A DNA stretch of 53,271 nt, taken from the NCBI RefSeq assembly GCF_003591005.1, contig NZ_QYYD01000032.1:1-53271 (forward strand), written 5' to 3'. The notes below the pieces were generated by a model. The model saw nothing but the letters and a program-made list of their open reading frames with translations, searched no databases and was not told the DNA's origin. This DNA comes from Rhodopseudomonas palustris (GTDB taxonomy: Bacteria; Pseudomonadota; Alphaproteobacteria; Rhizobiales; Xanthobacteraceae). The translations under genes and the position numbers were made by a program. Shown here piece after piece: positions 1-53,271 of the stretch (the stretch's first letter is position 1; every line of letters begins with the position of its first letter).

Positions 1-57
1 GGGCTGAACTAACAGCGTCAATTCTCGCAACGCAGCTCCGCCCCAAGCACAGCACGC

Positions 58-96
58 CCCCTCTCCCGCTTGTGGGAGAGGGCCGGGGTGAGGGCG
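58..96. repeat. Dispersed intergenic palindrome, CTCTCCC/GGGAGAG family
   Basis: A stem of CTCTCCC and GGGAGAG (61-67 / 74-80) is followed by a GGGTGAGGG tail. The same element recurs, inverted and duplicated, at 21934-22067 inside the urt operon. It appears to be a non-coding dispersed hairpin repeat. Confidence 0.6.
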
Positions 97-117
97 ACGC
101 GCAAGCAGTGCCTGGGG

Positions 118-195
118 AGGCCCCCCCCCCCCCCCCCCCCCCCCCGGGGGGGGGGGGGGGGCGCCCCCCCCCCCCCCCCCCGCGCCCCGGAATGA
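118..195. other. Low-complexity C/G homopolymer block, probable sequencing artefact
   Basis: About 75 bases consist almost entirely of C and G runs, directly abutting what looks like the end of a dispersed repeat (GCGCCCCGGAATGAC). Together with a similar block at the far end of the window, this looks like unresolved or low-quality contig-end sequence rather than biology. Bases 1-402 contain no convincing gene, only repeats and this block. Confidence 0.6.
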
Positions 196-250
196 CAGCG
201 GTTGGGGTTACGCGAAAGAGCAGACGCGAGTCCGCTCAGCCCCACGCACC

Positions 251-373
251 GTCATTCCGGGGCGCGCGGCGAAGCTGCGCGAACCCGGAATCTCGATGTT
301 GGGGCGAAGGCCGGTGCTGCAGAACGTTGCGGGATTCCGGTTCGCGCGCGAAGTGCGCGCGCCCCGGAATGAC
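251..373. repeat. Dispersed intergenic repeat family A (GTCATTCCGGGGCGCG)
   Basis: An inverted repeat begins GTCATTCCGGGGCGCG and ends with the complementary CGCGCCCCGGAATGAC, with an internal GAACCCGGAAT / ATTCCGGTTC pair. Copies of the same family lie at 10760-10797, 36236-36348, 38268-38382 and 42034-42150, always between genes. It may form a long hairpin downstream of flbD. Confidence 0.85.
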
Positions 374-402
374 GCGATTGGGGCGGCTCGGCGGAGCGAA
401 CT

Positions 403-1782
<1,380 letters not shown>

Positions 1783-1830
1783 GGTTTGCTCCTGTAAAGC
1801 CGTGTCCGCCGTGCCGCCAAACGGCCGCGA

Positions 1831-2175
1831 TTAGTTGTCCGCCTTGATGATTTCCGTCATGGTGACGCCGAGCTTGTCCTCGACCAGCACCACTTCGCCA
1901 CGCGCCACCAACCGATTGTTGACGTAGATGTCGATCGCCTCGCCGACGCGGCGGTCGAGCTCGAGCACCGCGCCGGGGCCGAGCTTGAGCAATTCGCCGA
2001 CGTCCATCTTGGAGCGGCCGAGCACGGCCGAGACCTGCACCGGCACGTCGAACACCGCCTCGAGATCGGCGGCGACGCGCGAGGTCTGCTCCTCTTCGTT
2101 GTAGCCGACATCCGCCAGCGGCGGCGCGTCTGCGCCGTTGAGGTCGGGAAGCGGCAGGCCGTCATTATCGCCCAT
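1831..2175 (-). CDS. fliN: Flagellar motor switch protein FliN
   Basis: This 114-residue protein has a C-terminal SpoA/FliN domain (about 35-110) with the family pattern VPVQVSAVLGRSKM, followed by LKLGPGAVLELDR and NNRLVARGEVVLVEDKLGV. FliN forms the lower part of the cytoplasmic C-ring, binds CheY-P with FliM and docks FliH for export. A longer in-frame start exists upstream, but the ATG at 2175 has a GAGGA ribosome site and avoids overlap with fliH, so it was chosen. The gene sits 20 bp after fliH and before flbD in the flagellar operon. FliM is not encoded here. Confidence 0.92.
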   Translation of the reverse strand: MGDNDGLPLPDLNGADAPPLADVGYNEEEQTSRVAADLEAVFDVPVQVSAVLGRSKMDVGELLKLGPGAVLELDRRVGEAIDIYVNNRLVARGEVVLVEDKLGVTMTEIIKADN

Positions 2176-2195
2176 GTGAGTCCTCGAATCCGTGA

Positions 2196-2810
2196 TTACT
2201 TGCGCGACGCCATGTAGCGCCCGACCAGCTCGTTGATTTTCGCCTCGATCGTGGCGCGCTCCAGCACCACGCCGCCGTCGGCCCATTCGATCTTGCAGTC
2301 ACCGCCGGCGATCTCCGGATCGGACAGCAGCACCAGGCGGCCGGCGAAGCCGCTCTGCTTGGCCAGCAGTTCGATGCGTTCACGCGCAGCCTCGTACAAG
2401 CCATCGCTGATCCGGACCACCAGATGCGGCGTCGAAACCAGATGCCTAAAACATTCGCCGACCAGCGCGGTGATCTCCGCCAGCGGTTCGGCGGCGACCA
2501 GCTCGGCGCACAGCTTGCGCGCCACCGCCACCGCGACTTCGACCGCTTCGGTTTCCATCCTGGTTTCGACATTGCCGATGCCGGCCGCAATCACCTGCAG
2601 GGCCTGACCGATCTGCTCCAGCGCCATCGCGCTGCGGCGCTCGGCCTCGGCCTGCATCTCGCGCTGCGCCTGGGCAAAGCCGACCTGGTAGCCACGCTGC
2701 TCGGCGGCGGCGACTGCCTGGGCCAATTCGGCGGCGGCTGTGGCCTTCTCGCGCGCCCGGTCGGGAGCGCCAAAATCGTTGTCGAACAGGAATTTCTGCG
2801 CGGCCGCCAT
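2196..2810 (-). CDS. fliH: FliH-type flagellar export/assembly protein
   Basis: This 204-residue soluble protein has a long Ala/Glu/Gln-rich helical segment (about 15-100), then a compact C-terminal domain with VVRISDGLYEAARERIE and GGDCKIEWADGGVVLE. That is the FliH/YscL organisation, and it corresponds to FlbE of Caulobacter. FliH inhibits and positions the FliI ATPase at the export gate and C-ring. Its ATG overlaps the fliG stop codon (TGATG), implying translational coupling. The sequence is weakly conserved across bacteria, so the call rests on both the C-terminal pattern and position between fliG and fliN. Confidence 0.82.
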   Translation of the reverse strand: MAAAQKFLFDNDFGAPDRAREKATAAAELAQAVAAAEQRGYQVGFAQAQREMQAEAERRSAMALEQIGQALQVIAAGIGNVETRMETEAVEVAVAVARKLCAELVAAEPLAEITALVGECFRHLVSTPHLVVRISDGLYEAARERIELLAKQSGFAGRLVLLSDPEIAGGDCKIEWADGGVVLERATIEAKINELVGRYMASRK

Positions 2811-3898
2811 CAGTACACCAGCTCGTCATCGGCGCGATTCTTGGTCAGCACGATCTCGCCCTTGGCGGCGAGGTCCTTGGCGAGGTTGACGAGCAGCGCC
2901 TGCGCCTCGTCGACGTCGCGTAGCCGCACCGGACCGAGCGCCGCCATGTCGTCGAGCAGCATCTTGCCGGCGCGCGACGACATGTTGCCGAGGAAGAAGC
3001 CGCGCACCTCCTCGTTGGCGCTCTTCAGCGCGATCGCCAGCTTGTCGCGATCGATGTTGCGCATCAGCGTCTGCGCCGACCCGGCGTCGAGCTTGACCAG
3101 ATCGTCGAAGGTGAACATCAAAGCTTTGATGCGTTCGGCCGCCTCGCGGTTGTCGTCTTCCAGCGAGGTGATGAAGCGGGTCTCGGTCTGCCGGTCGAAA
3201 TTGTTGAAGATCTCCGCCATCACCTCGTGGGCGTCGCGGCGGCGGGTCTGCGACAGGTTGGACATGAATTCGGTGCGCAGCGTCCGCTCGAGGCTCTCGA
3301 CCACTTCCTTCTGCACCGATTCCATCCGCAGCATGCGGTTGATGACGTCGAGCGCCATGTCGTCGGGCAGGATCGCCAGCACTTTGGCGGCGTGTTCGGG
3401 CTTGAGCTTGGACAGCACGACCGCGGTGGTCTGCGGATATTCGTTCTTCAGATAGTTGGCGAGCACCTCCTCCTGAACGTTGGAGAGTTTCTCCCACATG
3501 TTGCGGCCGGCCGGGCCGCGGATCTCTTCCATGATGCCGCTGACGCGGTCGGCCGGCAGATAGCGCTGCAGCAGCCGCTCGGTGGCGTCGTAATTGCCCA
3601 TCAGCGCGCCGGAGGCGGACATCCGCGACACGAATTCGAGCAGCAGATCCTCGACGACTTCCGGCTCGATGGTGCCGAGCGTCGACATCACGGCGGACAG
3701 CTCGCGCACTTCGTCGTCGTCGAGCAGGCTCCAGACCTTGCCGCCATATTGCTCGCCGAGCGCCAGCATCAGAATCGCCGCGCGCTTCGGGCCCGGGAGC
3801 GGCGCCGTCGCGGCGCGGCCGCTCTGACGCTGCGCAAGCGTCGCGACCACATTGGCGATGTCGTCCGAGCCGGAGGTGAGAGCGGGAGTTTCGGCCAT
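2810..3898 (-). CDS. fliG: Flagellar motor switch protein FliG
   Basis: This 362-residue protein contains the three FliG domains. The N-terminal FliF-binding region follows [15 protein letters not shown], the middle domain holds the [15 protein letters not shown] motif (EHPQ-like), and the C-terminal torque-generating domain has TFDDLVKLD and [17 protein letters not shown], matching the charged ridge that meets MotA. FliG couples the MS ring to the stator and sets rotor direction. An upstream in-frame start at 3925 would overlap fliF, so the ATG at 3898 ([10 protein letters not shown]) is preferred, 5 bp after fliF ends. Confidence 0.95.
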
Positions 3899-3903
3899 GG
3901 CGA

Positions 3904-5508
3904 TCAGGCGGGCTCGGCCAGCCATTGACGGACAATGGCGGCGGTTTCATTGGGATTGCGTTCGGCCAGCTCACCCACCCGGTGAACCGATTGGGCGTGG
4001 ACCTGGCCCTGGACCTGGGCGATGTCGATCATGCTGGGCGGCGTCACCGGCTGACCGTCGCTGCCGATCTGCGGCAGGCTATTGTCGGTGAGCGCCGGCA
4101 CGCCGGCTTCCGGCGCGGCCTCGGCCGCCAGCACGCGCTTGACCAGCGGGCGGATCACCATGAACAGCACCACCAGGCCGAGCACGAACAACACACCGAG
4201 CTGGATCATGTTCATGATGTCGTCCTTGGTGAATTGAAACATGCCCATCAGGCCAGCGGGCTCCGGGAGCTTCTCGAGCAGCGGAGCTTCGGCGAATTTC
4301 AGATTGACGACTTCGACCTGATCGCCGCGTTTTTGATCGAAGCCGATCGCCGAGCGCACCAGAGCGGCGATGCGGTCGAGTTGCTCCTTCGGGCGCTCGG
4401 CATAGACCAGCTCGCCTTTGTCATTCTTGGCGTAGCTGCCGTCGACCAGCACGGCGACCGACAGCCGGTTGACGCGACCGGCCTCCGTGACTTCGGTCTT
4501 GGTGACGCGGGAGATCTCGTAATTGTTGGTCTCTTCCGACTTCTTGCTCTGGTCGCGCGGAGCGGCGGCGGCGCCCTGCCCCGGATTGCCGGGCAGCTCA
4601 TTATTGACCGTGACCTGTCCGTCGTTCGCCTGCGTCTGCGACTGCTCTTCGCGCGTCTGGCTGGAGCGCAACACCCGGCCTTCCGGATCGAACTTGTCCG
4701 ACGTCTGGGTGATCTTGTTGTAATCGAAATCGGCGGTGACCTGAACACGGGCACGGCCGGAGCCGACGACCGACGACACAATCGCCTCGACTTCATTGCG
4801 CATCCGCTTTTCGAACGCAGTGCGCCGCTCATCGCCGGCCGAACTGTCGGCCGCATTGGCGGTCGCCGAGCCGTCGGCGAGCAGCTGCCCGCCCTCGTCG
4901 ACGATCGACACCCGCTGCGGCTTCAGGCCGTTGACGGCTGAGGCGGCGAGGTGACGAATGGCGCGGACCTGCTGCGGCTCCAGCGCGCCGCGCACCCGCA
5001 GCACGATCGAGGCGGACGGCTCCGGCGCCTCGCGTGAGAACAGCGGCCGCTCCGGCAGCACAAGATGCACGCGTGCCGCCTGAACGCGATCGATCGCGCG
5101 AATCGTCCGCGACAATTCGCCTTCCAGCGCGCGCAGATGATTGATGTTCTGCACGAAGCTGGTGGTGCCGAGCGCATCGGATTTGTCGAAGATCTCGTAC
5201 CCCACGCCGCCGCCCTTGGGCAGGCCGCCTTCGGCCAGCTTCATCCGCAGCCGGGTGACCTTGTCCTTCGGCACCATCAGGGTGGAGCCTTCGTTGCGCA
5301 TCTCGAACGGAATCGCCTGGCGCTCCAGCTCCTTGATGATGCTGGATGCGTCGTCATTGCCGAGGTCGGTGTAGAGGGTGGTCATCTGCGGCTGGGATAC
5401 CCGCATGATGACGAACGCAAAGAAGCCGAGCAGCGCCACCGTCACGGCGATCATCGCCATCAGCCGGGCGGCGCCCAAGCCTTTCAGGAAACCCAACACG
5501 TTCTGCAA
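3904..5508 (-). CDS. fliF: Flagellar MS-ring protein FliF
   Basis: FliF builds the membrane-embedded MS ring of the flagellar basal body. The protein has an N-terminal transmembrane segment (about 15-40), the ring-building YscJ/FliF domain with [18 protein letters not shown] and [13 protein letters not shown], a low-complexity periplasmic stretch, and a second membrane span ([16 protein letters not shown]) followed by the FliG-binding C-terminus. No good ATG lies near the expected N-terminus. A TTG at 5508 is preceded by AAGGGG at proper spacing and gives the usual start of about [16 protein letters not shown], so it was chosen (534 residues). A further TTG at 5550 is possible. This is the first gene of the flagellar operon, with two CtrA-like boxes upstream. 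Confidence 0.93.
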
Positions 5509-5579
5509 GACCAGCCCCTTGGATTCGGCACAACCGAGCCGACTAGGCAAACTTTGCCTATGGGATGGTTTCCAGAAGG

Positions 5580-5594
5580 TTAATAAATCTTAAC
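5580..5594 (-). promoter_or_regulatory. CtrA-like box (TTAA-N6-TTAAC) upstream of fliF
   Basis: Read on the minus strand the site is TTAA-N6-TTAAC, the CtrA consensus TTAA-N7-TTAAC with a spacer one base short. It lies 72-86 bp before the fliF TTG. In Caulobacter the fliF operon is directly controlled by CtrA. The spacer deviation keeps confidence modest. Confidence 0.4.
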
Positions 5595-5620
5595 GAGACG
5601 GAAATTGCTTCAAGAATGCC

Positions 5621-5653
5621 GAAAGCCGGCTTCCCGAAATGGGGCCGGCTTTC
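5621..5653 (-). terminator. Stem-loop downstream of sciP
   Basis: A perfect 10-bp inverted repeat GAAAGCCGGC / GCCGGCTTTC (5621-5630 / 5644-5653) with a 13-base loop lies 30 bp after the sciP stop and before fliF. No clear U tract follows, so termination is only possible. Confidence 0.4.
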
Positions 5654-5662
5654 AGGAATTCG

Positions 5663-5677
5663 TTAACCTCCGGGTAA
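5663..5677 (-). promoter_or_regulatory. CtrA-like box (TTAC-N7-TTAAC) between sciP and fliF
   Basis: On the minus strand the site reads TTAC-N7-TTAAC, one mismatch from the CtrA consensus. It sits 155-169 bp upstream of fliF, just after the sciP stop, giving a second candidate CtrA site in the fliF control region. Confidence 0.45.
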
Positions 5678-5683
5678 CCGGGG

Positions 5684-5959
5684 TTACTGCCGATATTGCT
5701 GGATTCGCGTGGTCCGCAGCCCCGCCAGACCGTGTTGGTCGATCGAGAATTGCCAGGACAGGAATTCGTCCACGGTGAGGGTATAGCGGCTGCAGGCCTC
5801 TTCGAGGGAGAGGAGACCACCCCGAACGGCGGCGACCACTTCGGCCTTGCGGCGGATCACCCAGCGCTTCGTCCCCGGGGCGGGCAAATCCGCAATCGTT
5901 AACGGACTTCCATCGGGCCCGATGACGTATTTGACCCGCGGGCGGTGGGGCTCTGTCAT
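5684..5959 (-). CDS. sciP: SciP-type CtrA inhibitor (DUF1153)
   Basis: This 91-residue soluble protein matches the DUF1153 family, with VKYVIGPDGSPLTIADLP near the N-terminus, then the basic helix-turn-helix region TKRWVIRRKAEVVAAVRGG and LSLEEACSRYTLTVDEFLSW. SciP is a small HTH protein that binds CtrA and/or DNA and blocks CtrA-driven transcription at the G1/swarmer stage in Caulobacter. There sciP also lies next to the fliF operon, as here. A CtrA-like box lies 61-75 bp before its ATG, consistent with negative feedback. Family assignment is firm; the regulatory role is transferred from Caulobacter. Confidence 0.92.
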   Translation of the reverse strand: MTEPHRPRVKYVIGPDGSPLTIADLPAPGTKRWVIRRKAEVVAAVRGGLLSLEEACSRYTLTVDEFLSWQFSIDQHGLAGLRTTRIQQYRQ

Positions 5960-6019
5960 GGCTTACTCACAACTCTCAAGCACTCAACATACTGTGCGAG
6001 CGAACGTACGTGGCCCGAC

Positions 6020-6034
6020 TTAAAATTTGGCTAA
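6020..6034 (-). promoter_or_regulatory. CtrA-like box (TTAG-N7-TTAA) upstream of sciP
   Basis: On the minus strand the site is TTAG-N7-TTAA, one mismatch from TTAA-N7-TTAA, 61-75 bp before the sciP start. The 344-bp gap 5960-6303 also holds the uspA terminator but no convincing gene; a 66-codon frame at 6031-6231 lacks support. Confidence 0.45.
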
Positions 6035-6236
6035 GCCGCATGCAGCAATGTGATCGGCCGTGTTAGTAAAGTCGTAAGATTGGTAACCGGATTGCGGCGG
6101 ACCTCTGAATCGCCCGCTCCGTGCCGGTCGGACGTCGCTTGATTCACGCAAACCAGGCAATCGCCGCTGTCATCGGGCGTGGTGGTGAACCGATGTGATC
6201 GCGCGTGATCGACCAGCGCGACTCTGACCACCGAAA

Positions 6237-6271
6237 CAGCGGCGGCGCCGATACGCTCGGCGCCGCCGCTG
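6237..6271 (-). terminator. Probable rho-independent terminator of the ATPase-uspA operon
   Basis: A perfect 15-bp GC-rich stem (6237-6251 / 6257-6271) with a five-base loop lies 32 bp after the uspA stop. On the minus strand it is followed by TTT, a short U tract, so it probably ends the operon transcript. Confidence 0.65.
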
Positions 6272-6303
6272 CAATGCGAAATATCGACGAGGATGCGACC
6301 GCG

Positions 6304-7203
6304 CTACGCGGCGTCGCGCGCCGGCACGATGAGAATGTCGCGATTGAGCCGACGCAGCACCTCCTCGGTGACGCTGCCGAGTAAAAGCCGGACGGCGCCG
6401 CGCCTGCCGTGGGTACCGATCACAACCAGATCCGGCCGCAATTCGGCCGCGACGTCAACGATCGCGGCCTGCGCGACGCCTTCGCGGACCATGGTGGAGT
6501 AATCGACGTCGTCGAGATCGAGCGGCCCCAGAAAGCGCGTCAACTCGCGCACTGCCTCGACACGCGCGTCGGTCAGGTAGTCGTCGACATTGCCCTTGCC
6601 GACGCCCGCGTAGCTCAGCATGCCGACGGCCGCTGCGTCGTAGACGTGCAGGATCACCATGCGGATATTCGTCAGCACGCCAAGACGCCGGCCGGTCCTC
6701 AGCGCCTGCAGCGAGCATTCCGACAGATCGACCGGCGCGAGGCAGTTGGCGTAGCGCAAGGCCGGATCGATGTTCGCCATCAGCACCGGCACCGGACTGT
6801 TGCGGATCACCCGCTCGGCCGTGGTGCCGACGAAGATGTCTCTCAGAAACGCACGACGGTGACTGCCGATCACGCAGAGATCGGCGCCCTGCTGCTCGGC
6901 GGCCTGCACGATCCCGGCGAACGGCGTGCCGCACACCACCAGCGGGCTGCAAGACAGGCCGGCCAAATACGCGTGCTCGCGGATCGCATCACTCAGCGCC
7001 GTCTCGGCGAGGTCGCACTCCGCGGCTACGAGGCGCTCAGGTTGATCGTCGTCGACCACATGGGTCAGCACCAGCCGCGCGCTGGCCTCGCGGGCGATCG
7101 CCGCGGCGCGGCGCACCGCGCGATCCGAGCGGGCGGAGAAATCGGTGGCGACCAGCACGATCTTCAGATCGGGCCGCATGATCTCGGATGCCATCTGGTC
7201 CAT
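6304..7203 (-). CDS. Tandem-domain universal stress protein (UspA family)
   Basis: This 299-residue protein has two Usp alpha/beta domains (about 12-150 and 160-297). The second ends with the ATP-binding motif GTHGRRGAVRLLLGS (G-x2-G-x9-G-S). The first carries a variant, GSHRRAFLRDIFVGT, in which the second Gly is replaced by Arg, so only the second domain may bind ATP. Such proteins act in survival under energy stress, hypoxia or stationary phase. It lies 44 bp after the P-type ATPase gene with an AGGAG ribosome site. The ATPase-Usp pair fits a microaerobic stress operon controlled by the FixK/FNR-like box at 10640. Confidence 0.9.
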   Translation of the reverse strand: MDQMASEIMRPDLKIVLVATDFSARSDRAVRRAAAIAREASARLVLTHVVDDDQPERLVAAECDLAETALSDAIREHAYLAGLSCSPLVVCGTPFAGIVQAAEQQGADLCVIGSHRRAFLRDIFVGTTAERVIRNSPVPVLMANIDPALRYANCLAPVDLSECSLQALRTGRRLGVLTNIRMVILHVYDAAAVGMLSYAGVGKGNVDDYLTDARVEAVRELTRFLGPLDLDDVDYSTMVREGVAQAAIVDVAAELRPDLVVIGTHGRRGAVRLLLGSVTEEVLRRLNRDILIVPARDAA

Positions 7204-7247
7204 CTGTATCTCCTGTTAATTTCCGGATGTCGGGAAATCGCGACGCG

Positions 7248-9986
7248 TTACGGCTCGAGCCGGCGCAGCAGGCCGACGCGTCGCATCACGAATTTTTCCA
7301 GTTCGAGCACCGCCATCATCACCACGCCGGCCGCGATGATCGCCGCGCCCTCCAACACCGACAGGGGCCTGGTGTCGAACAGCGACTGCATGAACGGCGC
7401 GTAGGTGAAGGCGAGCTGCGCCGCGATTACCACGATCAGCGCCGCCAGCACCGCCGGCGTACCGAGCGCACCGCGCAGCGAGAACGACGAGGTGTGCAGA
7501 TAGCGAACGTTGAACAGATAGAAGATCTCGAACACCACCAGCACATTGACCACCATGGTCCGTGCCGTCTCGATCGGCAGCCCGCTGCCAAGCGCGTAGA
7601 AGAAGATCGCCAGCGCGCCGACGGTGAACAGCGCTGATACGAAGACGATCCGCCACACCAGGAAGCGCGACAGCAGCGGCGCGTTCGCCGGCCGCGGCGG
7701 CCGTTGCATGACGCCGGGCTCCGGCGGCTCGAACGCAAGCACCAGGCCGAGCGTCACGGTGAGGATCAGATTGATCCACAGGATCTGGACCGGCGTCATC
7801 GGCATCGTGAAGCCGATCAGGATCGCCATGATGACGGTGAGCGCCTCGCCGCCATTGGTCGGGATCGTCCAGGCGATCACCTTGCGGATGTTGTCGTAGA
7901 CGGTGCGGCCTTCCTGCACGGCGGCGACGATCGAAACGAAGTTGTCGTCGAGCAGCACCACCTCGGAGGCTTCCTTGGCGGTCTCGGTGCCCTTGTGGCC
8001 CATCGCGATGCCGACGTCGGCCTGCTTCAGCGCCGGCGCGTCGTTGACGCCGTCACCGGTCATCGCCACCACCGCGCCGGTCGATTGCAGCGCACGGACG
8101 ATGCGCAGCTTGTGCTCGGGATTGGTCCGCGCGAACACGTCGGTGTGGCTGACGATGCCGATGAAGGCCGCTTCGGGGGTGCGGTCGAGATCAGCACCGG
8201 TGACGACGTCGGGGCTCTCGGTGAGCGCGAGCTGGCGCGCGATCGCGTCTGCGGTGGCGGCGTGATCGCCGGTGATCATCTTGACCACGATGCCGGCCGA
8301 GCGGCATTCGGCGATCGCCTGGATCACCTCGTCGCGCGGCGGATCGATGAAGCCGATCAATCCAATAAACGCCAGGCCCTCGTCGAGATCGGCGAAGCCG
8401 AGCTGATCCGAGGTGCGCGCCGGCGAGCGCACCGCGAAGCCGAGCACGCGCTCGCCTTCGGCGGCGGCGCGGGCGATCCGCTCGGTCCAGAACGCGGAGT
8501 CGAGCGGCACCAGACCGTCGCGGCCGACCTGCGACGCGCACATCGTCAGCAGCCGCTCCGGCGCGCCCTTGACGAAGATCACCTGCCCGGACGCAGCGGC
8601 ATGCCGCGTCGCCATGAAGCGATGCTGCGCGTCGAACGGGATCTCGTCCGACCGCTTCCAAGCCGCGCGCTCCAGCGCTGGATCGAGCCCGGCCTTGAGC
8701 GCCAACGCCACCAGCGCGCCTTCCATCGGATCGCCGTCGACGATCGTGTGCCCGTTCGCCTCGCGCAGTTGCGCGTCGTTGCAGAGCAGGCCGCAGCGGA
8801 TCAGCTGCATCGCCGACGCCACCGCCTCCGGCACAGCGTCGCCGTCGACCGTGAGTTCGCCGTTCGCGGCGTAGCCGGAGCCGGTGACCATAATCGTATG
8901 CTCGGCGGTGACGATGCGCCGCGCCGTCATCTCGTTGCGGGTCAGCGTTCCGGTCTTGTCCGAGCAGATCACCGAGGTGGCGCCGAGCGTCTCGACCGCC
9001 GGCAGGCTGCGGATGATGGCGTTGCGCCGCGCCATCCGCTGCACGCCGATCGCCAGCGTGATGGTGATGACCGCCGGCAAGCCTTCCGGCACGACGCCGA
9101 CCGCGAGCGCCACCACCGCAATCAGCGCCTCGGTCCATTCATAGCCGCGCACCAGCACGGCGAAGGCAAAGATCAGCGCCGCGGCGGAGATCGCCACCCA
9201 GGTGAAGCGCTGGCCGAACCGGTTGATCTGGCCGAGCAGCGGCGTGGTGAGATGCTCGACGCCCTGGATCAGCGTCGAGATGCGGCCGATTTCGGTTCTC
9301 TGTCCGGTTGCGACCACGACGCCAAAGCCTTGCCCGGCCGAAACCAGCGTGCCGGAGAACGCCATGCACCGTCGGTCGCCGAGTGGCGCCTGCGGCGCGG
9401 CGGGCTGATCGTGCTTTTCGGACGCCACCGACTCGCCGGTGAGCATCGCCTCATCGATCAACAGGCCGCGGGCGCGGGTCAGCCGCAGGTCGGCCGGGAC
9501 ACGGTCGCCGGCCTCGATCATCACTACGTCGCCAGGCACGAGTTCGGCGGCTGGGATCGCCGCGCGGTGGCCATCGCGCCAAGCGTGGGCGCGCGGCGAG
9601 ATCATCTTCTTGATCGCCGCCAAAGCCTTCTCGGCCTTGTCCTCCTGGACGTAGCCGACGATGGCGTTGATGGTCACCACCGCGACGATCACCGCGGCGT
9701 CGATGCGATGACCGAGGAACGCGGCCGCAACCGCGGCGGCGAGCAGGAAGTAGATCAGCGTATTGTTGAACTGGGCCAGGAAGCGCAGCAGCGCCGAGCG
9801 GCGCGGCGGATCCGGCAGAGCATTCGAGCCGACGCTGGCGAGACGTTTCGCGGCTTCCTCACTGCTCAGGCCGCCGCGGCTGGTCTCGAGCCCCGCCAGC
9901 ACCCGGTCGGCATCGATCGCGTGCCACATCTCCTCCGAGGCCTGATCGTTCGGGCCCTTGATCGTGGCTTCCATCGGCATGGTCAT
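7248..9986 (-). CDS. P2-type cation-transporting ATPase
   Basis: This 912-residue ATPase has an N-terminal cation-ATPase domain, the actuator TGES motif (193-196), PEGLP in M4 (300-304), the phosphorylation motif DKTGT (Asp 343), the hinge TGDGVNDAPALKQADVG, and about ten membrane spans. The layout matches SERCA/PMR1-like pumps. In M6, however, the sequence is WINLILTVTLG: the Asn is kept but the Asp four residues later (Asp 800 in SERCA) is Thr. Ca2+ or Mn2+ specificity cannot be assumed. The start is uncertain: ATGs at 9986, 9980 and 9974 are all in frame and none has a strong ribosome site. The gene sits between a small exported protein and uspA. Confidence 0.9.
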   Translation of the reverse strand: MTMPMEATIKGPNDQASEEMWHAIDADRVLAGLETSRGGLSSEEAAKRLASVGSNALPDPPRRSALLRFLAQFNNTLIYFLLAAAVAAAFLGHRIDAAVIVAVVTINAIVGYVQEDKAEKALAAIKKMISPRAHAWRDGHRAAIPAAELVPGDVVMIEAGDRVPADLRLTRARGLLIDEAMLTGESVASEKHDQPAAPQAPLGDRRCMAFSGTLVSAGQGFGVVVATGQRTEIGRISTLIQGVEHLTTPLLGQINRFGQRFTWVAISAAALIFAFAVLVRGYEWTEALIAVVALAVGVVPEGLPAVITITLAIGVQRMARRNAIIRSLPAVETLGATSVICSDKTGTLTRNEMTARRIVTAEHTIMVTGSGYAANGELTVDGDAVPEAVASAMQLIRCGLLCNDAQLREANGHTIVDGDPMEGALVALALKAGLDPALERAAWKRSDEIPFDAQHRFMATRHAAASGQVIFVKGAPERLLTMCASQVGRDGLVPLDSAFWTERIARAAAEGERVLGFAVRSPARTSDQLGFADLDEGLAFIGLIGFIDPPRDEVIQAIAECRSAGIVVKMITGDHAATADAIARQLALTESPDVVTGADLDRTPEAAFIGIVSHTDVFARTNPEHKLRIVRALQSTGAVVAMTGDGVNDAPALKQADVGIAMGHKGTETAKEASEVVLLDDNFVSIVAAVQEGRTVYDNIRKVIAWTIPTNGGEALTVIMAILIGFTMPMTPVQILWINLILTVTLGLVLAFEPPEPGVMQRPPRPANAPLLSRFLVWRIVFVSALFTVGALAIFFYALGSGLPIETARTMVVNVLVVFEIFYLFNVRYLHTSSFSLRGALGTPAVLAALIVVIAAQLAFTYAPFMQSLFDTRPLSVLEGAAIIAAGVVMMAVLELEKFVMRRVGLLRRLEP

Positions 9987-10217
9987 GCGTGTGTCCGGGA
10001 TGTCGGAGGTGAAGATGGCCCTGCGCGACGTGATGGCGGCAGGTTCGGTATGCGTCCGCGGGACCCGCAACGGCGGGCTTGCGACGCACAGGAGGATCGG
10101 GAGAAGCCGGTGATCGCAGCAGCGGGAGACGGCGCATCCACGAGGCGCAAGGCCTCGCACCGTCACGAGACGGCGAGCAGAGCGTCGGTCAGGAACGCGG
10201 ACGCAATCCGGCGGGTG

Positions 10218-10577
10218 CTACACGCAGATTGGCGGGCGAAGCTGGGGAGGCTCGCTGCGATCGAGCGTCCGCTCGTCGAGCGGCAGCCGCACGCGGGTCG
10301 ACTGATCGCAGGCCATGCTGCGGCTCGAGCTTGGCGTGAGCGCCTGGCCGCTGTCGGTGGTGGTGACTTCAGGTTCGTCGCTGAGGCTCGGCGCCGGGAC
10401 CGACGGCGGTGTCTTGACGAATTCGAGCTGCTGATGCCGGGCATCGGACGCAGCAGATGCCGACGACGCAGCGCCGACAGCAATCATCATCAGCGCACAC
10501 ACCACCAGAGCCGATTTGAGCCAAAGACGCAAAGCGGTCAGGACGATCGTGTAGTCGCTGTTTAGATCGAGCCGCAT
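10218..10577 (-). CDS. Small exported hypothetical protein
   Basis: This 119-residue protein of unknown function has an N-terminal hydrophobic segment (about 18-38, LKSALVVCALMMIAVGAASS) ending in Ala-Ser-rich residues typical of a signal-peptidase site. The mature part is polar and Pro/Ser/Thr-rich. The ATG at 10577 has GGAG five bases upstream; an extended start at 10607 would run into the promoter region. It is the first frame downstream of the FixK/FNR-like box and could share a transcript with the ATPase about 230 bp further on. No family was recognised, and coding status is moderately supported. Confidence 0.5.
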   Translation of the reverse strand: MRLDLNSDYTIVLTALRLWLKSALVVCALMMIAVGAASSASAASDARHQQLEFVKTPPSVPAPSLSDEPEVTTTDSGQALTPSSSRSMACDQSTRVRLPLDERTLDRSEPPQLRPPICV

Positions 10578-10639
10578 CGTCTCCAGACACTGTGTCACCA
10601 TCAACACGTCAGGCTAGGCCGCATCCTACCACCCCAGCA

Positions 10640-10653
10640 TTGAGCGGGATCAA
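10640..10653 (-). promoter_or_regulatory. FixK/FNR-like box (TTGA-N6-TCAA)
   Basis: The site is TTGAG-CGGG-ATCAA on the plus strand and TTGAT-CCCG-CTCAA on the minus strand, one mismatch from TTGAT-N4-ATCAA. It lies 63-76 bp upstream of the exported-protein ATG, compatible with activation at -41.5. It suggests oxygen-limited induction of the ATPase-uspA operon. Confidence 0.55.
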
Positions 10654-10759
10654 GCCACGCGTGCGGCGGCTGGTCGCAAGCCCTGCGCTTCGGCGCGGCG
10701 CGGTGAGGAGTAGCAGAAGCTACGTTGAGCAAGCGGCACTTGGCACAAGCCCCAAGTTC

Positions 10760-10797
10760 GTCATTCCGGGGCGCGCGCAGCGCGAGCCCGGAATGAC
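10760..10797. repeat. Dispersed intergenic repeat family A, short copy
   Basis: A compact hairpin version of family A: GTCATTCCGGGGCGCG paired with CGAGCCCGGAATGAC. It lies upstream of the exported protein and downstream of the hyf-like operon. Confidence 0.8.
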
Positions 10798-10861
10798 GAA
10801 CGAGAGGTTTGACTCGCCGGCGACGCTGGCTCGCTACCGAAAGACTGTCGCTAAGCAACTC

Positions 10862-11395
10862 TCAACGTGTCGTCTTTCGCTCCGCGACACTATCAATAAG
10901 AGCCAGCAGCCCGCGCAAGATCTGCAGCGGCTTCGGTGGGCAGCCGGGGATGTGCAGGTCGACCGGCAGTACCGACGACACGCCGCCCGCGACCGCATAA
11001 CTCCCCGCGAAGCAGCCGCCGTCGCGCGCGCAGTCACCGCAGGCGACCACCCATTTCGGGCCGGGTGTCGCGTCATAAGTCAGCTTCAGCGCGTCGCGCA
11101 TGTTGTGGGTCACCGGCCCGGTGACCAGCAGCACGTCGGCGTGGCGCGGCGAGGCGACGAAGCGCAGGCCGAAGCGCTCGATGTCGTAATACGCGTTGTT
11201 CAGCGCGTGAATCTCCAACTCACAGCCGTTGCACGAGCCGGCATCGACCTCGCGGATCGACAGGCTGCGGCCGAGCCTCCGCTGTGCACGATTGCCGAGC
11301 AGTGCGGCGAGTTCAGCTGCGGCGACATCGTCACGCGCCGGCGCGGCTTCGGTCAGCGGCAGAGCGAACAGGCTTTCGAGCAGCAGCTTGCGCAT
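10862..11395 (-). CDS. Hydrogenase-4-like small subunit (HyfI/NuoB type)
   Basis: This 177-residue protein is of the NuoB/HyfI family. Its cysteines sit at 55 and 58 (GSCNGCE), 119, 122 and 128 (VVACGDCARDGGC) and 152 (IPGCPPKP), enough to hold the [4Fe-4S] cluster proximal to the large-subunit active site. It would pass electrons between a soluble donor or acceptor and the NuoD-like subunit on the cytoplasmic face. It starts 2 bp after the large-subunit stop and is the last gene of the six-gene operon. No ferredoxin-like (HyfA/HyfH) subunit is present, so the electron partner is unknown. Confidence 0.88.
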   Translation of the reverse strand: MRKLLLESLFALPLTEAAPARDDVAAAELAALLGNRAQRRLGRSLSIREVDAGSCNGCELEIHALNNAYYDIERFGLRFVASPRHADVLLVTGPVTHNMRDALKLTYDATPGPKWVVACGDCARDGGCFAGSYAVAGGVSSVLPVDLHIPGCPPKPLQILRGLLALIDSVAERKTTR

Positions 11396-11397
11396 CG

Positions 11398-12906
11398 CTA
11401 CAGATCCACGCCCGAGTAGGAGCAGTTGAACGATTTATTACAGAGTGGGAAGTCGGCGATGATATTGCCCTCGATCGCAGCTTCGAGCAGCGGCCACTGA
11501 AACCACGATGGATCGCGGAAGTGACAGCGCTCGATGCGGCCGTTCGCGATGCGCAGCCACGCCAGAATGTCGCCGCGAAACCCTTCGACCAGCGCCATGC
11601 CTTCGCGAGCCTGGTGCGGCAGTGTCAGCGGCCGATGGATCGCGCCGCCAGGGATGCGAACCAGGATCTGGTCGATCAGCGACAGGCTTTGCTCGACTTC
11701 GGCGATGCGGATGCGGACGCGGGCGTCGACATCGCCTTCGCTGAGCACCGGAACGTCGAACGACAACTCATCATACGGCGCGTAGCTCAGCGTGCGCCGT
11801 GCGTCGAAGACACGGCCGGACGCGCGGCCGACGAAGCCGCCGGCAGCGTACTGATCGACGAGGGCGGGCTTGACGATGCCGGTCGCCACAGTGCGGTCCT
11901 GCAGCGAGGCGGTGTCTTCATAGAGCGCGATCAGCTTTGGCCACTGCTTTCGGACGCCAGCAAGCGCTGCGTGGATCGCCGCGATGCCGGCGTCGTCGAG
12001 ATCGCGCGCGACGCCGCCGGGCATCACGACGTCCCGCATCAGGCGATGGCCGAATGCGGTGTCGGCAGCGCGCAGCACGTTTTCGCGCAGCACGCCGAAC
12101 TGCGCCAGCATGATTGCAAACGCCGCGTCATTGCAGATCGCGCCGATGTCGCCGAGATGATTGGCGAGGCGCTCGAGTTCGGCACACAGCGCACGAAGCC
12201 AAACCGCGCGGGCCGGCACCTCGGCATCGATGGCGATTTCGACCGCGCGCGCGAAGGCCAGCGCATAGGCCACCGTCGAGTCGCCGGAGACGCGGCCGGC
12301 GAGGTGCGCGGCGCGCGGCAGGTCGGCGCCGCTCATCAAGCCGTCGATGCCCTTGTGGACGTAGCCGAAGCGCTGCTCCAGCCGCACCACGGTTTCGCCC
12401 GAGACGGTGAAGCGGAAATGGCCGGGCTCGATGATCCCGGCGTGCACAGGGCCGACAGCGACCTGATGGGTGCCGGCGCCTTCGACGGGGAGAAATGGAT
12501 AGGGCGGCTGCGGCGATGCGGCGGCCGCTTCGCCGAGCGGCGCATGCAGCTCCCAGCGGCCGTGATCGAGCCACGGTCGGTCGTCGATCGCGCCTTCGGG
12601 CTGCAGACCGTATAGATCGGTGATGGTGCGCTCCAGCCGTAGCGCCGGCAGATGCCTGGCGGCGACCGACGGAAAGCTGCGCTGCGGGCAATCGAGGCTG
12701 ATCACGCCGATCTCGGCGGTGCGCGGGTCGAACAGCGCCATATGCACGGCCGAAGGCTCACCCCACAGCGACAGCAAATTCCAATGTCCGTCGCCGAGCA
12801 TCCGCGCGGCAAAACTCCAGGTCACGCGGTCGATGACCGTGCGCGACCACGGCCGATGCCGCGCCACCGGCTGGCCTTCGAGGTTGAGATCGATCAGCGA
12901 CGGCAT
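11398..12906 (-). CDS. Hydrogenase-4-like large subunit lacking Ni-Fe ligands (HyfG/NuoCD type)
   Basis: This 502-residue protein has an N-terminal NuoC-like region (about 1-120) fused to a NuoD/HyfG-like region (about 145-502) with FGYVHKGIDGLM, the hallmark helix of the family. In HyfG/HycE the next motif is RVCGICG; here it is RVSGDST (S207, S210), so both cysteines are serine. The C-terminal DPCYSC motif is replaced by FNCSYSGVDL, keeping one cysteine (C495). At least three of four Ni-Fe ligands are therefore absent and H2 chemistry is unlikely. This is the known signature of energy-converting hydrogenase-related (Ehr) complexes, which may handle a different reaction or only couple redox to ion pumping. 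Confidence 0.87.
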   Translation of the reverse strand: MPSLIDLNLEGQPVARHRPWSRTVIDRVTWSFAARMLGDGHWNLLSLWGEPSAVHMALFDPRTAEIGVISLDCPQRSFPSVAARHLPALRLERTITDLYGLQPEGAIDDRPWLDHGRWELHAPLGEAAAASPQPPYPFLPVEGAGTHQVAVGPVHAGIIEPGHFRFTVSGETVVRLEQRFGYVHKGIDGLMSGADLPRAAHLAGRVSGDSTVAYALAFARAVEIAIDAEVPARAVWLRALCAELERLANHLGDIGAICNDAAFAIMLAQFGVLRENVLRAADTAFGHRLMRDVVMPGGVARDLDDAGIAAIHAALAGVRKQWPKLIALYEDTASLQDRTVATGIVKPALVDQYAAGGFVGRASGRVFDARRTLSYAPYDELSFDVPVLSEGDVDARVRIRIAEVEQSLSLIDQILVRIPGGAIHRPLTLPHQAREGMALVEGFRGDILAWLRIANGRIERCHFRDPSWFQWPLLEAAIEGNIIADFPLCNKSFNCSYSGVDL

Positions 12907-12915
12907 GCGATCCCC

Positions 12916-14367
12916 CTACCCCAGCAATTTGGCAACGTGCTGAAACCACGCCACCACCGGCGCCGGCAGATACACGCCTGCGATCAGCACCAGCGCCAGA
13001 TGCGCGAACATCGGCAGATAGCTCGCCTGCGCCGGCGCGCGGCTGCCGCGCGGCGCGCCGAAGGCGATGCCGGTAAGCCGCAGCGTCAGTGCGCCGAACG
13101 CGACCAGCAGGCCGAACACCAGCAGCAAAGCGAGCCACGGCGAGCGCGCGAAGGTCGAGGTCACCAGCAGAAACTCGCTCATGAAGATGCCGAGCGGCGG
13201 CAGCCCGGCGATCGCCACGACGCCGGCGACGAGGCCCCAGCCGAGCACCGGATGCGTCTCGGTGACGCCGCGGATCTTCGCCAGCGACTGCGTGCCCTTC
13301 ACTTGCGTGATCTGTCCGACCGCATAAAAGATCGCCGACTTGGTCAGGCTGTGCATCACCATGTGCAGCAGCCCGGCGAAATTCGCCAGCGGGCCGCCCA
13401 TGCCGAACGCGAACACGATGATGCCCATGTGTTCGATCGACGAATACGCGAACAGCCGTTTGATGTCGCGGCGGCGATACAGCATGAAGGCGGCGAACAG
13501 CAGCGACGCCAATCCCATCACGATCATCAGCACGCCGGGCGGCATCGCATCACCGTTGGCGGCGAGCAGCATTTTGAATCGCAGCAGCGCGTACAGCGCG
13601 ACGTTGAGCAAAAGGCCGGACAGCACCGCCGAGATCGGCGTCGGGCCTTCGGCATGCGCGTCCGGCAGCCAGGCGTGCAGCGGCGCGAGGCCGACCTTGG
13701 TGCCGTAGCCGAGGAACAGGAACACGAAGGCGACGTTCAAGAGCGCGGCATCGAAGCCGGAGGCGCGCGACACCAGCACGGTCCAGATCATCCCCTCCTG
13801 GCCCTCGCCGATCACCGGCCGCGCCGCCATGTAGATCAGGATGGTGCCGAACAGCGCCAGCGCGATGCCGACGCTGCCGAGGATAAAATATTTCCACGCC
13901 GCTTCGAGCGCCGCCGGCGTGCGATAGATGCCGACCATCAGCACCGTGGTCAGCGTCGCCAGTTCGACCGCCACCCACATCAGCCCGATGTTATTCGACA
14001 CGAACGCCAGGTTCATGCCGAACATCATGGTCTGATACATCGCGTGATAGAACCTCAGATAGGCCGGCGTCAGCTTGCCGGTCTCGAGCTCGTGGGCGAT
14101 GTAGCTGGCGCTGAACAGACTGGTGGTGAAGCCCACGAAGGTGTTCAGCACGATGAACACGATGTTGAGATCGTCCACCAGGATGTAGGCGCCGGGTGCG
14201 GGGCGCGGCAGCACCAGAAGCGAGGCCGCACAAAGAAAGCTGCCGAGGCTCGCCAGCACATTGAGACGCGCGGTGAGCTTGTAGCCCGGCAGCAAAGCGA
14301 GCAGCCCCGCCGCGATCACCGGGATCAGCAGCACGCCGGCCACCGGGTCGAGCCCCGCAAGCGTCAT
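12916..14367 (-). CDS. Proton-pumping antiporter-like subunit (HyfF/NuoN-M type)
   Basis: This 483-residue polytopic protein belongs to the Mrp/NuoL-M-N family, with about 14 membrane spans. Diagnostic residues include a Glu in WVAVELATLTTVLM, Lys in GYGTKVGLAPLHAWLPDAHAE, the YSSIEHMG motif, and a Lys in HSLTKSAIFYAVG, which line the proton channel in complex I. It would form one of two ion-pumping arms of the complex. The ATG at 14367 overlaps the HyfE-like stop by four bases (ATGA). A longer frame upstream belongs to another reading frame. Confidence 0.9.
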   Translation of the reverse strand: MTLAGLDPVAGVLLIPVIAAGLLALLPGYKLTARLNVLASLGSFLCAASLLVLPRPAPGAYILVDDLNIVFIVLNTFVGFTTSLFSASYIAHELETGKLTPAYLRFYHAMYQTMMFGMNLAFVSNNIGLMWVAVELATLTTVLMVGIYRTPAALEAAWKYFILGSVGIALALFGTILIYMAARPVIGEGQEGMIWTVLVSRASGFDAALLNVAFVFLFLGYGTKVGLAPLHAWLPDAHAEGPTPISAVLSGLLLNVALYALLRFKMLLAANGDAMPPGVLMIVMGLASLLFAAFMLYRRRDIKRLFAYSSIEHMGIIVFAFGMGGPLANFAGLLHMVMHSLTKSAIFYAVGQITQVKGTQSLAKIRGVTETHPVLGWGLVAGVVAIAGLPPLGIFMSEFLLVTSTFARSPWLALLLVFGLLVAFGALTLRLTGIAFGAPRGSRAPAQASYLPMFAHLALVLIAGVYLPAPVVAWFQHVAKLLG

Positions 14368-15026
14368 GTCCGCTCTCCACGCGAGACGTCGAGCTGGGAC
14401 ACGTCCACCGAGTCGAAGCGCTCGCGGATCCGGAACAGCACGATGCCGATGACGATGAAGGCGATCAGCACCGAGAACGCGACGCTGATCTCCACCACCA
14501 GCGGCATGCCCTTGGCGCCGGCGGCGGCGAGGATCAGGCCGTTCTCCAGCGACATGAAGCCGACCACCTGACTGACGGCGTTGCGCCGCGTCACCATGAA
14601 CAACAGCCCGAGCAGCACGACCGACAGCGCGAAGGCGAGGTCCTCGCGCGCCAGCGCGTCGGCGTCGGCGGTGACGCGCAGCATCAAGGCCAGCGACAGT
14701 GCGACGAGCCCCATGCCGGCCAGCATGGTCGGACCGATCCCGACCACAGTCTCGATGTCGCGGTGAATGCCGAGCTTGTAGACGATGCGGCGCAGCGCCA
14801 CCGGAATGATGATCGCCTTGAACAACAGCGCGATCGCCGCGGTGACGTAGAGATGCGGCGCGTTCTGGATCAGCGCCTGCCACGCCACCGCCGCCGACAG
14901 CATCAGCGCATGCAGAGCGAACACGTTGAGCAGTGAGGTCAGCCGGTCCTGATACAGCATCATGAACGACACCAGCACCAGGCCGCCGGCCAGCGAATGC
15001 GAGATATCGAAAGCCAGTCCGTGCAT
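14364..15026 (-). CDS. Hydrogenase-4 membrane subunit HyfE-like
   Basis: This 220-residue protein has about seven membrane spans and resembles HyfE: an N-terminal region LYQDRLTSLLNVFALHALML, a basic loop ALRRIVYKLGIHRDIE, and a NuoK-like half with GFMSLENGLILAA, where the buried Glu corresponds to the NuoK channel residue. It connects the antiporter subunits to the HyfC-like subunit. It overlaps the HyfF-like gene by four bases and lies just after the HyfC-like gene. Confidence 0.87.
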   Translation of the reverse strand: MHGLAFDISHSLAGGLVLVSFMMLYQDRLTSLLNVFALHALMLSAAVAWQALIQNAPHLYVTAAIALLFKAIIIPVALRRIVYKLGIHRDIETVVGIGPTMLAGMGLVALSLALMLRVTADADALAREDLAFALSVVLLGLLFMVTRRNAVSQVVGFMSLENGLILAAAGAKGMPLVVEISVAFSVLIAFIVIGIVLFRIRERFDSVDVSQLDVSRGERT

Positions 15027-15028
15027 CG

Positions 15029-15985
15029 TCACAGCCCCTTCGACACGAACAGCAGAAGCGTGCCGAGCAGGCCGAGCATCAGCGCGGCGCCGAGGAATTG
15101 CGGCACGCGGAACACTCGCATCTTGGCGGTGGCGGTCTCGAACAATGCGAGCAGGAAGCCTGCGGTGGTGATCTTGACCAGATACAGCGCCGCGCCGGCC
15201 ACATAGGCGGCCGGGCCGCCGCCGAACACGCCGATGCCCCAGGGATAGAACAGGCAGACGATCAGCGAGATGTAGAGTAGCAGCTTGAGCTGTGCGCCGA
15301 ACTCGATCAGCGCCAGATGGCGGCCGGAATATTCCAGGATCATCGCCTCGTGCACCATGGTGAGCTCGAGATGGGTCGAGGGATTGTCGATCGGGATGCG
15401 GGCGTTCTCGGCCAGCGCCACCATCACCAGCGCGATCATGGCGAGGCCGAGCGAGACGCGCAGGCCGACCGCGGTCGAGGCGATGTAGTCGGCGACGGTC
15501 GATAGATGCGTCGAGCCGGCGACCAGCGCGACGCAGAACACGATCATCAGCATCGCCGGCTCGGCCAGCGCCGCGATCATCACCTCGCGCGAAGAGCCGA
15601 TGCCGCCGAACGAAGTGCCGACATCCATGCCGGCGAGCGCCAGGAAGAACCGCGCGGTGCCGAGCAGCGCGACGATGACGATCAGGTCGGCGGCCCAGTT
15701 GAACAGCAGTCCGGTGGCAAAGGTCGGCACCAGCGCGGCCGCGACCCAGATCGCCGCGAAGGTGACATAGGGCACGGCGCGAAACAGCCACGAGGCATTG
15801 TCGGCCAGCACGACATCCTTGCGCAGCAGCCGCGCGAGGTCGCGGTAGGGCTGCAGCAGCGACGGGCCGCGGCGGCGCTGCAGCCGCGCCTTGATCCTGC
15901 GGATGAAGCCGGTGAGCAGCGGCGCCAGCCAAAACACCAGCAGCATCTGCACGCCCTGCACGGCGATGGCGGTGATCACGTCCAT
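15029..15985 (-). CDS. Hydrogenase-4 membrane subunit HyfC-like (NuoH/HycD type)
   Basis: This 318-residue membrane protein of the NuoH/HycD family has about eight spans. It begins with a cytoplasmic loop RRIKARLQRRRGPSLLQPYRD, typical of NuoH, and contains the family signature AENARIPIDNPSTHLELT and VHEAMILEYSGRHLA, the Glu-rich loop at the E-channel linking redox chemistry to the proton pumps. The start ATG overlaps the end of the HyfB-like gene by about 10 bases, and the next gene follows within 3 bp. Confidence 0.9.
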   Translation of the reverse strand: MDVITAIAVQGVQMLLVFWLAPLLTGFIRRIKARLQRRRGPSLLQPYRDLARLLRKDVVLADNASWLFRAVPYVTFAAIWVAAALVPTFATGLLFNWAADLIVIVALLGTARFFLALAGMDVGTSFGGIGSSREVMIAALAEPAMLMIVFCVALVAGSTHLSTVADYIASTAVGLRVSLGLAMIALVMVALAENARIPIDNPSTHLELTMVHEAMILEYSGRHLALIEFGAQLKLLLYISLIVCLFYPWGIGVFGGGPAAYVAGAALYLVKITTAGFLLALFETATAKMRVFRVPQFLGAALMLGLLGTLLLFVSKGL

Positions 15986-17994
15986 ATCGCCAGCACCAGC
16001 AGCAGCGTGACGAGAGTGGCGAACACCAGGCTGAGATAACCCCGGATGGTGAGAAGCTGCAGACGGTTGAGCCGCACGGCGGCGCCGACAATGCCATTCG
16101 CCAGCGGCGCGTAGATCCGTTCCCACACCTGATCGTGCAGTTCGATCCTGAGCCGCGCCGGCGCGACGTCGCCGGGTGGCGGCATCGTCACACGGTCGCG
16201 GGCGCGAAACAGCAAGGTGCCGAACACGCGGCGGATCGGCTGCGCGAAGCCGGCGGCGGAGTATTGCGCCAGCGGCGCCGGATCGGTGAAGCCGCAGCCC
16301 CAGGCCGGGCCACGCCGCACCGCGCCGGTGGCGAACAGCCGGATCGCGACGAACGCCAGCGACGCCGAGACGATGATGAACACCGCCACCAACCCACCAT
16401 TGTAAGAGCCGCGGCTTTCGCTGATCGGCACGATCGACAACCACGCCAGCGGCGTCTGCGGCGGAAGACGACCGCCGAGAATGTCGGCGGCGATCGGCGC
16501 CAGCGCATCCATCACGAAACCCGGCAACACGCCGGCGCCGAGGCACAGCGCGGCGAGGATGCTCATCGCAGCCAGCGAAAAGCGGTCCACCTCCTTGGCG
16601 CGCATCGGCGCGTCGCCACGCGGGCGACCGAGGAAGCTGACGCCGTAGGCCTTGACGAAACACGCCGCCGCCAGCGCCGCAGCGAGCGCCATCAGCGCGC
16701 CGACCGCGGGCACCAGAATTTTCAGCCCCCATTGCGGCAGCTGCGGGCTTTGCAGCACCGCCTGGAAGATCAGCCATTCGGAGACGAAGCCGTTGAACGG
16801 CGGCAGCGCCGAGATCGCGATCGAGCCGATCAGGAAAACGACGCTGGTCACCGGCATGCGATGGATCAGGCCGCCGAGCCGGTCCATGTCGCGCTCGCCG
16901 GTGGCGCTCAGCACCGCGCCAGCGCCGAAGAACAGCAGGCTCTTGAACAGCGAGTGATTGAAGACGTGAAACAGCGCCGCCGTGAAGGCCAGCGCCGCCG
17001 GCAGCTTCTCGTCATTGGCCTGGAACGCCAGCGCCAGGCCGAGCGCGACGAACACCACGCCGATATTCTCGATGGTCGAGTAAGCCAGCAGCCGCTTCAG
17101 GTCGCTTTCCATCAGCGCATACAAAATGCCGACCGCCGCGGTGACACCGCCGAATGCCAGCACCACGCCGGAAGTCGACCAGTCCGGCTGGCCGAGCAGA
17201 TCGAACACCACACGGATGAAGCCGTAGATCGCCACCTTGGTCATCACGCCGCTCATCAGCGCCGAGACGTGGCTCGGCGCCGCCGGATGCGCTAGCGGCA
17301 GCCAGACGTGCAGCGGCACCAGGCCGGCCTTGGAGCCGGCGCCCAGCAGCATCAAGAGCAGCACCAGCGTGGCGAGCCACGGCGCATGCGGCGCGATGCG
17401 GATCGCCGCGAAGTCATAAGTGCCCGTCGTGCCGGCGAGCAGGCCGAAGGCGAGCAGCAGCATCAGCGTGCCGAAGCTGGCCATCAACAGATACACGTAG
17501 CCGGCGCGGCGGTTGGCGGCGACGCGGTGATGCGCCATCACCAGCGCCCACGACGCCAGCGACATGAACTCCCACGACAGCAGATAGGAGAATGCGTCGG
17601 CGGCCAGCACCACGGCGTTCATGCCGGCGATGAAGGCGGGGTAGAACGGCAGCACGCGCTGCGGCGCATGTTCGTGCCGGCCATAGCCGAGCGCGTAAAG
17701 GCTCGCCAGCGCGCCGCCGAGATTGACCACGATCAGGAAAAACGCCGCCAGCGCATCGAGCCGCCAATGCGAGCCGAGCCACGGCAATCCGATCGGCAGC
17801 ACCCGCTCGGCGGCCGCGTCGCCGTGCAGCAACAGCCAACGAGCGGCGCTCGCCGTGGCGATCGCGCAGACGAGGAGCGTGGCGGCGTAGACGATCGCCG
17901 TCGCAAGCCGCGGCGCGCGGCTCAGCACAACCGCCGCGGCCGTAATGCCCAGCAGCGCGGCGATGCAGCCGAGCTGCAGCGTCACCGCGGTCAC
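15976..17994 (-). CDS. Proton-pumping antiporter-like subunit (HyfB/NuoL type)
   Basis: This 672-residue polytopic protein has about 16 membrane spans. The antiporter core includes LSWEFMSLASWALVM (channel Glu), GSKAGLVPLHVWLPLAHPAAP (channel Lys), YSTIENIGVV and HSLFKSLLFFGAG. A C-terminal extension with an amphipathic stretch and final membrane span resembles HyfB/NuoL. The start is GTG at 17994 with GGAGG six bases upstream. As first gene of the operon it would be driven from the 425-bp region 17995-18419, which is AT-rich around 18200-18260 and contains an imperfect 24-bp palindrome. Confidence 0.9.
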   Translation of the reverse strand: MTAVTLQLGCIAALLGITAAAVVLSRAPRLATAIVYAATLLVCAIATASAARWLLLHGDAAAERVLPIGLPWLGSHWRLDALAAFFLIVVNLGGALASLYALGYGRHEHAPQRVLPFYPAFIAGMNAVVLAADAFSYLLSWEFMSLASWALVMAHHRVAANRRAGYVYLLMASFGTLMLLLAFGLLAGTTGTYDFAAIRIAPHAPWLATLVLLLMLLGAGSKAGLVPLHVWLPLAHPAAPSHVSALMSGVMTKVAIYGFIRVVFDLLGQPDWSTSGVVLAFGGVTAAVGILYALMESDLKRLLAYSTIENIGVVFVALGLALAFQANDEKLPAALAFTAALFHVFNHSLFKSLLFFGAGAVLSATGERDMDRLGGLIHRMPVTSVVFLIGSIAISALPPFNGFVSEWLIFQAVLQSPQLPQWGLKILVPAVGALMALAAALAAACFVKAYGVSFLGRPRGDAPMRAKEVDRFSLAAMSILAALCLGAGVLPGFVMDALAPIAADILGGRLPPQTPLAWLSIVPISESRGSYNGGLVAVFIIVSASLAFVAIRLFATGAVRRGPAWGCGFTDPAPLAQYSAAGFAQPIRRVFGTLLFRARDRVTMPPPGDVAPARLRIELHDQVWERIYAPLANGIVGAAVRLNRLQLLTIRGYLSLVFATLVTLLLVLAIWT

Positions 17995-18233
17995 GATCCG
18001 CCTCCGCGCTGCCGGCGTGCGGCCCGCCTTTGCCGATGATGCAGCTGCTGCGTCATCATGAGCGATCGCGCCCTATCCGCATCGGGTTCGACCTCGAACG
18101 TCCATCACGGCTCCGCCGCCCGCCGAACGCCCAGCAAGCAAAAGCGCGCCACCCCGCGGCAGTTGCGTCTGCCGACGGCAAGCCCTGGAATACCCCAAAC
18201 CACGCTTTTGTATCAATGATCAATTTTGGAATC

Positions 18234-18257
18234 TGATATGTGATATTTCATACATCA
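18234..18257. promoter_or_regulatory. Imperfect 24-bp palindrome in the hyf-like/cobS divergent promoter region
   Basis: A 24-base segment begins TGATATGTGA and ends ATACATCA; 18 of 24 positions match its own reverse complement. It lies in the most AT-rich part of the 17995-18419 gap, about 240 bp before the HyfB-like start and 160 bp before cobS. It could be an operator for either side. No cobalamin-riboswitch B12 box is visible here, and nothing else was recognised in this gap. Confidence 0.35.
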
Positions 18258-18419
18258 CTAAGGGAGGCGCCGTTCTCGGCGAAGAAGTGTCACATCGCCC
18301 GCGGGCCGGCCGCTTGTCCTAGCGCAAAGCCACCATCTCGTACGAGGCTCGCGGCCAAGGTCGTGGTTGACGCTGCCGGCGAGCGCGCGCAGTTAGATCA
18401 CCCCCCGTAAAGGACCATC

Positions 18420-19214
18420 ATGTCCGCCGATCCCCTGCCTCGCCGCTCGCCGACCGTCGCGCAGTTGCTCGACGCCATCCGCTTCCTCACCATCCTGCCG
18501 GTGCCGAATTCCGAGCGCGCTCCAGAGTCGGACTGGTTGACCCGCGCTATGACGTTCTTCCCGATCGTGGGTGTCGGCATCGGCTTGATCTCGGCGACGG
18601 TGCTGGTGCTTGGCGATTCGCTGTTCGGCCCGGGTCTCGCCGCGCTCCTGGCGATCACGGCCTCGGTGATGCTGACAGGCGCGCTGCACGAAGACGGCCT
18701 CGCCGACACCTTCGACAGCTTCGGCGGCGGCTGGTCGGTCGAGCGGCGGCTGGAGATCATGAAGGACTCGCGGCTCGGCACCTATGGCGGCCTGGCGCTC
18801 GGGCTCGACGTTGCGCTGCGCGCGACTGCGCTGGCGCAGCTGCCGCTATGGGCCGGGCTGGCCGCTCTTGTCGCCTGCCATGCCGCCGCGCGGGCGACGC
18901 CCGGCTTTGTCCAGCGCAGGCTGAGCTACGCCGGCGCGATCAGCGGCATGAAAGTCGCGTATGCCGACGAGCCGATGCGCAAGGACGAATTGGTGCTGGT
19001 GCTGATCACCGTCGCGCTGGCGTCGCTGCCGCTGCTGCTGGTGTCGCCGCTGGCGCTGATCGCGGGCCTCGGCTGCGGCGCAGCGCTGACCGCACTGATG
19101 ACCGGCTGGGCCAAACGCCTGCTCGGTGGCTACACCGGCGACGTGCTCGGCGCGATCGAGCAGATGTTCGAGATCGGGTTTCTGCTCGGCGTCGCGGCGG
19201 TGCTGGCGGCGTAG
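18420..19214 (+). CDS. cobS: Adenosylcobinamide-GDP ribazoletransferase CobS
   Basis: CobS joins adenosylcobinamide-GDP to alpha-ribazole (or its phosphate) in the last assembly step of coenzyme B12, at the inner membrane. The 264-residue protein has the family signature GALHEDGLADTFDSFGGGWS near residue 80, followed by RRLEIMKDSRLGTYGGLAL, and six or more membrane spans. The ATG at 18420 is the first in frame, after AGGACC. No other cob genes flank it, so it is separated from the rest of the pathway. A B12-binding radical SAM gene at 40341-41876 in the same window is one potential consumer of the cofactor. Confidence 0.95.
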   Translation: MSADPLPRRSPTVAQLLDAIRFLTILPVPNSERAPESDWLTRAMTFFPIVGVGIGLISATVLVLGDSLFGPGLAALLAITASVMLTGALHEDGLADTFDSFGGGWSVERRLEIMKDSRLGTYGGLALGLDVALRATALAQLPLWAGLAALVACHAAARATPGFVQRRLSYAGAISGMKVAYADEPMRKDELVLVLITVALASLPLLLVSPLALIAGLGCGAALTALMTGWAKRLLGGYTGDVLGAIEQMFEIGFLLGVAAVLAA

Positions 19215-19235
19215 TTGATCCGCCAACCTCTCCCC

Positions 19236-19314
19236 GTCATTGCGAGGAGCGCAGCGACGAAGCAATCCAGCGCTGAGCACGGGGCCTGGATTGCTTCGCT
19301 TCGCTCGCAATGAC
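19236..19314. repeat. Dispersed intergenic repeat family B (GTCATTGCGAGGAGCG)
   Basis: Inverted arms GTCATTGCGAG...GAAGCAATCCAG and CTGGATTGCTTCG...CGCAATGAC. It sits between the convergent cobS and fmdB genes, where the hairpin may aid termination. Other copies are at 19795-19911 and 47793-47865. Confidence 0.85.
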
Positions 19315-19326
19315 GATGGGGAACCG

Positions 19327-19671
19327 TCAGTGGCTGATCATCCACGGCCGCGCGGTCGGAAAGCCCTTGGCGCCGCTCTTGGTGCGGGTCTGCAGCCGCG
19401 CCGGCTTCTTCAGGCCGGAGCAGCAGCCGCAGCCGGGGGCGTGCTTGGCTTTGTATTCTCCGACGCTCATCGGCGCGTTGCGGCTCTTCTCGTTGGTGGC
19501 GTGCGCGCTGCGCTGCGCCGCCGGCATGCAGGAGAAGTTCGGCGCGGTGAGGATGACGCGCGGCGACGACGTCTCACACACCGGGCACGGCTGCGGCTCT
19601 TCGTATTCCGACATCGGCCGCAGATCGGTGAACGGCCCGCAGGCGTCGCACATATATTCATAGACTGGCAT
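19327..19671 (-). CDS. fmdB: FmdB-family zinc-ribbon protein
   Basis: This 114-residue protein begins MPVYEYMCDACG, the FmdB/CxxC-CxxC-SSSS signature, with zinc-ribbon cysteines at 8, 11, 29 and 32. A second small cysteine cluster (GCGCC) lies near the C-terminus. FmdB was described as a regulatory protein of the amide-induced formamidase operon of Methylophilus; its molecular role is not settled. The ATG at 19671 has AAGGGA upstream; longer frames extend into repeat sequence and were discarded. It follows fmdA in the same direction, separated by a 272-bp gap carrying a family B repeat. Confidence 0.9.
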   Translation of the reverse strand: MPVYEYMCDACGPFTDLRPMSEYEEPQPCPVCETSSPRVILTAPNFSCMPAAQRSAHATNEKSRNAPMSVGEYKAKHAPGCGCCSGLKKPARLQTRTKSGAKGFPTARPWMISH

Positions 19672-19794
19672 CGTCGTTTTCCCTTGCGCTGACGATCTGT
19701 CGTTCCGCGCGATGGGAGCGGGGCAGCAGATACGCGCCGTCCCGCTCCCCGTCGCGCAGGGAAGGATGAGAGCCCAAGCGAACCACCTATCAAC

Positions 19795-19911
19795 GTCATT
19801 GCGAGCGAAGCGAAGCAATCCAGCGCGGTGCACTGAGCCTCTGGATTGCTTCGTCGCGGAGCCTGTACTCGGACGACGCGAAGCGTCGATCCGGGTGCTC
19901 CTCGCAATGAC
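19795..19911. repeat. Dispersed intergenic repeat family B, between fmdA and fmdB
   Basis: A longer copy of family B (GTCATTGCGAGCGAAGCG ... TGACGGGG end) with an internal CGGACGACGCGAAGCGTC segment. It separates two functionally linked co-directional genes and could attenuate or process the transcript. Confidence 0.85.
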
Positions 19912-19943
19912 GGGGAGAGGTGGTTACTCGGACTCGAACGCTG

Positions 19944-21173
19944 TTACTTATCCTGCGAGATCGGCATCTGGATGTCGCCCTTGATGTGTTTCACCGGGCC
20001 GGCCGAGCTCGGCATCATGTCGAAGTCGAAGATCTCGGTCGGCAGCCACAGCGTGGCGCAGGCGTTGGGGACGTCGACGACGCCGGAGATGTGGCCCTGC
20101 ACCGGCGCGGTGCCGAGGATCGAATAGGCCTGGGCGCCGGAGTAGCCGAACTTCTTCAGATACTCGATCGCATTCAGGCACGCCTGGCGATACGCCACGG
20201 TGACGTCGAGATAGTGCTGCTGGCCCTGCTCGTCGACCGAGATGCCCTCGAAGATCAGGTAGTCCTTGTAGTTCGGCGTCACCGGCGACGGCTTGAAGAT
20301 CGGGTTCTTGATGCCGTATTTCGACACGCCGTCCTTGATGATGTCGACCTTGATGTGCAGCCAGCCGGCCATCTCGATGGCGCCGCAGAAGGTGATCTCG
20401 CCGTCGCCCTGGCTGAAGTGCAGGTCGCCCATCGAAAGACCGCCGCCCGGCACATAGACCGGGAAGTAGATCTTCGAGCCGCGGGACAGATCCTTGATGT
20501 CGCAATTGCCGCCGTGCTCGCGCGGCGGCACGGTGCGGGCGCCTTCGGCCGCAGCCTTGGCCTTGTCGTCGCCGGTCAGCTTGCCCATGTGGGCGGTCGG
20601 GCCGAACGGCGGGTTGGCAAGGCCGGGCACGCGGGTCGGATTGGTCGCGATCAGCGCGGTCTCACGCTCGTTCCAGGTCGACAGCAGCTTGGGATCGGGC
20701 AGACAGCCGATCAGGCCGGGATGGATCAGGCCGGCGAAGTTGACGCCCGGGATGTGGCGCGACGAGGTGTACATGCCCTTGAAGTCCCAGATCGACTTCT
20801 GCGCCAGCGGGAAGTGATCGGTGAGGAAGCCGCCGCCGTTCTGCTTGGAGAAGAAGCCGTTGAAGCCCCACAGGCTCTCCTTCATCGGGCCGACGTCGAG
20901 CAGGTCGACGACGAGGAGATCGCCCGGCTCCGCGCCCTTGACGCCGATCGGGCCGGACAGGAAGTGCACGATCGACAGGTCGATGTCGCGGACGTCGTCG
21001 GCACTGTCGTTGTTCTTGATGAAGCCGCCGGTCCAGTCATAGGTCTCGACGATGAAGTCATCGCCCGGGTTGACCCACGCGGCCATCGGAATGTCCGGAT
21101 GCCAGCGGTTGTGGACCATCTCGTTGTCGTAAGCGGACTGCGTGAGGTCGACCTTGATCAGTGTCTCTGGCAT
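19944..21173 (-). CDS. fmdA: Formamidase / acetamidase FmdA
   Basis: This 409-residue enzyme is of the acetamidase/formamidase family. Recognisable blocks are VHNRWHPDIPMAAWVNPGD at the N-terminus, GPIGVKGAEPGDLLVVDLLD, the PGVNFAGLIHPGLIGCLPD region and SMGDLHFSQGDGEITFCGAIE, which carry family-conserved His, Glu and Asp residues. It hydrolyses formamide (and possibly other short amides) to formate and ammonia in the cytoplasm. The length matches characterised formamidases (about 407). An AGGGGAG site precedes the ATG. It lies 39 bp after urtE, so the ABC transporter probably feeds substrate to this enzyme; no urease genes are seen in the window. Confidence 0.94.
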   Translation of the reverse strand: MPETLIKVDLTQSAYDNEMVHNRWHPDIPMAAWVNPGDDFIVETYDWTGGFIKNNDSADDVRDIDLSIVHFLSGPIGVKGAEPGDLLVVDLLDVGPMKESLWGFNGFFSKQNGGGFLTDHFPLAQKSIWDFKGMYTSSRHIPGVNFAGLIHPGLIGCLPDPKLLSTWNERETALIATNPTRVPGLANPPFGPTAHMGKLTGDDKAKAAAEGARTVPPREHGGNCDIKDLSRGSKIYFPVYVPGGGLSMGDLHFSQGDGEITFCGAIEMAGWLHIKVDIIKDGVSKYGIKNPIFKPSPVTPNYKDYLIFEGISVDEQGQQHYLDVTVAYRQACLNAIEYLKKFGYSGAQAYSILGTAPVQGHISGVVDVPNACATLWLPTEIFDFDMMPSSAGPVKHIKGDIQMPISQDK

Positions 21174-21212
21174 CGATAACTCCCCTTGTGGACCAGTGGA
21201 CTTGGTTGGACT

Positions 21213-21902
21213 TCAGACGGACAGATATTTGGCGACCTGCGCCTCATCGACGCTGGCGCGCGGATCGTCGCGGACGATTTCGCCGTTCTCGATCACCAGC
21301 ACGCGGTCGGCGACGTCGAGCGCGAAGCTCAGGACCTGCTCGGAGACGATGATCGACAGCCCCTTGGTGTCGCGGATCTGCTTCAGCGTCCGAGCCATGT
21401 CCTTGATGATTGACGGCTGAATGCCTTCGGTCGGCTCATCGAGCAGCAGCACCTTCGGCTTGGTGGCGAGCGCGCGCGCAATCGCCAGCTGCTGCTGCTG
21501 ACCGCCGGACAGGTTGCCGCCGCGGCGGTTCTTCATTTCCAGCAGCACCGGAAACAGCTCGTACAGATCGCCCGGCACATCCTTTTCGCCGGAGACGACG
21601 AGGCCGGTCTCGATGTTTTCCTTCACCGTCATGGTCGAGAAGATCATGCGGCCCTGTGGCACGTAAGCCAGTCCCTTGGCGACGCGCTCGTAGCTCTTCA
21701 GCCCGCCGAGCTCGGTGCCCTGCATGCTGATCGACCCCGCGCGCTGTGGGATGATGCCCATCAGTGATTTCATCAGCGTGGTCTTGCCCATGCCGTTGCG
21801 ACCCATGATCGCAACGATCTCGTTCGGCGCGACATTGATGTTGAGCCCGTGCAACACCTCGCTCTGGCCGTAGGCAACGTGCAGATCATTGATCGCGAGC
21901 AT
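21213..21902 (-). CDS. urtE: Urea/short-chain amide ABC transporter ATPase UrtE-like
   Basis: This 229-residue ATPase is of the branched-chain/urea ABC family. Walker A is GRNGMGKTT, the signature motif is LSGGQQQQLAIARAL and Walker B is VLLLDEPTEGIQP, the last being characteristic of LivF/UrtE proteins. It pairs with UrtD to drive import. The start at 21902 has AGAGGAG upstream; an extended frame into the intergenic repeat was rejected. It is separated from urtD by 194 bp filled with a dispersed repeat. Because formamidase follows directly, FmdF-type amide transport is as likely as urea transport. Confidence 0.9.
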   Translation of the reverse strand: MLAINDLHVAYGQSEVLHGLNINVAPNEIVAIMGRNGMGKTTLMKSLMGIIPQRAGSISMQGTELGGLKSYERVAKGLAYVPQGRMIFSTMTVKENIETGLVVSGEKDVPGDLYELFPVLLEMKNRRGGNLSGGQQQQLAIARALATKPKVLLLDEPTEGIQPSIIKDMARTLKQIRDTKGLSIIVSEQVLSFALDVADRVLVIENGEIVRDDPRASVDEAQVAKYLSV

Positions 21903-21933
21903 CGGGATCTCCTCTAGCCGTGACGGTGAGCTC

Positions 21934-22067
21934 CCTCTCCCCGCTTGCGGGGAGAGGGAGGGTGAGGGGGCGCCTCCGCGAGTCGGAGAGGCTCGGCCGT
22001 GGTGAGGCGCCCCCTCACCCGCCGCGCTAGCGCGCGTCGACCTCTCCCCGCGCGCGGGGAGAGGTGA
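21934..22067. repeat. Dispersed CTCTCCCC palindromic repeat inside the urt operon
   Basis: Two hairpins, CTCTCCCC-GCTTGC-GGGGAGAG and CTCTCCCCGCGCGCGGGGAGAG-like, flank a larger inverted pair (GTGAGGGGGCGCC / GGCGCCCCCTCAC). The element occupies nearly all of the urtD-urtE gap and may modulate expression of the distal genes. Related copy at 58-96. Confidence 0.85.
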
Positions 22068-22096
22068 AGCTGCGATCGGGGCGGAAGCCATCATGC

Positions 22097-22852
<756 letters not shown>

Positions 22853-22861
22853 GGGTCTCTC

Positions 22862-24016
22862 CTATTCGGCCGGGGCGCCGTCGGCGACGGGGCCGAACGA
22901 CTTGCCATTGGTGGAGTCAGTGCCGGATTTGCGCGAGGCGAACAGCCGGTCGATGCGCGGCTGCACGTAGTCGGCCCAGATCCCCGCGAGGCCGTTGGGG
23001 AATGCCAGCACCACCGCGATGAACAGACCGCCGAGACCGAACAGCCATAATTCGGGGAAGGATTCCGACAGGCTGGTCTTGGCGAAGTTGACCAAGAGCG
23101 TGCCGTACACGGCGCCGAGAATCGACAGCCGGCCGCCGACCGCGGTGTAGATCACCATTTCGATCGACGGCACGATGCCGACGAAGGACGGCGACATGAA
23201 GCCGACGTTGAGGGCGAACATCGCGCCGCCGATCGCGGCGAACACCGCGGCGACGCAGAACGCGAAGATCTTGAAGTTGGCGACGCTGTAGCCCGAGAAC
23301 CGGACGCGGTCCTCCTTCTCGCGCATCGCCACCAGGATGCGGCCGAGCTTGGAGCGGCGGATGAACTGGGCGATGAAGATGCAGCCGAACAGCAGCGCCA
23401 CTTCGAAGAAGTACAACACGATCTTGGCGTGGTCGGGCCGGATGTCCCAGCCCTTGAGCGTGCGCAGGTCGGTCATGCCGTTGATGCCGCCGGTGTAGCC
23501 CTGCTGGCCGACGATCAGGATGGTCAGGATCGCGGCGACCGCCTGGGTGATGATGGCGAAGTAGGTGCCGCCGACGCGGCGCTTGAACATCGCGGCGCCG
23601 ATGATGAAGGCGAACAGCGCCGGCACCGCGACGATCGCGAAGATCGTGAAGGTGAGGCTGTGGAACGGCTGCCAGAAGAACGGCAGCGCGGTGATCTGAT
23701 TCCAGTCCATGAAGTCCGGAATGCCCGGGGTGGACTGGATCTTGGTGTTCTCCACGCTCGAGGCTTCGAGCTTGAGGAACATCGCCATGCAATAGCCGCC
23801 GAGGCCGAAGAACACGCCCTGGCCGAGGCTGAGAATGCCGCCATAGCCCCAGCAGATCACCAGGCCGAGCGCCACGAAGGCGTAGGTGAGATATTTGGCG
23901 ACCAGATTGAGCCGGAACACGTCGAGGCAGAGCGGCAGGATCACCACCAGCAGCGCCGCCAGAACCAGAATGCCCATCAGCTCTTTGCGGTTAACGAAGC
24001 GCGCGTTGTCGTTCAT
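22862..24016 (-). CDS. urtC: Urea/short-chain amide ABC transporter permease UrtC-like
   Basis: This 384-residue branched-chain-type permease has about ten membrane spans, with the family motif GYGGILSLGQGVFFGLGGY near residue 60 and GQQGYTGGINGMTDL and RIMVAMREKED-like loops contacting the ATPases. The C-terminal tail (after about 350) is polar. It forms the membrane channel with UrtB. It lies 16 bp after urtB in the same operon. Confidence 0.93.
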   Translation of the reverse strand: MNDNARFVNRKELMGILVLAALLVVILPLCLDVFRLNLVAKYLTYAFVALGLVICWGYGGILSLGQGVFFGLGGYCMAMFLKLEASSVENTKIQSTPGIPDFMDWNQITALPFFWQPFHSLTFTIFAIVAVPALFAFIIGAAMFKRRVGGTYFAIITQAVAAILTILIVGQQGYTGGINGMTDLRTLKGWDIRPDHAKIVLYFFEVALLFGCIFIAQFIRRSKLGRILVAMREKEDRVRFSGYSVANFKIFAFCVAAVFAAIGGAMFALNVGFMSPSFVGIVPSIEMVIYTAVGGRLSILGAVYGTLLVNFAKTSLSESFPELWLFGLGGLFIAVVLAFPNGLAGIWADYVQPRIDRLFASRKSGTDSTNGKSFGPVADGAPAE

Positions 24017-24032
24017 GAGCGTGAGCCTCTGC

Positions 24033-24959
24033 TTACTTGCGGACTTTGAGGGCGAACAGACCCTGCGGGCGCAACATCAGGATCGCGACGACTGCGAGCA
24101 GCGTCAGCACCTTCGCCATCGATCCCGACATGAAGAATTCGAGCGTCGACTGGGTCTGCGAAATGCTGAAGGCCGAGGCGATGGTGCCGATCAGGCTGGC
24201 GGCGCCGCCGAACACCACGACCAGGAAGGTGTCGACGATGTAGAGCTGCCCGGAGGTCGGCCCGGTCGAGCCGATCATCGTGAAGGCCGAGCCGGCGATG
24301 CCGGCGATGCCGCAGCCGAGGCCGAAGGTGTAGCGGTCGACCTTCTCGGTATTGATGCCGACGGCGCCGGCCATGATGCGGTTCTGCACCACGGCGCGGA
24401 CCTGGCGGCCCCAGCGCGACTTGTACATCACATAGGCGACGCTGATCGTAATCAGCACGGTGAGGCCCATCACGAACACGCCGTTGATCGGCACTTCGAT
24501 GCTGTCGGTGACCTTGAGCGAACCGAGCATCCATTGCGGCAGCTCGACGCCGACCTCGCGCGGGCCGAAGATCGACCGATAAGCCTGCTGCAGGATCAGG
24601 CTGAGCCCCCAGGTCGCGAGCAGCGTGTCGAGCGGTCGTTTATAGAGGTGCCGTATCAGCGCCCATTCGACCAGCATTCCCAGCGCACCGGACGCGAAGA
24701 ACGCCAGGATCATGGCGACGAAGAAGTAGCCGCTGAACAGCGACGGCAGAAAACTCTGGAAGAAGTTCGACGTCATCCAGGTGACGTAGGCGCCCAGGAT
24801 CATGAACTCGCCGTGGGCCATGTTGATGACGCCCATCTGGCCGAAGATGATCGCGAGGCCGAGCGCCATCAGCACGTAGACCGAGAACAGGATCAGGCCC
24901 GCGAATCCCTGCATGACGAAGATCGAGCCGAGATCACCAATCGAATAGTCGCCGAACAT
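24033..24959 (-). CDS. urtB: Urea/short-chain amide ABC transporter permease UrtB-like
   Basis: This 308-residue permease is of the LivH/UrtB type with about eight membrane spans. Motifs are GLAIIFGQMGVINMAHGEFM near residue 40, RRSIFGPREVGVELP-like periplasmic sequence, QNRIMAGAVGINTEKVDR and the end LRPQGLFALKVRK. It is the short form without the extra N-terminal domain seen in some UrtB proteins. The ATG at 24959 is preferred over a longer frame that would begin in the repeat-bearing gap. It follows urtA after 179 bp containing a family C repeat. Confidence 0.92.
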   Translation of the reverse strand: MFGDYSIGDLGSIFVMQGFAGLILFSVYVLMALGLAIIFGQMGVINMAHGEFMILGAYVTWMTSNFFQSFLPSLFSGYFFVAMILAFFASGALGMLVEWALIRHLYKRPLDTLLATWGLSLILQQAYRSIFGPREVGVELPQWMLGSLKVTDSIEVPINGVFVMGLTVLITISVAYVMYKSRWGRQVRAVVQNRIMAGAVGINTEKVDRYTFGLGCGIAGIAGSAFTMIGSTGPTSGQLYIVDTFLVVVFGGAASLIGTIASAFSISQTQSTLEFFMSGSMAKVLTLLAVVAILMLRPQGLFALKVRK

Positions 24960-25030
24960 GGAGGCTGCCCCTGCTGAGTTGAAATGACCCGGACGCGGTG
25001 AGACTACTGGCGCGCGCCACACTCGCCGCC

Positions 25031-25105
25031 GTCATGCGCGGGCTTGACCCGCGCATCCATCTCCTTGCGAAGAGGATGGATCGCCGGGTCAAGCCCGGCG
25101 ATGAC
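25031..25105. repeat. Dispersed intergenic repeat family C (GTCATGCGCGGGCTTGACC)
   Basis: An inverted repeat with arms GTCATGCGCGGGCTTGACC and GGGTCAAGCCCGGCGATGAC lies in the urtA-urtB gap. Such hairpins often follow the binding-protein gene and can stabilise the upstream mRNA, raising UrtA over the permease. Related copies are at 30954-31041 and 47899-47929. Confidence 0.8.
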
Positions 25106-25138
25106 GATCGGAGTGCGTGGCCAGCGCCGGCGCGCCGC

Positions 25139-26398
25139 TTACTGGTAGCCCTTCGGGAACGGATCGGGCTCGACCAGGTCGGCGGTTTCGTAGATCACCT
25201 CGAACTGGCCATCGAGCTTGGCGCGTCCGACGCGGGTTTTCGACCACAGATGGTGGTTCGGGTGGATCCGGACGTAACCTTCCGGCGCGCCCTTGAACTC
25301 GACGTCCGGCGAGGCCGCGGCGATCTTGTCGACGTCGAACGAGCCGGCCTTCTCGACCGTCAATTTCCACAGCCACGGGCCGAGATAGGCAGCCTGGGTG
25401 ACGTCTCCGATCACCGTCTTCTCACCCCACATCTTCTTGAACGCGGCGACGAACTTCTCGTTGTTCTCGTTCTTGAGCGACTGGAAGTACTTCATGCACG
25501 CGTAGGCGCCCGCGATGTTCTCGCCGCCGATGCCGTCGATTTCGTCCTCGGTGACCGAGATCGTCAACAGCGCCTGCTTCGACAGGTCGATGCCGGCCGC
25601 CTTGAGCTGCTTGTAGAACGCCACGTTGGAGCCGCCGACGACGTCGGTGAAGATCACGTCCGGCTTGGTCAGCTTGATCTTGTTGATGACCGAGTTGAAC
25701 TGGGTGTTGCCGAGCGGATAGTATTCTTCGCCGACCACCTTGCCCTTGAGGACGTTCTCGACGTGCTTGCGGGCGATCTTGTTCGAGGTGCGCGGCCAGA
25801 TGTAGTCGGAGCCGATGAAGAAGAAGCTCTTGGCGTTCTTTTCCTTGGCGATCCAGTTGAGGCCAGCCAGGATCTGCTGGGTCGCTTCTTGGCCGGTGTA
25901 GATCACGTTCTTGGACTGCTCGAGGCCTTCATAGAAGGTCGGGTAGTACAGCATGCCGTTGTACTGCTCGACCACCGGCAGCACCGCCTTGCGCGACGCG
26001 GAGGTCCAGCAGCCCATGATGGCCGCGACCTTGTCGTTGACCAGCAGCTTCTTGGCCTTCTCGGCGAAGGTCGGCCAGTCCGAGGCGCCGTCTTCCTGAA
26101 TGAACTTGATCTTGCGGCCGAGTACGCCGCCGGCGGCGTTGATCTGTTCGATCGCCAGCTTTTCGGCCTGGATCGAGCCCGTCTCGGAGATCGCCATCGT
26201 GCCGGTCGCCGAATGCAGAATGCCGACGGTGACTTCGGTGTCGGTCACGGCAAGGCCGGTAGTGTTGACCGCCAAGGTCGCCGGCGCCTGGGCGAAAGAC
26301 GCGCGCGGCAACATCGTGATCGCCGGAATCGCGGCCATTCCCATCAGAAGCTTGCGCCGGAACGGCGAGTGAAGGCCCTGCTGTTTGTCGTCTGCCAT
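25139..26398 (-). CDS. urtA: Urea/short-chain amide ABC transporter substrate-binding protein UrtA-like
   Basis: This 419-residue periplasmic binding protein has an N-terminal signal (1-36, ending SFAQA) that contains RRKLL, so Tat or Sec export are both possible. The mature part has the UrtA blocks VGILHSATGTMAISE, IEQINAAGGVLGRKI, MGCWTSASRKAVLPVVE and YYPTFYEGLEQSKNVIY, which form the ligand cleft in the urea/amide family. It starts the uptake operon and is preceded by AAGGGG. Whether it binds urea, formamide or acetamide cannot be decided from sequence; the formamidase downstream favours amides. Confidence 0.93.
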   Translation of the reverse strand: MADDKQQGLHSPFRRKLLMGMAAIPAITMLPRASFAQAPATLAVNTTGLAVTDTEVTVGILHSATGTMAISETGSIQAEKLAIEQINAAGGVLGRKIKFIQEDGASDWPTFAEKAKKLLVNDKVAAIMGCWTSASRKAVLPVVEQYNGMLYYPTFYEGLEQSKNVIYTGQEATQQILAGLNWIAKEKNAKSFFFIGSDYIWPRTSNKIARKHVENVLKGKVVGEEYYPLGNTQFNSVINKIKLTKPDVIFTDVVGGSNVAFYKQLKAAGIDLSKQALLTISVTEDEIDGIGGENIAGAYACMKYFQSLKNENNEKFVAAFKKMWGEKTVIGDVTQAAYLGPWLWKLTVEKAGSFDVDKIAAASPDVEFKGAPEGYVRIHPNHHLWSKTRVGRAKLDGQFEVIYETADLVEPDPFPKGYQ

Positions 26399-26474
26399 GA
26401 ACTACCCCTTCGTGTTGTTTGGACGCGTGTGCAGCCGGGGCAAACGATCGGCGAATTTTTACGCTGTACCGATA

Positions 26475-26505
26475 CGCAAGATCACGTATGTTGCATCGCA
26501 AGATC
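26475..26505. promoter_or_regulatory. Direct repeat CGCAAGATC x2, 22-bp period, in divergent promoter region
   Basis: CGCAAGATC occurs at 26475-26483 and 26497-26505, exactly 22 bp apart (about two helical turns), between the divergent urtA and sensor-kinase genes. This geometry suits a tandem-binding response regulator. The intergenic stretch 26399-26555 should contain both promoters. Confidence 0.45.
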
Positions 26506-26555
26506 GCGACGTAAGTTTTTTCACACGCAGGAAGCGTGGCAGAGGGAGAACAAAC

Positions 26556-29500
26556 TTGGCGGGGCGGCAGCGCATCGACCGCGTTCGGCGCCAGTACAAT
26601 CAGTGGGTCGCTAATCAGACCCTCGAGGACTACGCGCTCCGCTTCACCGCCAAGAGCGCGCGGCGCTGGTCCGCGCTTCGCGTCGCCAACACCGCGCTTG
26701 GCGCGATTTCGTTTCTGGCGCTGGAGGCGATCGGCGGCACCATCACGCTGAACTACGGCGTCACCAACGCCGTCGCGGCCATCATGGTGGTCAGCGTGAT
26801 CATCTTCTGCTGCGGCCTGCCGATTGCCTATCATGCAGCCAGATGTGGCGTCGATATAGACTTGCTGACGCGCGGCGCCGGATTCGGCTATATCGGCTCG
26901 ACCATCACATCGCTGATCTATGCCTCTTTTACGTTCATCTTCTTCGCCATCGAGGCTGTTATCCTGGCCAAGGCGCTGGAGATGTGCTTCGGCCTGCCGC
27001 TGGCGCTCGGCTATCTGTTCAGCGCGGTGGTGATCATTCCGCTGGTGACGCACGGCATCACGCTGATCAGCCGGTTTCAGCTGTGGAGCCAGCCGTTCTG
27101 GATCCTGCTGCACATCCTTCCGTTCGCGGCGATTGCGATCAAGAGCCCGGAATCCTTCGTCGGCTGGACCAGCTTCGCTGGCGCCCACGGCAATCCAAAC
27201 GGCCACCTCGATCTCCTCCTGTTCGGCACCGCCGCCTCGGTGGTGTTCGCGCTGGTGGCGCAGATCGGCGAGCAGGTCGACTTCCTGCGCTTTCTGCCGC
27301 GCGACCGCCGCACCTCGAAAACCGCGTGGTGGGCCGCGATGATCAGCGCCGGTCCAGGCTGGATCATCCCGGGTGCGCTGAAGCTGATTGCCGGATCCTT
27401 CCTGGCGTATTTCGCGCTGAGCCACGGCGTCAATGTCGAGGACGCCGCCGAGCCGTCCCATATGTATCGCGAGGCGTTTCGCTACGTGCTGGCGCAACCG
27501 GAGCTGGCGCTGGCGCTGACCGGCGCGTTCGTGATGCTGTCGCAGATCAAGATCAACGTCACCAACGCCTATGCGGGCTCGATCGCCTGGTCGAACTTCT
27601 TCTCGCGGCTCACCCACAGCCACCCCGGCCGCGTCGTCTGGCTGGTGTTCAACGTGCTGGTGGCGCTGCTGCTGATGGAGATCGGCGTCTACAAGGCGCT
27701 GGAGCACACGCTGGCGCTGTACTCCAACGTCGCGATCGCCTGGGTCGGCGCGCTGGTCGCCGACCTCGTCATCAACCGCCCGCTCGGGTTGCGGCCGCGG
27801 CAGATGGAATTCAAGCGCGCGCATCTTTACGACATCAACCCGGTCGGCGTCGGCTCGATGGCGATCGCCACGGTGATGTCGATCACCGCGTTCTACGGCG
27901 TGTTCGGCCCGACCGCCAAGGCGCTGTCGCCGTTCGTGGCGCTGCTGGCGGCTTTCATCGCTGCGCCGGCGATCGCGCTGCTCACCCGCGGCCGCTACTA
28001 CATCGCGCGCAAGCCGAAGCGGAGCTGGCAGAACCTGCCGGCGATCAAGTGCTGCATCTGCGAGCACGCCTTCGAGCCAGAGGACATGGCGCATTGTCCG
28101 GCCTATGCGGGGCCGATCTGCTCGCTGTGCTGCTCGCTCGACGCCCGCTGCCACGATCTGTGCAAACCGCACGCGCGGTTCGACGCGCAATTCACCGACG
28201 CGCTCGGCAAGGTGCTGCCGCAGCGCGTCCAGGCGCTGGTGAATTCGCAGGCCGGGCACTATCTGCTGGTCTTCACCGTGTCGGTCGGGCTGGTCGGCAT
28301 CGCCTTGCTGATGATCTATCTGCAGGCCGCGCCGGCGACCCAGGCGCAGCATATTCTGCTGTCCGAAATTTTGTGGAAGCTGTTCTCGGCGCTCGTCATC
28401 ATCGTCGGCGTGGTGACCTGGCTGTTCGTGCTGGCGCGGCAAAGCCGGCAGGCCGCCGAGGCCGAGACGCGGCGGCAGACCGCGCTGCTGATGCAGGAGA
28501 TCGACGCGCATCGCCAGACCGACGCCGAGTTGCAGCGCGCCAAGGAAGTCGCCGAATCCGCCAACCTGGCCAAGAGCCGCTACGTCGTCGGCCTCAGCCA
28601 CGAGCTGCGCTCGCCGCTCAACGCCATCAGCGGCTATGCCCAGCTGCTCGAACAGGACAGCACGCTGCCGCCGCGGCCGCGCGACCAGATCCGGCTGATG
28701 CGGCGCAGCGCCGATCATTTGTCGGGGCTGATCGACGGCCTGCTGGATATTTCCAAGATCGAGGCCGGCCGGCTGTATCTGTCGCGCGACGAGGTGCGGT
28801 TCGGCGAATTCCTCGATCAGCTGGTCGGCATGTTCCGGCTGCAGGCCGCCGCCAAGGACGTCGAGTTCGTCTTCAAGCGCCCGCAATATCTGCCGCCGGT
28901 CGTCTACGCGGACGAGAAGCGGCTGCGCCAGGTGCTGATCAACCTGCTGTCCAACGCCATCAAGTTCACGCAAACTGGCAGCGTACAGTTCATCGTGCAC
29001 TATCGGAACCCGGTGGCAGAGCTCGAAGTACGCGACACCGGCCCCGGGATTCATGCTGACGATCTCGAGCGGATCTTCGCGCCGTTCGAACGCGGCGCCC
29101 TCGGCGTGTCGCAGCCGCACACCGGGACGGGCCTCGGCCTGACCATCAGCAAGCTGCTCGCCGGCGTGATGGGCGGCGATCTCAGCGTCACCAGCACGCT
29201 CGGCCAGGGCTCGACCTTCCGGGTCAAGCTGCTGCTGTCGGAAGTCACCAACCCCACCCGCACCCGCGCGATCCGGGCACCGATCCTCGGTTATCACGGC
29301 CCACGCAAGACCATCCTGATCACCGACGACGACCCGGCGCAGCGCAATCTGCTGCAGGAGCTGCTCGCGCCCCTCGGCTTCATCGTACTCAGCGCGCCGG
29401 ACGGCTTCACTTGCGTCAGCCTCGCCGAGCATTGCCAGCCCGATCTGTTTCTGCTCGATATTTCGATGGCCGGAATGGACGGCTGGACCGTGGCCGAGAC

Positions 29501-29913
29501 GCTGCGAACCAATGGACACCACCACGCCCGCATCCTGATGGTGTCGGCGAGCGCCATCGAAGCCCACGGCGCGCCGCTGGCGCAGCCGTTTCACGACGGG
29601 TATCTGATGAAGCCGGTCGACATTCCGCGGCTGCTCGAGCAGATCGGTCAGTTGCTCAAGCTCGACTGGATCTACAAGGGCGACGTGCCTGAGACGCGGG
29701 AAGCGCAAGGCGAGGTTCTGACGCCTCCGATGCAACACGTCGAGGAATTGATCGAGCTCGGCAAGATCGGATACATCCGCGGCATCGAGTCAAAGCTCGA
29801 TCAGATCGACACCGACTATCCGGAGTCGGCGTTGTTTGTTTCGCAGATCCGCATGCTGGTCGAGCAGTTCGACCTCGACCAGTACATGAAGACCTTGAAC
29901 ACGCTGTATCGTC

Positions 29914-29924
<11 letters not shown>
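26556..29924 (+). CDS. Hybrid sensor histidine kinase with a nucleobase-permease-like (NCS1) sensor domain
   Basis: This protein has about 1122 residues. Residues ~20-470 resemble an NCS1 purine/cytosine permease with about 12 spans (for example GVDIDLLTRGAGFGYIGS and FLRFLPRDRRTSKTAWW). A segment with nine cysteines in 38 residues (C499-C536) follows, then a further membrane-associated region, a HisKA/HATPase kinase (H682 in GLSHELRSPLNA; N-box NLLSNAIKF; G-boxes DTGPGIH and GTGLGL), a receiver (Asp 968 in LLDISMAGMDG) and a helical tail. The chosen TTG start has AGAGGGAG seven bases upstream; the longer frame would overlap urtA. It is divergent from the urt/fmd operon and overlaps a response regulator gene by 11 bp, so it likely senses urea, amides or a nucleobase and controls that operon. 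Confidence 0.88.
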
Positions 29925-30843
<919 letters not shown>

Positions 30844-30953
30844 GATACGGCACTGTGCGTTTGAGATTCGGACACAGCCGCAAACCTCGGCGTCATCCTG
30901 AGAGCCTGGCTCGAAAATGCGGCCTATAGAATTAGGCACTTTGCTATCCGCGC

Positions 30954-31041
30954 GTCATGCCCGGCCTTGTGCCGGGCATCCACGCCTTGCTGAAAGAAAT
31001 GCAGCAAAGGCGTGGATGGCCGGGACAAGCCCGGCCATGAC
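30954..31041. repeat. Dispersed intergenic repeat family C (GTCATGCCCGGCC)
   Basis: Arms GTCATGCCCGGCCTTGTGCC and GGGACAAGCCCGGCCATGAC, with an inner CACGCCTTGCTG / CAGCAAAGGCGTG pair, form a long hairpin between the convergent response regulator and stress operon. It occupies most of the 30844-31146 gap. Confidence 0.85.
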
Positions 31042-31103
31042 GGCGGAGAGGCTGGAAGATCTTGCCAAATCCGATCAGCGCATATCAGCCGGTAGCAACG
31101 AAA

Positions 31104-31127
31104 ATGGCCGGGACGAGCCCCGGCCAT
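31104..31127 (-). terminator. Hairpin downstream of the membrane-stress operon
   Basis: The stem ATGGCCGGG / CCCGGCCAT lies 20-43 bp after the stop of the 51-residue gene. No U tract follows, so it may be a degenerate family C repeat serving as an mRNA 3' hairpin rather than a true terminator. Confidence 0.35.
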
Positions 31128-31146
31128 CAGAACTAATTCGATCTGC

Positions 31147-31302
31147 CTAATGCGTATTGCTGTCCTGCCAGCGCTCCAAATCAGGCTTGGAGGGAGCATC
31201 CTCGGTCGTCTGCGAGCTCTGGTCGGGCTTCTTCCAGGGCTCGCGCGTGCCGCTTTTCATCGCGTCGCCGGGACGATCGTCGGGCTTCTTGTCGTCGTCC
31301 AT
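31147..31302 (-). CDS. 51-residue hydrophilic protein, last gene of the membrane-stress operon
   Basis: A short frame reading MDDDKKPDDRPGDAMKSG onward and ending ERWQDSNTH lies 2 bp after the upstream gene and has GGAG six bases before its ATG. It is rich in Asp, Lys, Pro, Ser and Gln with no membrane segment, so it is probably disordered. No function can be assigned. Tight spacing, ribosome site and codon use support it as a real gene. Confidence 0.7.
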   Translation of the reverse strand: MDDDKKPDDRPGDAMKSGTREPWKKPDQSSQTTEDAPSKPDLERWQDSNTH

Positions 31303-31304
31303 GC

Positions 31305-32021
31305 TTACTCCAATCTGAGGTTTTCCTCGGCGGCGGACGCTACGCGCTTGGCTTTGTCGCCAACCTCGCCGACCGCCTTCATCACGCCTTCCGGCGTCAA
31401 GCCTTGACGGCGCGCTTCTTCGGTCGCGGCGCTGACGGCATCGCGCGCCGCGGCGCTGACACGTTCATTGGCGTGGCTGACGAACTCACGCGCCTGGCTC
31501 TTGAAATCATCGCTGGTTTCGCCGAACAAATCGGCCTCCACCGTGGTCGCAGGCAGTGAGGCGGCAATGCCGGCGCCGATGGCGAGGCCGAGTGCGCCGA
31601 GCAGCAGCGGCTGCTCTTCGAACAGCTCGCTGACTTGGGCCCGCGCAACGCCGAACAGCTCGGTGCTGCGCTCCGGGATTTCGCGGCCAACACCGCTGAC
31701 GCGGTCCAGGGCGGCGGTGCCGGTTTCACGCACCGCGCTGACCATGCCGGAAGCTCTCGCGCTGACGTCACCCAGGCTATCGCTGAGCCGGTCCTGCACG
31801 TCGTGCATTCGCGCACGACCAGTATCGACCAGATTCGACGCGACGTCCGGGACGCGGTCGAGTCCGGCGCTCTGCGCCAGCCGCGAGATGCGCTCGCCGG
31901 GCCTGCCGCCGGTGAACAGCCACAACACGCCCATGCCGATCAACGCGGTCGACACCGGGTTGCGACGCATCGCGTCGCCAAGTTCGTGAATGAAAGGCAT
32001 CGCCTTGCTCTCGTTACTCAC
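31305..32021 (-). CDS. Membrane-associated protein with amphipathic helices, unknown function
   Basis: This 238-residue protein has one membrane span near the N-terminus (TALIGMGVLWLFTGG, about 25-40), a second Gly/Ala-rich span near the middle (LLLGALGLAIGAGIAASLP) and long Ala/Glu/Arg amphipathic helices elsewhere. The pattern resembles ElaB/YqjD-like and DUF3618-linked membrane proteins. Its start overlaps the holin-like gene stop by four bases. It likely sits in the inner membrane and shares the operon's stress role; no catalytic motif is visible. Confidence 0.78.
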   Translation of the reverse strand: MSNESKAMPFIHELGDAMRRNPVSTALIGMGVLWLFTGGRPGERISRLAQSAGLDRVPDVASNLVDTGRARMHDVQDRLSDSLGDVSARASGMVSAVRETGTAALDRVSGVGREIPERSTELFGVARAQVSELFEEQPLLLGALGLAIGAGIAASLPATTVEADLFGETSDDFKSQAREFVSHANERVSAAARDAVSAATEEARRQGLTPEGVMKAVGEVGDKAKRVASAAEENLRLE

Positions 32022-32422
32022 TTCACCATCTCCTTGGCGGCGATCTTGTCGCGCTGCAGCTGATCAATCGTCATGTTCGGCTTGAGAGTCTCGGGCGACA
32101 GTCGGCTGACGCCGATCCACATCAGCACGCCCGCAACGATCACGGTGCCGCCGCCGGTGATCAGATAGGCCAGCGACGACGCCATGCCGTTTTCGACCAG
32201 CAGAGCCGCAAGCGCGAGCAGCAGAACCACTAAGCCGGGGATCAGGATCACTGCCCCCGCGCCCATCATGGCAGCGGCGCGTCCGATCTGACTGACTTTG
32301 TCGGACATTTCGGCCCGCGCCAGATCGAACTCGTTGCTGATCAGCTTCGAGAACTGGTTGAACGCATCGCCGACCAATTCAGGGATCGACCGATGGCCGG
32401 GTCCCGGAGACGTCGCCGTCAT
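32018..32422 (-). CDS. Holin-X/YqjE-like small membrane protein
   Basis: This 134-residue protein has an amphipathic N-terminus (LVGDAFNQFSKLISNEFDLARAEM) then two hydrophobic spans (about 48-78 and 85-105), as in the Holin-X / YqjE (phage-holin superfamily III) group. Despite the name it is a chromosomal membrane protein, not evidence of a prophage. It lies 2 bp after the previous gene of the operon and overlaps the next by four bases. Confidence 0.85.
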   Translation of the reverse strand: MTATSPGPGHRSIPELVGDAFNQFSKLISNEFDLARAEMSDKVSQIGRAAAMMGAGAVILIPGLVVLLLALAALLVENGMASSLAYLITGGGTVIVAGVLMWIGVSRLSPETLKPNMTIDQLQRDKIAAKEMVK

Positions 32423-32424
32423 CC

Positions 32425-33033
32425 TCAGCTCCGTTCGTCGTTATTGAACCGCGGCGCCGCTGCGGTTTGCTGACGCGCGCCGCCCGAGCTCTTCAGAAAG
32501 CGGACCGCGCCGAATCCGGCCAGCACGGCGATGCCGAGAAACGCGGTCGGTTGCCGCCGAGCGAAATCCTGCACGCCGCGCACCAGCGTCGAGATATCGC
32601 CCTGCTGGACGGTGTCGGAGATCTCCTCGACCTTGGATGCCGCCTTGCGCAGATACACGCCGGCGATCGGCAGGTCGTTGTCGAACTCGCGCGACGCCCG
32701 GCGGATCGCCTCGGCGACCCCGCCGATGTAATCGGCGCCGGCCGCACGCTGCTCGTCGGCGCGGCTCTTCAGCGCTTCAGTCGCTTCGGAGGCGAACTCA
32801 CGCGCCGCGCCGGCCAGACCCTCGGCTTGGGCTCGCGCTGCGCCGACCGACTCCTCGGCCAGCCCGACAACACGCTCCTTCAGATCACGCCCCTTTTCGG
32901 AAGCCTGATCCACCGCCTCGTTGACGGTGGCCTCGGCGTCCTTCTTGACTGCCTTCAGCGGTTGCGTGGCCCGCACACCGGCGCCGTTGCCGGGCTTGTC
33001 GTTCTGTCCCATCTTCTCGAATTGCTCAGCCAT
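32425..33033 (-). CDS. Amphipathic-helix membrane-anchored protein, unknown function
   Basis: This 202-residue protein consists mainly of Ala/Glu/Lys helices (about 25-110), an ADYIGGVAEAIRRASREFDNDLP segment, and a single C-terminal membrane span (PTAFLGIAVLAGFGAVRFL). It resembles late-embryogenesis/apolipoprotein-like helical proteins that coat membranes. The ATG at 33033 has GGAG upstream; the longer frame from 33144 overlaps the preceding gene. It belongs to the five-gene stress operon. Confidence 0.78.
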   Translation of the reverse strand: MAEQFEKMGQNDKPGNGAGVRATQPLKAVKKDAEATVNEAVDQASEKGRDLKERVVGLAEESVGAARAQAEGLAGAAREFASEATEALKSRADEQRAAGADYIGGVAEAIRRASREFDNDLPIAGVYLRKAASKVEEISDTVQQGDISTLVRGVQDFARRQPTAFLGIAVLAGFGAVRFLKSSGGARQQTAAAPRFNNDERS

Positions 33034-33052
33034 CCCTGATCTCCGTCCTATC

Positions 33053-34276
33053 TCAATGTTTGTTCTGCGAAGGCGACTCGAAGGTCGAAACCGCGGCGTC
33101 GGCGACCTTGCGGGCGCGTTCGCCGATATCCCGGACCTGATCACCTAACTTGTCCGGAGTAAGCCCCTCCTGTTCGGCGGCACCGACCGCGCTTTGATAG
33201 ACGTCGCGGCCCTTCTGCTTCACCGTCTCGAGGCCCTGATTGATCGTGTCCTCGGCCTGCTCGCGCAACTTGCGACCGGCTGCGCCGAACACCTGCTTCT
33301 CGGCGCGCAGCCGCGGGATCGCGCTGGCGATCAGGCCGCCGACCACGAGGCCGATCCCGGCCACCAGCAACGGGTTGTTGCTGACCGTCTGGGTAACGTT
33401 GCGGCTGGCACGCTGGCCGAAATCGGTCGCCTGATCGCGTACCCGCGCTGCCGCCTGCAGGCTGGCATCGGCGGTGTCGCTGACTTTGTGACGCAGCCGC
33501 GCCGCAGCTTCAGCGGCGGTTTCGCCGACGGACGCCGCCTTGTCGCGGACCGAAGCCGCCGTCTCCCGGATCGCGCCCGTCACCGCATCGGCGAGGCCGG
33601 CACCCTGGTTGGCGGCGTGATCGACTTCGCCCGCAAACGCCTCACCCGCCGCGGCAGCAGTGCGGCCGAGCTGGTCGGTTTGCGACGAGACCGAGCGGCT
33701 GAGGTCTTCACCCTTGTGGCGCAACTCCGCGGCGGTGGAAGCGGCGGCGCGGCGGAATTCGTCGGCCTTGGTGCTGGCTGCATCGCCGGCCGCCTGAATG
33801 GCGCCGGACGCGTAGTCTCGCGCCGCGACGGCGGAGTCGGCCATATCGGCACTGAAGGTGCGGGCACGGCGCTCGACCTCGCCGGCCAGATCGGCGGCTG
33901 CCGCCGAGGCACGCTGGGTCAGCTGCTGACCGGATTTCGAGCCGGCCAGATACAGACCGGCGCCGACCATCAACACCGGGGTAGGAATAGCGCGGACGAT
34001 CTTCCACAGCGGGTAAGCCAGCGTGGCGCCCACCGCGACCGCCTGCACCGGATTGTGCCGAATAGTGTCGTTGACCTTATCGGCCAGCTCCTCGCCGCGG
34101 GTCTTGATGTAGCTGGTGACGTCGTCCTTGATCGCCTGCGGCGAGTAGCGCTCGCGCAGGTCGCTGGCGGTGTCTGCCACGGTCGCCTTCAGCTCGCCGA
34201 CGGTCTGCGTCAAACCGGCTCGGGCGCTTTCCGTTTCGCGTCGGATCTCGTCCAAAGTTCGAGCATCGTGCGCCAT
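33053..34276 (-). CDS. DUF3618-domain membrane protein
   Basis: This 407-residue protein starts with a DUF3618-type segment (LDEIRRETESARAGLTQTVGELK, residues 6-60), followed by a membrane span (PVLMVGAGLYLAG), a very long Ala/Arg/Glu/Asp amphipathic helical region of apolipoprotein-like repeats (about 115-300) and a second span (NPLLVAGIGLVVGGLIASAIP). The C-terminal tail contains EQEGLTPDKLGDQV, echoed in the 238-residue protein (ARRQGLTPEGVMKAV). It is the first gene of the operon, with GGAGG before the ATG and an EcfG-like promoter just upstream. It may stabilise the envelope under stress. Confidence 0.85.
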   Translation of the reverse strand: MAHDARTLDEIRRETESARAGLTQTVGELKATVADTASDLRERYSPQAIKDDVTSYIKTRGEELADKVNDTIRHNPVQAVAVGATLAYPLWKIVRAIPTPVLMVGAGLYLAGSKSGQQLTQRASAAAADLAGEVERRARTFSADMADSAVAARDYASGAIQAAGDAASTKADEFRRAAASTAAELRHKGEDLSRSVSSQTDQLGRTAAAAGEAFAGEVDHAANQGAGLADAVTGAIRETAASVRDKAASVGETAAEAAARLRHKVSDTADASLQAAARVRDQATDFGQRASRNVTQTVSNNPLLVAGIGLVVGGLIASAIPRLRAEKQVFGAAGRKLREQAEDTINQGLETVKQKGRDVYQSAVGAAEQEGLTPDKLGDQVRDIGERARKVADAAVSTFESPSQNKH

Positions 34277-34303
34277 TGGTTCCTCCAGAAGTTGTGAGCG
34301 TCC

Positions 34304-34328
34304 AACTCGGTCAAGCTGACGATGTTCC
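34304..34328 (-). promoter_or_regulatory. EcfG-type (general stress sigma factor) promoter candidate
   Basis: On the minus strand GGAAC (34328-34324), a 16-base spacer and AGTT (34307-34304) fit the alphaproteobacterial EcfG consensus GGAAC-N16/17-CGTT with one mismatch. Transcription would start near 34297, about 20 bases before the DUF3618 gene ATG. The rest of the 346-bp divergent gap (34277-34622) shows nothing further. Confidence 0.55.
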
Positions 34329-34622
34329 TCATCCGAAGGACATTCAACAGCAGCCGTCCGACACATGGGCGTCGGCGCGGGCGATCGGAAGACGCGCGGC
34401 TGAGCCCGCGACGAAAATTGCGCCGCTGGCCGGCTGCCACGGCGGACGGGGCCGTCTATGCGGTAATCTGATCAGGATTGGAGTGAGCGCGTCGGACCAA
34501 CCAACTTTCAGGTGTCCCCTAACAGCCAAATTTCGCTACAAGGCGACGAGCGCCGCCAACGCATGGCGCGCATAGAAGGAAGCCGGCCAGCCACTGGACC
34601 GACGCTCCAAAGGGGGAAAAGC

Positions 34623-36131
34623 ATGGCGCTCCACGACTTCACCCTGGGCGATGTCTATCGCCGCAACGCAGCGCTATATCCGAACCGCACGGCCTTCGTA
34701 TTCGACGGTGGCGTCCGCCTCACCCACCGCGGCTATCTGCAGCGGATCGAGCGGCTGGCGGCGGGGCTTCGGCGCGATGGCGTCGAGCGGGGCGACCGCG
34801 TTGCAATCCTGTCGCAGAATTGTCCGGAGATGGTGGAGCTGATCGGCGCCGCCGGGCTGATCGGCGCCATTCTGCTGCCGGTGAACTATCGGCTCGGCTC
34901 CGAGGAGATCGCCTTCGTGCTGAGCGACGGCGCGCCGGCGATGCTGATCGCCGGCAGCGACTATCGCGATCTCGTGGCCGGGCTGCAGCCGTCGCTGCCA
35001 AGCGTTCGGCGCGTCTACGCGATCGGCGCCGATCCGGCTCCGTTTGCAGCATTCGCGGAGTTGTCAGCCGACGAGGCTTTCATGCCGTCCGAGGTCGCGG
35101 CCGCCGACGGCTTCGTCATCATCCACACCGCTGCGGTCGGCGGACGGCCGCGTGGCGCCTTGATCTCACAGGGCAATCTGCTGATCGCGCAAAGTTCGCT
35201 GGTCGAGGCGTGGCGCCTGACGGAGCGCGACGTCAACCTCGGCATGCTGCCGCTGTTTCACGTCACCGGCCTTGGCCTGATGCTGACGCTGCAGCAGGCC
35301 GGCGGCGCCAGCGTGATTTCCGCCAAGTTCGATCCGGCGCAGGCGGCGCGCGACATCGCCGCCGAACGGGTGACAGTGCTGGCGGAGTTCGCCCCGATGC
35401 TCGGCAACATCCTCGATCAGGCGACGCCGGAGCAGCTGACCAGTCTGCGCGCCGTCACCGGGCTGGACACGCCGGCGACGATCGAGCGGTTCGAGCAGCT
35501 TTGCCCGCAGGCGACATTCTGGGCGACGTTCGGCCAGTCCGAAACGTCGGGGCTGTCGACCTTCGCGCCGTATCGCGACCGGCCCGGCTCGGCGGGAAGA
35601 CCGTTATTTTGGCGGACCGTGGCGCTGGTTGACGCCGACGACAAGCCGCTGCCTCCCGGCCAAGTCGGCGAAATCGTGCTGCGCGGGCCGACCGTGTTCA
35701 AGGGTTATTGGAATAACGAGGCCGCCACCGCCCACGCCTCTCGGGGCGGCTGGCACCACACCGGCGACATGGGCCGGTTCGACGAAGATGGCTACCTGTT
35801 CTATGCCGGCCGCGCGCCGGAAAAAGAGCTGATCAAGACCGGCGGCGAGAACGTCTATCCGGCCGAGGTCGAAGGCGCACTGAAGCAGCATCCGGCGATC
35901 GCCGAGGCGGTGGTGATCGGCGTACCCGATCCGCAATGGAGCGAGGCGATCAAGGCGGTGTGCGTGCTGAAGGCCGGACAGAGCGTCGAGGCCGAGGCGC
36001 TCGCCGACTTCGTCGCCGGCCTGATCGCGCGCTACAAGAAGCCGAAGCATTTGGTGTTCGTGGAAAAGCTGCCGACCACCGCGACGGGGACGATCGACCG
36101 CGCCGCGGTGAAGGTGACGCACGGCGGCTGA
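34623..36131 (+). CDS. AMP-dependent synthetase/ligase-like protein with degenerate catalytic motifs
   Basis: This 502-residue ANL-superfamily protein would form acyl-CoA from a carboxylic acid, ATP and CoA. The A5 (ATFGQSETSG), A7 (GWHHTGDMGRF) and A8 (YAGRAPEKELIKTGGENVYP) motifs are intact. The ATP-binding P-loop, usually TSGTTGxPKG, is TAAVGGRPRG (169-178), and the C-terminal A10 motif PTTATGTIDR has Thr at 490 where the catalytic Lys (GK) should be. Activity may be weak or altered. The ATG at 34623 follows AAGGGGG; an earlier in-frame start is less likely. It stands alone between the divergent stress operon and a convergent SDR. Confidence 0.85.
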   Translation: MALHDFTLGDVYRRNAALYPNRTAFVFDGGVRLTHRGYLQRIERLAAGLRRDGVERGDRVAILSQNCPEMVELIGAAGLIGAILLPVNYRLGSEEIAFVLSDGAPAMLIAGSDYRDLVAGLQPSLPSVRRVYAIGADPAPFAAFAELSADEAFMPSEVAAADGFVIIHTAAVGGRPRGALISQGNLLIAQSSLVEAWRLTERDVNLGMLPLFHVTGLGLMLTLQQAGGASVISAKFDPAQAARDIAAERVTVLAEFAPMLGNILDQATPEQLTSLRAVTGLDTPATIERFEQLCPQATFWATFGQSETSGLSTFAPYRDRPGSAGRPLFWRTVALVDADDKPLPPGQVGEIVLRGPTVFKGYWNNEAATAHASRGGWHHTGDMGRFDEDGYLFYAGRAPEKELIKTGGENVYPAEVEGALKQHPAIAEAVVIGVPDPQWSEAIKAVCVLKAGQSVEAEALADFVAGLIARYKKPKHLVFVEKLPTTATGTIDRAAVKVTHGG

Positions 36132-36235
36132 CGAAACGCGACGGGCGGAAGGATATTCGAAAGGCGACTTGATAAGCGGAGCTTTATGAGCAGCAACGTA
36201 ATTTAAGCGCAGCGATTTGACCGCCCCCTCCGCGA

Positions 36236-36348
36236 GTCATTCCGGGGCGCCCGCTCTTGCGGGCGAACCCGGAATCTCGGCGGCTGCTTCTTTTCCATCA
36301 CATCGGGATTCCGGGTTCGCGCAGCTTCGCCGCGCGCCCCGGAATGAC
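36236..36348. repeat. Dispersed intergenic repeat family A
   Basis: A full copy with outer arms GTCATTCCGGGGCGC and GCGCCCCGGAATGAC and inner GAACCCGGAATC / GATTCCGGGTTC. It lies between the convergent synthetase-like and SDR genes, where it may form a bidirectional 3' hairpin. Confidence 0.88.
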
Positions 36349-36357
36349 GGCTCGGCG

Positions 36358-37365
36358 CTACGGCAGCCCGCCGCCGCCCATTGCGCCATAGACCTGACCG
36401 GTCGAGAAGCTGGCGTCGTTGGCGGCGAGCTGGACGTAGATCGAGCCGAGCTCGGCCGGCTGGCCGGGCCGCCCCAGCGGCGTGGCGCCGCCGAATTTCT
36501 CCAGCTTCTCCATCGTCGCGCCGCCAGACACCTGCAGCGGCGTCCAGATCGGACCAGGCGCGACCGCGTTGACCCGGATGCCCTTCGGGCCGAGCTGCTT
36601 GGCGAGCGAGCGCACGTAGTTGGTGGTTGCCGCTTTGGTCTGGGCGTAGTCGTACAGCTCCGGCGACGGATCGGTCGCCTGCTCCGACGACGTGCCGATG
36701 ATGGAGGATCCTGGCTTGAGATGCGGCAGCGCCGCCTTGATGATCCAGAACGGCGCGTAGACGTTGGTCTTCATCGTGGCGTCGAAGTCTTCGGTCGTGA
36801 CGTCCATGATCGAAGCGCGGGTCTGCTGCCGGGCCGCATTGTTGACGACGATGTCGAGTCCGCCGAGGCCATCGACCGCCTGCTGCACCAACTGCTTGCA
36901 GAAATTCTCGTCCTTGAGGTCGCCGGGGATGGCAAGGCCCTTGCGGCCTTCCGCCTTGATCAGGTCGATGACCTGCCTGGCGTCCTCCTCTTCGGCCGGC
37001 AGATAGTTGATGGCGACGTCGGCACCCTCGCGCGCGAACGCGATCGCGGCGGCGCGGCCCATGCCGCTGTCCCCGCCGGTGATCAGGGCCTTGCGGCCGG
37101 CTAGACGACCCGAACCTTTGTAGCTCTTCTCGCCGTGATCCGGCGGCGGGTTCATCTTCGAGGCCAGACCCGGCCACGGCTGAGTCTGCCGCTCGAACGG
37201 CGGCTTCGGATACTTGCTGGTGGGATCCTCGAACGGTGCGGCGGTGGACGCGGCGCCAGTCGTCGGAGCGTCTTTGGCGAAAGCGGGAGCGGCGGTGGCG
37301 GCAACGCCGAGCACGCCGGCGCCTGCGCCGCCGACCACGTCCCTGCGGGAGAGTTTATCGATCAT
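36358..37365 (-). CDS. Tat-exported short-chain dehydrogenase/reductase (YghA-like)
   Basis: This 335-residue protein has a twin-arginine signal (SRRDVVGGAG at 6-15, hydrophobic to about 30), a Pro-rich linker, and a classical SDR domain: cofactor motif TGGDSGMG (96-103), NNAA (176-179), and the catalytic Tyr240-x3-Lys244 (YAQTK) after a Ser pair. The domain is closest to YghA/YdaG general-stress reductases that act on aldehydes or similar carbonyls. The ATG at 37365 has AGGA upstream and leaves a good EcfG-like promoter in front, supporting it over a start at 37419. Confidence 0.9.
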   Translation of the reverse strand: MIDKLSRRDVVGGAGAGVLGVAATAAPAFAKDAPTTGAASTAAPFEDPTSKYPKPPFERQTQPWPGLASKMNPPPDHGEKSYKGSGRLAGRKALITGGDSGMGRAAAIAFAREGADVAINYLPAEEEDARQVIDLIKAEGRKGLAIPGDLKDENFCKQLVQQAVDGLGGLDIVVNNAARQQTRASIMDVTTEDFDATMKTNVYAPFWIIKAALPHLKPGSSIIGTSSEQATDPSPELYDYAQTKAATTNYVRSLAKQLGPKGIRVNAVAPGPIWTPLQVSGGATMEKLEKFGGATPLGRPGQPAELGSIYVQLAANDASFSTGQVYGAMGGGGLP

Positions 37366-37392
37366 GTCTGATGTCCTGCTGATGTCAGCGGC

Positions 37393-37417
37393 AACCTCAG
37401 CCATGATCGATCGTTCC
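37393..37417 (-). promoter_or_regulatory. EcfG-type promoter candidate upstream of the SDR
   Basis: On the minus strand GGAAC (37417-37413), 16 bases, then GGTT (37396-37393), one mismatch from GGAAC-N16/17-CGTT. Transcription would begin about 20 bases before the ATG at 37365. Confidence 0.5.
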
Positions 37418-37475
37418 ACGCCGGGATTCGGCGCTCACCTCACATTGGCGCGCGCATCGAAGATCGATCGCCGGC

Positions 37476-38171
37476 TCAAACCGGATAGCCGCCCGAGTTG
37501 CGCGCCAGGCCGCCGAACGCATCCAGCAACTTGTCGCGCCAGGCGTAGATCGGGTCCGAGGTCTCAAGTAGCGCGAAGGAACTCACGGCCCGCGCCCACT
37601 GAAATCCGCCAAACACAATATAATCGGCGTAGTTCGCCCGATCGCCGCCGAGGAACGGCTGCGTCTTCAGCGTCAGGCGCATCGGGTCGAGGGCTTTGCG
37701 GAAGCCGATCACCGCCTTGTCGCGACCGGCCGTGACCTCTTCCAGCAATTTGTCGAATCGCGCCCCGCGGGTCTTGCGGAAATACGCGGCGTCGTCCGGG
37801 CCGAGATGAGGCGGAATGTCGGCGACGATCATCGGGAAGATGCCGCCGATCACCACGACATCGCCCCAGGCGTTCAGCATCCGCGCCATCGCCCGGCCAC
37901 CTGCGCCGTCGAACAGCGACGGCCGGTCCGGATAGGTGTCTTCGAGATACAGCGCGATGGTCCAGGAGTCGGCAACGGTTTTATCGCCGTCGAGCAGCAC
38001 CGGCACCTTCTCGGAGCCGTACGGCATCAACGCGCCTTTGTCGGTGAACCGCCACGGGATCAACTCCACCTCGAGCCCTTTATGGGCCAGCGCCATTCGG
38101 GTTCGCCAGCAGAACGGCGAGAATGGCCGCGCCGGATCGGTGCCGACGAGATCAAACAGCTTCAAAGTCAT
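37476..38171 (-). CDS. Glutathione S-transferase family protein (LigE/beta-etherase-like)
   Basis: This 231-residue protein has an N-terminal thioredoxin fold (PFSPFCWRTRMALAHKGLEVE, ESEKVPVLL-like GSEKVPVLLDG, and VADSWTIALYLE for glutathione binding) and an all-helical C-terminal domain. The opening SPFCWRTRMALAHKG resembles LigE/LigP-type beta-etherases that cleave aryl-ether bonds, but substrate cannot be inferred. The ATG at 38171 has AGGGA upstream; an extended frame to 38210 was not used. Confidence 0.85.
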   Translation of the reverse strand: MTLKLFDLVGTDPARPFSPFCWRTRMALAHKGLEVELIPWRFTDKGALMPYGSEKVPVLLDGDKTVADSWTIALYLEDTYPDRPSLFDGAGGRAMARMLNAWGDVVVIGGIFPMIVADIPPHLGPDDAAYFRKTRGARFDKLLEEVTAGRDKAVIGFRKALDPMRLTLKTQPFLGGDRANYADYIVFGGFQWARAVSSFALLETSDPIYAWRDKLLDAFGGLARNSGGYPV

Positions 38172-38267
38172 GGCGTTTCCCTGCGTTGAATCGTCTTTAT
38201 GATTGTGCACGGTGCGACGTCTCAGAAGACGACAGCATCGGTCAAGCCCTCACCCCTCCACACCCCC

Positions 38268-38382
38268 GTCATTCCGGCGCGTTTGCTCTTGCGAGCGAAT
38301 CCGGAATCTCGAAGTTGTGGCAAAGGCTGGTCGCAGAACGCATCGAGATTCCGGGTTCGCGCTGCGCGCGCGCCGGGATGAC
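38268..38382. repeat. Dispersed intergenic repeat family A
   Basis: A diverged copy (GTCATTCCGGCGCG ... CGCGCCGGGATGAC, inner GAATCCGGAATC / GATTCCGGGTTC) between the two glutathione-transferase genes. Confidence 0.85.
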
Positions 38383-38394
38383 GGCTGCGTGGGC

Positions 38395-39099
38395 TTACTT
38401 CACCACCGAGGCGGTTTGGCCGAACAGCAGCTTCTTCTCTTCCTCGGTGCGGATTGTCGGCTGGCCGAAATTCGGATTGACCTCCTTGGCGCGGGCATAG
38501 GCGCGCTCGGTTGCCGGTCGCGCCGCGATCGTCTCCATCCAGCGTTTGACGTGCGGGAAGTCGTCGATGTTCTGGCTCTGGTTCTTGTACGGCACGATCC
38601 ACGGATAGCTCGCCATGTCGGCGATCGAATATTCACCGGCAATAAATTCGCGGTCGGCGAGGCGCTTGTTCAGCACGCCGTAGAGCCGGTTGGTCTCATT
38701 GACATAGCGGCTGATCGCGTAGGGAATTTTCTCGGGCGCGTAGTTGTTGAAGTGATGGTTCTGCCCGGCCATCGGGCCGAGCCCGCCCATTTGCCAGAAC
38801 AGCCATTGCAGCGCGTCGTTGCGGCCATACAGGTCCTTCGGCAGAAAGCGGCCGGTCTTGTCGGCCAGATACAGCAGGATCGCGCCGGACTCGAACACCG
38901 ACAGCGGCTTGTCCCCGGCCGGGTCGTGGTCGACGATCGCCGGCATCCGGTTGTTCGGCGCGATCGCCAGGAAGTCCGGCTTGAACTGATCGCCGGCGCC
39001 GATGTTCACCGGAATGATCTTGTAGGGAAGCCCGGCCTCTTCGAGAAACATCGTGATCTTGTGGCCGTTCGGCGTGGTCCAGTAATACAGGTCGATCAT
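38395..39099 (-). CDS. Glutathione S-transferase (YfcG/Nu-class-like)
   Basis: This 234-residue protein starts MIDLYYWTTPNGHKITMF, matching the PNGxK active-site loop of Nu-class GSTs such as YfcG/YghU, followed by NRMPAIVDHDP and VFESGAILLYLADKTG for glutathione contact. The C-terminal helices include GEYSIADMASYPWI. These enzymes often act as disulfide-bond reductases with glutathione. The start at 39099 is chosen because the longer frame lacks a ribosome site. Confidence 0.9.
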   Translation of the reverse strand: MIDLYYWTTPNGHKITMFLEEAGLPYKIIPVNIGAGDQFKPDFLAIAPNNRMPAIVDHDPAGDKPLSVFESGAILLYLADKTGRFLPKDLYGRNDALQWLFWQMGGLGPMAGQNHHFNNYAPEKIPYAISRYVNETNRLYGVLNKRLADREFIAGEYSIADMASYPWIVPYKNQSQNIDDFPHVKRWMETIAARPATERAYARAKEVNPNFGQPTIRTEEEKKLLFGQTASVVK

Positions 39100-39194
39100 G
39101 CAAGGTCTCCGGCTCGATCGCACCGGAGGAAGGACCGGCACGCGCATCGGGGAAAGATGCGTTTGCATGAAATTCGCAGAGCGCGTCGCGCCCG

Positions 39195-39848
39195 TCAATT
39201 GCTGGCTGCGATCATGAACAGGAGAAGCTCAGCCGCGGCCAGCGCCGCGAAAGCGCCCTGGGCGCGGCGGCAGACGGTCGGCTCGTGCCACGGCCAGTTG
39301 CGCCGTGCGCCGTACACGGCGATGCCGTCGATCACTCCGAACAGCGCCACCGCCGGCAACGCCCACAGCGCCAAATGGCTGCCGTCGATCGCCAGATAGA
39401 CGAGGCCGCGTGCACCGACATGGCCGACAACCGCCGACAGCCGCTCGATCGGCACCGCATAGCGCACGCAAAAGGAGCGCCTCGCCCCGCGCAGCCATGC
39501 CGCGACGACGTCGTCGGGGGGCGTCGGCCCTGACAGCGAAAGCGCCAGGATATAGACGACTTCGCCGCTGCCGGCACCGACACCGAAGCCGACAGCGTCG
39601 ACCAGCGGCAGTGGTGCCAGCAGGGCCAGCGCGATCGCCGCAGCGCCGAGTTCGCACGCTGCAGAGACAGCGCCGTCGATGACCGCTGCGGCGAGCGGCT
39701 CGAGCGCGGCGAGCGGCGGCCCCGACGCCCGCGCCAGCGCGAATTTCACCGCCACCGAGACGGCCCACACGGCCGCGCCGGCGCCAAGCGACAGCCACGA
39801 CGCACCGAACCAGACTGCGGCAGCGGGCGGCCCGATGGCCAGCGCCAC
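39195..39848 (-). CDS. Polytopic membrane protein, possibly intramembrane protease-like
   Basis: This protein of at least 217 residues has about six hydrophobic spans. Buried polar residues include Glu66 (ACELG), Glu96 (GAGSGEVVY), Glu135-Arg136 (PIERLSAVVGH) and His143. The GxxSGE and ER...H patterns faintly recall YhfC/PrsW-type intramembrane metalloproteases, but the usual EExxR motif is absent, so this is speculative. The GTG at 39848 opens inside a membrane span; the frame stays open upstream to about 39930, where it meets the stop of the precursor-like gene, so the true N-terminus is probably longer. It is the last gene of the radical SAM cluster. Confidence 0.6.
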   Translation of the reverse strand: MALAIGPPAAAVWFGASWLSLGAGAAVWAVSVAVKFALARASGPPLAALEPLAAAVIDGAVSAACELGAAAIALALLAPLPLVDAVGFGVGAGSGEVVYILALSLSGPTPPDDVVAAWLRGARRSFCVRYAVPIERLSAVVGHVGARGLVYLAIDGSHLALWALPAVALFGVIDGIAVYGARRNWPWHEPTVCRRAQGAFAALAAAELLLFMIAASN

Positions 39849-39925
39849 CAGCGCCGCCAGGCTGACGACGGACCATAGCGGCGGCGGCGCCTCCGGCGAC
39901 GTCGCCGCTTCGGGGTCGGGTGTGG

Positions 39926-40267
39926 TCAGCGGTCGTCCGCCTGAGGCGCGGTCGCCACCACCGCGCTGCTGACGACGACGTTGACCGCCGGCTTGGTGCC
40001 CTTGGTCAGGACGCTGACCACCGGCTTCACGATCGCCGACACTGCGCGCTGCGGATCGCTGGCGAGATCGGCAGCCAGGGCCACCGGATTGACCGCGGCG
40101 GCCGGCCGTTTCAGCGCGGCGCTCTGGTGAGCGTCGAGCCTGATGCCGGCATCGGTGAGCGCCTGCTGCGGGTCGCTTTCGAGCTGCGCGGCGAACTTCT
40201 CGTCGGTGAAGATGCGCCCGATCAGGCTGGCGAATTGCTGGTCTTTCTCTGTGCTTACTGAGGTCAT
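39926..40267 (-). CDS. Putative RiPP precursor with an NHLP/Nif11-like leader
   Basis: This 113-residue soluble protein has a leader-like N-terminus: LIGRIFTDEKFAAQL (15-29), then ESDPQQALTDAGIRL (30-44). The F-x3-L-x2-DP-x2-AL-x3-GI pattern is seen in precursors of several RiPP families. A second, looser copy (AADLASDPQRAVSAIV, 65-80) precedes a C-terminal tail rich in Val, Ala, Ser and Thr (80-107) with no cysteine. An AGGAGG site precedes the ATG at 40267; longer frames were discarded. It sits 73 bp after a B12-binding radical SAM gene, the expected modifying enzyme. The RiPP role is an inference. Confidence 0.65.
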   Translation of the reverse strand: MTSVSTEKDQQFASLIGRIFTDEKFAAQLESDPQQALTDAGIRLDAHQSAALKRPAAAVNPVALAADLASDPQRAVSAIVKPVVSVLTKGTKPAVNVVVSSAVVATAPQADDR

Positions 40268-40340
40268 GTCGTCCTCCTGAGGCGCCGCCTCCGCTTCGCG
40301 GACGCCATCGCTGGAAAAGTCGGGACGGGCCCGACGCTCT

Positions 40341-41876
40341 TCACGCATCGATGTGGCGAAGCGGTCGCTCCATCGAAACCTCAAGCCGGTTAGGACGGGG
40401 GAATTTGGTGGCAGTGTCGATGCCCTCCGGCATCGACACCTCACGCAGACTGGCAAGTCCATCGGGCCGACGGCCACGCACCTCGTCCGGATAGTACAAG
40501 GCGATCGGCTCGGGATGGCCGTATTCCACCATCGGACGGTCGGGCGAGCGAACTCGCGCCACGTTCTGCAGCGCCGCCACCATGGTCGACACGCCCAGGA
40601 TCTCGTCAGGCGTCAGCTGCACACCGGAGCGGAACAAGTACAAGTCTCGGAAGAAGCCGAAGTCATTGTACATCGCCTCGCTGACCTTGCCGGCCCGGCG
40701 ATCCGCCTCCCATAGCCGCGATCCCGGGATCTGGCAGTACCACTGCAGCAACACGCGGACACCATATTTGACGAACAGATGGCCGGCGAATGCGCAGGTC
40801 CTGCGCACCTCAGCGACGCCTTCCCACGGCAGGCCGACCACGAAGGAGAAGTCGGCCTTGCTGGCGAGGCCGTGGGCCTGCAACATCGCCGCGGCGTCTT
40901 CAAGGATTTTGGTGGTCGTGCCCTTGCCGATCTTCTCGAGGCCTTCATCGTAACCGCATTCCGCACCGACCAGGAATTGACCGGTGAACTCGGCGATCGA
41001 CGGCACAAGCCCATCGTAAAGCAGATCCGGCGCGCGGGAATCGAAGATCAAAGACGGGTTCAGGCCGCGGCGGCGGATCAGCTTGCTGATTTCGATGGTG
41101 CGCTTGGGATTGAGCGAGAACTCGTCGTCGATGATGTGGATCATGCCCAGCGAGGTGCGCGCCGCCTGCGGCATCATCGCAGCGAGCCGCTCGACGAATA
41201 CCTCGGCCGGCATACCGCGCCACGACTTGCGATACGACGTCGAGCAGAACGAGCAGTCGAACGCGCAACCGCGCGAGGATTCGATCGACAGGCCTTTATA
41301 GACCTGGTCCGGCAGTTGGCTGAAATCCGGCAGCGGGAAGCGTCCGAGCTGATTTTTGCCGAGCTTGGCTGGAATCGGGTTACGGACCACCTCGCCGCTT
41401 TGGTCGCGCCACGACAGGTTGGGCACACCGTCGAGCCCGCTGCCGCGCTCCAGCGCCGCGCACAATTCGCACAGCGCCACCTCGCCCTCACCACGGATGA
41501 TGTAGTCCACATGGAAGGTATTGAGAATGTAGTAGTCGAACATGGTCGGATGAATGCCGCCGAGCACGACGCGGGCATCGGGGCGGGCGCGGCGGACCTG
41601 GCGCAGCACGCGGACCGCGGTCGGCCACGACATCGAACTGGCACCGATCCCGACCAATCCGCAATCGGCAAGATCGGCCGCATAGGCATCGATGCAATCC
41701 GTCCCGTCGGCGATCAGGTCGGCGACGCGTGCGTCGTGGCCGGCCTCCCGCAAGACCGCCTGCAGCAAATAGATGCCGTAAGGCGGACACTCGCGAACCG
41801 CGTCCATCGCGATCGGCGCCGGCTTGTCGGCGAAGATGTCGTCCATGATCGGCGGCGCGAACAGCAGCACCTTCAT
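40341..41876 (-). CDS. B12-binding-domain radical SAM enzyme
   Basis: This 511-residue enzyme has an N-terminal cobalamin-binding domain (about 1-140; PPYGIYLLQAVLREAGH and VVLGGIHPTM) and a radical SAM core with the [4Fe-4S] motif C204-x3-C208-x2-C211 (RGCAFDCSFC). The C-terminal region (about 390-511) is unassigned. Class B enzymes of this kind methylate unreactive carbons or rearrange rings (BchE-like). The ATG at 41876 has AGGGGG upstream; a longer frame to 41948 overlaps the inverted-repeat operator. It heads a three-gene cluster with the precursor-like protein and a membrane protein, suggesting peptide modification. The substrate is unproven. Confidence 0.9.
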   Translation of the reverse strand: MKVLLFAPPIMDDIFADKPAPIAMDAVRECPPYGIYLLQAVLREAGHDARVADLIADGTDCIDAYAADLADCGLVGIGASSMSWPTAVRVLRQVRRARPDARVVLGGIHPTMFDYYILNTFHVDYIIRGEGEVALCELCAALERGSGLDGVPNLSWRDQSGEVVRNPIPAKLGKNQLGRFPLPDFSQLPDQVYKGLSIESSRGCAFDCSFCSTSYRKSWRGMPAEVFVERLAAMMPQAARTSLGMIHIIDDEFSLNPKRTIEISKLIRRRGLNPSLIFDSRAPDLLYDGLVPSIAEFTGQFLVGAECGYDEGLEKIGKGTTTKILEDAAAMLQAHGLASKADFSFVVGLPWEGVAEVRRTCAFAGHLFVKYGVRVLLQWYCQIPGSRLWEADRRAGKVSEAMYNDFGFFRDLYLFRSGVQLTPDEILGVSTMVAALQNVARVRSPDRPMVEYGHPEPIALYYPDEVRGRRPDGLASLREVSMPEGIDTATKFPRPNRLEVSMERPLRHIDA

Positions 41877-41923
41877 AGTCGCCCCCTGCGTGAGCCAAAA
41901 GAAATTACGCGAATATCTCCATT

Positions 41924-41944
41924 TATGCAACCTTAGATTGCATA
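41924..41944 (-). promoter_or_regulatory. Perfect inverted repeat TATGCAA-N7-TTGCATA upstream of the radical SAM gene
   Basis: Seven-base perfect arms separated by seven bases lie 48-68 bp before the radical SAM ATG, a typical operator position for a dimeric repressor. A second hairpin (CGCCAAGG / CTTTGGCG) follows at 41948-41967. The regulator is not encoded next to it. Confidence 0.5.
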
Positions 41945-42033
41945 GCACGCCAAGGCTTTCTTTGGCGGCTTCGGGCTAGAGTTTGGGTAGCCTCCGCGCG
42001 TCGAGGTCGGCCTGCCCTCCCTGCCTCAATCAG

Positions 42034-42150
42034 GTCATTCCGGGGCGCGCAGCGCAGCTGCGCGAACCCGGAATCCAGAGCTGTTCTGCGACGTCGGCAT
42101 TTCCACAACTGCGAGATTTCGGGTTCGCGCTGCGCGCGCCCCAAAATGAC
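42034..42150. repeat. Dispersed intergenic repeat family A
   Basis: Outer arms GTCATTCCGGGGCGCGC and GCGCGCCCCAAAATGAC, inner GAACCCGGAATC / GATTTCGGGTTC, immediately downstream of the alkyl-sulfatase-like gene. Confidence 0.85.
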
Positions 42151-42166
42151 GGGGTGGGCCAGTGCC

Positions 42167-44140
42167 CTACTCCACCTTGGCCTTCACCGGCTCGATGACT
42201 TCGAAGTTCGGCGAGAACTCGTCGAACATGCCGAACAGCTCGCGCAGCTTCAGCGGATTGCCGGTGACCCACAGGTCGCCGGTCGCGATGGCGCCGAGGA
42301 AGCTGCGCTGCTTCAGCGAGATGGCGTCGAACGTCGGCCGGCTCAGCGTGACGCTGACGTCGGCGTCGCTGGCTAGCTTGCCGGCGATGTGCGACAGCGC
42401 CGAGTTCTCCAAAGTCATCGTGTATGTCTCTTTGGTGTCGCTGAAAGTCCAGTTCACGACGATGCGCTTGCCCTCGGCCTTGGCCGGATTGAGCCGGACC
42501 GCCAGGAAGTCGAACGCGAGATCGACCGACACCGCCTTCAGCAAGTCCGGGTTGGCCGTCGTCAGAGCCGTCGCGGTCAGGCCGCTGCGTAGCTCCTGCG
42601 CGCCGAGCAGATAGGCGTTGCGCCAGGTCGAGGCTTCGGCCTGGTAGCCGAGTTGCTCCAGCGCGTCGGCGCCGAGCGCGCGGGCGGCCTTGTTGGCCGG
42701 ATCGGCGAACACCAGCTTGCTTGCGACGCTGGCGACCCAGCGATACTGCCCGGCCTTGTAATCCTCGCGGGCGCGCGCCAACACGGCGTCGGCGCCGCCC
42801 ATGTAGTCGATCTCCTTCCTGGCCTGCTCGACGCGCGGCAGCGGGTTGAGATCGGCCGGGTTGGCGTCGTACCAGCCGAGATAGAATTGATACACCGCCT
42901 TGGCGTTGTGGCTCACGGAGCCATAGTACCCACGTGCGGCGAACTCGTTCGCCAGCGACGCCGGCAGCGTCAATCTTTCGGCAATTTCGGTGGGCGTCAG
43001 ACCGTAGTTCATCAGCCGCACGCTCTGGTCGTGGATGAACTTGTAGACGTCGCGTTGCTTCCTGAGATAGCCGGCGACCCGGTCGCGGCCCCACACCGGC
43101 CAGTTATGCTGGGCGATCACCACATCGGTGCGGTCGCCGTAGCGATCGAGCGCCTCGCCGATGTATTTCGACCACAGCCGCCCGTCGCGCACCGCAGCGC
43201 CGCGCAGCGTGTAGAGGTTGTGCAGCGTGTGGGTGGTGTCCTCCGCCATGTTCAGGACTTTGAACTGCGGATAATACGAGATCATCTCGGATGGTGCCTC
43301 GGAGCCCGGCACCAGATGGAATTCGATCTCGACGCCGTCGATGCTGCGGGTCTCGTAGCTCTGCTGGATGGTGTCGTTCGGCGGGATCAGCGACACTGCG
43401 CCGAGCGCGAGCGCCTTGCCGAGCCCGGCATCGACCTGGCCGCGCGCGCCGACCGGCAGCGGCGCGCCGAACTGGAACTGCGCGCGCCGGCTCATCGCGT
43501 TGCCGGCGATCACGTTCTCGGCGACTGCATGCTCCATGAAGCCGGACGGCGCGATCACCTTGACCTTGCCGCTGGCCGCATCCGCATCGCTGATCAGCCC
43601 GCGCGCGCCGCCGAAATGATCGATATGGCTGTGGGTGTAGATCAGCGCCACCACCGGCTTCTTCGGCCGGTGCAGGTAGTACAGCTCCAGCGCCGCCTGC
43701 GCGGTCGGCACGCTCAGCGTGGTGTCGGTCAGGATCAGGCCGGTGTCGCCTTCGACGATGGTGATGTTGGCGATGTCCAGCCCGCGGACCTGATAGACGC
43801 GGTCTGCGACCTTGAACAATCCATTGGCGAGATTGAGCTGCGCCTGCCGCCACAGGCTGGGATTGACCGTCGGCGGCGCCGCATCGCCCTTGAGGAAGTC
43901 GTAGAGCTTCAGGTTCCACGCCGGCGGCGCGCCGGCCGCGCCGGCAATCACACCGCCCGGCAGCGGCGCGATCAACCCGCGCTGCGCGTCCTCGAAATCG
44001 GCGCGGTCCGCCAGCGGCAGCGAACGGGCGACCGTCTCGTTGGCCGCCCGCGTCGCTGGCTCGGCGTCGTTGGGTTGAGCGGTGGCGGCATAGGGCGCGA
44101 GCAGCGCAAGGACAGCCAAGCAGGCGGATCGGCAATTCAT
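42167..44140 (-). CDS. Alkyl/aryl-sulfatase-type metallo-beta-lactamase protein (SdsA1/YjcS-like)
   Basis: This 657-residue exported protein has a signal peptide (1-21, ending AATA), a metallo-beta-lactamase domain with the zinc motif TH170SHID174H175 and later zinc ligands in NMAEDTTHTLHN, a dimerisation domain (about 380-510) and a C-terminal SCP2-like domain (about 530-657). This three-part build matches SdsA1/YjcS enzymes that hydrolyse primary alkyl sulfates such as SDS outside the cytoplasm. It is monocistronic, flanked by a family A repeat on one side and uvrB on the other. Confidence 0.92.
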   Translation of the reverse strand: MNCRSACLAVLALLAPYAATAQPNDAEPATRAANETVARSLPLADRADFEDAQRGLIAPLPGGVIAGAAGAPPAWNLKLYDFLKGDAAPPTVNPSLWRQAQLNLANGLFKVADRVYQVRGLDIANITIVEGDTGLILTDTTLSVPTAQAALELYYLHRPKKPVVALIYTHSHIDHFGGARGLISDADAASGKVKVIAPSGFMEHAVAENVIAGNAMSRRAQFQFGAPLPVGARGQVDAGLGKALALGAVSLIPPNDTIQQSYETRSIDGVEIEFHLVPGSEAPSEMISYYPQFKVLNMAEDTTHTLHNLYTLRGAAVRDGRLWSKYIGEALDRYGDRTDVVIAQHNWPVWGRDRVAGYLRKQRDVYKFIHDQSVRLMNYGLTPTEIAERLTLPASLANEFAARGYYGSVSHNAKAVYQFYLGWYDANPADLNPLPRVEQARKEIDYMGGADAVLARAREDYKAGQYRWVASVASKLVFADPANKAARALGADALEQLGYQAEASTWRNAYLLGAQELRSGLTATALTTANPDLLKAVSVDLAFDFLAVRLNPAKAEGKRIVVNWTFSDTKETYTMTLENSALSHIAGKLASDADVSVTLSRPTFDAISLKQRSFLGAIATGDLWVTGNPLKLRELFGMFDEFSPNFEVIEPVKAKVE

Positions 44141-44333
44141 GTAAGCCTCGTGGCGTAGCAGACAGGAGTCCGCAGCTTAGAGTTCCGTTCGGTGGAGGGA
44201 AGTGCGGCGGCCAAATTCGAAAGGATGTTCGCCGCACCGGCCGCCGCGCAGCAGGAATTTCCACTGCTGAGATTTCATCTTCAGCCCGACCCGCTCTTTC
44301 ATCGCTGATCGACTCTGCCCATATTCCTGGGCG

Positions 44334-47323
<2,990 letters not shown>

Positions 47324-47327
<4 letters not shown>

Positions 47328-47348
47328 GATCGCGCGGAAGCATCCTAC
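47324..47348. terminator. Small inverted repeat at the convergent uvrB/ferredoxin junction
   Basis: GTAGGAT (47324-47330) and ATCCTAC (47342-47348) pair across an 11-base loop and overlap both stop codons. There is no U tract, so bidirectional termination is only a possibility. Confidence 0.35.
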
Positions 47349-47671
47349 TCTTCGTTCGTGCGCGTCAATACAGCCACCGCCTCGTCTGCATCGTCCCGAG
47401 TCTCTACAAGCACATACTCCCCTCGCCTCAGCGTCGCCGCGCTGGCGGTGACAACCGCGCGCTTGGGGCATATGCCCAAGCAGCCGGTGGTGACCAACTT
47501 GGCTCGCTTGCCACTACGGGCGGCGGCGACCTGCTTCAGCTCAGCTTTCAGCGCCTGCTTCAGCTTCTTGCCGCTGTCGATCTTCGACAGACATTTGCCG
47601 CAGATCAACACCGGCGGCGGGCGTTTGGGACGGGCGATGATGAGGGAGGATTTGCTGGGCATGATCGTCAT
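47345..47671 (-). CDS. Thioredoxin-like [2Fe-2S] ferredoxin family protein
   Basis: This 108-residue protein has cysteines at 24 and 27 (VLICGKC) and at 64 and 68 (TTGCLGIC), the four-Cys pattern of thioredoxin-fold [2Fe-2S] ferredoxins related to NuoE, with VVTASA and EYVLVETRDDADEAV strands. It would be a soluble electron carrier, or a (2Fe-2S)-binding regulator, with unknown partner. Two ATGs (47671, 47662) are possible and neither has a clear ribosome site. It is convergent with uvrB. Confidence 0.85.
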   Translation of the reverse strand: MTIMPSKSSLIIARPKRPPPVLICGKCLSKIDSGKKLKQALKAELKQVAAARSGKRAKLVTTGCLGICPKRAVVTASAATLRRGEYVLVETRDDADEAVAVLTRTNEE

Positions 47672-47690
47672 ATAGGGACGATCGGAATTT

Positions 47691-47772
47691 GTAGGATGGG
47701 TTGAGCGCAGCGAAACCCATCAGGCCTCGGGCGCGGGAGTGATGGGTTTCGCTTGCGCTCAACCCATCCTAC
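47691..47772. repeat. Dispersed intergenic repeat family D (GTAGGATGGGTTGAGCG)
   Basis: Long arms GTAGGATGGGTTGAGCGCAG and its complement ending CAACCCATCCTAC, with an inner CGAAACCCATCA / TGATGGGTTTCG pair. A half copy is at 48007-48037. This and the next elements fill the 388-bp gap 47672-48059, which has no gene. Confidence 0.88.
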
Positions 47773-47792
47773 ACCGCCTGCACGGCTGCTCC

Positions 47793-47865
47793 GTCATTGC
47801 GAGGAGCGAAGCGACGAAGCAATCCAGTTCCGTACGCTGGGCTGGATTGCTTCGCTCGCAATGAC
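47793..47865. repeat. Dispersed intergenic repeat family B
   Basis: GTCATTGCGAGGAGCG...AAGCAATCCAG with the complementary CTGGATTGCTTCGCTCGCAA end, the same family as at 19236-19314. Confidence 0.85.
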
Positions 47866-47898
47866 GGAAGGATGGGTCACTACGAAGTCAAGGAAGAC

Positions 47899-47929
47899 GT
47901 GGATGGCCGGGACAAGCCCGGCCATGACG
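47899..47929. repeat. Partial dispersed repeat family C
   Basis: Only the right arm (GTGGATGGCCGGGACAAGCC followed by CGGCCATGAC) is present, a truncated relative of 30954-31041, nested in a cluster of repeats. Confidence 0.65.
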
Positions 47930-47952
47930 GTGGAGAGGTCGTGGACGGCAAA

Positions 47953-47979
47953 AAGGGCGGCGCTTGTGGCGCCGCCCTT
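47953..47979 (-). terminator. Rho-independent terminator of the thiolase gene
   Basis: An 11-bp stem AAGGGCGGCGC / GCGCCGCCCTT with a five-base loop is followed on the minus strand by a run of five T, 81 bp after the thiolase stop. This is a strong intrinsic terminator. Confidence 0.82.
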
Positions 47980-48006
47980 CGATCACTTCAGCTCTGGTCG
48001 CGGGGC

Positions 48007-48037
48007 GATGGGTTTCGCTGCGCTCAACCCATCCTAC
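48007..48037. repeat. Half copy of dispersed repeat family D
   Basis: GATGGGTTTCGCTGCGCTC then AACCCATCCTAC, matching the right arm of 47691-47772, between the thiolase stop and its terminator. Confidence 0.75.
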
Positions 48038-48059
48038 GAGATCCCGAGCGGCCCTCGGC

Positions 48060-49313
48060 TCACACCCGCTCGATGATGATCGCCGGGGCCATGCCGCCGG
48101 CGGCGCACATCGTGACGAGGCCGCGCTTGAGGCCGCGGCGCTCCAGCTCATCGAGCACGGTGCCGACCAGGATGGCGCCGGTGGCGCCGATGGGATGGCC
48201 GAGCGCGATCGAGCCGCCGTTGACGTTGACCTTTTCACGGTCGAGGTCGAGGTCCCGGATGAACTTCTCGGCGACCACCGCGAAGGCCTCGTTGATCTCC
48301 CAGAGGTCGATGTCCTCTTTCTTCAGACCGGCCTTCTCCAGCACCTTCTTGGCGGCCGGCACCGGGGCGTTGAGCATCAGCGTCGGATCGTCGCCGATAT
48401 TGGCCATTGCGACGATCTTCGCCCGCGGCTTCAGGCCGTGCTTGTCGGCATATTGCTTCGACGTCAGCAGCAGCGCCGCGGCGCCGTCGACGACGCCGGA
48501 CGAATTGCCGGCGTGGTGGACGTGCTTGATATCGAGGTCCGGATATTTCTGGTTGATCAGCTTGCGATAGGTGGTGCCCTTGTCGTCGAGCGGATAGTCG
48601 GCCATCGCGGTGAAGGCCGGCTTCAGCGCGGCGAGGCCTTCGGCCGTGGTCTCGGGCCGCGGATATTCGTCCTTGGCCAGCACGACGTTGCCGTCGTCGT
48701 CCTTGACCGGGACGATGCTCTTGTCGAAGCGGCCTTCCTTGATGGCGATCGCGGCACGGCGCTGGCTTTCGAGCCCGAGCGCGTCGAGATCCTCGCGGCT
48801 GATGCCTTCCATCGTGGCGATGGCGTCGCCGCAGATGCCCTGATGCGACTGCGGATGCACCTTGGCGAGGCGGGCGTTGCCCGAGCCCATGCCGAGCGGC
48901 GGCTTGCCGGCGGCCATGTCTTCAGCCGCCATTGCGCCGGTCAACGACATCATCTCGGTGCCGCCGGCGATCACCACGTCTTCCATGCCGCTCATGATCT
49001 GCGCCGCGGCGAAGTTCACCGCGGTGATGCCGCCGCCGCAGAAACGGTCGAGCGTGGTGCCGGAGGCCTTGATGTCGTAGCCGGCGTCGAGCGCCGCCAT
49101 GCGGCCGAGGTCGCCGCCCTGCTTGCCGCGCTGGGTCGAGGTCGACCAAATGATATCATCGACTTCCGCGGTGTTGAGCTTGTTGCGCTCGGCGATCGCC
49201 TTGAGCACGGTGGCGGCGAGATGTTGCGGATGCATCTCCGCCAGCTTGCCCTTGCCGACCTTGCCGATGCCGCGGGGGGTGCGGACGGCGTCGATGATAT
49301 AGGCGTCGGCCAT
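48060..49313 (-). CDS. Acetyl-CoA C-acetyltransferase / thiolase family protein
   Basis: This 417-residue thiolase has the acyl-enzyme nucleophile Cys92 (DRFCGGG), the NEAF loop (INEAFA), His373 (GHPIGATG) and the second catalytic Cys403 (MCAAGGMAP). Such enzymes either condense two acetyl-CoA for polyhydroxybutyrate or isoprenoid precursors, or cleave 3-ketoacyl-CoA in beta-oxidation; the sequence resembles the broad-specificity class. It stands alone with a strong terminator downstream and no linked fad or phb gene, so the pathway is open. Confidence 0.94.
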   Translation of the reverse strand: MADAYIIDAVRTPRGIGKVGKGKLAEMHPQHLAATVLKAIAERNKLNTAEVDDIIWSTSTQRGKQGGDLGRMAALDAGYDIKASGTTLDRFCGGGITAVNFAAAQIMSGMEDVVIAGGTEMMSLTGAMAAEDMAAGKPPLGMGSGNARLAKVHPQSHQGICGDAIATMEGISREDLDALGLESQRRAAIAIKEGRFDKSIVPVKDDDGNVVLAKDEYPRPETTAEGLAALKPAFTAMADYPLDDKGTTYRKLINQKYPDLDIKHVHHAGNSSGVVDGAAALLLTSKQYADKHGLKPRAKIVAMANIGDDPTLMLNAPVPAAKKVLEKAGLKKEDIDLWEINEAFAVVAEKFIRDLDLDREKVNVNGGSIALGHPIGATGAILVGTVLDELERRGLKRGLVTMCAAGGMAPAIIIERV

Positions 49314-49502
49314 TTCTTGTTCTCCCTGTTGTTGTCTGATTTATCGGGGTTGTTTATTCGGGCTTGACGGCGAGATTGTCCGAGCCGGCTGTGAAGTCAA
49401 GCCTTGGACACGGTGTGGCGAATTGCCATTCCGCGCCGCCGCACGCATATTCCGCCGCGACGAATGTCAGGCGAGTTCGGGACGACTTGGGGGATAATAG
49501 GA

Positions 49503-49916
49503 ATGGCCGACGCCGATCTGGATGGCATCATCCGGCAGCTCGCGAAGCAGCAGAACAAGGCACTCACCGGCGCGGTGAAGGCGCGGCGCGATCACTATCT
49601 CGGCCTCGCCGCCAAGGCGAAGGACCCGAGCGGCAAGGCCCGCGCCAAGGCGCTCGCCCAGGCCGCGATGGAGCAAGGCTCGGTTGCGGCAAAGCGGCTC
49701 CTGGTCGCTGCCGAGAACGCGGCTGACGCTTACGCCCGCGCGATGCGCAAGGCGGCCGGACTCGCCGCTGCCGAACAGGCGAAAGCCGCCAAAGCAGCCG
49801 AAAACACCTCGGCCGCTGCGCCGGCCGCGAAGCCCGCCCGCAGCAAGGCCAAAAAGTCCCCAGCCGCCCGCAAGCCGAATGCCGGCAAGGCGACGGCGCG
49901 CAAAGCGAAAGCCTGA
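49503..49916 (+). CDS. Lys/Ala-rich protein with histone H1-like tail, unknown function
   Basis: This 137-residue protein has a helical N-terminal half (ADLDGIIRQLAKQQNKALTG, then ARRDHYLGLAAKAKD) and a C-terminal tail (about 90-137) of Ala, Lys, Pro and Arg repeats (KPARSKAKKSPAARKP) like eukaryotic histone H1 or bacterial AlgP/HU tails. It may bind nucleic acid. The start at 49503 has GGGGGAT and TAGGA upstream; longer frames were rejected. It is monocistronic. Confidence 0.7.
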   Translation: MADADLDGIIRQLAKQQNKALTGAVKARRDHYLGLAAKAKDPSGKARAKALAQAAMEQGSVAAKRLLVAAENAADAYARAMRKAAGLAAAEQAKAAKAAENTSAAAPAAKPARSKAKKSPAARKPNAGKATARKAKA

Positions 49917-50143
49917 TCGAACGTTTGCGGCTCAAGCCAACTGCGGCTGCAGATGGCTCGTGCTGACGTATCAAGCCGCTGGTCGCTCAGACAGCTTTCC
50001 TGCCGAACGTGTATGCGTCGAAGCCCGCCGAACAGCAGGCAGCTGGCATCAGGTGCGGGCACCCAGTCAGCTCTGAGGCGCCGCAAATCTGCGCTCTGCC
50101 TCGGTAAAACGGCGTTCAGGCCGCAATGCCCGACCGGGAGGCA

Positions 50144-50168
50144 TGTGCGAATTCTTGTGCATCGCACA
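50144..50168. promoter_or_regulatory. Inverted repeat TGTGCGA-N11-TCGCACA
   Basis: A perfect 7-bp inverted repeat with an 11-base centre lies about 130 bp before the NTF2-like gene, in a locally AT-rich patch. It could be an operator. The rest of the 382-bp gap 49917-50298 shows no gene. Confidence 0.4.
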
Positions 50169-50298
50169 AAAGTATTTGCGTTTTGATTGCAATACATCTA
50201 TTCGCCCCGGTATCAGCGCAGCAAATGTCCAAGGGCGCGGCGACAAAGATGTTGCCTTGGCGCCGCTGCCGCCCCCCTTTCACAACCCGGAATTTGCC

Positions 50299-50730
50299 AT
50301 GACAGAGCACAATCTCTGGCGTTTCTCGCGTGCGTTGCATCGCGCTTTGAACGAAGGCCACCATCAAGAACTGAGCGACATGATCGACGAGGAGATCGAT
50401 TGGGCAATGTACGGCCCGATCGAGATGTTTCCGTTCTTCGGCTCACGTCAGGGCAAAGCCGCAGTCCTCGAGGTCTGCCGGCAGATCGCCGACAACGTCC
50501 GTATCCACCGCTTCGATCGCGAGGCGATCATGCTCGGCGTCGACACCTCGGCATCGATGATCCGCTACTCGCTCACTGCGCTCGATACGAACAAGCCAAT
50601 CAGCCTGCGGATGGCGCAGTTCACCCAGTTCAGGCACGGCAAGCTCGTCAACATGCGGATCCTGATCGACACGTTCGATCTCGTCGAACAGGCCATGGGT
50701 CATCCGATCAGCCTGCCGCGGATCGCATGA
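50299..50730 (+). CDS. NTF2-like / SnoaL-type protein
   Basis: This 143-residue alpha+beta cone-fold protein has an N-terminal helix pair (WRFSRALHRALNEGHHQELSD), the IDWAMYGPIEMFPFFGSRQGK strand-turn typical of SnoaL-like proteins, and a C-terminal sheet (ISLRMAQFTQFRHGKLVNMRILID). Such proteins bind small hydrophobic ligands or act as isomerases or hydrolases; no catalytic residues can be assigned. The ATG at 50299 fits the family length; the frame is open further upstream without support. Confidence 0.82.
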   Translation: MTEHNLWRFSRALHRALNEGHHQELSDMIDEEIDWAMYGPIEMFPFFGSRQGKAAVLEVCRQIADNVRIHRFDREAIMLGVDTSASMIRYSLTALDTNKPISLRMAQFTQFRHGKLVNMRILIDTFDLVEQAMGHPISLPRIA

Positions 50731-50902
50731 CGGCGAACGCGCGGCTGGCATGTTTATCAAATCGTTAGTATTTTCGTCGAAACATCGGACCAACGCCGCA
50801 GATTGGCCGCGATAACGTCAAATTGCGCTGTAGTGATGGTTTCTCACCTTGGCGTGCGGGGGACACACCGCGCTGCTCGACGCTCATGCAAAGGAACAGC
50901 CG

Positions 50903-51343
50903 ATGAATGCCATTCCATCCGAGAAGACCGAGACACCCGAGATCGACGAAAACCTCGCCGCGGTCTCCGAGGTCGAAGCGGGTATCCGCGACTTCGTCCG
51001 TAACGATATCGCCTATCTGCGCCGTCCGTCGGCAGGCGCGTCGGCGACCGAGACGCCCGCCACTGCCCCCGCCGCGCCTGCACTCGATGCCAGCGCCGAA
51101 GCCACGGTGTCGAACGTCAACTCGCTGATCCAGCGCGTCGCCGGCACCTCGCTGGCCGAGATCGAAAATCTGATCGGCGAACTCGAAGCCCTGCGCGACC
51201 TGCTGCATGCCGAAGGTCAGCGCGTGCAGCGTGAGATCTCGGGCTACGCTCAGCTCAGCCAGCAGGCGATGAAGTCGACCCGCATGATCTCGGACAACGT
51301 CGCGCAGTGGAAGCGCAGCGCCGAGAACCTGCGCAACGGCTGA
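50903..51343 (+). CDS. Hypothetical protein with C-terminal coiled coil
   Basis: This 146-residue protein has an acidic N-terminus, an Ala/Thr/Pro-rich linker (about 48-75) and a C-terminal helical region (about 85-146; TSLAEIENLIGELEALRDLLHAE) likely to form a coiled coil. An AAAGGA site precedes the ATG. A strong terminator follows 30 bp after the stop. No family or function was recognised. Confidence 0.78.
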   Translation: MNAIPSEKTETPEIDENLAAVSEVEAGIRDFVRNDIAYLRRPSAGASATETPATAPAAPALDASAEATVSNVNSLIQRVAGTSLAEIENLIGELEALRDLLHAEGQRVQREISGYAQLSQQAMKSTRMISDNVAQWKRSAENLRNG

Positions 51344-51373
51344 TCGCCGCTGTTAGACTCGCACGCCGACATC

Positions 51374-51404
51374 AAAGCAGCCATCGCGAGATGGCTGCTT
51401 TTTT
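51374..51404 (+). terminator. Strong rho-independent terminator
   Basis: A perfect 12-bp stem AAAGCAGCCATC / GATGGCTGCTTT with a GCGA loop, followed by a T run to 51404, lies 30 bp downstream of the coiled-coil gene. Confidence 0.92.
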
Positions 51405-51530
51405 CGTTGTCCGCCTTCGAACGTGACGGATCGGCCGCAGCCACCTGCGGTGGCCGCGCATCGCGCGCTGATCCGAAGTAGTTAAGAAAGAATGAAAGCC
51501 GCGTCGCTTAGCGCGCGGAGCCTCGACAGC

Positions 51531-51680
51531 TCAGTCGCTGGAGGCGGTCGCGGCCGGCACGTCGAGGGAGTAAGCGCCGTCGGCGTAGCCCTTCACCACC
51601 ATGCCGGTGGTGATCATGACGGCCAAAGTGATGGTGGCGAAGATGAAGCCCACCCATTTAAGTCCAACCTGGTCCGCCAT
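51531..51680 (-). CDS. 49-residue single-span membrane protein
   Basis: A short frame MADQVGLKWVGFIFATITLA continues with VMITTGMVVKGYADGAYSLD and ends ATASSD. Residues 8-29 form one clear membrane segment with a short exterior tail. The stop is TGA at 51531. A GGGGAC ribosome-like site lies somewhat far upstream. Codon use matches the genome, and the hydrophobic organisation is unlikely by chance. Overlapping plus-strand frames look like shadows. Function unknown; comparable small membrane proteins often tune larger complexes. Confidence 0.65.
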   Translation of the reverse strand: MADQVGLKWVGFIFATITLAVMITTGMVVKGYADGAYSLDVPAATASSD

Positions 51681-51825
51681 CGTCTTCTAGTCCCCTCGTC
51701 CTGCAACTATGTCGAGCAATGCCCGTGCAGGGTTCACAACGCCTTAATAGAACGGCCGTTCCGCGGCTGTCGCGCAGAAAACGGACACAATTGGTTAAAA
51801 TCAGAACGGCTGTTGCCCCGTGGCC

Positions 51826-52308
51826 TCAGTTTGCGACTGTGCGCCTCGGCACGAACGCGGTGGCGAGAAACGAGAACACCAGCTCGCCACGCTGATTAGT
51901 GCCGATGTTGCGGGCTTGAACGATCCCCCATTCGGGCCGCGAATCAGATGCACGCAACGAGACGATCTCGTTAGCATAAGAGATCGTGTCTCCGGCCAGC
52001 ACCGGCTTGTGCCAGCGCAGATCACGAAAGCCCGGCGAAGGGCCCCAGACCGCGATTGTCTCGCCACGCGCAGCCTCGGCCGCGGCCTCCTTCTGCCGCT
52101 CGAGCACCAGCAACCGCATGCAAGCCGAGGCAATGTGCCAGCCGGATGCTGCGAGCCCGCCGAACAGCGACTGGCGGCCGGCTTCCTCGTCGAGGTGGAA
52201 CGGCTGCGGATCGAACTGCTTGGCAAAAGCCACGATGTTGTCGGCGGTGAAGTCATAGGAGCCGAGCTCGCGGCGCAGCCCGACATGCAGGTCTTCGAAG
52301 AAACGCAT
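51826..52308 (-). CDS. MaoC-like hot-dog-fold dehydratase (second of a tandem pair)
   Basis: This 160-residue protein has the MaoC/(R)-specific enoyl-CoA hydratase core: ENIVAFAKQ-like NIVAFAKQFDPQPFHLDEE with the conserved Asp and His, and GLAASGWHIASACMR. These enzymes add water to 2-enoyl-CoA or related acyl-thioesters. The ATG at 52308 is chosen over a longer frame. It starts 19 bp after the paralogue and probably shares its transcript; the two may act as homo- or heterodimers. Confidence 0.9.
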   Translation of the reverse strand: MRFFEDLHVGLRRELGSYDFTADNIVAFAKQFDPQPFHLDEEAGRQSLFGGLAASGWHIASACMRLLVLERQKEAAAEAARGETIAVWGPSPGFRDLRWHKPVLAGDTISYANEIVSLRASDSRPEWGIVQARNIGTNQRGELVFSFLATAFVPRRTVAN

Positions 52309-52327
52309 CGGTTGACTCGCTGTGCTG

Positions 52328-52789
52328 CTAATTCGCCGCGACCGCGTCGCGGCGCCTGATGATGATTGGCGAGACCATCTCGCACAGCATCTGACCCTTG
52401 GCGTTGCGGACGTGGCACTTGAAGGTAACAATGCCGGTCTCGGGGCGGCTGTTCGACACCCGCGCCTCGACGACGTCGACCTCGATGGTGAGATCGTCGC
52501 CGGGCCGCAGCGGGGCCAGCCAGCGCATCTCGTTGACCCCCGGCGAGCCCATCGAGGCAGTGTCCTTGATGAAGCCGTCGTACATCATCCGGAACATCAC
52601 CGACGACAGATGCCAGCCTGAGGCGGACAGGCCCTGCAGCATCGACTCGGCGGCCGCGCGCTCGTCCAGATGCATCGGCTGCGGATCGAATTCGGCGGCA
52701 AAAGCGACGATCTCCTCGCGCGTGACGCGGCGTGGACCGAAGTTGCCGAAGTGACCGGGGGGAAAGTCTTCGAAGCTCAGGAGGGTCAT
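52328..52789 (-). CDS. MaoC-like hot-dog-fold dehydratase (first of a tandem pair)
   Basis: This 153-residue protein is closely related to its neighbour: REEIVAFAAEFDPQPMHLDE with the catalytic Asp/His pair, and GLSASGWHLSSVMFR. The C-terminus PGDDLTIEVDVVEARVSNSRP is typical of the family. No strong ribosome site precedes the ATG at 52789. It probably arose with its neighbour by duplication. The physiological acyl-CoA is unknown. Confidence 0.88.
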   Translation of the reverse strand: MTLLSFEDFPPGHFGNFGPRRVTREEIVAFAAEFDPQPMHLDERAAAESMLQGLSASGWHLSSVMFRMMYDGFIKDTASMGSPGVNEMRWLAPLRPGDDLTIEVDVVEARVSNSRPETGIVTFKCHVRNAKGQMLCEMVSPIIIRRRDAVAAN

Positions 52790-52870
52790 GACATTTGCTG
52801 GTAAGAGGCCCGATTGTGGCCGCACTTGGCGGCAATCACAAGCCGCGATCCGATTGCTGGGGAGATCACT

Positions 52871-53164
52871 ATGTTCAATTTTCGCGACCTGTTTCAATGG
52901 GACCGCTTCATCACGCCGACGATTATCAAGCCATTCTACTGGCTGGTGATCGCCGTCACGGTGCTGTTCGGCATTTCGGGGGTGTTCTCCGGCCTTGCGG
53001 CCATGGCGATAAGCCCGTTCGGCGGTTTCATCGTTGTGCTGTCCAGCCTCGCCTCGATCCTGGTCGGGATCGTTTTCACCCGGATCGTGTCGGAGTTCAT
53101 CCTGATCGTCTTCCGCATCAACGAACACCTCGGTGCGATTCGGGATCAGCAGGGATTCAGGTAG
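52871..53164 (+). CDS. DUF4282-family small membrane protein
   Basis: This 97-residue protein has an N-terminal FRDLFQWDRFITPTIIKPFY segment, two membrane spans (about 23-45 and 50-75) and the family tail RIVSEFILIVFRINEHLGAI, matching DUF4282. The ATG at 52871 has GGGGAG upstream; a longer frame to 52814 is less likely. It is divergent from the MaoC pair. Function unknown. Confidence 0.9.
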   Translation: MFNFRDLFQWDRFITPTIIKPFYWLVIAVTVLFGISGVFSGLAAMAISPFGGFIVVLSSLASILVGIVFTRIVSEFILIVFRINEHLGAIRDQQGFR

Positions 53165-53271
53165 ATCGGCGCGGGGGGGCCGGGGGGCGCGGCGATTTTT
53201 TTTTAAGGGGGCGCGGCGCGCGCCCCCCCCCGCCCCCAAAATTTTGGGAGGGGGGAAAACGGTTGTGGGGG
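53165..53271. other. Homopolymer-rich contig end, probable low-quality sequence
   Basis: The last 107 bases contain long runs of G, C, T and A (for example a run of eight or more T followed by G and C tracts) unlike the rest of the window. This looks like unreliable end sequence, not a feature. Confidence 0.6.

Follow-up and report, generated by a model that had tools for sequence, protein, structure and literature searches.

A three-gene cassette of Rhodopseudomonas palustris with a B12 radical SAM enzyme, a probable NHLP-clan precursor and a YhfC-related membrane protein

We analysed 53,271 nucleotides of Rhodopseudomonas palustris DNA, called here the window, and found a cassette of three genes that, with a probability of about 0.6, makes one RiPP by leader-guided C-methylation of a core peptide by a B12 radical SAM enzyme, with a membrane protein handling the product or protecting against it. 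The folded Os1348/NHLP-type leader of a 113-residue precursor would present the C-terminal core PVVSVLTKGTKPAVNVVVSS to the enzyme. The enzyme would C-methylate unactivated core carbons, with Val C-beta, Pro or Thr as the most likely targets, and the leader would be removed by a protease encoded elsewhere. The membrane protein, presumably derived from YhfC with the loss of most protease residues, may bind the product, which is hydrophobic and beta-branched, within the membrane, and serve self-protection or aid insertion or export. The comparisons described below support the claim of an initial annotation, made from the sequence alone, that the locus makes or processes a modified peptide.

Layout and limits of the cassette

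The three genes are co-directional, as initially annotated, and all lie on the minus strand. The first gene (40341..41876) encodes the cobalamin-binding radical SAM enzyme of 511 residues, a candidate peptide C-methyltransferase. Its likely start is MKVLLFAPP at 41876, and the frame of the membrane protein extends down to 39195; the initially proposed locus limits, 39195-41944, thus hold at the lower end, whereas the end 41944 is upstream of this likely start. A gap of 73 bp (40268-40340) separates the enzyme gene from the gene of the precursor-like protein (39926..40267), whose perfect Shine-Dalgarno box AGGAGG (40273..40278) is five bases upstream of the ATG; the coordinates and sequence agree here with the annotation. 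The third gene (39195..39920) encodes a polytopic membrane protein, again as annotated. There are no in-frame ATG, GTG or TTG codons between the precursor stop and GTG 39848, and a start at this GTG would cut the first predicted helix. The alternative start is CTG 39929, which overlaps the precursor stop. The window was also scanned for Rfam families and tRNA genes, with no matches.

Eight genomes of the genus Rhodopseudomonas share the neighbourhood but have no cassette, and therefore these three genes alone seem to form it, consistent with its initial description as minimal. In blastn comparisons similarity stops at 39099-39100 in all eight genomes and resumes at 42161-42178 in the five that have the alkyl-sulfatase gene; the DNA missing from the syntenic place spans 39101..42160. 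None of the three genes was detected in the eight regions by tblastn (E 1e-10), and in the regions of the genus that were read the genes are present or absent together. All three have dN below dS when compared with R. rhenobacensis (dN/dS values 0.215/0.809, 0.423/0.806 and 0.491/0.794). Ten neighbouring ORFs were scanned, and the eight with Pfam matches at E<=1e-5 include no transporter, peptidase or RiPP enzyme; the initial annotation had likewise seen no standard RiPP transporter, cyclodehydratase or LanM. The cassette itself contains no leader peptidase or transporter gene. No description of the three-gene set was found in the open-licence PMC literature or among the NCBIfam and Pfam models searched.

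The radical SAM enzyme and its probable precursor

The enzyme contains a B12-binding domain (PF02310, E 3.2e-16) and a radical SAM domain (PF04055, E 8e-13), both over the Pfam cut-off, and has the fold of B12-dependent radical SAM enzymes. The annotated CxxxCxxC motif consists of C204, C208 and C211, conserved in all 22 rows of the alignment of related enzymes. The structure model (pLDDT 85.8) matches the solved structures of OxsB, TsrM, MgmA, AprD4, CysS and TokK. The best PDB match by sequence is 9ccb (E 7.8e-11), titled as MgmA, protein glutamine methylase.

No NCBIfam model exceeds its cut-off in this protein. The best scores are those of BchE (95 bits against a cut-off of 481) and ApyD (91 against 750). 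The RiPP-associated methyltransferase model TIGR03975, rSAM_ocin_1, reaches 59.2 bits against 281.85; HpnR and HpnJ are also far below the cut-off, and all these assignments were rejected. A plasmid origin was rejected too, as the 75 plasmid records at E<=1e-5 all have less than 60% identity and none covers 80% of the query.

One possibility is that the enzyme catalyses other core chemistry, such as formation of a ring or a cross-link or a rearrangement. Indeed, the structural class includes non-methylases such as OxsB. Among cobalamin radical SAM enzymes in general, OxsB, AlsB, ThnL and BchE do not methylate according to the excerpted text of PMC13331322, and there is the sub-cut-off likeness to BchE and ApyD. 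On the other hand, the best structural matches also include the methylases TsrM, CysS, TokK and MgmA, and Cys, Tyr, Trp and Phe are all missing from the window core. Thus other chemistry is rather unlikely, and methylation is the preferred reading. Known substrates of such methylation are Val (C-beta) for PoyC and Phe, Val and Pro for the bottromycin enzymes, as described in the consulted part of PMC11285071.

The small protein can be classified by homology as a RiPP-type precursor of the NHLP clan. In the NCBIfam scan it matches the Os1348-family leader model NF038399 with 46.7 bits against a cut-off of 40 (E 2.4e-12), and its residues 9-55 match the solved Os1348 structure 6lk7_A (E 1e-5). 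The pattern F-x3-L-x2-DP-x2-AL-x3-GI, initially taken for a leader of the NHLP/Nif11 type, is indeed present, starting at F25. However, only the NHLP-clan part of that assignment stands: Nif11 was rejected with no match at E<=1. The search of leader models that had been proposed as a check also gave matches below the cut-off for TIGR04509, PF14407 and the classic NHLP model TIGR03793 (14.1 bits against 50.9). No RRE domain was seen in the three proteins by the general Pfam and NCBIfam scans. The leader (residues ~9-55) is followed by a variable linker and a conserved core (residues ~83-103) containing GTKPAVNVVV.

In the 5.62-Mb genome NF038399 exceeds the cut-off at one place, namely this precursor. 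Three further places reach E<=1, the best with 25.9 bits, below the cut-off; this best one falls within what we take, by eye, to be nitrile hydratase alpha, after which the leader is named.

When genomes were scanned with two peptide patterns, of which L[VI]GAECGY was one, the enzyme was found at 21 other loci, spread over several phyla; C307 is present in 22/22 loci, which is partly built in by this pattern. Beside the enzyme gene, NHLP-clan ORFs were observed in 11 of the 22 loci at E<=1e-3, and weak ones (E 0.013-0.097) in three more. Among the scanned loci only the window and L015 have a leader over the curated cut-off, and no precursor was identified in four (L024, L031, L032, L035). Since the pairing recurs across phyla, and since the leader model exceeds its cut-off at one place in the genome, the observation is more than chance; the recurring pairing also bears out the conservation check suggested with the initial annotation. 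This, together with the joint presence or absence of the three genes, contradicts an explanation by ordinary neighbours, in which a B12 radical SAM enzyme of the lipid or pigment type would happen to adjoin a small gene unrelated to it. The fact that BchE gives the best curated score agrees with such an explanation, but this score is about a fifth of the cut-off, and we consider the explanation highly improbable.

Across the loci, members of this enzyme family occur with widely differing cores and with various second enzymes: chagasin-domain proteins accompanied by a radical SAM enzyme of SPASM-like type in some cases, a lanthionine-synthetase-like protein in another. At L031 and L035 there is a gene that we take to encode an amidohydrolase.

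The small protein might also be a carrier, a substrate-presenting subunit or a signal protein rather than the source of a released peptide. The excerpts of PMC7726476 report that Os1348, a protein of 85 residues and ca. 8.9 kDa, is seen by western blot in wild-type cells; a carrier-peptide system is known (PMC9303977, in the part consulted), and both a leader protease and a transporter are absent here. However, in comparison with the R. rhenobacensis precursor the core is conserved in 17/20 positions, as against 10/28 in the linker (23/42 in the leader), and the cores change between loci while the NHLP-clan leader is kept. A carrier or signal role is thus improbable, and a precursor with a released core is preferred.

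The membrane protein and the core motif

To judge from profile comparison and sub-cut-off Pfam matches, the membrane protein is a distant relative of YhfC. Its model (pLDDT 90.9) matches by Foldseek chains of the translocon and gamma-secretase structures 7tm3_6 and 8oqy_C with probability 1.00, TM-scores 0.56-0.57 and E-values 0.08 and 0.11, none of the matches being at E<=0.001. We take the translocon chains to be TMEM147 and chain C of 8oqy to be APH-1B. In the hhalign comparison with YhfC the probability is 79% and the E-value, calculated for a single comparison, is 1.5e-5. The YhfC family PF10086 scores 14.7 bits in the window protein and 19.2 bits in its best relative, below the cut-off of 24.2, such sub-cut-off matches occurring in three of five copies. 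The CPBP-PrsW-APH-1 superfamily including YhfC is described in PMC6588880, as far as excerpted.

The motifs EExxR, GHxG and HxxxD/N are retained in all 13 YhfC proteins read and degenerate in 6/6 cassette proteins (for the second motif, GH(xG)). The YhfC proteins cover 13 of the 14 places over the cut-off, fragment L047 being left out, and 12 of them come from one bacterial family. Ten, the only ones used in the profile comparison, were picked by a regular expression that demands the motifs; the three that escaped it also have all three motifs on inspection by eye, two of them with Q in place of H in ERx6H. The alignments differ as to which of the two Glu residues of EExxR survives in the cassette protein, but R is lost in both cases. 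Because of this degeneration the membrane protein is probably not a working protease. The initial annotation had not recognized it as a candidate YhfC/APH-1-like pseudo-protease tied to one core type.

The membrane protein accompanies, by comparison of the loci, the core motif GTxPx[VI]xVxV. Each was observed at 6 of the 22 loci, and the membrane protein is present at five of the six loci with the motif (Fisher p 0.0013, a test that ignores kinship). Both occur on either side of a branch of the enzyme tree supported by 100/100. The exceptions are L029, which has the motif but starts near a contig end, the membrane protein not being found in its genome, and L032, where the membrane protein lies in two frames, the enzyme matches only from residue 74 and the core motif is absent. 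Away from cassette loci no copy of this membrane protein was found in the genomes searched, although weak copies could be missed. The wider searches found it in 1/398 genomes of the phylum, 1/149 of the class of the Luteitalea genome and 1/96 of the family of the Myxococcus genome, in each case in the own or centre genome; in many genomes only part of the first-look candidates was scored.

A role of the membrane protein as a simple leader peptidase was rejected in view of the motif loss, its absence at many loci and its link to the core motif. More generally, it could be an active intramembrane peptidase with a part in maturing or exporting the modified peptide. Its kinship with YhfC, the invariant residues E90, E120, E159-R160, H167 and D198 (5/5 copies), which could form a different site, and the absence of any other peptidase from the cassette agree with this. 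However, the motif loss argues against it, and the protein is missing from many loci whose leaders belong to this family, which would be unexpected for a leader peptidase. A peptidase is therefore unlikely, somewhat more so than other core chemistry, and a role in handling the peptide or protecting against it is preferred.

Relation to known systems

The closest known precursors are Os1348, PosA and PflA of Pseudomonas, which belong to the same leader family. According to the excerpts available, antibiotic activity drops when Os1348 is lost (PMC7726476), and PosA and PflA are RiPP precursors with NHLP leaders, the text on PflA placing no protease gene beside it, as here (PMC12636437). Their clusters are described as encoding GNAT, HEXXH and SagB/MNIO-nitroreductase enzymes and transporters (PMC7726476, PMC12636437, in part), whereas the present cassette has a single B12 radical SAM enzyme plus the membrane protein. 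The cores differ as well: a Gln run and ARMD in that group (PMC12636437, in part), GTKPAVNVVV here.

In polytheonamide (PoyB, PoyC) and bottromycin biosynthesis B12 radical SAM enzymes also act on ribosomal precursors, with Val or Val and Pro substrates; the comparison is by description (excerpts of PMC11285071). PoyC has Cx7Cx2C (same source), the window enzyme Cx3Cx2C, and the cassette contains no epimerase or other tailoring gene. The B12 enzymes of TIGR03975 are likewise named for RiPP maturation, but the window enzyme is not a member. The membrane protein may share its predicted fold, and it shares motif positions, with YhfC and the CPBP-PrsW-APH-1 proteins; in contrast to YhfC, it is below the Pfam cut-off in every matching copy and has lost most protease motif residues.

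Related sets of genes, as identified by similarity, occur in several bacterial phyla. We tentatively suggest, as a possibility less likely than its converse, that they form a RiPP class complete in itself, whose C-methylated GTxPx[VI]xVxV core has as its dedicated membrane partner a catalytically dead relative of intramembrane proteases that would correspond in bacteria to APH-1. Since this partner goes with the core in several phyla and on both sides of a deep split among the enzymes, it would then be an immunity protein, a receptor or an insertion factor for the modified peptide itself. The three genes are few enough to be expressed as a whole, and this makes the cassette a practical test bed for B12-dependent peptide chemistry. 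It could also show by what means an enzyme is guided by an Os1348/NHLP leader in a cassette whose scans gave no RRE domain. The membrane protein would illustrate, for bacteria, the persistence of a protease fold after the loss of catalytic residues, with a function testable by deletion.

Extent of the cassette

The cassette consists of three genes on the minus strand, encoding a 511-residue radical SAM enzyme (41876-40341), a 113-residue small protein (40267-39926) and a membrane protein (end at 39195). This co-directional arrangement, described in the initial annotation, was borne out, as were the 73-bp gap between the first two genes, the AGGAGG ahead of the ATG of the small gene, and the leader-type motif pattern in its product. 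The first helix of the membrane-protein model spans residues 18-37, numbered from 39920, and would be truncated by a start at the GTG at 39848.

Each of the 16 genomes searched within the genus has a homologue of the flanking GST gene, at 82-92% identity in eight besides the window's own; the remaining seven have only GST paralogues at about 58-59%, uninformative on the cassette site. The GST gene is adjoined by uvrB in all eight regions, none of which contains any of the three cassette genes at E 1e-10. DNA similarity ends at 39099-39100 in all eight, and restarts at 42161-42178 in the five genomes having the alkyl-sulfatase gene. In R. rhenobacensis the cassette sits between uvrB and the same GST gene. 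Ten neighbouring ORFs were scanned; eight match Pfam (GST, SDR, AMP-binding, alkyl-sulfatase, UvrB, others), and no transporter, peptidase or RiPP enzyme is among these eight. Given the empty sites, the similarity borders and the ordinary neighbours, the three genes form the entire unit, and the proposal of a minimal locus is supported. By blastn, the intergenic stretch 42033-42150 has further copies in related genomes, by the GST gene as well as at other places, and looks like a dispersed extragenic repeat.

The putative precursor and the radical SAM enzyme

The small protein has the RiPP-leader family match for which an HMM check had been suggested: NCBIfam NF038399 (Os1348 family NHLP clan), at 46.7 bits where the cut-off is 40. 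TIGR04509, TIGR03793 and Pfam PF14407 also match, each below cut-off. Among PDB sequences, phmmer matches it to Os1348 (6lk7_A, E 1e-5) and, more weakly, to an NHLP leader chimera (8tb1_A, E 0.029). The small gene is the single over-cut-off NF038399 place in the 5.62-Mb genome; three further places pass E<=1, and the highest-scoring of these (25.9 bits) falls in what we take, by eye, to be nitrile hydratase alpha. Compared with the R. rhenobacensis protein, identical residues number 23/42 in the leader and 17/20 in the core, against 10/28 in the linker and 3/10 each at the N-terminus and in the tail, as expected for leader plus core. Os1348 has 85 residues, and antibiotic activity falls when it is lost (PMC7726476, available text). 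Among its relatives, PflA and PosA are RiPP precursors that undergo modification by HEXXH and MNIO-nitroreductase enzymes (PMC12636437); in the available text, these clusters differ from the window in using enzymes other than its B12 radical SAM enzyme.

The B12-binding and radical SAM domains of the enzyme are both above Pfam cut-off; no NCBIfam model is. Its predicted structure (pLDDT 85.8) matches OxsB, TsrM, MgmA, AprD4, CysS and TokK, and the best PDB chain by sequence is 9ccb (E 7.8e-11), titled MgmA, methyl-coenzyme M reductase glutamine methylase. By analogy, the favoured chemistry would be C-methylation of Val, Pro or Thr in the core, since PoyC and bottromycin enzymes methylate Val/Pro-type residues (PMC11285071, available text; Thr is our extension), and since the window core has neither Cys nor an aromatic residue available for linking. 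The cobalamin radical SAM class also has non-methylating members (PMC13331322, available text). Against R. rhenobacensis NG86, dN/dS is 0.215/0.809 for the radical SAM gene, 0.423/0.806 for the small gene and 0.491/0.794 for the membrane gene.

The enzyme is rare. It was found in one of 297 genomes of the order (E<=1e-80) and three of 385 of the class (E<=1e-70), own genome counted, with at most five and three candidates scored per genome, respectively. The small protein was found in one of 61 genomes, its own. Scanning of genome contigs gave 21 further loci of enzyme relatives (L015-L035, including as L028 and L033 the two relatives from the class search). They lie in Pseudomonadota, Actinomycetota, Acidobacteriota, Planctomycetota, Thermodesulfobacteriota, Bacillota, Myxococcota and two lineages bearing no phylum name. 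An NCBIfam scan covered seventeen neighbouring small proteins: 16 loci, the window included, contributed one each, and L020 a second ORF; L028, nearly identical to L027, was left out. Eleven match the NHLP clan at E<=1e-3 (two above cut-off), three weakly (L021, L029, L030; E 0.013-0.097), and three have no such match (L023, L026, second L020 ORF). Counted by locus, 11 of 22 have an NHLP-clan ORF at E<=1e-3, and three more a weak one; the suggested pairing of small gene and enzyme gene recurs elsewhere. At L023, L026 and L034 the precursor is of a different type, a chagasin I42 domain (Pfam match shown for L026 only) followed by YAAPM-like repeats. No precursor was identified at L024, L031, L032 and L035.

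The membrane protein and the core motif

The membrane protein is encoded at six of the 22 loci (window, L015, L025, L030, L033, and L032, where it lies in two frames). A search at E<=1e-4 of the 21 genomes from which the named loci come gave no copy elsewhere, and 16 of these genomes have none. No Foldseek match of its model (pLDDT 90.9) reaches E<=0.001. The best are translocon chain 7tm3_6 (E 0.08), which we take to be TMEM147, and gamma-secretase chain 8oqy_C (E 0.11), presumably APH-1B, both with prob 1.00 and TM 0.56-0.57; an unrelated designed protein ranks third. Three of five copies (window, L025, L030) have sub-cut-off matches to YhfC, and in a profile comparison with YhfC the motifs line up (prob 79%; E 1.5e-5, for a single comparison). 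EExxR, GHxG and HxxxD/N are kept in all 13 YhfC proteins read. In all six cassette proteins the EExxR position has a single E and no R, A replaces H of GHxG, and F replaces H of HxxxD/N; ER, the subsequent H and the D are retained. The conserved polar residues of the CPBP/APH-1 superfamily are the EExxxR motif and two histidines (PMC6588880, available text), and their loss suggests, from sequence, a pseudo-protease.

In a six-frame search, GT.P.[VI].V.V occurs at exactly six loci, once each (window, L015, L025, L029, L030, L033). Five of them encode the membrane protein, the exception, L029, starting near a contig end; among the 16 motif-free loci it is present only in the damaged L032 (Fisher p = 0.0013, or 0.0003 without L032, kinship ignored). 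On the enzyme tree, a 100/100 branch has three membrane-protein loci per side, the exact place of L025 not being fixed. The membrane-protein label needs three changes, at least two by well-supported branches; 8 of 500 shuffles were as low. Leader family does not predict the membrane protein, which is missing at L016-L020, L022 and L027 despite their NHLP-clan leaders; the L033 small protein matches both TIGR04509 and NF038399.

In Myxococcus sp. CA023 (L032 / L041 / L053) the enzyme match begins only at residue 74, the membrane gene is split over two frames and the core motif was not seen; this cassette looks decayed.

Other partners of the enzyme family

Chagasin-type proteins (L023:2736-3635, L026:9474-10280, L034:9463-10548; L024 alike) with many YAAPM-like repeats are accompanied by a SPASM-like radical SAM gene near the enzyme relatives. 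These loci are a second, different modified-protein system on the same enzyme family. The best model for the SPASM-like enzyme, scanned at L023, is TIGR03913 (229 of 592 bits); those at L024, L026 and L034 are alike by eye. In Actinomadura (L016:10067-13010) the enzyme gene is followed by two others, for an NHLP-clan protein whose core is Cys-rich and for a protein combining RamC_N, kinase and LanC-like domains; the product is possibly a lanthipeptide additionally modified by the B12 radical SAM enzyme. At the actinobacterial loci L031 (66-233) and L035 (5938-7113) the gene ahead of the enzyme is, judged by eye, presumably amidohydrolase-like; a possible precursor at L035 (5408-5971) has no Pfam match.

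No description of the three-gene set was found among the open-licence PMC papers searched. Leader removal, peptide release and a biological role are putative for the cassette product. The reading as a modified-peptide locus is supported and extended: the locus is of the NHLP-clan RiPP type and combines a solo B12 radical SAM enzyme with a membrane partner that is unusual and YhfC-derived. The loci of the enzyme family are modular, the second partner varying together with the core: the membrane protein in the window's group, a RamC_N/kinase/LanC-like protein in Actinomadura, a SPASM-like radical SAM enzyme where the precursor is of chagasin type, and a YydG-like one (71 of 300 bits) at L020.
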